Of a stretch of DNA of 32,185 nt, positions 1-32,185 are shown piece after piece. The DNA comes from an uncultured Ralstonia sp. (GTDB taxonomy: Bacteria; Pseudomonadota; Gammaproteobacteria; Burkholderiales; Burkholderiaceae). Numbering within the stretch: position 1 is the first letter of the stretch; each line of letters begins with the position of its first letter. Under the pieces are notes generated by a model. That model saw only the letters and a list, made by a program, of their open reading frames with translations. It was not told the DNA's origin and searched no databases. Location of the stretch: contig CAJXMR010000038.1 of NCBI GenBank assembly GCA_913056305.1, positions 1-32,185 of the forward strand. The letters are read 5' to 3'. The position numbers were made by a program, and so were the translations under genes.

Positions 1-482
1 TGGCCGACGCGCTGGCCGAGCAGGCCGACCTGCCGCGCGTGAGCCTGACCAACGTGGTGCTGGGCGCGCTGGCCGATTGCCTGCCGCGCGACATGGCGGT
101 GCGCCATCACGTGGTGCCGTTCTCCATCGGCGAGGATGGCTCGCTCAACATTGCCGTGTCGGAGCTGCCTGACGGCGCGGTGCTGCAGGAACTGGCGCAG
201 GCCGCCGGGCGCAAGGTCTCCTGCTTCATGGCGTGCGAGCACGAGATGCACGCCGAGCTGGCGCTGATGGCCGACCCGACCCGCCGTGCCACGGTGGTGT
301 TCGGCCCGGCGGCGTATTCCGCCACGCTGGCGGTGGAGTCGCTCGCAAGCATGAGCCAGAACCCCGGCCAGAAACCGGCGGAGCCGGTATCGCCGGCAAA
401 CCCTGCTACCGCGCCGCTCACGCCGGCGCCGGAGCCAGGCAAGCCCCCATCCAAATCCACTGTTGCCGGAGGTGTCGCATGA
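1..482 (+). CDS. nfrB: NfrB-type glycosyltransferase, C-terminal part (5' truncated)
   Basis: Only the last ~160 codons are present; the frame is open from base 3 and the start lies before the window. The visible part looks like the second half of an MshEN (GspE N-terminal-like) domain: a LPRVSL segment, a short helix, then hydrophobic strands (VVPFSIGEDGSLNIAVSE) and a final helix ending near ALMAD. A Pro/Ala-rich tail of about 65 residues follows. MshEN domains bind c-di-GMP, and NfrB, the family-2 glycosyltransferase of the phage N4 receptor system, carries one at its C-terminus. The downstream gene is NfrA-like and overlaps by 4 bp (ATGA), which is the main reason for the name. The glycosyltransferase domain, membrane helices and the c-di-GMP-contacting part of MshEN are outside the window, so the name rests on this tail plus context. 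A general GspE-like ATPase is less likely because of the nfrA and wecB neighbours. Confidence 0.7.
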   Translation, partial: ADALAEQADLPRVSLTNVVLGALADCLPRDMAVRHHVVPFSIGEDGSLNIAVSELPDGAVLQELAQAAGRKVSCFMACEHEMHAELALMADPTRRATVVFGPAAYSATLAVESLASMSQNPGQKPAEPVSPANPATAPLTPAPEPGKPPSKSTVAGGVA

Positions 483-2206
483 GCTCCGCTCGCGCTACTC
501 GCCGCCAGATCCTGAAGCGGTTGCGCTGGCCGATTGCGGCAGCGGTCTGGGCACTGTGCCAGGGTGTCCTGGCACAGCCCGCTGCAATGCTGCCGCTATC
601 GCCCGAGGCGTACCACTATGCTGATCGCGCCTACCAGTCGATCGCCGCCAACCAGCTGGACGTGGCCGAGCAATCGGCGCGGGCCGCGCTCGGCAAGCAG
701 CCCGACAGCCTGCAGCTCAACCTGCTGCTGCTGGATGTGCTGACGCGCAAGGGCCAACTGGATGCCGCGCGCGAATTGGCGGATACGCTCCGCACGCGCT
801 TTCCAGACCAGCCGCGCGTGTATGCGCAGCACGGCTTCCTGGCGCAGAAGGCTCAGCAGCCAGAGGTGGCGGAACAGGACTTTGCCAAGGCGCTGGAAGG
901 CACCGACTGGACCCCGCAGGAGCAACGCAACCTGCGCCTGGCATGGTCGGACAGCGCGTACGCGGCCAAGCATGTCGACGCTGCGCTGCAGGCCCTCGCC
1001 CCGCTGCAGGAGCAGCCCGCGCCGGACATCCAGATCCGCCTCGCGCAGGCGCGTCTCATGGTGGGTGACCGCGAAGGTGCCGCGCATGCCGCAGCGCTGG
1101 CCGGCGCCCAGGCCGACGACCCTGTCCGTCAGCGTTACGCGCGCGCGCTGTATGCCCAGGCGACCGAGCCCGATCAAGGGCCCGCCACGTCGCCCAACGA
1201 TCCGCGCGTGATCGGGCAGCGCGCACTGAACGAGGCCTACGACCACTTGCGCGCGCACGACGATCGCGCCGCATTGGAGGCCTTCCAGCGTGGCTTCGCA
1301 ACCGGTGAGGGCAACTGGGGCCACTACGCCGATGCCGCCTACGCCGCCAAGCGCCTGGGCGACAACCCGACTGCCATCTCGCTGTTCCACGCGAGCCTTG
1401 ACCACGCCGACAGTGACGGTGCCAACGGCGACGGTGACCAGCATCTCTCGGCCGACAGGCGCTTTGGCTATCGGCGCGAGGTCGAGCAAATGCAGCGCAC
1501 GTGGGGGGCGGTGCTGTCTACCGCGTATCAAGCCTCGGCATTCGGCCTGCCCACCAACAACAGCATCCTGCAGGGCGGCGCCGAGGTGTATTGGCAGCCT
1601 CCAGGCATCGGCTACCAGGACGGCCGCATCCTGCAGTTCTTCGTGCGCGGTTACGACAACCTCTACGACGGCTCGAGCGCGCCGGCAGGCCTGCCGACCG
1701 CGCAGGGTTCGGTGGGCGCGCGCTACAAGCCGATCAAGGACACCAACCTCGTGTTCACCGCCGAGCGGCTGATCAAGGTCGGCTCGCAGTCGATGAACGA
1801 CACGCTGCTGCGCATTGGCTATTCCACCGACCAGGGCATCGACCTGCAGGTTGCCAAGCCCCGCTGGCAGACCTGGCAGGCCTATGGCGAGGGCGCGTAC
1901 TTCGTCAATGCCGGACGGTTGATCGTGAGCGGGGAGGCGCGCTATGGCCACACCTGGCGCCTCGACACCGTCAGCGACCGCCTGACCGTCTACCCGCACA
2001 TTGTGCTGGCGGGCGATCACGACAACAAGGCCGTCAACCAGATGGCGCTGGGCGTGGGGCCGGGCCTCAACTTTCGCTACTGGTTTCGCGAATCGAAGTA
2101 CGCCGCACCGGCCAGCTGGCTGGATTTCACAGTGCAGTTTCGCGCGCCGCTGACGCATGCGGACCGTGCAAAGGGTTTGGTGGTACGCGCCATCTTGTGG
2201 TTCTAG
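479..2206 (+). CDS. nfrA: NfrA-like outer-membrane TPR/beta-barrel protein (phage N4 adsorption protein A family)
   Basis: 575 residues. The start is the ATG overlapping the nfrB stop (ATGA), preceded by GGAGGT five bases upstream; earlier in-frame starts would lie inside nfrB. Residues 1-33 form an export signal (basic n-region, then [16 protein letters not shown]). Residues ~45-310 hold alpha-helical TPR-like repeats (for example [20 protein letters not shown]). From ~330 to the end the sequence becomes a strand-rich domain with alternating aromatic and polar residues, matching the NfrA C-terminal domain, and it ends in Phe (ILWF) as outer-membrane barrel proteins do. In E. coli NfrA is the outer-membrane part of the N4 receptor and of a c-di-GMP-controlled polysaccharide export route. 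This copy is much shorter than E. coli NfrA (about 990 residues), probably through fewer TPRs. It is the likely export channel for the polymer made by NfrB. Confidence 0.85.
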
Positions 2207-2433
2207 CGAGATTGCGTGTCACGCATGAAACGATTTTGAATCGACTGGCGGGCCGCGCACCGAGAGGTGTCGCGGCACCTGTCCGGCAAAGGCGTCGCGA
2301 CACCGTGGGATGCGGCGCCGGGGTACATGGCATGGCCTTCGCTCAACAGCGAGGCCTGCCTTTGACATCGGGACAGGTGCGTCTGCCGCGGCACTTCCAT
2401 GAGGGGCCAGCGCGCAGGCAGCAGGGGGAGTCG
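2207..2433 (+). promoter_or_regulatory. Intergenic leader with overlapping inverted repeats before wecB
   Basis: This is the only sizeable gap in the polysaccharide operon. It contains an 8-bp perfect inverted repeat (GGTGTCGC at 2266-2273, GCGACACC at 2297-2304). Inside its loop lies GCACCTGTCC (2275-2284), which is perfectly complementary to GGACAGGTGC at 2371-2380. A smaller hairpin (AGGTG 2265-2269, CACCT 2276-2280) competes with both. The wecB Shine-Dalgarno (GGGGGAG, 2424-2430) follows. A TTGACA hexamer at 2362-2367 has no convincing -10 partner at normal spacing. The pairings are seen directly; a regulatory RNA role is inference. Confidence 0.35.
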
Positions 2434-3696
2434 ATGATGAGGAAGATCTTGACTGTGTTCGGCACGCGCCCGGAGGCCATCAAGATGGCGCCGCTGGTGC
2501 AGGCCTTGCAGGCCGAGGCGGGCATCGCGTCCGCTGTGTGCGTGAGCGCGCAGCACCGCGAGATGCTGGACCAGGTGTTGCGGCTGTTTGACATCGTGCC
2601 GGCGTTCGACCTGAACGTGATGCGCAAGGGGCAGACCTTGTCGGAGGTCACGTCGGCGGTGCTGGTGGGCATCAACCGCGTGCTGGATACGTATGCGCCC
2701 GATGCCGTGCTGGTCCACGGCGATACCACCACCACGCTCGCCACCAGCCTGGCGGCGTTCTACCGGCGCATCCCGCTGGGGCATGTGGAGGCGGGGCTGC
2801 GCACTCGCAACATCTGGTCGCCATGGCCGGAGGAGCTGAACCGCCGGCTGACCGATGCGGTCGCCACCTGGCACTTCGCCCCCACCGCGCAGTCCCGCCA
2901 GAACCTGCTGGACGAGGGCATCGAACCAGAGCGGATCACCATGACGGGCAACACCGTCATCGACGCGCTGCTGGCCGTCAAGTACCGGCTCGATTCGGAT
3001 CCGGCGCTGGCCGGCGAGATGGCTGCGCTCTATCCGTTCCTGCAGGCAAGCCGCAGGCTGATCCTGGTGACGGGGCACCGACGCGAGAACTTCGGCGAGC
3101 CGTTCGAGCGCTTCTGCGTGGCGCTGCGGCTGTTGGCGGCGCGCCATCCGGACGTGCAGATCGTCTATCCGGTGCACCTGAACCCGAACGTGCAGAAGCC
3201 CGTGCGGGCCATCCTCGGCGGGCACGACAACATCCACCTGATCGCCCCGCAGGGCTACCTGCCATTTGTCTACCTGATGGACCGCGCCTACCTGATCGTG
3301 ACCGATTCGGGCGGCATCCAGGAAGAGGCGCCCGCGCTGGGCAAGCCCGTGCTGGTCACGCGCGACACCACCGAGCGGCCCGAGGCCATCGCGGCCGGCA
3401 CCGCGCGGCTGGTGGGCACCGATACCGGCTGCATCGTGCGCGAAGCCGAGCTACTGCTCACCAACACATCCGAATATCTGCGCATGGCGCATGCGCACAA
3501 CCCTTACGGCGATGGGCAGGCCTGCCGGCGCATCGTCGATGCGCTGAAGGCGGCGCTCACCGCGCCCGAGCAGGACACGCAACGCGGCCCCCGGCATCTC
3601 CATGCCGATTCAGCGGCTGCGGATGCACAAGTCATCAAACTGGAAGCGGCACGCGCCACGGCGCCAGGGCCGTCCATTCATCGCCTGAACGGCTAG
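2434..3696 (+). CDS. wecB: UDP-N-acetylglucosamine 2-epimerase (non-hydrolysing)
   Basis: 420 residues. It interconverts UDP-GlcNAc and UDP-ManNAc in the cytoplasm, supplying ManNAc for polysaccharide. Family hallmarks in order: [11 protein letters not shown] (10-20), HGDTTTTLA with D97, HVEAGLRT with E119, WPEELNR with E133, TGHRRENFG with H215, and [17 protein letters not shown]97, E119, E133 and H215 correspond to the catalytic D95, E117, E131 and H213 of E. coli WecB. The core matches the usual ~376 residues; about 45 extra residues at the C-terminus look disordered. GGGGGAG lies just upstream of two adjacent ATGs (2434 and 2437); either could be used. In E. coli wecB sits in the enterobacterial common antigen locus and is borrowed by NfrAB, whereas here it lies next to nfrA, suggesting a dedicated precursor supply. 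Confidence 0.95.
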
Positions 3697-3705
3697 GAGG
3701 CTCTG

Positions 3706-4029
3706 ATGAAAGCGCAACGAATCGTCGGCGGATGGCTGCTCGCCTCCGCCCTGGCAGCGGGCTGGATGTTCTCGGTGCCCGCCCAGGCAGCGGGCTCGGA
3801 CACCACGATCACCGTCAAAGGCAAAGCGGAGCACGGGCCCAAGAAGCCCGGGCCGGGTGTGATGGACGTGGACGGCCGCGTGTTGCCGCCTGAGCGTCCG
3901 ACGGCGGGCCAGGTCGAGATCCATCCTGGCATGCCGCAAGAGGACCTGAGGGAAGCGGACCACGAGCGGGGTCCGAACTTTAACGCTGGGCAGTTCCGCA
4001 AGGCGGATGGCTCGGTGCATCGCGATTGA
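3706..4029 (+). CDS. Small exported protein of unknown function
   Basis: 107 residues, starting nine bases after the wecB stop with GGAGG at 3696-3700. An N-terminal signal peptide is clear: MKAQR, a hydrophobic core, then VPAQAA with likely cleavage around residue 28. The mature ~79 residues are rich in Gly, Pro, Lys, Asp and Glu, lack cysteine and have no predicted helix-rich fold (HGPKKPGPGVMDVDGR, then HPGMPQEDLREADHERGP). I do not recognise a family. Its place between the epimerase and the deacetylase-like gene, with short gaps on both sides, makes it a candidate periplasmic accessory of the polysaccharide system. The signal peptide, RBS and spacing support a real gene. Confidence 0.7.
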   Translation: MKAQRIVGGWLLASALAAGWMFSVPAQAAGSDTTITVKGKAEHGPKKPGPGVMDVDGRVLPPERPTAGQVEIHPGMPQEDLREADHERGPNFNAGQFRKADGSVHRD

Positions 4030-4043
4030 GCCGGAGAGCCATC

Positions 4044-5774
4044 ATGAAGACATTGCTGCGCAAATTTGCTTTGGCGCTGACGCTCGGGATCGGGCTGTTC
4101 TGCACCTCGCTGACGCTGACGGCGCCTGCGCAGGCGCAAACCTGCACGGTCGGCCTTGGGCCCGTGTGCGTGTCGCTGGGCCTGGGCACACCCGCCTCGG
4201 CGCAGACCACGCCGGCCAAGATGCTGATCCTGTATGACGCGCCACCCAACGACCAGTACACCAACCTGGGCATGTCGTACGCGATCATGCTCGACAACCT
4301 GCTCGGCCACTTCAATACGGCCGTCACGCTGCTGCCGGTGCAGAACTACACCGCCGGCATGACCGAGCAGTACACCGCCACGTTCTACATGGGGAGCTAC
4401 TACAACAACCCCATTCCGGCGGCGTTCCTGGCCGACGTGATGAGCACCAAAACGACCATCGTCTGGTTCAAGTACAACCTGTGGGAGCTGGCCTGGAACA
4501 CGGCCTACACGTTCACCGCCCGCTATGGCATCAACTATGTCAGCCTGGCCGGCATGAATGCGCCACCGTCGTCGACCAATCCCAACCCCGGGTTCTACGA
4601 TACGGTCTCGTACAAGAACCAGTCGATGGTCAAGTACTACGCCTTCAATGCCACCACCGGCGTGATCAGCGCCGACCCCGACATCGGCGTGACCTCGGTG
4701 GCCGATGCGACCAAGGCCACCAGCCTGGTGACCATCACCAACTCGGTGAGCAAGGCAACCGCGCCGTACGTGATCCGTTCGGGCAACTTCTGGTACTTCG
4801 CCGACATGCCGTTCTCGTACATCGGGCCGCGTGACCGCTACCTGGTCATCTGCGACATGCTGCACGACATCCTGGGCACCAACGCGCCGACGCAGCACCG
4901 CGCGCTGATCCGGCTGGAAGACGTGGATGCGCTGGTGTCGGTGCAGACCATGACCACGCTGACGGACTGGATGTACAGCAAGAACATCCCGTTCTCGATC
5001 GCGGCCATTCCGCTGTACAAGGACCCGAACGGCGTCTACAACGGCGGCGTGTCGCAGACCATCCACCTTGTCCATGCCAGCGGGCTCAAGCAGTCGTTGA
5101 ACTATGCGCGAGCGCGCGGCGGCAAGGTCCTGATGCACGGCTACACGCACCAGTACAGCAACATCCCGAACCTGGTCAACGCCGTCAGCGCCAACGACTT
5201 CGAGTTCTGGCTCGCCACGCAGAACCGTCCGGTGAATGAAGACTCGACGCAGTGGGCGTCGCAGCGGCTGTCGTCGGGCCTGCTGGAGCTGGAGCTCAAT
5301 GGTTACGTGCCGTTTGCATTCGAGGCGCCGCACTACCAGTCGTCGCCGCTGTCGATCAAGGCGGTGCCGAAGTATTTCGGCTCGGCATACCAGCGGGTGG
5401 TGTACTACACGTCCGATAACCCGCAGACGCTGAACTCGACGGCAGCCGGGCATGACTTCTCGGTCGGCCAGTTCTTCCCGTACATCATCAACAAGGACTA
5501 CTACGGCCAGCGTGTCATTCCGGAGAACCTGGGCAACATCGAATACAACATCTGCAACATCGACCCGTCGTCATGCCTGACGTACACCGCGCAGGACATC
5601 CTGACCAACGCGCAGTACGCGGTGGCGGTGCGCGATGGCTTTGCGTCGTGGTTCTTCCACCCGTTCTGGCTGGAGCCGAGCATCAACGAGCCGGGCTTTA
5701 CCGACTTCCAGGCGGTCATGAACGGCATCAGCGCGCTGGGCTTCACCTGGGTGGATCCCAGCACGGCGCAGTAG
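4044..5774 (+). CDS. DUF2334 polysaccharide deacetylase-like exported protein
   Basis: 576 residues. The ATG at 4044 follows GGAGAG with five bases spacing; a TTG at 4026 is possible but overlaps the previous stop. Residues 1-32 are a signal peptide (ending APAQAQ). Residues ~58-270 form an N-terminal region opening with AKMLILYD; residues ~284-570 form the DUF2334 domain. Catalytic-type motifs of the NodB/CE4-like fold are present: LEDVDA at 291-296 (acidic metal/base pair) and HGYTH at 365-369 (H-x3-H metal ligands). Family members are predicted to remove N-acetyl groups from polysaccharides. Together with the exported location and the wecB/nfrA operon, this suggests partial deacetylation of a ManNAc-containing polymer in the periplasm, in the manner of PgaB or PelA. 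The reaction is inferred; the fold and metal motif are visible. Confidence 0.8.
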   Translation: MKTLLRKFALALTLGIGLFCTSLTLTAPAQAQTCTVGLGPVCVSLGLGTPASAQTTPAKMLILYDAPPNDQYTNLGMSYAIMLDNLLGHFNTAVTLLPVQNYTAGMTEQYTATFYMGSYYNNPIPAAFLADVMSTKTTIVWFKYNLWELAWNTAYTFTARYGINYVSLAGMNAPPSSTNPNPGFYDTVSYKNQSMVKYYAFNATTGVISADPDIGVTSVADATKATSLVTITNSVSKATAPYVIRSGNFWYFADMPFSYIGPRDRYLVICDMLHDILGTNAPTQHRALIRLEDVDALVSVQTMTTLTDWMYSKNIPFSIAAIPLYKDPNGVYNGGVSQTIHLVHASGLKQSLNYARARGGKVLMHGYTHQYSNIPNLVNAVSANDFEFWLATQNRPVNEDSTQWASQRLSSGLLELELNGYVPFAFEAPHYQSSPLSIKAVPKYFGSAYQRVVYYTSDNPQTLNSTAAGHDFSVGQFFPYIINKDYYGQRVIPENLGNIEYNICNIDPSSCLTYTAQDILTNAQYAVAVRDGFASWFFHPFWLEPSINEPGFTDFQAVMNGISALGFTWVDPSTAQ

Positions 5775-5788
5775 CCATCGCGGTGGCT

Positions 5789-6697
5789 ATGAAAGGGGCA
5801 CGTTTGATACTGGCGATGGCGGCGCTGGTGTCGAGCGTGTCCACCCAGGCGGCCGAGCCGGCCGGCGCCTTGCCCGCCGGCTTTGCGCCGTTGTATGGGG
5901 TGACGGTCGATGCGGTGGACGACGTCGATGGCGTGGTCGACGCACTGCGCCACCTGTCGCGCACGCCCACGGCGCGCATCGTGTTCGACGAAGGGATGGG
6001 CGCGCAATACTATGCCGCCCCGGTGGAGGCCATCCGCCGTGTCGCCTACGTGATGGGCGAGCTGGTCGATTCGTCCACGCTCACGGAGTACTCCGCCCCG
6101 CAGGTTGGTGCCCGTGCCACGGCTTACCTCGACGTGCTTGGCGAGCACGTCGATCTCTGGGAAATCGGCAACGAGATCAACGGAGACTGGACCGGCCGCA
6201 CGCGAGACGTCGTCGACAAGACGCTGGCGGCCTACGACGCCGTCAGGCAGCGCGGCGCCCGCACCGCGCTCACGCTCTACTACAACGAAGGCTGCGCCGA
6301 GTCCCCGTCGCGTGCGATGTTCGCTTGGGTCGAGCACAACCTGCCGCCGCGCCTGCGCAACGGTGTCGACTACGTGTTCATCAGCTTCTATGAAGACGAC
6401 TGCAAGATCGCCGCGCCCGACTGGGATACGGTGTTCCAGCGGCTCGGCCATCTGTTCCCGCAGGCCGCGCTCGGCTTTGGCGAGGTCGGCACCCGGCACG
6501 CGTCACGCAAGCGCGCCTTGATCGCCCGCTACTACGGGCTGACAGTGCATCACCCGCGCTATGTCGGCGGCTACTTCTGGTGGACGTTCCGGCAAGACAT
6601 GGTGCCGCGCTCGCGGCCGCTGTGGCGCGACATCGAGGCGGCCTTCCAGGCCATGCCGACGCGGCCGCCTCAGTTGCCCGATTCGGTCACGCGTTAG
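5789..6697 (+). CDS. Putative exported glycoside hydrolase, clan GH-A-like
   Basis: 302 residues, 14 bases after the DUF2334 gene; the RBS is weak, so translational coupling is likely. A GTG at 5783 is an alternative start. Residues 1-22 are a signal peptide (LILAMAALVSSVSTQAAE). The remainder reads as a (beta/alpha)8 barrel: LYGVTVDA near strand 1, LWEIGNEINGDW at 123-134 (the Asn-Glu pair at the end of strand 4, proposed acid/base E129), FISFYEDD near strand 6, LGFGEVGTR with E232 as proposed nucleophile on strand 7, and GYFWWTF near strand 8. This is the classical retaining GH-A arrangement, but I cannot assign a numbered family. Its place after a deacetylase-like gene suggests trimming of the secreted polymer. 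It overlaps the convergent MscS gene by 11 bp at its 3' end. Confidence 0.65.
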   Translation: MKGARLILAMAALVSSVSTQAAEPAGALPAGFAPLYGVTVDAVDDVDGVVDALRHLSRTPTARIVFDEGMGAQYYAAPVEAIRRVAYVMGELVDSSTLTEYSAPQVGARATAYLDVLGEHVDLWEIGNEINGDWTGRTRDVVDKTLAAYDAVRQRGARTALTLYYNEGCAESPSRAMFAWVEHNLPPRLRNGVDYVFISFYEDDCKIAAPDWDTVFQRLGHLFPQAALGFGEVGTRHASRKRALIARYYGLTVHHPRYVGGYFWWTFRQDMVPRSRPLWRDIEAAFQAMPTRPPQLPDSVTR

Positions 6698-7820
6698 CGC
6701 GGGGTGTCATGCCGTGCGCCGTGCCAGTACCCGGCCGCGGTGGTGGCGTGTCGGACAGTACCGCTTCGTCTTCCTGGCGCGTCACGCGGATGGTGCGCGT
6801 GGGCAGCGCAAAGGCCGTGCCCAGCGCCTCCAGCCCCTCCAGGATGGCCAGGTTGATGCGCTGCTGGATGTCCATGTAGAGATTGAAATCCGGGCTGGTG
6901 ACGAAATACACCACTTCGAAGTTGAGCGCGTTCTCGCCAAACTCCTTGAAGTGCGCGCGATCGAAGCGCGTGTTGCCGGTAGCCTCCACCGCGGCGCGCA
7001 CGATGCCGGGAATCTTCTGCAGCTGCGCCGCGTGCGCGTCGTACGTCACGCCGAAGGTAAAGACGATACGTCGTTCCGACATCCGTTTGTAATTGTGGAT
7101 CGTGCTCTTGAGCAGCGCCGTGTTGGAGGTCACGATCTCCTCGCCCGACAGGCTGCGGATGCGCGTGGTCTTGAGCCCCACATGCTGCACCGTCCCCGCG
7201 ATGCTGTCGAAGACGATGAAATCGCCGATCTCGAACGGCTTGTCCAGCCCGATCGCCAGCGAGGCGAACAGGTCGCTCAGGATGCTCTGCACCGCCAGTG
7301 CCACGGCCACGCCGCCCACCCCCAGGCTGGCGATGAAGGCGGTAATGTTGACGCCTACGTTGGCCAGGATGGCCAGCAGCAGCATCGACCACAGCACAAA
7401 GCGCAGCACCCACGCCAGCATCGAGGTGATGACCGGATTGCGCGCCGCCGGCCCCTGCGCCGCAAGCTTCTCGCGCATCCACAGCGTGACGCCGCGGTTG
7501 AGCCACAGCGCAATCTGGAAGCCGATGATGACGAACCAGATGTGGTCGAGCCTGCCGGCAACGCGCGCCGGCAGGTCGATGAAATACGACCCGGCCAGCA
7601 ATGCCGCGAGCCCGATGAACAGCGGGTGCGTATCGTGCAGGACCGCCGCAGCCGTGGTGTCGAAACGAAGGCCGGTGCGCCGGGCGCGCGCCTCGAGCCG
7701 GTTGCCGATCAAGCGCAGCACGTTCGAGAGCAGCGCATAGACGATCACGACGGTCAGCGCCGCCGCCGCCCAGTCGCGCGCCGGCACGCGCAGGAAGGTG
7801 TGGGTATTGAGCCACTCCAT
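6687..7820 (-). CDS. MscS-family mechanosensitive ion channel
   Basis: 377 residues. The ATG at 7820 has CAGGGG six bases upstream; the ATG at 7826 would put the SD too close. Four or five hydrophobic segments precede the pore: AAAALTVVIVYALLSNVL, LFIGLAALLAGSYFI, IWFVIIGFQIALWL and WVLRFVLWSMLLLAILANVG. The pore helix and beta domain follow: GVGGVAVALAVQSILSD, then DKPFEIGDFI and GTVQHVGLKTTRIRS, the MscS signature. The protein is a small-conductance channel of the inner membrane that releases osmolytes on hypo-osmotic shock; the exact subfamily is not clear. The C-terminus ends in a Pro/Gly-rich tail. It is transcribed against the polysaccharide operon and follows the diguanylate cyclase gene on the same strand, with a hairpin between them. 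Confidence 0.92.
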   Translation of the reverse strand: MEWLNTHTFLRVPARDWAAAALTVVIVYALLSNVLRLIGNRLEARARRTGLRFDTTAAAVLHDTHPLFIGLAALLAGSYFIDLPARVAGRLDHIWFVIIGFQIALWLNRGVTLWMREKLAAQGPAARNPVITSMLAWVLRFVLWSMLLLAILANVGVNITAFIASLGVGGVAVALAVQSILSDLFASLAIGLDKPFEIGDFIVFDSIAGTVQHVGLKTTRIRSLSGEEIVTSNTALLKSTIHNYKRMSERRIVFTFGVTYDAHAAQLQKIPGIVRAAVEATGNTRFDRAHFKEFGENALNFEVVYFVTSPDFNLYMDIQQRINLAILEGLEALGTAFALPTRTIRVTRQEDEAVLSDTPPPRPGTGTAHGMTPRANA

Positions 7821-7869
7821 GAGCATCCCCTGACAGCAGTCACGGGAGGTGGCGCCGCACAAAACGTGC

Positions 7870-7895
7870 CCGACCCGGGGCGTGGCCGGGGTCGG
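7870..7895 (-). terminator. Hairpin between diguanylate cyclase and mscS genes
   Basis: Immediately after the cyclase stop codon, CCGACCC (7870-7876) pairs with GGGTCGG (7889-7895) around a 12-nt loop. On the - strand the stem is followed after five bases by TTTT. It could be a weak intrinsic terminator separating the cyclase from mscS. Confidence 0.35.
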
Positions 7896-9107
7896 CTAGT
7901 TTGCGGACGCGGCGGTGTTGGCCGCTTCGTCATCGTTGGCGCTGATCTTGCTGGAGGGCACGCACACCCGATTGCGGCCCTGGCGCTTGGCCTCGATCAG
8001 CGCCAGGTCGGCGTCGGCCAGCAGGTGGGCGAGATCCTGCCCAGGCTGCAATGGCGCGGCGCCCACGCTGATCGTCAGCGGACCCGCCGGGTGGCGGTGC
8101 GGGGCCACGGCCACCTTCAGTCGCTCGACCACGGCCAGGGTGGCGCCCAGGCTGCAGCCCGGCAGCAGCACCGCAAATTCGTCGCCACCCAGGCGCCCGA
8201 AGATGTCGTTCGGACGCAGCGCGCCGGCCAGCGCTTCGGACAGCGCCACCAGCGCTTCGTCGCCGGCGGCGTGGCCCCAGGCATCGTTGATGGACTTGAA
8301 ATGGTCGACGTCCAGATACAGCGCGCACAACGGCTCGCCGTGGTGCTGGGCGCGCTCCACCGCGAAGCCGCCCAGCTCGAAGAAGCGCTGGCGTGCCAGC
8401 TGGCCGGTCAGGTGATCGGTATTGGCGCGGTCGGTCAGGTGGAGCTCGGCAGCAAAGTGGCGCGCCATGGCCCGCAGCAGGTAGCGGTGGATGACCGCGC
8501 TGGCAGCGATGCAGATGGGCAGGTACAGCGCCAGCCCAAGCCAGGCATGGCGCATCACGGTTGCGGGCTCGTTGGCGGTTAGCAGGGCCACGACCGGCCC
8601 AGCCGCGCAGAGCGACATGGCGATGGCGAAATCGCGCCGCGTGAGCCACGCCGGGGCGGTCGCCAGCGGCATCAGGTAGAAGGCGGGCAGCACCCACTCG
8701 ATCCCGGCCTGATGCCCGAACGCGATGATGGCGACTTCCTCCGCCAGCAGGTGCGCCAGCGCCAGCGTGGGCCAGGCACCGGTATGCCGGTTGCGCTGCG
8801 CCACCAGCACGATGGTCGTCAGCAGCGCGAGCATGGCCAGCAGCGGTGCCAGTGCATGCAACAGCCCCGCCGCCCAGCCCAGCGCCACCGCAAAGCCGTA
8901 CGCCAGCACCCCGCACTTGCTGAGCGCAAGGATCATCGGCACGAAGTGGCGCGCCTGGTAGTCGCGCGAAGGCGCGCGTGCGTCAGGCAGGACGGAGAGG
9001 AGGGGAGGATTCGCGCTCAAGACAGTTTTAAAAAGCGTCCTGGCGCGTATGAGTGATGCGGGCGCTGGAGGCTTGTGGCCGGGGTAGTGCGCTACCGAAG
9101 CGCGCAT
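7896..9107 (-). CDS. Membrane-bound diguanylate cyclase (GGDEF)
   Basis: Makes c-di-GMP from two GTP. The N-terminal half has about six transmembrane segments (GVLAYGFAVALGWAAGLL through LYLPICIAASAVIHRYLL) with no recognised sensory domain. The C-terminal ~170 residues are a GGDEF domain: LYLDVDHFKSINDAWGH, then RLGGDEFAVLLPG with an intact active site. RPND lies five residues before GGDEF, the correct place for the RxxD allosteric inhibitory site. There is no EAL domain. The start is unresolved: the ATG at 9107 has no SD and may lie within promoter DNA (TAGAAT on this strand), while the next ATG at 8936 sits just before the first membrane helix. Its proximity to nfrB, with its c-di-GMP-binding-type domain, makes it a candidate activator of the polysaccharide synthase, but that is only inference. 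Confidence 0.88.
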   Translation of the reverse strand: MRASVAHYPGHKPPAPASLIRARTLFKTVLSANPPLLSVLPDARAPSRDYQARHFVPMILALSKCGVLAYGFAVALGWAAGLLHALAPLLAMLALLTTIVLVAQRNRHTGAWPTLALAHLLAEEVAIIAFGHQAGIEWVLPAFYLMPLATAPAWLTRRDFAIAMSLCAAGPVVALLTANEPATVMRHAWLGLALYLPICIAASAVIHRYLLRAMARHFAAELHLTDRANTDHLTGQLARQRFFELGGFAVERAQHHGEPLCALYLDVDHFKSINDAWGHAAGDEALVALSEALAGALRPNDIFGRLGGDEFAVLLPGCSLGATLAVVERLKVAVAPHRHPAGPLTISVGAAPLQPGQDLAHLLADADLALIEAKRQGRNRVCVPSSKISANDDEAANTAASAN

Positions 9108-9122
9108 TCTAACGGCGGGTTG

Positions 9123-9142
9123 GGCCGCCGTGCGGCCTTTTT
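9123..9142 (+). terminator. Orphan intrinsic-terminator-like hairpin on + strand
   Basis: GGCCGC (9123-9128), a 3-nt loop and GCGGCC (9132-9137) are followed by TTTTT. It points along the + strand although both flanking genes are on the - strand, so it would stop antisense transcription or is fortuitous. Confidence 0.3.
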
Positions 9143-9203
9143 CGTGGGGTCCCGCCCAGCGTGGGGTGCGGCAATGTTGCACGGCGCGGACGCCCGCGGT
9201 AGA

Positions 9204-10532
9204 TCAGCCCGCCAGCACCTGCCGCACCAGCCACACATTGGCGACGCTGATGATGCCGAACAGGCACCACGCCAGCATCGACGTTAAACGGGTGTTAACA
9301 AATGCGCCCATCAAGGTTTGGTCGTTTGTCATGCGGATCAGCGGAAACATCGCGAAGGGCAGCTGCAAGCCGAGCACCACCTGACTGATCACCAGCAACT
9401 TGCCCACGGCATGGTCGCCCAGCATCGCCACGCCGATGAAGGCCGGGATCAGCGCCAGCGCCCGCGTGATGAGACGCCGCTGCCAGCAGGGGATGCGCAG
9501 GTCGAGAAAGCCTTCCATCAGGATCTGGCCGGCGATGGTGCCGGTAAAGGTGGAGCTTTGCCCGGACGCCAGCAGCGCAATGCCGAACAGCAGTCCGGCC
9601 GCGGCGGTGCCCACGATGGGTTCCAGCAGGCGGTAGGTGTCCTGGATGTCGGCCACGTCCTGGTGGCCGTTGGCGTGGAAGGCCGCCGCCGCCAGCACCA
9701 GGATGGCGCCGTTGATCACCAGCGCCAGCGCCAGCGAAAAAATCGTATCCAGCCGCGACAGCCCGACCGCCTCGCGGCGTGCGGCCTCGGTGTCGGCCAC
9801 CACGCGGGTCTGCACCACGGATGAATGCAGATACAGGTTGTGCGGCATCACCGTCGCGCCGAGGATGCCGATGGCGAGGTACAGCGGCTCGCGTGTGCTG
9901 ATGGCCTGCCAAGAGGGCATCAGCCCGGCCGCCACCGACGGCCAGTGTGGGCGGATCAGCGCCAGCTCGACGAAGTAGCACAGCCCGATGGTCAGGATCA
10001 GCCCCAGCACGATGGCTTCGAGCTGGCGGAAGTTCTTGCCCTTGAGGCCCAGCACGATCAGCGTGTCCAGCGCGGTCAGGGCCACGCCGGCCAGGATGGG
10101 CACCCCCAGCAGCAGGTGGAAGGCCAGCGCGCAGCCGAGTACCTCGGCCAGGTCGCAGGCGACGATCGACAACTCCGCCAGCAGCCATTGCACGCGCACG
10201 GCGCCGGGGCGGTAGCGATCGCGCGAAAGCCGCGCCAGGTCCTTGCCTGTCACGATGCCCAGTCGCGCTGACAAACACTGCAGCACCATCGCCGCCAAGC
10301 CGGAGAGCAGCACCACGAACAGCAGCGCGTAGCCGTAGCGCGAGCCGGCCTCGATGTCGGTGGCCCAGTTGCCGGGGTCCATGTAGCCGACTGACACCAG
10401 CAGGCCCGGACCGGCAAAACGCAGCAGCTTTTTCCACAACGGCGCGTCCACCGGCATGGCGACGGTGCCGCGTACCTCGGACGGGCAGAACGGCGCGGTG
10501 GCGGTGGTGGGCAGGGCGGGTAGGCGGAACAT
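9204..10532 (-). CDS. mntH: Nramp-family divalent metal (Mn2+/Fe2+) transporter
   Basis: 442 residues with about 11 transmembrane segments, the usual size for bacterial MntH. Proton-coupled import of Mn2+ and related metals across the inner membrane. The two metal-binding motifs of the LeuT-fold family are present: DPGN at 52-55 in TM1 and MPHN at 229-232 in TM6, the latter followed by LYLHSS. Other family segments include ELSIVACDLAEVLG and LASGQSSTFTGTIAGQ. The first ATG is used, although its SD is poor and M26 (VAMPVDAPLWKKLL) is a possible alternative. The gene is divergent from the two-component operon, with a 342-bp region between. No clear MntR, Fur or Mn-riboswitch signature was found upstream. 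Confidence 0.93.
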   Translation of the reverse strand: MFRLPALPTTATAPFCPSEVRGTVAMPVDAPLWKKLLRFAGPGLLVSVGYMDPGNWATDIEAGSRYGYALLFVVLLSGLAAMVLQCLSARLGIVTGKDLARLSRDRYRPGAVRVQWLLAELSIVACDLAEVLGCALAFHLLLGVPILAGVALTALDTLIVLGLKGKNFRQLEAIVLGLILTIGLCYFVELALIRPHWPSVAAGLMPSWQAISTREPLYLAIGILGATVMPHNLYLHSSVVQTRVVADTEAARREAVGLSRLDTIFSLALALVINGAILVLAAAAFHANGHQDVADIQDTYRLLEPIVGTAAAGLLFGIALLASGQSSTFTGTIAGQILMEGFLDLRIPCWQRRLITRALALIPAFIGVAMLGDHAVGKLLVISQVVLGLQLPFAMFPLIRMTNDQTLMGAFVNTRLTSMLAWCLFGIISVANVWLVRQVLAG

Positions 10533-10874
10533 GGCGCAAAGGCAATCGGAACTGCGCCATGATAGCCAAGCGTGGCGATTGGCATGGCACGCGTGCGGGC
10601 CGAAGCATCTCGGGCGACGTTATGCTCAGAGAAGTCTGACGGACCGGCCATCCTTGCCTTGGCTGGCAAGCACCGGCGAACCCAGTACTGTGGCGAGGGG
10701 GGCGGCGCGGGCAGGCATCGGGCACCTCCGACTTGTGTCTGACTGTGCCTATTTTTGTTACGCAACTTTAAGGAAATGCTCAGACCGTTGCGGTAGATTG
10801 CGCTGTCTGCCGGCGCGTGTCGCCGGCGTTTTTGTTGCCTCGAGCGCACACAACGTGCTCAGGAGTTGCCGCAC
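10533..10874. promoter_or_regulatory. Divergent promoter region mntH / response regulator
   Basis: This 342-bp gap holds no convincing gene. A 6-bp perfect inverted repeat (CTTGCC 10653-10658, GGCAAG 10665-10670, spacer 6) lies 121 bp upstream of mntH. The AT-rich block 10751-10780 contains CTTTAAGGAAATGCTCAGA, loosely like the two half-sites bound by PmrA/QseB-class regulators. TAGATT at 10794-10799 could be the -10 of the two-component operon; its -35 position (AGGAAA) is poor, as expected of an activated promoter. The SD AGGAG (10861-10865) precedes the ATG at 10875. Confidence 0.4.
10809..10836 (+). terminator. Terminator-like hairpin in the 5' leader of the two-component operon
   Basis: GCCGGCG (10809-10815), loop CGTGT, CGCCGGC (10821-10827), then GTTTTTGTT: a perfect 7-bp GC stem followed by a T-rich run. 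No + strand gene ends upstream, so it lies in the leader of the response-regulator gene, about ten bases after the proposed -10. It may be an attenuator, a stabilising 5' stem, or a block on read-through from upstream. Confidence 0.5.
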
Positions 10875-11540
10875 ATGAATGCCATCCTGCTGATCGAAGA
10901 TGACCTGCCTCTCGGAACCGCGCTGGCGCGAGCACTGCGGCAGGCGGGCTACAACACGACCTGGGTGCGCCGCCTGATGGACGCCCAGAAGTGGATGTCC
11001 ACCAACAGCTTCGAGGCCATCGTGCTCGACCTGGGCCTGCCCGATGGTGAGGGCCATACCTTCCTCGAAGAACTGCGCGCGGCGCACAGCGACGTCCCGG
11101 TCATCATCGCCAGTGCGCGCGATGCGCTGTCCGAGCGCCTGCAAAGCCTGGATGCCGGCGCGGACGATTTCCTCGTCAAGCCCTTCCCCGTGGATGAGCT
11201 GATCGCCCGCCTGCGCGCCGTGCTGCGCCGCCATGCGGGGCAGAGCACCAACCGCTGGAGCGTTGGCTCTCTGGTGGTGGAGCCCACGCAGAAGCGCGTC
11301 ACGCAAGACGGCAACGTGGTCGAGCTCACGCCGCGCGAATACCAGCTGCTGTTCGAGCTGGTGCGCCGCGCCCACCGCTGGGTCACGCGCGAGACGCTGA
11401 TGGACGCGCTCTACCGCGAAGGCAACCGCGTCAGCGCCAACGCGCTCGAAGTGGTGATCCACCACCTGCGCAGCAAGCTGGGCGAGGGCGTGATCCAGAC
11501 CATCCGCGGCGTCGGCTACATGATCGGGGGCAACCGGTGA
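10875..11540 (+). CDS. OmpR/PhoB-family response regulator (QseB/PmrA-like)
   Basis: 221 residues; ATG with AGGAG nine bases upstream. The receiver domain (1-115) has the acidic pair E8/D9-D10, phospho-acceptor D52 in IVLDLGLPDGEG, S80 in the switch position and K102 in VKPFPVDELI. The winged-helix DNA-binding domain (about 125-220) contains LTPREYQLLFELV and NALEVVIHHLRSKLGEGVIQTIRGVGYMI, typical of the QseB/PmrA/BasR branch. It is a cytoplasmic transcription factor controlled by phosphorylation from the kinase encoded next, whose start overlaps this stop by 4 bp (GTGA). The signal and target genes cannot be deduced. The preceding leader has a possible self-binding site and a terminator-like hairpin. 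Confidence 0.93.
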   Translation: MNAILLIEDDLPLGTALARALRQAGYNTTWVRRLMDAQKWMSTNSFEAIVLDLGLPDGEGHTFLEELRAAHSDVPVIIASARDALSERLQSLDAGADDFLVKPFPVDELIARLRAVLRRHAGQSTNRWSVGSLVVEPTQKRVTQDGNVVELTPREYQLLFELVRRAHRWVTRETLMDALYREGNRVSANALEVVIHHLRSKLGEGVIQTIRGVGYMIGGNR

Positions 11541-13003
11541 GGTTGACGGTTCCCGCCATCCTGCGGGTCCGCTCGCTCTCCTTCCGTCTTTATGTATTGA
11601 TCCTGCTGGCGCTGATCCTGATGCTGCTGGTGCAGCTGGTCATCGCTTATCTGGAAATCTCGCGCAGCAACAGCCGGCAGGTCGTCAGCGAGCTGCGCAT
11701 GTCGGCCCAGGCCTATGCTGACCTGACCTCGTTCAACCTGGACGACGTGCCGCGCCGCGAAGAATTCCTGCGCCGCCTCACTGACATCAAACTGGGCCTG
11801 TCGCAGCCCGACATCCTTCCCGGCGAGTTCCGCTACGTGCTGTGCGATCGCGCCGGCAACGTCGTCACGGCGTTTCCTGGTGCACCAACCATGCAATGCG
11901 GCAAGGCGCACGGCAAGGTGGTCGAGATCATGCTTGAGGGCGCGCCGTGGCGTGCCTATACCGTCGACAGTGTGGACGGCAAGCTGACCGCCACCGTCGC
12001 CCAGCCGATGTCGGCGTACGACCGCGCCATCCGCGACCTGTTCCACGAAGTCGCGCTGACCATGGCCGTGCTGGCCGCGGTGCTGATGGTGATGGTGGGC
12101 TGGGCCGCGCATCAGGGCTTGAAACCGTTGCGCATACTGACCCGCCAGGTCGAGTCGCGTGACAGCACTGACCTGGAACCCGTGCAGCGCGTCGAGCATG
12201 CCGAGCTCAAGCCGCTGGTGGAGGCGCTCAACGGCCTGTTTGCGCGCGTGCGGCGCGGTATCGACGCCGACCGCCGCTTCTTCGCCGATGCCGCGCACGA
12301 GCTGCGTACGCCGCTGGCGGCCATCCAGGCGCAGGCCTACGTGGTCTCGCATTCCGACAGCGAGGAAGACCGCGCTACCGCCCTGCGCGAATTCGATCGT
12401 GGCATCTCACGCGCAACGCAATCGCTGTCCAAGCTCCTGGCGCTCGCGCGGCTGGATGCGCGCCGCACCGAAGCGCAGCTGACACAGGGGGCGCTGTCCG
12501 ATCTGGCCGGTTGCGCGCGTAGTGGCGTGATCCAGCAGGCGTCGCGCGCGGAGCGCCGCAACATCACCTTGTCGTACGACGGCGAGAGCCAGGCGTGGGT
12601 GCCGGTGTCGCATGAAGACGCCGCCACGCTGGTGGAGAACGTGCTTGACAACGCCGTGCGCGAAACGCCGAAAGGCGGCGAGGTGCATGTGAGCGTGCAA
12701 CGCCTCGACATCGATGGCCTGGTCACGATCGAGCTGCGCATCGAGGATACCGGCCCCGGCATTCCCCCCGACGAGCGCGAGCGTGTGTTCGAGCGCTTCT
12801 ATCGGCCGCGCGATAGCCAATCGCAGGGCAGCGGGCTTGGGCTGGCGATCGTGCGCCGCATTGCCGAGCTCGGCAATGGCTCGGCGACGATCGAGGATGG
12901 TATTGGTGGCAAGGGCTGCGCCGTGGTGATCCGCCTGCCGGCACTGGCCGACGTGCCTGAGCCGCTCGAGCCGGACGGCGCGCCCCCCGGCATGGCGGAC
13001 TGA
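11537..13003 (+). CDS. Sensor histidine kinase (QseC/PmrB-like)
   Basis: 488 residues, GTG start overlapping the regulator stop. TM1 is about residues 18-38 (LYVLILLALILMLLVQLVIAY). The periplasmic sensor region runs ~39-170 and has two cysteines (C103, C121). TM2 is about 172-192 (VALTMAVLAAVLMVMVGWAA). A HAMP-like linker follows, then the HisKA H-box FFADAAHELRTPLA with phospho-accepting H254. The HATPase_c domain has the N-box (LVENVLDNAVRETPKGG), G1 box (IEDTGPGIP), F-box (FERFYRP) and G2 box (GSGLGLAIVRRI). It autophosphorylates and passes phosphate to the upstream-encoded regulator. It ends convergent to an oxidoreductase gene, with a shared hairpin between. Confidence 0.94.
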   Translation: MRLTVPAILRVRSLSFRLYVLILLALILMLLVQLVIAYLEISRSNSRQVVSELRMSAQAYADLTSFNLDDVPRREEFLRRLTDIKLGLSQPDILPGEFRYVLCDRAGNVVTAFPGAPTMQCGKAHGKVVEIMLEGAPWRAYTVDSVDGKLTATVAQPMSAYDRAIRDLFHEVALTMAVLAAVLMVMVGWAAHQGLKPLRILTRQVESRDSTDLEPVQRVEHAELKPLVEALNGLFARVRRGIDADRRFFADAAHELRTPLAAIQAQAYVVSHSDSEEDRATALREFDRGISRATQSLSKLLALARLDARRTEAQLTQGALSDLAGCARSGVIQQASRAERRNITLSYDGESQAWVPVSHEDAATLVENVLDNAVRETPKGGEVHVSVQRLDIDGLVTIELRIEDTGPGIPPDERERVFERFYRPRDSQSQGSGLGLAIVRRIAELGNGSATIEDGIGGKGCAVVIRLPALADVPEPLEPDGAPPGMAD

Positions 13004-13011
13004 CGCGCGGC

Positions 13012-13045
13012 CGGTGCGAGGGCCGCGTTGGCGCGCCTCGCACCG
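13012..13045. terminator. Bidirectional terminator hairpin between convergent genes
   Basis: CGGTGCGAGG (13012-13021) and CCTCGCACCG (13036-13045) form a perfect 10-bp stem around a 14-nt loop that can itself pair (CGC/GCG). It lies 8 bp after the kinase stop and 16 bp beyond the oxidoreductase stop. There is no T-run, so it is a barrier hairpin rather than a textbook intrinsic terminator. Confidence 0.6.
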
Positions 13046-13061
13046 CCAGCCACCTCGACGA

Positions 13062-13673
13062 TCAATACCCGACCGTAAAGCGCTGGCGCGGGTGCGCCGG
13101 ATGCTCGGTCTCGTCCAGGAAGGCGATCGCAAAGTCTTCCATCGAGAGCCAGCTCTTGCCGTTGGCATCCGCCAGCAGCGTGTCGTGCCCCAAGCGGAAA
13201 TGGCCGGTGCGCTCGCCCGGTTCGAAGAACGCTGACGGCGACACGAAGGTCCAGTTCAGTTCCGTCTCCTTACGCAGCGCATTCAGGAAATCGCGGCCAG
13301 CCGAGGCTTCGGCGTGATACTCCTTCGGGAATTGCGGCGTATCGACCAGCGCCACGCCCGGCGCCACTTCCAGGCTGCCTGCGCCGCCGACCACCAGCAG
13401 GCGCGGCACACCGGCCTGCTTCACGGCACCGACGATCTGGTCGGCGCTGGTCTGCAGGAAGCGCACCGTGCTGTAGGCCACGTCGTTGCCCGCCAGCGCC
13501 GCCGCCAGTGCGGCCTGGTCGGCCACGTCGACGTCCTGGGTGGTCAGGCCTGCACGAGCCGGCAGCTTGGAGGCGGTGCGCGCGATGGCCGTTACCTGGT
13601 GGCCGCGGCGCAGCGCTTCGTCGATCAGGCGGGTGCCCACGCGCCCCGTGGCGCCGATGATTGCGATCTTCAT
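13062..13673 (-). CDS. NAD(P)-binding oxidoreductase (atypical SDR / NmrA-like)
   Basis: 203 residues. The ATG at 13673 has AAGGAG six bases upstream; a TTG two codons earlier would abut the SD. The N-terminal Rossmann motif is KIAIIGATGRVGTRLIDEAL (GxxGxxG), followed by GHQVTAIARTASKL, where the Arg suggests NADP preference. Later segments VAYSTVRFLQTSADQIVGAV, RLLVVGGAGSLEV and LNWTFVSPSAFFEPG match the small NAD(P)H-binding proteins often annotated with flavin reductase or NAD-dependent epimerase names. Substrate unknown; an oxidoreductase or redox-sensing role is plausible. It is followed upstream by an Rrf2 repressor gene on the same strand, and a palindrome sits on its promoter, so it is probably the Rrf2 target. 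Confidence 0.85.
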   Translation of the reverse strand: MKIAIIGATGRVGTRLIDEALRRGHQVTAIARTASKLPARAGLTTQDVDVADQAALAAALAGNDVAYSTVRFLQTSADQIVGAVKQAGVPRLLVVGGAGSLEVAPGVALVDTPQFPKEYHAEASAGRDFLNALRKETELNWTFVSPSAFFEPGERTGHFRLGHDTLLADANGKSWLSMEDFAIAFLDETEHPAHPRQRFTVGY

Positions 13674-13701
13674 GTTCAACTCCTTATCGAGTGGTTGGTC
13701 A

Positions 13702-13729
13702 TTTATATGTAATTAATGCAGTTACATAT
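13702..13729 (-). promoter_or_regulatory. Operator/promoter of the oxidoreductase gene
   Basis: A perfect 8-bp inverted repeat, ATATGTAA (13705-13712) and TTACATAT (13722-13729) with a 9-bp spacer, in an AT-rich island. On the - strand it overlaps TATAAA (13702-13707), a good -10 about 28 bp before the start codon; no strong -35 is evident. A repressor bound here would block RNA polymerase. The likely binder is the neighbouring Rrf2 protein. Confidence 0.55.
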
Positions 13730-13761
13730 GCAGGTAAAAAAACACGCCGGCACGCCAAGCC

Positions 13762-14199
13762 TCAAGCCCGGCGACGACGGCGTTGAGCGTGTTCCACCTC
13801 ATCGAGCATGCCGGCGATGGTCTGCCCGGCAAGTTCGGCTTCCATGGCAGCCTGCGCGCGTTCGGTCACGCGCTCCAGCACGCCGGTGATCTCGCGGCCC
13901 ACCTCGCACGCCGGATTTGGCGCATTGGGCGGCAGCGCGATCAGTACCGATGATTCCACCACCCGGAACACGTCGAGCAGCGTGATGCGATCGGCCGGCC
14001 GGGCCAGCATGGCGCCGCCCGTCGCGCCCATCTGCGAAGTGATGAAACCGGCCTCGGCCAGTTGCGCCACCAGGCGGCGGATCAGCGCCGGGTTGGTGCC
14101 CACGCTGCCTGCAATCAGCGACGACGGCACGGGGCCCTCCGCGCTGGCAAGCAGCGTGAGGATGTGCACGGCGACGGCGAAACGGCTACTGGTGGACAT
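13762..14199 (-). CDS. Rrf2-family transcriptional regulator
   Basis: 145 residues from the ATG at 14199 (MSTSSRFAVAVHILTLL, the normal family N-terminus); an in-frame upstream extension would run through the promoter described separately. The winged helix contains SSLIAGSVGTNPALIRRLVAQL (recognition region) and AGFITSQMGATGGAMLARPADRITLLDV, both Rrf2 hallmarks. Iron-sulphur members such as IscR carry three clustered cysteines; only one Cys (NPACEVG) is visible here, so it is more like the YwnA/cluster-free branch. The C-terminal helix ends in a basic QRRRRRA tail. It probably represses itself and the downstream oxidoreductase gene, 88 bp away on the same strand, from two related 25-bp sites. 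Confidence 0.9.
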   Translation of the reverse strand: MSTSSRFAVAVHILTLLASAEGPVPSSLIAGSVGTNPALIRRLVAQLAEAGFITSQMGATGGAMLARPADRITLLDVFRVVESSVLIALPPNAPNPACEVGREITGVLERVTERAQAAMEAELAGQTIAGMLDEVEHAQRRRRRA

Positions 14200-14211
14200 G
14201 GCGATCAATGA

Positions 14212-14250
14212 AACTGTTACCAGTGTAGATACAGTTCGATGCACGGTCAA
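14212..14250 (-). promoter_or_regulatory. Promoter and candidate self-operator of the Rrf2 gene
   Basis: On the - strand TTGACC (14245-14250) and TACACT (14222-14227) are separated by exactly 17 bp, a good sigma-70 promoter 22 bp before the start codon. An inverted repeat, AACTGT (14212-14217) and ACAGTT (14231-14236), covers the -10. Its 25-bp span and TGTA...ACA core match the operator of the oxidoreductase gene. Confidence 0.6.
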
Positions 14251-14526
14251 CCCCGCTCGGGATCACCCTGGCCGGGCAGCAGCGAACCCGGCCAAGTGGG
14301 TGTTCCGCAATGCATTTGCGCTGGCGATCACCAGCCGGGGCGTGTTCGCCGCGTGAGCACCAAACGATCTATGCGCGCGGTCCGCAAAAACGCAATTCGC
14401 TGCCGTGCCGTGGTGTGCGAACGGTACCATCGTCGGCGCCGCTGCTTCTACAGTTGGAGCCATATGCCGTGGCTGTGCCACTGGCCCCGCGTTTCTCTTG
14501 GCATCCAAACACACAGGAGTGTTCTC
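14251..14526. other. Remainder of the divergent Rrf2/HAD intergenic region
   Basis: Between the Rrf2 start (14199) and the HAD start (14527) there are 327 bases. Beyond the Rrf2 promoter region I see no convincing gene, repeat or promoter; the only clear signal is the SD AGGAG (14515-14519) of the HAD gene. Confidence 0.4.
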
Positions 14527-15225
14527 ATGGCCCTTCGGGATTTCAAAGTGCTGACCTTCGACGTCGTCGGGACGTTGATCGACTTCGAGGGTGGCATGCT
14601 CGCCTACCTGCGCCGCGCGGTGCCCGACAGCACGGTGACGGACGACGCGTTCCTCGCCGCCTACCGCGCCGCGCGCAAGCGGGGCCAGACCGAGTGGTAT
14701 CCCGATGATCTCGTGCCGTGCTGGCACATCGTCGCGCAGCAGCTTGGCCTGCCCGATACCGATGCGCTGGCCCGCGGTTTTCGCGATTCAGTGGCGGACT
14801 GGCCAGCGTTTCCCGATTCTGTTGAAGCGCTGCAGCGCCTGCACAAGCACTTCAAGCTCGTGACGATGACCAACGCCCAGTCCTGGGCGCTCGCGCATTT
14901 CCAGAAGACGCTCGGCTCGCCGTTCGACATGCTGCTCGCCTGCGACGATGCGCTGTGCGAGAAGCCCGACGCGCGCTACTTTGCGTATGCGCGTGGCCGC
15001 TACGAGGGCGCCTGGGGCTTCAAGCAGGCCGACAACCTGCACGTGGCGCAGAGCCAGTACCACGACATCGGCATCTCCAAGCGCTTGGGCATCACCACCT
15101 GCTGGATCGAGCGACGCCACGGCATGAAGGACTCCGGCGGCACCATCGAATCCGAGCACACCGTGCCCGACTACCACTTCCACACGCTCGCGCAACTGGC
15201 CGACGCGGTCGAGGCCGGGCAGTGA
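14527..15225 (+). CDS. HAD-superfamily hydrolase, haloacid-dehalogenase-like
   Basis: 232 residues; ATG with AGGAG seven bases upstream. HAD motif I is FDVVGTLID with nucleophile D12; the second Asp of phosphatases is replaced (DVVGT rather than DxD), as in 2-haloacid dehalogenases and similar carbon-acting members. Motif II is VTMTNAQSW, motif III is the Lys of CEKPDARYF, and motif IV is QYHDIGISKRLG. A helical cap domain (about 20-95) includes DDAFLAAYRAARKRG. The substrate is unknown. A second HAD protein with the same motif I type lies at 24595-25260 in the same cluster, which suggests a role in the unidentified amine pathway. A true dehalogenase is possible but the dehalogenase SSNxWD motif is not kept. 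Confidence 0.85.
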   Translation: MALRDFKVLTFDVVGTLIDFEGGMLAYLRRAVPDSTVTDDAFLAAYRAARKRGQTEWYPDDLVPCWHIVAQQLGLPDTDALARGFRDSVADWPAFPDSVEALQRLHKHFKLVTMTNAQSWALAHFQKTLGSPFDMLLACDDALCEKPDARYFAYARGRYEGAWGFKQADNLHVAQSQYHDIGISKRLGITTCWIERRHGMKDSGGTIESEHTVPDYHFHTLAQLADAVEAGQ

Positions 15226-15242
15226 TCTGATGCACGATTGCC

Positions 15243-15270
15243 GCACCGGTGGTCGACATGCCACCGGTGC
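15243..15270 (+). repeat. Hairpin between HAD and cupin genes
   Basis: GCACCGGTGG (15243-15252) and CCACCGGTGC (15261-15270) form a perfect 10-bp inverted repeat with an 8-nt loop, 18 bp after the HAD stop. No T-run follows. It could terminate or attenuate transcription before the cupin gene, or stabilise the HAD mRNA end. Confidence 0.5.
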
Positions 15271-15312
15271 GCGCCGGCGACTCTCCCTTCCAATTCCATT
15301 GCGCGACACCTC

Positions 15313-15666
15313 ATGGGTATCACCATCCTTCATCAGTCCGCCGCGCTTGACGGCTTTGAGCACCAGGGCACGCCCGCCCGCGCGCTGACCCAGCCACCGT
15401 GTGAGTTCAGCGGCATCGACATCGATCTCGCGGGTGCCGGCGAGAATCGCACCGGCCTGTGGGAATGCACACCGGGCCGCTTCGAGCGGCAACTCGCGAA
15501 CGCCGAGGTCATGCATATCCTGGCGGGCGCCTGCACCTTCACGCCAACGGGCGGCACGCCGCAAGCCATCCGCGCTGGCGACACGCTGTTCTTCCCGGCC
15601 AACACGACCGGTGAATGGCACGTGACGCAGACGCTGCGCAAGGTGTTTGTAGTCCTGGCGGCCTGA
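15313..15666 (+). CDS. Small cupin-domain protein (Cupin_3 / DUF861 type)
   Basis: 117 residues from the ATG at 15313 (weak SD); upstream in-frame codons run through a hairpin, so the ATG is preferred. The sequence fits a single cupin barrel: GLWECTPGRFERQLANAEVMHILAGACTF (motif 1 region, with Glu where other cupins have His) followed by IRAGDTLFFPANTTGEWHV (motif 2). This is the pattern of the Cupin_3 family related to ureidoglycine aminohydrolase, often found beside amine-oxidising enzymes. It is cytoplasmic and lacks a signal peptide. A binding or isomerase role in the neighbouring catabolic pathway is plausible. It converges on the FAD oxidoreductase gene and shares a strong hairpin with it. 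Confidence 0.85.
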   Translation: MGITILHQSAALDGFEHQGTPARALTQPPCEFSGIDIDLAGAGENRTGLWECTPGRFERQLANAEVMHILAGACTFTPTGGTPQAIRAGDTLFFPANTTGEWHVTQTLRKVFVVLAA

Positions 15667-15672
15667 CCACCG

Positions 15673-15700
15673 CCGCCTGACCTGCTGACAGGTCAGGCGG
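15673..15700. terminator. Strong bidirectional hairpin at convergent gene ends
   Basis: CCGCCTGACCTG (15673-15684), tetraloop CTGA, CAGGTCAGGCGG (15689-15700): a perfect 12-bp stem. It starts 7 bp after the cupin stop and its right arm contains the stop codon of the opposing FAD oxidoreductase gene (15693-15695). No T-run on either side. Confidence 0.7.
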
Positions 15701-16871
15701 TTGCCTGCAGGATCTGTGGAAGGGCAAAGCGCCCGATGGCATACGGCTCCAGCGGAATCGACGTATGCCCAGTGGCAATCAGCTCAGCCATGGTCTCGCC
15801 CACACCGGGGCTGATGGCAAAGCCCTCGCCGTTGAAGCCGAAGGCGTAGTGCAGGCCGGGCACCTTGGCGCTTGGGCCCATCACCGGTTGCCAATCGGCG
15901 GTATAGCCTTCGATGCCGCTCCACACGCGGATCAGCTGCACATGCTCGAAGGCCGGCACGAAGCGGCGCAGTTCGCGCAGCTGGCGCAGCACGTTGTCGG
16001 GTTTGACGTACGCACGGATCGTGTCGGTATGCGCCGGCCCCTTGAGCCCGCCGCCAAAGACGATGTTGCCGCGCGAGATCTGGCGGAAATACAGCCCCTC
16101 GTATTCGATGGGCGATGACAGTCCGATGGATGGGCCGATGGCATACGGCAGTGGCTCGGTTACGCCCATCTGCGGGCCGCGCGCCTCCAGCGGCACGGGC
16201 TCGCCAAACTGCTCGGCCATGCGGTTGGACCAGGCGCCGCAAGCCACCAGCAGTTGCGGCGCGCGAAAACGCCGGCCGTCGGCGGTATGGGCGATAAAAC
16301 CGTTGGTGTCGCGCTCGACGTGCATCACCTCGGCATGCTCGACGATGTGCGCACCGGCGCGCCGTGCTGCACGCGCGAAGGCGGGGCCGGCCAGGCGCGG
16401 ATTGGCGTGGCCGTCCTGCGGCGAATACGACCCCGCCACCACGCCAGGCGCGAAGATGCCCCAGCGCTGACGCAACTGCTCGGCATTGAACAGCTCCAGG
16501 TCCAGTCCGAGCGGCTTCACGTCGCGTGCATGCTGCTCCAGCACGGCGGCCTGCGCCTCGGTGTAGCACACGCGCAGATGGCCATAGGGGACGAACTCCA
16601 GATCCTCGCCCAACAAGGTCTTGACGCGGCCCCACACGTCGCGCGCGCGGTTGGCGAGCGGCATCTGGTGCAGTGCGCGGCCCTGGCGGCGCACGTTGCC
16701 GAAGTTGGTGCCGCTGGCCTGACGGCCCACCAGCTCGCGCTCCAGCAGCGTGACCGACAGGCCGTGCTGGCGCAGGAAGAAGGCGGTGGTGGTGCCCATC
16801 AGCCCGCCGCCGAGCACCAGCACGTCGGTGTCGTACGCGCTTGTGGTGGCTGTCGTTGCCGCGCTGCTCAT
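15693..16871 (-). CDS. FAD-dependent amine/D-amino-acid dehydrogenase, HcnC/OoxB-like subunit
   Basis: 392 residues. DAO-fold flavoprotein: the N-terminal dinucleotide motif is VLVLGGGLMGTTTAFFLRQHG (residues 21-26 GGGLMG), followed by SVTLLER with the ribose-binding Glu. The substrate domain contains NFGNVRRQG, GSYSPQDGHANP and LLVACGAWSNR. The C-terminal segment GLHYAFGFNGEGFAISPGVGE closes the FAD site. The gene overlaps the upstream subunit by 4 bp (ATGA) and is the last of three co-transcribed genes. In HcnABC, octopine/nopaline oxidases and D-hydroxyproline dehydrogenases, the corresponding subunit oxidises the C-N bond and passes electrons through the partner subunits. The substrate here is unknown. 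Hydrogen cyanide synthesis is not implied, as the aminotransferase and importer context fits catabolism better. Confidence 0.88.
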   Translation of the reverse strand: MSSAATTATTSAYDTDVLVLGGGLMGTTTAFFLRQHGLSVTLLERELVGRQASGTNFGNVRRQGRALHQMPLANRARDVWGRVKTLLGEDLEFVPYGHLRVCYTEAQAAVLEQHARDVKPLGLDLELFNAEQLRQRWGIFAPGVVAGSYSPQDGHANPRLAGPAFARAARRAGAHIVEHAEVMHVERDTNGFIAHTADGRRFRAPQLLVACGAWSNRMAEQFGEPVPLEARGPQMGVTEPLPYAIGPSIGLSSPIEYEGLYFRQISRGNIVFGGGLKGPAHTDTIRAYVKPDNVLRQLRELRRFVPAFEHVQLIRVWSGIEGYTADWQPVMGPSAKVPGLHYAFGFNGEGFAISPGVGETMAELIATGHTSIPLEPYAIGRFALPQILQATA

Positions 16872-18268
16872 GCCTGCACCTCGCGTGTATTCATCATCAG
16901 TGGCTTGACCGGCGCTTGCGAGCGCAGGCGGCCGACCTGTTCCACCGGCACGCCGCAGGCATGCGCCACGATCTCGGCAGCGGCATGCCCGCAGAAGCGT
17001 CCCTGGCAGCGGCCCATGCCGACCCGGCTGAAGGCCTTGGCGCGGTTGACTTCCTGGCTGTCGAGTTCGGTCACGCAGCGGCGCAGCTCGCCGGCGGTCA
17101 CGGCTTCGCAGCGGCAGACCACCGCGGTATCGGGCAGCGCGGCGGCCTGCGCATGCGGCCACGGAAAGGCGCGCGCCAGCCCCTGGCGGAAGCGGTCCAT
17201 CTGGCCGAGTGTCTTGCGCAGCGTCGCCGATTCCACGGCGTACTGCACGCGGCCGGTCTCGTGCCCCAGGTCAGACAGCGCGGCGAGTGCCGCGAGCCGC
17301 CCCGCGGCTTCCGCGCCATCAGCCCCGAGGATGCGCGCGCCGTCGCCAGCGAGATAGACGCCGGGCGTGCTGCTGCGGCCATCCTCGTCGATACGCGGAA
17401 GCCATTGCCGGCTCACCGGTTCGAAGGTGAAATCGCAGCGCGCGAGGTCGGCGAGTTGCGTCTCAGCGCGCAGATGCCAGCCCAGGCCGACGGCGTCGCA
17501 GTCGAAGCGCTGCTCACGGCCGCGGGCGTCGCGTATGGTCACGGCCTGCACACCGAAGGCGTCATCGCCATCGATGGACGACGGTGTCACGCCTTGCAGT
17601 AACGGCACGCCCGCCGCCTTGAGCGCACGAATCAGCCCGAGCCCGCGCAATGCCAGACGCGGGCGTGCCAGCAATCCGGCGATGGCACTCCACGACTTGC
17701 TGGCCGGCGCGGTGTCGAGCACTGCCGCCACGCGCGCGCCAGCCTGCACGTACTGCGATGCCACGAGGTAGAGCAAAGGCCCGCTTCCGAGGAAGACGAT
17801 CCGCGAGCCGATGGCACAGGCCTGCGCCTTGAGCGCGATCTGCGCGGCGCCCAGGCTGTAGCAGCCGGCACGGTGCCAGCCGGGCACGGGCATGAGGCGG
17901 TCGGTGGCGCCAGAGCAGACCAGCAGCGCGTCGAAGGGCAGCGTCTGCGGCCGGCCGTCGCGCACCACGTGCAATGCGCCTTGGGTCAGGTTCCAGGCCA
18001 GGGTTTCGTGGCGGTAATCGATGTGCGCGCGCAGGGCGTCGAAATCGTGGTGCAGCGCCTGCGCCTTGTCGGCCTCGGTGCCGTAGAGCTTGGCGTAGGG
18101 GCGCTTGAAGCCCTCGGGCTGGCGGCGATAGATCTGGCCGCCATCACGCCGGCCCTCATCGATCACGATCGGGCGCAGGCCCGCTTGCACCAGGGCCTGG
18201 GCGGCGCGCACACCGGCCGGACCGGCGCCGACGACGACAACGCGCGGCGCAGTGGAGGGCGTGCTCAT
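16868..18268 (-). CDS. FAD/NAD(P)-binding subunit with BFD-like [2Fe-2S] domain, HcnB/OoxA-like
   Basis: 466 residues. Two Rossmann motifs: VVVVGAGPAGVRAAQAL (FAD, 10-26) and IVFLGSGPLLYLVASQYVQAG (157-177). The segment TPGVYLAGDGARILGADGA (301-319) is the second FAD contact. The C-terminal BFD-like region carries C385-x-C387 and C421-x4-C426, suited to a [2Fe-2S] cluster. This architecture is that of HcnB and the A subunits of opine oxidases, which carry electrons between the oxidising flavin subunit and the respiratory chain. The start overlaps the upstream ferredoxin-like gene by 4 bp and the end overlaps the next subunit by 4 bp, so the three are made together in fixed ratio. It has no signal peptide and probably works at the inner face of the membrane. 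Confidence 0.9.
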   Translation of the reverse strand: MSTPSTAPRVVVVGAGPAGVRAAQALVQAGLRPIVIDEGRRDGGQIYRRQPEGFKRPYAKLYGTEADKAQALHHDFDALRAHIDYRHETLAWNLTQGALHVVRDGRPQTLPFDALLVCSGATDRLMPVPGWHRAGCYSLGAAQIALKAQACAIGSRIVFLGSGPLLYLVASQYVQAGARVAAVLDTAPASKSWSAIAGLLARPRLALRGLGLIRALKAAGVPLLQGVTPSSIDGDDAFGVQAVTIRDARGREQRFDCDAVGLGWHLRAETQLADLARCDFTFEPVSRQWLPRIDEDGRSSTPGVYLAGDGARILGADGAEAAGRLAALAALSDLGHETGRVQYAVESATLRKTLGQMDRFRQGLARAFPWPHAQAAALPDTAVVCRCEAVTAGELRRCVTELDSQEVNRAKAFSRVGMGRCQGRFCGHAAAEIVAHACGVPVEQVGRLRSQAPVKPLMMNTREVQA

Positions 18269-18639
18269 GCGGCAGCCTCCGGCGCGTGGCGCGCTAGCGT
18301 CTCCTGCAGGTCGAGCGTCACCGGCCAGTGGTGCGCGGGTGGCCGGGTCAGCAACTCCATGCCGGCCTCGGCAGGGGTGGAGCAGGCGCGCAGGCGCTCG
18401 CCGGCGGGCGTCCACACCCAGCAGTCCTGGCAGGCGCCCATCAGGCAGAAGCCCGCGCGCGGGCCGTCGCCAAACTCGCTGTCGCGCACGCGCCGGCCCT
18501 GCGTCAGCAATGCCACCAGCACCGTGTCGCCCGCCAGTGCGGTGGCGCTCTGGCCATCGATGCGCAGCGTGATGGCGGGGCGATCGGCTTCGGCCAATCG
18601 CACGAAGCGCGCGGGCGGGTGGTGGGCGTCGTCGGGCAT
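18265..18639 (-). CDS. Ferredoxin-like (2Fe-2S)-binding subunit, HcnA-like
   Basis: 124 residues with the plant-type ferredoxin fold of the HcnA family. ITLRIDGQSATALAGDTVLVALLT is the usual beta-grasp start, and the cluster ligands are C65, C70, C73 (FCLMGACQDCWV) and C86 (RACSTP). The C-terminal ~35 residues are less conserved. It is the first gene of the dehydrogenase trio and starts 15 bp after the Lrp-family gene, so regulator and enzyme are probably co-transcribed. The SD is weak, hinting at coupling to the upstream gene. Confidence 0.88.
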   Translation of the reverse strand: MPDDAHHPPARFVRLAEADRPAITLRIDGQSATALAGDTVLVALLTQGRRVRDSEFGDGPRAGFCLMGACQDCWVWTPAGERLRACSTPAEAGMELLTRPPAHHWPVTLDLQETLARHAPEAAA

Positions 18640-18654
18640 GGGGCGCGGATCGGG

Positions 18655-19149
18655 CTAGCGTTGGTTGGGGAACAACCGTTCGATCGGGCAGTGCGTCTTG
18701 ATGAACGGCGATTTGATGACGATGTAGCTGAAGTACTTGGCGATGCCGATGTTGCGCTCCAGCAGGCCCTCGATCACTTCCTGGTAGTGGTTGACGCCCC
18801 GCGTGATGAAGCGCAGCAGGTAGTCATAGCCGCCGCTCAGGAGGTGGCATTCGAGCACCTCATCCACCTCGCGGATGGCGGCCTCGAAGCGCACGAAGGT
18901 CTCGCGGTGGTGGTCCGACAGCGTGACCTCGGTAAAGACGGTGAGCGTGTCGCCCAGCTTTTCCAGCCGGATATGCGCACCGTAACCGGCGATATAGCCG
19001 GCTTGCTCCAGGCGCTTGACGCGGATCAGGCACGGGCTGGGCGACAGGCCCACGGCGTCGGCCAGGTCCACGTTGGTCATGCGCCCGTTCTTCTGCAGTT
19101 GGGCGAGGATGCGCAGGTCCAGACGGTCGATCTTGAGGGCTTCGGTCAT
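18655..19149 (-). CDS. Lrp/AsnC-family transcriptional regulator
   Basis: 164 residues, normal for the family. The N-terminal HTH is LDLRILAQLQKNGRMTNVDLADAVGLSPSPCLIRVKRLEQAGYI (about 11-54), and the C-terminal RAM ligand-binding domain includes VLECHLLSGGYDYLLRFITRGVNHYQEVIE. Such proteins sense amino acids and control their transport and degradation. It sits between an aminotransferase gene (73 bp upstream) and the dehydrogenase trio (15 bp downstream), all on one strand, so it is the obvious local regulator of this cluster. I could not identify its binding site with confidence. Confidence 0.93.
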   Translation of the reverse strand: MTEALKIDRLDLRILAQLQKNGRMTNVDLADAVGLSPSPCLIRVKRLEQAGYIAGYGAHIRLEKLGDTLTVFTEVTLSDHHRETFVRFEAAIREVDEVLECHLLSGGYDYLLRFITRGVNHYQEVIEGLLERNIGIAKYFSYIVIKSPFIKTHCPIERLFPNQR

Positions 19150-19222
19150 GGCGAGGGCGAAGGCGTGGAAGATAGATCCGATTCTGCGGCAGCCAGCGTC
19201 TGTTGTGTGCGTTCGTGTGACG

Positions 19223-20623
19223 TCAGGCCAGCGCGGCGCGCACGGTGGGGAAGGCCAGTACGTCGTCCAGCGTTGTCTTCAGCCGCGCGAACAGTTGCGC
19301 GAATTCGTCCTCGGTGTACGTGAGCGCAGGGGCAAAACCCAGGATGTTGTCGCCGAACGCCCGGAACACGATGCCGTTGCGGTAGGCAGCCGAGGCAATC
19401 AGATCGGGTAGGCCGAGCGCCGCATCGAAGCCGCGCTTGGTGGCCTTGTCGCTCACCAGTTCCAGCGCACCCAGCAGGCCGCGGTGGCGCGAGTCGCCCA
19501 CTAGCGGATGATCGAGCAGCCCGTCCAGCCCCGCGCCAAAACTGGCCGCGCCACGCTGGCCGTTGGCGAGGATGCCGCCTTCCTCATACAGGCGCAGCAC
19601 TTCCAGTGCCACCGCCGCGCTGACCGGATGCGCCGAGTACGTCGCGCCATGGCCGATGGGTGCGCCAGCGGGCGCGCCGTCGGCAATGCCGGCGTAGATC
19701 GCATCGGAGATCAGCGTCGCGCCCATCGGCACGTAGCCCGCCGTGAGGCCCTTGGCGACGGTCATGATGTCGGGGTCGACGCCCTCGGCATCGCACGCGA
19801 ACATCGGCCCGGTGCGGCCGAAGCCGGTGATGACCTCGTCCACCACGAACAGGATGCCCAGCTCGCGCGCCGCCTCGCGCATGGCCTTGAGCCAGCCCTT
19901 GGGCGGCACGATCACGCCGCCCGAGCCCTGGATCGGCTCGCAGAAGAACGCCGCCACGTTGTCCGCGCCCAGCTCGGCCACCTTGGCGTGCAGCGCCGCC
20001 ACTGATGCGGCGATGATGGCCTGCGCATCGGTGGGGTCGGCCGCGCGGTACGGATTGGGCGAAGGAATGGTGTGCTGCGTCGGCAGCGGCAGGTCGAAGC
20101 CGCGATGGAACGCCGGCAGCGCCGTGAGGCCCGCGCCCGTGGACGAGCTGCCGTGGTAGCCACGTTCCAACGAGATGAAGTGCTTCTTCTCGGGTTTCCC
20201 GATCGAATTGAAGTACTGGACGATGAAGCGCACCGCCCCATCTACCGCCTCGGAGCCGCCCAGCGTCAGGTACACGTGGTTGAGCGAGCGCGGCGTGATC
20301 TGCACCAGTTTGTCGGCCAGGCGGATGGCCGGCTCGCTGCTGAAATGGAAGTAGCCCGTGGCGTAGGGCAGGCGGCGCATCTGCTCGGCGGCGGCCTGCA
20401 CCACGCTCTCCTGGCCGTAGCCGACGTTCACGCACCACAGGCCCGCGAAGGCGTCGAGCAGTTCGTGGCCGTTGGCATCGGTCAGCCATGCACCCCGGCC
20501 CGAGGCGAGCACGGTCGGGCCACGCTGCTCGTGGGTGCGCCACGGCGCCACCGGGTGGATCAGGTGCGCACGGTCGATGGCATCAAGCGAGGCGAGCTGG
20601 GGCAGATCGGTGAGCTGGGTCAT
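19223..20623 (-). CDS. Class III (omega-type) pyridoxal-phosphate aminotransferase
   Basis: 466 residues from the ATG at 20623; a TTG 13 codons earlier is less likely. Fold-type I aminotransferase landmarks: DAFAGLWCVNVGYG (57-70), the PLP phosphate loop SEAVDGAVRFI, GYHGSSSTGAGL (155-166), CEPIQGSGGVIVPP (228-241), VDEVITGFGRTG with D262 for the pyridine nitrogen, and Schiff-base K291 in TVAKGLTAGYVPMGA. This is the subgroup of polyamine, beta-alanine and GABA:pyruvate transaminases, usually annotated aspartate aminotransferase family. It moves a terminal amino group to pyruvate or 2-oxoglutarate, giving an aldehyde that the aldehyde dehydrogenase encoded on the divergent arm could oxidise. 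The precise donor is not predictable from sequence. Confidence 0.92.
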   Translation of the reverse strand: MTQLTDLPQLASLDAIDRAHLIHPVAPWRTHEQRGPTVLASGRGAWLTDANGHELLDAFAGLWCVNVGYGQESVVQAAAEQMRRLPYATGYFHFSSEPAIRLADKLVQITPRSLNHVYLTLGGSEAVDGAVRFIVQYFNSIGKPEKKHFISLERGYHGSSSTGAGLTALPAFHRGFDLPLPTQHTIPSPNPYRAADPTDAQAIIAASVAALHAKVAELGADNVAAFFCEPIQGSGGVIVPPKGWLKAMREAARELGILFVVDEVITGFGRTGPMFACDAEGVDPDIMTVAKGLTAGYVPMGATLISDAIYAGIADGAPAGAPIGHGATYSAHPVSAAVALEVLRLYEEGGILANGQRGAASFGAGLDGLLDHPLVGDSRHRGLLGALELVSDKATKRGFDAALGLPDLIASAAYRNGIVFRAFGDNILGFAPALTYTEDEFAQLFARLKTTLDDVLAFPTVRAALA

Positions 20624-20784
20624 GGCGAGGTCCGTTCGTGCGGGAGCGCAATGGGCGCTCAATAGGCAATCGATGGGCTCAAGCGTAGGACGAGCGTGCC
20701 AAGGCTTGGTGCTGCTTTGCGGGGGTGGAACGCAGTGGGCTGCTGTTGTTCGGGCTGTCGCAGCAGATCGTGCGGCGAGCGGTT

Positions 20785-21717
20785 TCAGTAGCCGCGCGTG
20801 CGGTCCACCAGCCCGACCATCGGCTCGCCTGCGGCAAAGCGGCGGAGGTTGTCGATCACCACGGCGGCGGCGCTCAGCGGTTGCGTCATGCTGGCGATGT
20901 GCGGTGTGAGCTGGATGCGTGGATGGCGCCAGAAGGCGTGCCCAAGCGGAAGCGGTTCCGGGTCGGTCACGTCGAGCATGGCATCGGCGAGCTGGCCGGA
21001 TTCCAGGGCAGCCAGCAGATCGTCACTCACAAGCTGCGGGCCCCGGCCCACATGCACCAGTGCCGCACCGCGCGGCAATTGCGCGAACAGCGCCGCGTTG
21101 AGCACGCCGCGCGTGGCGTCGGTCAGCGGCAGCAGGCAGACGAGGATGTCGGTGCGCGCGAGGAAGGCGCCCAGCTCGTCCTGGCCCGCGAAGCAGCGCA
21201 CGCCATCGATGGTGTGCTGCGAACGGCTCCAGCCGGCGCAATCGAAGCCGAAATCCTGCAACTGCGCGAGCACGGCCTGCCCCAGCGAGCCGAGCCCGAG
21301 CACGCCAACACGACGCTCATTAGCCGGGCGCACCGGCAGCGGGCGCCACTCGCCGGCCTGCTGCTGGCGCCGGTAGGCCGGGATGTCACGGTGCAGGCTT
21401 AGCACGGCCTGCGTGACGTACTCGACCATGCCGCGCACGATGCCGGACTCGACCATGCGCACGACGGGCAGGGCGGCGGGTAGCGCCGCAAAGTTGAACT
21501 GGTCCACCCCCGCGCCCGAAGAGAACAACACCTCCAGATGCGGGAACTGCGTGGCGATGTCGGCGGGCGGCTCCCATGCCGCCAGAAAGCGCACCCGCTG
21601 CGGATCACCGATGTCGGGCCAGATGCGGAAGTCGATGTCGGGGGCGTGCTGGCGGAAGACCTCGGCCCATTGCCGGCCGCGCACGGGGTCGGACTTGTAG
21701 AGGAAGGTGGTGGTCAC
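20785..21717 (-). CDS. D-2-hydroxyacid dehydrogenase, glyoxylate/hydroxypyruvate reductase A-like
   Basis: 310 residues with a GTG start at 21717; the SD is weak. The NAD(P) motif is VGVLGLGSLGQAVL (GLGSLG 141-146), followed by WSRSQHTIDG, where Arg suggests NADPH. The catalytic triad of the family is visible: R225 in VHVGRGPQLV, E254 in DVTDPEPLP and H273 in LTPHIASMTQP. Length and motifs fit GhrA, which reduces glyoxylate and hydroxypyruvate to glycolate and glycerate. In this cluster it may handle a 2-oxoacid produced from the amine substrate. It lies 43 bp after the GNAT gene and 161 bp before the aminotransferase gene on the same strand. Confidence 0.92.
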   Translation of the reverse strand: MTTTFLYKSDPVRGRQWAEVFRQHAPDIDFRIWPDIGDPQRVRFLAAWEPPADIATQFPHLEVLFSSGAGVDQFNFAALPAALPVVRMVESGIVRGMVEYVTQAVLSLHRDIPAYRRQQQAGEWRPLPVRPANERRVGVLGLGSLGQAVLAQLQDFGFDCAGWSRSQHTIDGVRCFAGQDELGAFLARTDILVCLLPLTDATRGVLNAALFAQLPRGAALVHVGRGPQLVSDDLLAALESGQLADAMLDVTDPEPLPLGHAFWRHPRIQLTPHIASMTQPLSAAAVVIDNLRRFAAGEPMVGLVDRTRGY

Positions 21718-21760
21718 GGTTGGGGCGGCTAGATCGGGCGATGGGTGCGGTGGCTGGGGT

Positions 21761-22651
21761 TCAGCCCATCGCCTGAGTCACGATGGCGAACAGCGCAGGC
21801 GCATCCGCCGGCGTGCTCAGCGGCGCCCCGCGCACCATGGTGGTGGGCGCGTCCACGCGCAGCAGGCCGATGCTCTCCAGCCATTCGGCCAGGCCGCTGT
21901 CGAAATCGATATCGATGCGCGTGAAGTGCCCAGCGTTGACGCCGGCCAGATGGGCGATCAGCGCCTTGGCGCCCTGAACGTCGGGGGCGACCACCGGGCC
22001 GATGGCGTGGCCGCGTCCGAAGCGGCGCAGCATGGCGAAGCCGCGCGGCTCGCCGTCGTCGTCCAGCACGACGCAGGAATCGGCGTTGGCCAGCAGGTCT
22101 TCGAGCAATGCGTCGCGCGGCATGCCGCGTGCCTCGGCGTCGAGCTTGGCGAGCGCATCGGCCTCGTTGAGCCCGGCCGGGCGCAGGCGCCAGCCGGGGG
22201 GCAGGGCGATCAGCGGCGTGGGCTGGGCGATGCCCTGGTGCTGGCGCACCTCGCCGGTGCGCACGAAGCCCAGTCGCTCGTACAGGCCGCGCCCTTCGGC
22301 GGTGGCATGCAGCAGCACTGTGCTGTCGTCCAGGCCTTCGAGCAGCGCGCTCATCATGCGATGGCCGATGCGCCGGCCCTGGCACGCCGGCGTGACGATC
22401 ACCAGGCCGATGGTGGCGTGGTGCGCGCCCCAGCGCCAGCGCTGCGCCGTGGCGATGATCTGGCCGTCGCGCTCGGCGACGATGCCCTCATCGGCGTGCG
22501 CAAACATCTGCGCCCAGTCGGCCGGGCGATGCGGCCAGCGTTGCTCTTCCGACAGGGCATGCGCCGCGGCCAGGTCATCGGCGGTCATCGGGCGCAGCAC
22601 CACGCCGTCGTCGGCAAGGGTGTCTTGATCAGGCGCAGCTGAGGCAGGCAT
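21761..22651 (-). CDS. GNAT-family acetyltransferase with C-terminal Acetyltransf_18-like domain
   Basis: 296 residues; the ATG at 22651 has AAGGA eight bases upstream. The N-terminal GNAT domain (about 12-145) has IGLVIVTPACQGRRIGHRMMSALL, where QGRRIGHRM is the acetyl-CoA pyrophosphate loop, then YERLGFVRTGEV. The second half (about 155-290) resembles a second GNAT-like fold of the Acetyltransf_18 type: LRPAGLNEADALAKLDAEA, FAMLRRFGRGHAIGPVVA and LAEWLESIGLLRVD. Two-domain GNATs of this type often accompany amine or aminotransferase genes. It might N-acetylate the substrate or an intermediate. It is the first gene of the left catabolic arm, and its leader contains a 10-bp inverted repeat reaching the start codon. 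Confidence 0.85.
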   Translation of the reverse strand: MPASAAPDQDTLADDGVVLRPMTADDLAAAHALSEEQRWPHRPADWAQMFAHADEGIVAERDGQIIATAQRWRWGAHHATIGLVIVTPACQGRRIGHRMMSALLEGLDDSTVLLHATAEGRGLYERLGFVRTGEVRQHQGIAQPTPLIALPPGWRLRPAGLNEADALAKLDAEARGMPRDALLEDLLANADSCVVLDDDGEPRGFAMLRRFGRGHAIGPVVAPDVQGAKALIAHLAGVNAGHFTRIDIDFDSGLAEWLESIGLLRVDAPTTMVRGAPLSTPADAPALFAIVTQAMG

Positions 22652-22714
22652 GGGCGATGTCCTTCTTACGAAAGCGAGAGCGAGTACCGGCAATTATCTT
22701 GGACGACATCGCCC
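22652..22714 (-). promoter_or_regulatory. Inverted repeat in the divergent GNAT/aldehyde dehydrogenase promoter region
   Basis: GGGCGATGTC (22652-22661) and GACATCGCCC (22705-22714) are perfect 10-bp arms 43 bp apart. One arm touches the GNAT start codon and fills the gap between its SD and ATG. A GATAAT hexamer on the - strand (22693-22698) lies between the arms and could be the GNAT -10. The repeat is either an operator pair or, if transcription begins farther upstream, an RNA stem that masks the start. The remainder of the 243-bp gap to 22894 shows no gene. Confidence 0.45.
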
Positions 22715-22894
22715 GGCGCGGCCAGAACGAATTCGGGTTTGCCCGCAATTTGCAAGCATCGTCTGCCGAGGGTGTCGGTTTCGCAATTCGATGCGGTGGC
22801 GCTCGCGGTTACGAACACAAATGCCGAGCCTTCCTGCCTAGCATCAATGACCTTATTTCGATACGGGTGCCGGCCTGCGGCACCCCGCCAACTT

Positions 22895-24388
22895 GTGCCG
22901 ACGCTCGTGCCAGTTTTCGACCCTCAGACCATCCGCGTGCCCTCGGGCCACTTCATCGGCGGGCAGCTTGTGCCTGATGCCGGTCGCATCGCCGTGCGGC
23001 GCCCTTCCGACAACGAGGTGCATGCCGAGTTGCCGCTGGCCGATGCCGCCATGGTGGACGCCGCCGTGCAGAACGCGTGGCAGGCCTGGCGCACCAGCGA
23101 TTGGGCGCGCCGCGCCCCGCGCGAGCGGGCCCGCGTGCTTCGCCGCTGGGCCGAGCTGATCGAAGCCGACATCCCGCACCTGGCGCCGCTCGAAGCCGTG
23201 TGCTCCACGCGCCCGGTGCACGATGCGGCTGCGTGGGACGTGCCGTTCACCGCCGAGGGGTTGCGCTTCTTTGCCGAATATGCCGACAAGCTCGGCGGCG
23301 ACGTGGCCGCCACGCGGCACGATCACCTGGGCATGGTGGTGGCCGAGCCGTATGGTGTGGTGGGCGCCATCACGCCGTGGAATTTCCCGCTGGTGATGGT
23401 GTCGTGGAAGGTGGGCGCGGCGCTGGCCGCCGGCAACGCGGTGGTGCTCAAGCCGTCCGAGATGACACCGTATTCCGCCATCCGCCTGGCCGAGCTGGCC
23501 GTCGAGGCCGGCGTGCCGGCGGGGTTGTTCAACGTGGTGCAAGGCGACGGCCGCACCACGGGCGATGCGCTCACGCGGCATCCGCGCATCGCCAAGATGA
23601 CCTTTACCGGATCGACCCGCACAGGCGCCGCCATCATGGCGACGTGCGCATCGCACGGCCCCAAGCCAGTCACGCTGGAGCTGGGCGGCAAGAGCCCGCA
23701 GCTCGTGTTCGATGACGTGCCGGACATCGACCGGCTGGCCGGAATCATCGCCGGTGCCATCACCGGCAACGCGGGGCAGGTGTGCGTGGCAGGCTCGCGG
23801 CTGATCGTGCAGCGGGGCATTGCCCAGGCATTGATCGAGCGTATCGGAGTGCGCTTTGCCGCCCTGCGGCCGGGTGCAACCTGGGACAACACCGCCACGC
23901 TGCCGCCCATCATCTCGAACGCGCAGGCAGCCCGCATCCTCGACATTGTGGAGCGTGCGCGCGATGCCGGCGCTGAGGTGCGCTGTGGCGGCGGCCTGTT
24001 TGGAGACGGCCCGGGCGGCGCGTACTTCCAACCCACGCTGCTCGATGGCGTGCATGCGGACAACCCTGCAGTGCAGGAAGAAATCTTCGGCCCCGTGCTG
24101 ACCGTGCAGACCTTCGACGATGAGGAAGAGGGCCTGGCGCTGGCCGCGCACGAACACTACGGCCTGGCGGCTGGCGTGCACACCGCCGACATCGGACGCG
24201 CGCTGCGCGCCATGCGCGGCATTGCCGCCGGCACGGTGTGGATCAACCGCTATGGGCGCAGCGCAGACTTTGTTATCCCCACCGGCGGCTACCACCAATC
24301 GGGCATCGGCAAGGACCTCGGGCGGCAGGCCGTGGAGGCCAACCTGCGCTTCAAAAGTGTGCTGATCGATTTTGCTGCGGCGCATTAG
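22895..24388 (+). CDS. Aldehyde dehydrogenase (NAD(P)+-dependent)
   Basis: 497 residues from the GTG at 22895, which gives the usual family N-terminus (FIGG at 20-23). An ATG at 22847 adds 16 codons but these include rare TTA and other atypical codons; neither start has a good SD. Catalytic residues: N163 in TPWNFPLV, E262 in LELGGKSPQL and nucleophile C297 in GNAGQVCVAGSR. The cofactor segment VLKPSEMTP and FTGSTRTGAAI are present, with EEIFGPVL near the C-terminus. It oxidises an aldehyde to the acid, probably the product of the neighbouring oxidase or aminotransferase. Similar enzymes serve gamma-aminobutyraldehyde, betaine aldehyde and related omega-amino aldehydes. It leads the right arm of the cluster. 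Confidence 0.93.
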   Translation: MPTLVPVFDPQTIRVPSGHFIGGQLVPDAGRIAVRRPSDNEVHAELPLADAAMVDAAVQNAWQAWRTSDWARRAPRERARVLRRWAELIEADIPHLAPLEAVCSTRPVHDAAAWDVPFTAEGLRFFAEYADKLGGDVAATRHDHLGMVVAEPYGVVGAITPWNFPLVMVSWKVGAALAAGNAVVLKPSEMTPYSAIRLAELAVEAGVPAGLFNVVQGDGRTTGDALTRHPRIAKMTFTGSTRTGAAIMATCASHGPKPVTLELGGKSPQLVFDDVPDIDRLAGIIAGAITGNAGQVCVAGSRLIVQRGIAQALIERIGVRFAALRPGATWDNTATLPPIISNAQAARILDIVERARDAGAEVRCGGGLFGDGPGGAYFQPTLLDGVHADNPAVQEEIFGPVLTVQTFDDEEEGLALAAHEHYGLAAGVHTADIGRALRAMRGIAAGTVWINRYGRSADFVIPTGGYHQSGIGKDLGRQAVEANLRFKSVLIDFAAAH

Positions 24389-24474
24389 CGGTGCAGCCGT
24401 GGCGCGTTGGGCACGCCAGCGGTGCAGACCGCATGGCATGCCGCAGGCCCCATTGCAAACAGCAGCTTTCTGAC

Positions 24475-24496
24475 GTAGGGCCCTGCATTTCCCTAC
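24475..24496 (+). promoter_or_regulatory. Candidate operator upstream of the second HAD gene
   Basis: GTAGGG (24475-24480) and CCCTAC (24491-24496) are perfect 6-bp arms with a 10-bp spacer, 98 bp before the HAD start in the 206-bp gap after the aldehyde dehydrogenase gene. An 8-bp tandem duplication, GGACCCGA at 24575-24582 and 24583-24590, spans the SD (GAGGA). A separate promoter for the HAD-oxidase-importer genes may lie here, but no clear -35/-10 pair was found. Confidence 0.35.
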
Positions 24497-24594
24497 AACC
24501 GCTGCGAGCCTGCGTGCTTCAATGATTTCGTCATAACCCTGTTGCCGAGACCGCATAAGCGCGTCGCACTTCAAGGACCCGAGGACCCGAGACC

Positions 24595-25260
24595 ATGACC
24601 TTCCGCCCCAAGTACGTCACCTTCGATTGCTACGGCACGCTCACGCGCTTCCGCATGGGCGAGTTGACGCGCGAGCTGTTTGCCGACCGCATCCCGGCCG
24701 AGCAGATGGAGCAGTTCATCGCCGACTTTACCGCCTACCGTTTCGACGAGGTGTTGGGCGACTGGCAGCCCTACGAGGTCGTGCTCAAGAACGCCGTTCG
24801 CCGCCTGTGCAAGAAGTGGAAGATCCAGTACTTCGACGCCGACGGCCAGACCTACTACGACGCGGTGCCCACCTGGGACCCGCATGCCGACGTGCCAGAG
24901 GGATTGGCCAAGGTGGCCAAGGAGATCCCGCTGGTGATCCTGTCGAACGCCGCCGACGACCAGATCCAGAAGAACGTGGCGATGCTCGGTGCGCCGTTCC
25001 ACCGCGTGTACACCGCCCAGCAGGCCCAGGCCTACAAGCCGCGCCTGAAGGCCTTCGAATACATGCTCGACTCGCTGGGCTGCAACCCGGAAGACGTGCT
25101 GCACGTGTCGTCGAGCCTGCGCTACGACCTGATGTCGGCGGACGACATCGGCATCGTCAACAAGGTGTTCGTCAACCGAGGCCACGGCCCGGGCAACCCG
25201 GCGTACCGCTATACCGAGATCCAGGACATCGGCGGGTTGCCGGGTGTCGTCGGTCTCTGA
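24595..25260 (+). CDS. HAD-superfamily type II haloacid-dehalogenase-like protein
   Basis: 221 residues. Motif I is VTFDCYGTLTRF with nucleophile D11, the FDxYGT form of L-2-haloacid dehalogenases. Motif II is VILSNAADDQIQ, motif III is AYKPRLKAFEY, and motif IV is VSSSLRYDLMSADDIGI. True dehalogenases have SSNxWD in motif IV; here Asn and Trp are replaced (SSSLRYD), so dehalogenation is doubtful. The cap domain spans about 18-95. The gene sits five bases before the FAD oxidase gene, so the two are surely co-transcribed and probably act in one pathway. SD GAGGA lies nine bases before the start. The substrate is not known. Confidence 0.87.
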   Translation: MTFRPKYVTFDCYGTLTRFRMGELTRELFADRIPAEQMEQFIADFTAYRFDEVLGDWQPYEVVLKNAVRRLCKKWKIQYFDADGQTYYDAVPTWDPHADVPEGLAKVAKEIPLVILSNAADDQIQKNVAMLGAPFHRVYTAQQAQAYKPRLKAFEYMLDSLGCNPEDVLHVSSSLRYDLMSADDIGIVNKVFVNRGHGPGNPAYRYTEIQDIGGLPGVVGL

Positions 25261-25265
25261 ACGGC

Positions 25266-26585
25266 ATGCACTACGATCCCGCCCCCACTGCCACAATGAA
25301 GCTCGACTCCTACTGGACCGATTCGGTGCCGGCGCTGGCGCTGGAAGCGCACGATCTGCCGGCGCAGGTGGATGTGGCGATCGTCGGTGGCGGCTTTACC
25401 GGGCTATCGGCTGCCCTGGCGCTGGCGCGGCGCGGCGCTAGCGTGGTGGTGCTGGAGGCGGGTGACACCGTGGCGCCCGAGGCGTCGGGGCGCAATGGCG
25501 GCCACGTGAACAACGGCCTGGCCGTCGACTATGCCGACTTGGCTGCCAAGGTGGGCGTGGAGCGCGCCCGCGCCTGGTATCACGCCTATGACGCCGCCGT
25601 CGATACGGTGGAGCGCATCGTGCGCGAAGAAGGTATCGCCTGTGACTTCCAACGCAACGGCAAGCTCAAGCTCGCCACCAAGCCGCATCAGATGGATGCG
25701 CTACGCCGCAGCGCCGATCGCCTGATTGCCGACGGCGTGGACACCGACGTGGAGATTCTCGACGCCTCCCGCGTGCGCGCCGAGGTGCAGAGCGAGCGCT
25801 TCCACGGCGGCCTGCTGTACAAGCGCAGCGGCCAGATGCACATGGGCCGCTTTGCGCAGGGCTTGGCGCTGGCTGCGCAGCGCCAGGGCGCGCAGATCCA
25901 CACGCGCACCTGCGTGCAGCGCATCGAGCGCGTGCAGGGTCAAGTGCACCGCCTGCACACGGCGCGCGGCACGGTGCAGGCCAAGCAGGTGCTGCTCGCG
26001 ACGGGCGCTTCACGGCACGGCGGCTATGGCACCTTCGGCTGGCTGCGCCGGCGCATCGTGCCCATCGGCAGCTTTATCGTGACTACGGAGCCGCTCGGTG
26101 CGGAACGTGCTCACGCGCTGCTGGCCGCACGCCGCACGTACGTGACGGTGGCCAATATTCACCACTACTTCCGCCTCACTCCGGACCACCGGCTGGTATT
26201 CGGCGGCCGGGCGCGCTTTGCGGTCTCCAGCCCGCAGCAGGATGCCGCCAGCGGCGAGATCCTGCGCGCCGGCCTGGCCGAGACCTTCCCGCAGCTCGGT
26301 CAGGTCCGCCTCGACTATTGCTGGGGCGGCCTGGTCGACATGACGCAGGACCGGCTGCCCCACGCCGGCGAGCACGACGGCTTGTTCTATTCGATGGGCT
26401 ACAGCGGCCATGGCACGCAAATGTCTGTGCATATGGGCGAGCGCATGGCTGCCGTGATGGCCGGCGACGCTGCCGCCAACCCGTGGCGTGATCGCGCATG
26501 GAGCGCCATTCCCGGCCACTTCGGCCCGCCGTGGTTCCTGCCGGCGGTGGGCATGTACTACCAGCTCAAGGACCGGTTCAGTTGA
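25266..26585 (+). CDS. FAD-dependent oxidoreductase, gamma-glutamylputrescine oxidase (PuuB)-like
   Basis: 439 residues; ATG at 25266, with M11 (ATG at 25296, MKLDSYW) a possible alternative because many relatives begin there. The DAO-fold has VDVAIVGGGFTGLSAALALARRG (GGGFTG 41-46), VVVLEAGDTVAPEASGRNGGHV, the family motif for FAD ribose and isoalloxazine contacts, and a C-terminal GLFYSMGYSGHGTQMSVHMGE closing the flavin site. PuuB-like enzymes oxidise a primary or secondary amine to an aldehyde or imine with release of hydrogen peroxide. With the aldehyde dehydrogenase and aminotransferase this gives an amine-to-acid route. It does not have the glutamyl ligase or amidase partners of the Puu pathway in this window. 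Confidence 0.88.
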   Translation: MHYDPAPTATMKLDSYWTDSVPALALEAHDLPAQVDVAIVGGGFTGLSAALALARRGASVVVLEAGDTVAPEASGRNGGHVNNGLAVDYADLAAKVGVERARAWYHAYDAAVDTVERIVREEGIACDFQRNGKLKLATKPHQMDALRRSADRLIADGVDTDVEILDASRVRAEVQSERFHGGLLYKRSGQMHMGRFAQGLALAAQRQGAQIHTRTCVQRIERVQGQVHRLHTARGTVQAKQVLLATGASRHGGYGTFGWLRRRIVPIGSFIVTTEPLGAERAHALLAARRTYVTVANIHHYFRLTPDHRLVFGGRARFAVSSPQQDAASGEILRAGLAETFPQLGQVRLDYCWGGLVDMTQDRLPHAGEHDGLFYSMGYSGHGTQMSVHMGERMAAVMAGDAAANPWRDRAWSAIPGHFGPPWFLPAVGMYYQLKDRFS

Positions 26586-26660
26586 GCCTCCTGGCCAATT
26601 TTCTTCCTATCGCAACGCAGTCTTCGCTGTTTTCTTTTCAGATCCATCAGGAGCCCCACC

Positions 26661-28280
26661 ATGAGCGACAGCCGTAAAGAGTTCGAGACCCTTGTTGGCC
26701 CAAGCGAAAGCCTGCGTGTGATGGAGTCGCTCAAGCGCGGTGCCTCGCGGCGCGACGTGCTGAAGATGCTGATGGCGGGCGGTATGCAGGCCGCGCTGGC
26801 CGGCAGCCTGGCGGGTACCGCCGTGAGTGCCTACGCGCAGACGCCACGCCGTGGCGGGCGCATCCGCGTGGCTGCCGCCACCGCCGCTGCCACCGACACG
26901 CTGGACCCCGCCAAGCAGTCGAACCAGAACGATTACGTCCGCTGCAACATGGTCTACAACGGCCTGTTCGTGCTCGACGGCAGTCTCACGCCGCGCCCCG
27001 CGCTGGCCGAGTCGTACCACACCGCCGATGCCAAGACCTGGGTTTTCACGCTGCGCAAGGGCGTGACCTTCCACGACGGCAAGGCCCTGGCCCCGGCCGA
27101 CGTGGTGTACTCCGTCATGCGTCATAAGGACCCGGCCACCGCCTCCAAGGCCAAGGTGCTGGCCGACCAGATCGAGAGCATCAAGGCCACCGGCCCGAAC
27201 GAAGTCACGGTGGTGCTAACCGCCCCCAACGCCGACCTGCCGGTGATCCTGGGCACGTTCCATTTCCACATCGTCAAGGACGGCACGACCGACTTCAGCG
27301 CCGGCATCGGCACTGGGCCTTACAAGATCAAGGAGTTCAAGCCCGGCGTGCGCACGCTGGTGGTGCGCAACGATGCGTACTGGAAGCCTGGCAAGCCCTA
27401 CCTCGACGAGATCGAGTTCGTCGGCATCGGCGACGATAGCGCGCGCGTCAACGCACTGCTCTCGGGCGGGATGGACCTGGTGGCTTCGGTCAACCCGCGC
27501 GCAGTGGCACGCGTGAAGAGCACGCCCGGATACTCCATCTTCACCACGCAATCGGGCCAGTACTCTGACCTCATCATGCGTAAGGATATGGGCCCCGGTG
27601 CCAGCCCGGACTTCGCCCTGGCGATGAAGTACCTGTTCGACCGCGAGCAGATGAAGAAGACCATCGCGCTGGACTACGCAGTGCTCGCCAACGACCAGCC
27701 GATCGACCCGACCAACCGCTTCTACTTCAAAGACCTGCCGCAACGCCCATTCGATATCGAGAAGGCGAAGTTCCACCTGCAGAAGTCCGGCGTGAGCGGC
27801 AAGATTCCGGTGGTGGCATCGCCGGCCGCCCAATATTCGGTGGAAATTGCGCTGGTGCTGCAGCAGACCGCGCAGCGCATCGGGCTGGACCTCGATATCA
27901 AACGCATGCCGGCCGACGGCTACTGGTCCAACCACTGGCTCAGCAGCCCGGTGGGCTTCGGCAACGTCAACCCGCGCCCCAGCGCCGACACCATCCTCAC
28001 GCAGTTCTTCAAATCCGATGCGGCGTGGAACGAGTCGCGCTGGAAGAATCCGAAGTTCGACCAACTGCTGATGTCGGCCCGCGCCGAGACGGACGTGGCC
28101 AAGCGCAAGCAGATGTATGCCGATATGCAGACCCTGATCCACGACGAGGCGGGCATCGGCATTCCGCTGTTCCTGGCCAGCATCGACGGGCATACGTCCA
28201 AGCTCAAGGGGCTCTCGCCGATTCCGCTGGGCGGCCTGATGGGCTATTCGTTTGCCGAGAACGTCTGGCTCGAGGCCTGA
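26661..28280 (+). CDS. ABC transporter substrate-binding protein (SBP_bac_5 family), Tat-type signal
   Basis: 539 residues; ATG with AGGAG upstream. A long n-region leads to a twin-arginine motif, SRRDVLKML (R30-R31), then a hydrophobic stretch and AYAQ cleavage near residue 59, so export by the Tat system is likely. The mature protein follows the DppA/OppA fold: GGRIRVAAA, LDPAKQSNQNDYVRCNMVYNGLF, FTLRKGVTFHDGKALAPADVVYS (family signature) and GTGPYKIKEFKPG. Family members bind peptides, nickel, opines and various amines or sugars. The location beside oxidase and aminotransferase genes suggests the cluster's own substrate is the ligand. It heads a four-gene importer. Confidence 0.93.
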   Translation: MSDSRKEFETLVGPSESLRVMESLKRGASRRDVLKMLMAGGMQAALAGSLAGTAVSAYAQTPRRGGRIRVAAATAAATDTLDPAKQSNQNDYVRCNMVYNGLFVLDGSLTPRPALAESYHTADAKTWVFTLRKGVTFHDGKALAPADVVYSVMRHKDPATASKAKVLADQIESIKATGPNEVTVVLTAPNADLPVILGTFHFHIVKDGTTDFSAGIGTGPYKIKEFKPGVRTLVVRNDAYWKPGKPYLDEIEFVGIGDDSARVNALLSGGMDLVASVNPRAVARVKSTPGYSIFTTQSGQYSDLIMRKDMGPGASPDFALAMKYLFDREQMKKTIALDYAVLANDQPIDPTNRFYFKDLPQRPFDIEKAKFHLQKSGVSGKIPVVASPAAQYSVEIALVLQQTAQRIGLDLDIKRMPADGYWSNHWLSSPVGFGNVNPRPSADTILTQFFKSDAAWNESRWKNPKFDQLLMSARAETDVAKRKQMYADMQTLIHDEAGIGIPLFLASIDGHTSKLKGLSPIPLGGLMGYSFAENVWLEA

Positions 28281-28317
28281 CGGTGCTGCAGCCGGCATTG
28301 CATTGAAGGGGCTTTCA

Positions 28318-29274
28318 ATGAATCGCGTCATTCTCAAGCTGCTGGCCCGGCGCGTGCTGCTGGCGCTGCTGTCATTGCTGGCGGTGTCGGTGATCGTCTT
28401 CTCGATCACCGCCGTGCTGCCGGGCGACGCCGCGCAGGAGCAACTGGGCCAGGACGCCACGCCCGAGGCGCTCGCCGCGTTGCGCGCGCAGATGGGCCTC
28501 GATGTGCCGGCGCCGCTGCGCTACCTGCACTGGCTGGGCGGCATCGCGCACGGTGATCTGGGCCAGTCGACCACCACGCAGATGCCGGTGGCGGAGCTGG
28601 TGGCGAGCCGCCTGCCCAACTCGCTGCTGCTGGCGGCGGTGACCGCGCTGTTCTCGGTGCCGATCGCCCTGAGCCTGGGCATTGCCTCGGCGGTGTGGCG
28701 CGGCTCGTGGTTCGATCGCGTGGCCTCCACGGCTGCAGTGGCCGTGGTGTCGGTGCCGGAGTTTCTGGTGGCCACGCTGGCGGTGCTGGTGTTTGCGGTC
28801 AAGCTGCACTGGCTGCCCGCGCTTTCGTACGTGAACGACATCGCATCGCTCGGGCAGATGCTGCAGGCCTTTGCCATGCCGGTGCTGAGCCTGTGCTGCG
28901 TGATCGTGGCGCAGATGATGCGCATGAGCCGCGCGGCGGTCATCGATCAGCTGGAGGCGCCCTACATCGAGATGGTGCGCTTGAAGGGGGCATCGCCCAT
29001 GCGCGTGGTGCTGGCGCATGCGCTGCCCAACGCGGTGGGGCCGATCGCCAATGCGGTGGCGCTGTCGCTGTCGTACCTGCTGGGCGGTGTGATCATCATC
29101 GAGACCATCTTCAATTACCCCGGCATTGCCAAGCTGATGGTCGATGGCGTGTCACAGCGCGACATGCCGCTGGTGCAGGCCTGCGCCATGATCTTCTGCG
29201 CAGGCTACCTGCTGCTGGTGACCACGGCCGACGTGTTGGGCATCGTCGCCAACCCCCGCCTGCGTTACCGCTGA
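28318..29274 (+). CDS. ABC transporter permease, DppB-like
   Basis: 318 residues; ATG at 28318 with GAAGGGG upstream. Six membrane segments, with the DppB/OppB N-terminal pattern (LLARRVLLALLSLLAVSVIVFSITAVLPGD) and the EAA loop EMVRLKGASPMRVVLAHALPNAVGPI, which contacts the ATPase. IIIETIFNYPGIAKLMVDGV is typical of DppB. It forms the inner-membrane channel with the next permease. It starts 37 bp after the binding-protein gene and ends four bases before the next. Confidence 0.94.
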   Translation: MNRVILKLLARRVLLALLSLLAVSVIVFSITAVLPGDAAQEQLGQDATPEALAALRAQMGLDVPAPLRYLHWLGGIAHGDLGQSTTTQMPVAELVASRLPNSLLLAAVTALFSVPIALSLGIASAVWRGSWFDRVASTAAVAVVSVPEFLVATLAVLVFAVKLHWLPALSYVNDIASLGQMLQAFAMPVLSLCCVIVAQMMRMSRAAVIDQLEAPYIEMVRLKGASPMRVVLAHALPNAVGPIANAVALSLSYLLGGVIIIETIFNYPGIAKLMVDGVSQRDMPLVQACAMIFCAGYLLLVTTADVLGIVANPRLRYR

Positions 29275-29278
29275 TCCC

Positions 29279-30190
29279 ATGAACGAGAGCCTGACGATGG
29301 AATCCACGCCTTCTTCCCCTCCGCTACCAGCCGCGACACCGGTGTCGCGCCACCGGATACGGCGCGTGCTGAGCGGCTTTGGCGCAATGGGCCTGATCAG
29401 CCTCGCGGTGCTGCTGTTCTGGCTGTTGGCGGCGGTGGTCGGTCCTGCACTGTTGCCGGCCCACCTGATCACCAGCGGCGACGGCAACGGCGATGTGTTC
29501 GGGCCCATGAGCGCCGCCCACTGGTTTGGCACCGACTACCTCGGGCGCGACATGTTCGTGCGCGTGGTGGAAGGCGCGCGCTATACGGTGGGCGTGGCGC
29601 TGGTGGCCACCTTGCTGGCCAGCGGCATGGGCACGGTGCTGGCGCTGTTCGCAGCGGCCATGGGCGGGCTCGTCGATGCCGCATTGAGCCGCGTGCTCGA
29701 TACGCTCACCGCCATCCCCAGCAAAATGTTCGCGCTGATCATGGTGGCGGGTTTCGGCTCGTCGGTGACGATGCTGGTGCTGACGGCGGCCATCATCTAC
29801 GTGCCGGGCGCCTACCGCATCGCGCGCTCGCTGGCGGTCAACATCAACGCGCTGGATTACGTGACCGTGGCGCGCACGCGCGGCGAGGGCACGTGGTACA
29901 TCATGCTGCGCGAGATCCTGCCCAACATCCTCGGCCCGATGCTGGCCGACCTGGGCCTGCGCTTTGTCTACGTCGTGCTGCTGCTGGCCAGCCTGAGCTT
30001 CCTGGGCCTGGGCATCCAGCCGCCCTCGGCCGATTGGGGATCACTGGTGCGCGAGAACATCGGCGCGCTGCCCGATGCAGGTGCGTCGGTCATCGTGCCG
30101 GCGCTGGCCATCGCGAGCCTGACCATCGCGGTCAACCTCGTCATCGACAACCTGCCGGGCCGCGCGGCCCGCGAACGCGGAGGGCGTTGA
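29279..30190 (+). CDS. ABC transporter permease, DppC-like
   Basis: 303 residues. An N-terminal cytoplasmic tail of about 35 residues precedes TM1 (GLISLAVLLFWLLAAVVGPALL), followed by the DppC signature HWFGTDYLGRDMFVRVVEGARYTVGVAL. The EAA loop is TVARTRGEGTWYIMLREILPNILGPM, and FLGLGIQPPSADWGSLV is the family C-terminal motif. The ATG at 29279 has a weak SD; M7 at 29297 (MESTPSS) is an alternative. It pairs with the upstream permease. It ends two bases before the ATPase start. Confidence 0.94.
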   Translation: MNESLTMESTPSSPPLPAATPVSRHRIRRVLSGFGAMGLISLAVLLFWLLAAVVGPALLPAHLITSGDGNGDVFGPMSAAHWFGTDYLGRDMFVRVVEGARYTVGVALVATLLASGMGTVLALFAAAMGGLVDAALSRVLDTLTAIPSKMFALIMVAGFGSSVTMLVLTAAIIYVPGAYRIARSLAVNINALDYVTVARTRGEGTWYIMLREILPNILGPMLADLGLRFVYVVLLLASLSFLGLGIQPPSADWGSLVRENIGALPDAGASVIVPALAIASLTIAVNLVIDNLPGRAARERGGR

Positions 30191-30192
30191 TC

Positions 30193-31842
30193 ATGGGCGC
30201 ATCCGTTGTTGTCGAAGGCCTGCACATCACCGCAGGCGAGCAGACCCTGGTGGACCACCTGAGCTTCGCCATCCAGCCCGGCGAGGTGCTGGCGTTGATT
30301 GGCGAATCGGGCTCCGGCAAGACCACCACCGCGCTGGCGCTGATGGGCTACGCGCGCCATGGTTGCAGCATCGCCGGGGGCAGTGTGCGGATCGGCAAAG
30401 GAGCGGGCGCGATCGATGTCCTGCACCTGCCGCCCGCCGAGCAGCGCGCCCTGCGCGGGCGCACCGTGGCCTATATCGCGCAGAGCGCGGCGGCCTCGTT
30501 CAATCCGTCGCGCACCATCCTGGACCAAGTGGTCGAGCCCACCCGCATCCACAGCACGATGACGCGCGCCGAGGCCGAGGCCAAGGCGGTGCAGTTGTTC
30601 CGCGAGCTCGCGCTGCCCAATCCGGAGACCATTGGCGAGCGCTACCCGCACCAGGTGTCGGGCGGGCAGTTGCAACGGCTGATGGCTGCGATGGCGCTCA
30701 TCACCGATCCGGACCTCGTGATCCTGGATGAGCCCACCACGGCGCTGGACGTGACCACGCAGATCGAGGTGCTGCGCGCCTTCCGCCGCGTGGTGCGCGA
30801 GCGCCGCGCCACCGCCGTGTATGTGAGCCACGACCTGGCCGTGGTGGCGCAGATGGCCGACCATATCCTGGTGCTGCGCGGCGGCCAGATGCAGGAGCTG
30901 AACCCGACAGCGCATATCCTGGCCACGCCCGACCACGATTACACCAAGAGCCTGCTGGCCGCAGCCCGACCCGCACCGCGCCCGGCGGAGCGCTGCATGG
31001 GCGAGGGCGAGTTGCTGCTCGACGTGCACGAGCTGGGCGCGGGCTATGGGCCGGTGGATGCCCAGGGCCAACCGGCCATGCGCATTCTCGACGACATCAA
31101 CTTCAAGCTCTATCGGGGGCAGGCCATCGGCGTGATCGGTGAGTCGGGCTCAGGCAAGACCACCCTGGCGCGCGCCATCGCGGGCCTGATCGCGCCGTGT
31201 CACGGCAACATGACCTTCGCCGGCCGGGAGCTGAAGCCGATGCTCGCCAACCGCACGAAAGAGGAGCTGCGCCGTATCCAGATCGTGTTCCAGATGGCCG
31301 ACACGGCGCTCAACCCATCGCACACCATCGAGCGCATCCTGGCGCGGCCGCTCCAGTTCTACAAGGGCTTAAAGGGCGAAGCGCTGCAGCGGCGCATCCG
31401 CGAGCTGCTCGATCTGGTCCGGCTGCCGCACAGCGTGGCGCAGCGCCTGCCCGGCGGGCTGTCGGGCGGGCAGAAGCAGCGCGTGAACCTGGCCCGCGCC
31501 CTGGCCGCCGAGCCCGACCTGATCCTCTGCGACGAGGTGACTTCCGCGCTCGATACCGTGGTGGGCGCGGCCGTGCTCAACCTTATGGCCGACCTGCGGC
31601 GCGATCTGGGCGTGTCCTACCTCTTCATCAGCCACGACCTGCACACCGTGCGCGCGGTGTGCGACGAGATCGTGGTGATGCAGCACGGCCGCAAGCTCAC
31701 GCAGGTGGCGCGTGCCGACTTTGATCGCGGCCCGCATCATCCGTACTACGAACAGCTCGCCGCCTCGGTGCCTGAACTGCGCCAGGGCTGGCTTGAAGAG
31801 CGGGACCACGCGATACCCCATCCTGCGGCCCTCTCCGCCTGA
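30193..31842 (+). CDS. Fused double ABC transporter ATPase (DppD-DppF type)
   Basis: 549 residues carrying both ATPase domains that Dpp and Opp systems encode separately, as in GsiA and YejF. First half: Walker A GESGSGKT (37-44), signature VSGGQLQR, Walker B LVILDEPTTALD and the switch His in VSHDLAVV. Second half: Walker A GESGSGKT, signature LSGGQKQRVNLARA, Walker B DLILCDEVTSALD and FISHDLHTV. The HHPYYEQLAAS tail is the DppF-type C-terminus. It powers the importer at the inner membrane. ATG at 30193 with GGAGG nine bases upstream. Confidence 0.95.
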   Translation: MGASVVVEGLHITAGEQTLVDHLSFAIQPGEVLALIGESGSGKTTTALALMGYARHGCSIAGGSVRIGKGAGAIDVLHLPPAEQRALRGRTVAYIAQSAAASFNPSRTILDQVVEPTRIHSTMTRAEAEAKAVQLFRELALPNPETIGERYPHQVSGGQLQRLMAAMALITDPDLVILDEPTTALDVTTQIEVLRAFRRVVRERRATAVYVSHDLAVVAQMADHILVLRGGQMQELNPTAHILATPDHDYTKSLLAAARPAPRPAERCMGEGELLLDVHELGAGYGPVDAQGQPAMRILDDINFKLYRGQAIGVIGESGSGKTTLARAIAGLIAPCHGNMTFAGRELKPMLANRTKEELRRIQIVFQMADTALNPSHTIERILARPLQFYKGLKGEALQRRIRELLDLVRLPHSVAQRLPGGLSGGQKQRVNLARALAAEPDLILCDEVTSALDTVVGAAVLNLMADLRRDLGVSYLFISHDLHTVRAVCDEIVVMQHGRKLTQVARADFDRGPHHPYYEQLAASVPELRQGWLEERDHAIPHPAALSA

Positions 31843-31872
31843 ATGCACAAGATGAACCAGACAAGGAACGAC

Positions 31873-32185
31873 ATGATCCCCGCTTTCCGCATCGCGATCA
31901 TTGCCGGAGACGGCATCGGCAAGGAAGTCATGCCCGAAGGCCTGCGCGTGATCCAGGCCGCGGCCGAGCGCTTCGGCTTCGAGCTGGAGTGCCACCACAT
32001 CGAATGGGCGAGCTGCGACTACTACCTCCAGCACGGCAAGATGATGCCGGACGACTGGAAGGCCCAGCTCAAGGGCATGGATGCGATCTTCTTCGGCGCG
32101 GTGGGCTGGCCCGCCACGGTGCCCGACCATATCTCGCTGTGGGGCTCGCTGCTCAAGTTCCGCCGCGAGTTCGACCAGTACATCA
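31873..32185 (+). CDS. Tartrate/D-malate dehydrogenase family enzyme, N-terminal part (3' truncated)
   Basis: About 104 residues are visible. The ATG at 31873 has AAGGA five bases upstream; upstream ATGs at 31843 and 31852 are less well placed. The start FRIAIIAGDGIGKEVMPEG is the beta-decarboxylating dehydrogenase fold of isopropylmalate and isocitrate dehydrogenases. FFGAVGWPATVPDHISLWG together with LLKFRREFDQY is specific to the tartrate dehydrogenase/decarboxylase and D-malate dehydrogenase branch (TtuC, DmlA, YeaU). These enzymes oxidise D-malate, tartrate or 3-isopropylmalate with NAD+ and Mn2+ or Mg2+. It lies 30 bp after the ATPase gene, so it is likely the next gene of the right arm. 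The end lies outside the window. Confidence 0.9.
   Translation, partial: MIPAFRIAIIAGDGIGKEVMPEGLRVIQAAAERFGFELECHHIEWASCDYYLQHGKMMPDDWKAQLKGMDAIFFGAVGWPATVPDHISLWGSLLKFRREFDQYI

Follow-up and report, generated by a model that had tools for sequence, protein, structure and literature searches.

The window, a stretch of 32,185 nucleotides from an uncultured Ralstonia sp., opens with a compact gene set by which a sugar polymer is probably made, trimmed, chemically modified and exported. Within positions 1-6697 six genes run in one direction, as noted earlier, in the order nfrB (3' end), nfrA, wecB, small exported protein, DUF2334 and clan GH-A-like hydrolase, and every position was confirmed. 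These genes and the two that follow were predicted as:

3..482, + strand: nfrB, C-terminal 159 aa, comprising a portion of the MshEN domain plus the tail (PF05157, E=6.4e-12)
479..2206, + strand: nfrA, 575 aa, TPR and outer-membrane export pore with a C-terminal Phe (...ILWF) (PF13283, TPR_19)
2437..3696, + strand: wecB, non-hydrolysing UDP-GlcNAc 2-epimerase, UDP-ManNAc supply (TIGR00236, E=3.4e-151)
3706..4029, + strand: small 107-aa protein, exported or anchored in the membrane, with a hydrophobic stretch at the N-terminus and a conserved C-terminal half
4044..5774, + strand: DUF2334 protein, 576 aa (PF10096, E=1.6e-42, 145.8 bits against a cut-off of 26)
5789..6697, + strand: exported glycoside hydrolase resembling clan GH-A, 302 aa, with E129 where strand 4 ends and E232 on strand 7
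6687..7862, - strand: MscS-type channel gene (PF00924, E=1.5e-18), convergent neighbour of the GH-A gene
7896..9182, - strand: diguanylate cyclase (GGDEF) gene (PF00990, E=1.7e-35)

The nfrB and nfrA frames overlapped by 4 nt. The single larger gap, 227 bp at 2207-2433, was found as previously described and the remaining gaps measured 9-14 bp; an alternative in-frame ATG for wecB was seen at 2434. The six-gene order was identical in 13/13 other Ralstonia loci (L028-L040), which is beyond chance (L050-L058 duplicate several of these loci, and L046 is the same as L068). Between positions 1 and 9500 the scan returned 0 sigma-70-like promoters against 1.4 expected from shuffling, and 8 terminator-like sites against 4.5 expected (sd 2.2). 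Since this gave no support, the operon call rests on spacing and synteny. The mscS gene adjoined the GH-A gene in all 13 Ralstonia loci, and despite its conserved position in Ralstonia we left it out of the pathway. The GGDEF gene, a possible though unproven local source of c-di-GMP, lay beside mscS in 11 of the 13 loci and about 3.8 kb away in L028; L038 ends earlier.

Base 1 is the contig start and truncates nfrB. Because the window opens the contig, an assembly break separates this fragment from the remainder of nfrB. The fragment matched the nfrB family model (NF012033/PRK15489) at positions 538-656 of 703, and a search of the window's own assembly with the nfrB family recovered, besides the fragment itself, only one weak match that looked unrelated. 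The glycosyltransferase residues, whose part lies beyond the contig end, were read from relatives. A check set in advance was that the gene upstream is a GT2 synthase, and in the relatives this was the case: a full nfrB with the catalytic D, TED and QxxRW was present in 13/13 fetched Ralstonia loci. Residues corresponding to D169, TED and QxxRW of the E. coli protein were kept in 94/94 other aligned NfrB rows, 68 of which belong to DUF2334 loci. In the predicted c-di-GMP domain, MshEN residues L490, G491 and L537 were kept in 13/13 Ralstonia rows. NfrB of locus L030, which matched the c-di-GMP motif NF053729, shared 35% identity with its E. coli counterpart across 683 aligned residues. The nfrB product is thus predicted, from sequence, to be a c-di-GMP-activated GT2 polysaccharide synthase. 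According to the available parts of PMC8669469 and PMC8669472, E. coli NfrB binds c-di-GMP, and infection by phage N4 requires its c-di-GMP and catalytic residues as well as WecB.

The NfrA_C domain (PF13283) was matched in nfrA with E=3.6e-47, together with TPR, which places the product in the NfrA family. WecB was 64% identical to that of E. coli K-12 over 376 aligned residues. The initial annotation had described its catalytic residues as complete, and R10, K15, D95, E117, E131, R135, H213 and E296, which we take to include the catalytic ones, were all kept.

The DUF2334 protein consists of a signal peptide, a Rossmann/GATase-like N-domain and a CE-type deacetylase domain (E292-D293, H365/H369, H539). 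The best PDB fold for its structure model (pLDDT 88.6) was Agd3 (CE18, 6nwz; E=9e-10, probability 1.00, 642 alignment columns), with a TM of only 0.36-0.40 and an rmsd of 10.9. CE18 proteins pair a CE barrel with a CBM87-like N-domain, and it was against this arrangement that the match was judged. The top fold matches were the Agd3 and NDST1 deacetylases, both N-deacetylases; acetyl xylan esterases were also among the matches. The predicted fold supports the earlier view of this protein as deacetylase-like and resembles a polysaccharide deacetylase. D293, H365, H369 and H539 were invariant across 49 aligned rows, as were the Arg candidates R408 and R451. Among 83 DUF2334 ORFs of loci L050-L129, looser patterns found RxED in 83, HGxTH in 82 and the His motif in 81; strict patterns missed variants (GT 45/72, GH-A 45/47, DUF2334 80/102).

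The catalytic motifs of CE18 Agd3 are given as Asp-Asp, HxxxH, Arg and His in the available part of PMC7229062. H365/H369 and H539 fit these motifs, but CM1 is E292-D293 and not D-D, so that Glu (E292) takes the position of the presumed base, which is Asp in Agd3. The C-terminal beta domain, a CE18 feature, does not follow the CE domain in the model, and the 49-row profile matched nothing among PDB sequences at E<=1, Agd3 included. On these three grounds (sequence link, beta domain, CM1) membership of CE18 was rejected; because a detectable sequence relationship to Agd3 is missing, the protein may work like CE18 yet is not filed there. PF10096 was found in 6/14 control genomes and in 49/300 genomes of the order, and with so broad a distribution the family name alone says little. 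In the open library searched, DUF2334 was mentioned in one paper and never together with exopolysaccharide; a function in an Nfr setting is suggested by the locus.

The Glu at the base position would also suit a core that makes the polymer while DUF2334 is an O-deacetylase, or a polysaccharide-binding or inactive CE fold, which would leave a neutral ManNAc polymer, not a cationic one. CE folds act on both O- and N-acetyl groups, as the acetyl xylan esterases among the matches illustrate. We consider this unlikely in view of the four invariant residues and of the two best folds being N-deacetylases. Moreover, among the best 80 of 375 DUF2334 loci an AlgX/MBOAT O-acetyltransferase gene was found in 0/80, so that a source of O-acetyl groups is not evident. 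Partial de-N-acetylation is the reading we follow below.

Members of clan GH-A are (beta/alpha)8 barrels with the acid/base Glu after strand 4 and the nucleophile Glu on strand 7. The model of the last gene product (pLDDT 84.7; Foldseek matches to Gas2, GH5, GH10 and others) is predicted to be such a barrel with both catalytic Glu present, in agreement with the previous description as GH-A-like, and E129 and E232 were invariant in 25 aligned rows. Pfam and NCBIfam gave no match at E<=0.1, and the best matches among PDB sequences had E 0.25 or worse. With neither a family model nor a solved relative matched, no named GH family was assigned; the GH-A fold leaves the substrate unspecified. Phage-borne homologues of the DUF2334 and GH-A proteins were considered and rejected, as 50,697 phage records gave 0 matches at E<=1e-3.

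The small protein had no family match in Pfam or NCBIfam. A relative of it was located directly upstream of DUF2334 in 40 of the best 80 of 375 DUF2334 loci, and it is a probable partner of the DUF2334 protein.

It had also been set beforehand that the DUF2334 and GH genes should be conserved with nfrAB-wecB, and this was found in related as well as distant genomes. The gene HMMs derive from the window with its relatives or from the studied loci (L151 and L154 in the case of AlgX and MBOAT), and matches there are true by construction. Full-length DUF2334 was present in 37/249 Burkholderiaceae genomes, NfrA in 80/249. All 37 contained NfrA, at a distance of <=15 kb in 36 (this count omits two fragment rows, the second pieces of G518 nfrA and G536 DUF2334), and full-length DUF2334 was absent from 43/80 NfrA genomes. 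The co-occurrence (Fisher p=4e-22) ignores kinship and is weakened because related genomes are not independent, the 37 genomes belonging to 4 genera only. In Ralstonia genome G012 the GH-A protein, full-length DUF2334 and NfrA were all missing together. In the class-wide sample nfr linkage was seen in 4/6 further DUF2334 genomes, and in the order-wide sample PF10096 was detected at E<=0.001 in only 1/13 NfrA genomes, the window's own.

The best 80 of 375 DUF2334 loci contained nfrB in 60, nfrA in 55 and wecB in 48. For 51 of the 80 the flanks reached 8.5 kb or more on either side, and nfrB plus nfrA were found in 40 of these 51. A GH-A or DUF4434-like gene was present in 39 of the 40, in 14 arrangements that varied in gene order, orientation or content. 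The sequences themselves show gene content, intact catalytic residues and co-localisation across reshuffled gene orders: genes for DUF2334 and a TIM-barrel hydrolase accompany nfrB, nfrA and wecB in many genera. On the NfrB tree the DUF2334 label required 6 changes, 5 of them forced by starred branches (5 and 4 after removal of four long rows), which suggests that the DUF2334-NfrB pairing was gained or lost repeatedly; the tree was of a quick kind with several long branches.

In 17 of the best 80 of 375 loci the nfr/wecB genes were absent from the stretch, and 17/53 DUF2334 copies in the family sample lay away from NfrA, some being fragments at contig ends. DUF2334 may therefore act elsewhere or in trans. 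Of the 40 loci with a small-protein relative, 9 fell among these 17, so small protein-DUF2334 pairs occur without nfr genes. A second GH-A gene, 40-44% identical, was found apart from the operon in 15/16 Ralstonia genomes, and the other cluster genes were absent from the three stretches examined (L044, L045, L049). Such cases would fit DUF2334 and GH-A genes that are mere passengers, degrading foreign or spent polymer outside the cell. We regard this as very improbable given the tight spacing within one operon and the fact that these genes have joined nfrB repeatedly, in different gene orders and NfrB lineages.

The explanation we favour, and hold to be likely, is a c-di-GMP-switched exopolysaccharide system. 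WecB would supply UDP-ManNAc, which NfrB would polymerise at the inner membrane once c-di-GMP occupies its MshEN domain. The DUF2334 enzyme, tethered or helped by the small anchored protein, would take N-acetyl groups off part of the chain in the periplasm and render it cationic. The GH-A enzyme would cut or trim the chain, either to fix its length or to remove stray polymer, and NfrA would export it. The sugar identity, N-acetyl as the bond broken, the bond cut by the hydrolase and the order of the steps are what we infer here. The interpretation first offered is borne out in part, and the polymer may, as suggested there, serve as biofilm matrix or phage receptor.

For the sugar, the ManNAc nature of the E. 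coli NfrB product is itself a proposal (PMC8669472, available part), and wecB was absent from the stretch in 11/40 well-flanked nfrB-linked DUF2334 loci (best 80 of 375). NfrB might instead take another UDP-HexNAc (GlcNAc), with the adjacent WecB serving a different envelope polymer. This seems rather less probable even than the neutral polymer considered above, as wecB was retained in 29/40 such loci across many gene orders and in 25/26 examined Nfr clusters without DUF2334, and since N4 infection of E. coli needs wecB and not the remaining ECA genes (PMC8669472, available part). We therefore retain ManNAc in the favoured explanation.

The locus is probably a better-equipped relative of the E. 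coli NfrAB polymer pathway that phage N4 uses for attachment. The E. coli system (NfrBA-YbcH plus WecB, NGR, the phage N4 glycan receptor) shares the MshEN-bearing GT2 synthase and the NfrA TPR/pore, and it requires WecB. In E. coli wecB stands apart, in the ECA locus, and the operon consists of nfrB-nfrA-ybcH, whereas the Ralstonia locus carries its own wecB along with DUF2334 and GH-A genes; a ybcH profile gave 0 matches in the 13 Ralstonia loci. To call the locus a complete version of this pathway, as was done initially, is too strong, because Nfr clusters have several modular types and the nfrB-nfrA-wecB core was already published.

The Pel (PelA-G) and Pga (PgaABCD) systems are c-di-GMP-controlled and synthase-dependent; both export through a TPR/pore protein and employ a deacetylase and a glycosidase in the periplasm. 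PgaB fuses deacetylase and GH domains, and c-di-GMP is sensed through PelD or PgaD. In PelA a hydrolase domain is fused to the deacetylase. Here, in contrast, the deacetylase and the hydrolase come as two proteins from other families, MshEN takes the place of PelD/PgaD sensing, and an epimerase gene is included. A PelA-like identity was rejected for the separate genes and a hydrolase lacking a Pfam match, with Gas2, GH5 and GH10 as fold neighbours; a PgaB-like one was rejected for the separate genes and a PgaB GH domain that came only at rank 47 in the fold search. The likeness to Pga and Pel drawn earlier stands, but a fungal cluster is at least as close. We know of no NfrA or c-di-GMP control in this Aspergillus GAG cluster. 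It combines epimerase, synthase, deacetylase and hydrolase by the same logic (Uge3, Gtb3, Agd3, Sph3, Ega3; PMC7229062, available part), and Agd3, the closest fold to DUF2334, is the deacetylase of this fungal biofilm polysaccharide. The polymer there consists of GalNAc/Gal, and the hydrolases are of other families. An Actinoplanes paper (PMC13390465) was unrelated in its available part.

The six-gene set had been thought undescribed. The type with DUF2334 and GH-A was indeed not found in the open library searched; the nfrAB-wecB linkage and an O-acetylated type, however, are already reported in the available parts of PMC8669472 and PMC8669469. In those clusters (wecB-bcsB-like-nfrB-nfrA-AlgX/MBOAT; Achromobacter, Simplicispira) nfrB, nfrA and wecB are common with the Ralstonia locus and O-acetyltransferases stand where it has DUF2334; a DUF4434-like barrel gene is often present, as in DUF2334 loci. 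N4 and other coliphages use the E. coli NfrAB polymer as their receptor (PMC8669472, available part). With an epimerase, a deacetylase and a hydrolase of its own, the Ralstonia-type version offers enzymes that could release, cut and identify the polymer, and through them the ManNAc hypothesis becomes directly testable.

AlgX/MBOAT O-acetyltransferases occurred in 12/26 examined Nfr clusters without DUF2334 and in 0/40 well-flanked DUF2334 loci (Fisher p=2e-6, kinship ignored); a tree-controlled comparison had only 5 independent pairs, too few for significance. The 26 clusters are a selection from the NfrA matches (13 and 96 rows); L158 and L171 end at contig ends, and the host genomes of L174 and L175 also carry a DUF2334 cluster. 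These numbers hint that DUF2334 and AlgX/MBOAT are alternative modification modules. It is conceivable, though we lean slightly against it, that a partly de-N-acetylated poly-ManNAc (poly-mannosamine) is a widespread, unrecognised third cationic biofilm polysaccharide beside PNAG and Pel/GAG, the Nfr synthase being a chassis for either an N-deacetylation module (small protein plus DUF2334) or an O-acetylation module (AlgX/MBOAT). If so, the choice of module would change the charge of the polymer and determine which of the N4-like phages that deacetylate glycans are able to use it. Ralstonia genome G006 holds both types, L174 with the O-acetyltransferase and L028 with DUF2334.

The window was taken from contig C38 (bases 1-32,185) of a 5.47-Mb draft genome and opens with six co-directional genes (3-6697). 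They encode the last 159 aa of NfrB, NfrA, WecB, a 107-aa exported protein (3706-4029, +), a DUF2334 protein (4044-5774, +) and a 302-aa exported protein (5789-6697, +), the last matching no Pfam or NCBIfam model at E<=0.1. The genes nfrB and nfrA share 4 nt, nfrA and wecB are separated by 227 bp and the remaining gaps measure 9-14 bp; mscS and a GGDEF gene are convergent to the operon. A search of the assembly did not find the rest of nfrB, which is cut at the contig start, and NfrB was therefore analysed in relatives.

Within the genus Ralstonia the six genes form one unit. An orthologue of the last protein, which is GH-A-like (see below), was present with at least 69% identity in 15 of the 16 genomes searched, the window's own counted. 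The sixteenth (G012) was without the GH-A protein, NfrA and full-length DUF2334, defined as a match to our DUF2334 alignment A4 at E<=1e-40. Loci were retrieved for 13 of the 14 other genomes with the orthologue; the order nfrB-nfrA-wecB-small protein-DUF2334-GH-A was identical in all 13, with mscS adjoining. The GGDEF gene adjoined mscS in 11 of them, lay 3.8 kb off in one and past the contig end in another. NfrB in all 13 loci kept the glycosyltransferase residues equivalent to E. coli D169, D267 and W330 as well as the MshEN residues L490, G491 and L537, and Pfam identified both the GT2 and the MshEN domain in NfrB of two relatives (L030 and L047).

To follow the association beyond the genus we used several genome samples. 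Among 249 Burkholderiaceae genomes, 37 contained full-length DUF2334 and 80 contained NfrA_C. All 37 had NfrA, at most 15 kb from DUF2334 in 36, and they are not independent because they are confined to four genera. Against the pairing count 17 of the 53 DUF2334 copies in this sample, which were not near NfrA, and 43 of the 80 NfrA genomes, which were without DUF2334. In an order-wide sample (n=300) NfrA_C occurred in 13 genomes, and of these 13 the window's genome alone had a PF10096 match (E<=0.001); PF10096 itself is broad, being present in 49 of the 300 genomes and in 6 of 14 controls. A class-wide sample (n=360) gave seven genomes with full-length DUF2334 including the window's own; nfr genes were in the retrieved stretch for four of the other six, and the remaining two loci lay on a contig of 5.5 kb or beside a contig end.

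A scan of genomes of named species kept the best 80 of 375 relatives. In these 80 loci, examined with HMMs built from the window's relatives, nfrB was found in 60, nfrA in 55 and wecB in 48, and all three were absent in 17. Of the 51 loci flanked by 8.5 kb or more on either side, 40 had both nfrB and nfrA, and 29 of these 40 had wecB; 39 of the 40 also had a GH-A or DUF4434-like gene, and the arrangements, 14 in all, varied in gene order, orientation or content. DUF2334 linked to nfr genes occurs in hosts such as Burkholderia, Trinickia, Paraburkholderia, Ramlibacter, Comamonas, Collimonas, Halopseudomonas, Microbulbifer and a MAG carrying the label Omnitrophota. In a quick tree built from 95 NfrB proteins, six changes of the DUF2334 label were required, five forced by starred branches, or five and four, respectively, without four long rows; the partnership is therefore not one frozen block. 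The gene ybcH, which comes third in the E. coli operon, occurred together with DUF2334 in L146 (genome G701) and in L126 and L128 (Microbulbifer), thus the two are not alternatives to each other. One nfrB-nfrA-DUF4434 cluster carried three tandem DUF2334 genes (L095:9947-15313).

The DUF2334 structure model (pLDDT 88.6) comprised a Rossmann-like N-domain, matching glutaminase- or ThuA-like folds, and a CE-type barrel. Its top PDB fold match was Agd3 (6nwz, E=9e-10) and the second human heparan N-deacetylase NDST1; the barrel further matched CE4 enzymes such as ArnD and acetyl xylan esterases. Residues E292-D293, H365, H369 and H539 were invariant in 49 aligned rows and fit the Agd3 motifs CM1, CM2 and CM4, with the first Asp of CM1 replaced by Glu. 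The protein thus probably works like Agd3, a deacetylase of a fungal biofilm polysaccharide and founder of CE18 (PMC7229062). We did not assign it to CE18, because the profile found no PDB chain with sequence similarity at E<=1 and the C-terminal beta domain is absent from the model. Bacterial Agd3 homologues, with Burkholderia among the named hosts, are described in uncharacterised operons that also carry GH114 genes and, among Gram-negatives, Pel-like outer-membrane parts; the available text on them mentions neither Nfr nor ManNAc (PMC7229062).

The small protein is hydrophobic over a stretch near its N-terminus, and its C-terminal half is conserved. In the best 80 of 375 loci it stood beside DUF2334 in 31 of 63 linked to nfr or wecB and in 9 of 17 unlinked ones, which suggests that it is a partner of DUF2334.

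The last protein was modelled as a TIM barrel (pLDDT 84.7). Its closest folds were Gas2, a GH72 enzyme, and GH5 and GH10 enzymes (TM about 0.5-0.6, identity 10-15%). E129 at the end of strand 4 and E232 on strand 7 were invariant in 25 rows. A second GH-A paralogue, 40-44% identical, was present in 15 of the same 16 Ralstonia genomes, again counting the window's own; no other cluster gene was near it in the three stretches examined:
L049, 2575-3621, second GH-A paralogue
L044, 9112-10107, second GH-A paralogue
L045, 9338-10333, second GH-A paralogue
A DUF4434-like gene recurred in many Nfr clusters, some of the deacetylase type and others of the O-acetylation type (e.g. L064:11665-12654 and L122:18563-19555). 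A local HMM found it in 44 of the best 80 of 375 DUF2334 loci; Pfam's own DUF4434 model scored above cut-off in L122 and was below it or silent in L047, L064, L066, L150 and L153. Its product may serve these clusters as an additional hydrolase or as an alternative one.

In the most likely pathway WecB, 64% identical to that of E. coli, would produce UDP-ManNAc, and NfrB would polymerise it with c-di-GMP controlling this step, as two papers have argued for E. coli (PMC8669469, PMC8669472). Part of the chain would then be de-N-acetylated by the DUF2334 protein, the chain cut by the GH-A enzyme and the polymer exported via NfrA; we infer these steps downstream of NfrB from fold and gene company. 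The same papers already link nfrB to wecB and to diguanylate cyclases, and describe Nfr clusters that contain AlgX-like O-acetyltransferases together with a BcsB homologue (PMC8669469, PMC8669472). This linkage and the O-acetylated type are published; we found no description of the DUF2334/GH-A type among the papers listed in searches of literature lacking most subscription journals.

AlgX or MBOAT genes were present in 12 of 26 NfrA clusters without DUF2334, hand-picked in batches of 6 and 20 (4 and 8 positives), and in none of the best 80 of 375 DUF2334 loci from named species or the 13 Ralstonia loci. Ralstonia G006 carries both systems, the DUF2334/GH-A type (L028) and a wecB-bcsB-like-nfrB-nfrA-AlgX-MBOAT type (L174). 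DUF2334 and AlgX/MBOAT may be alternative modification modules on one synthase, but the tree held too few independent pairs to establish this.

Two plasmids carried DUF2334 in other company. In Burkholderia vietnamiensis (L041, 11504-13605) a small-protein-like ORF and DUF2334 form a pair flanked on both sides by diguanylate cyclase genes, with no nfr genes around it in the stretch. On a Streptomyces linear plasmid (L043, 3706-9581) a GH16-annotated gene, wecB and a GT2 gene adjoin a DUF2334 gene whose product is 33% identical to the window's; this group is a possible candidate for a Gram-positive version without NfrA.
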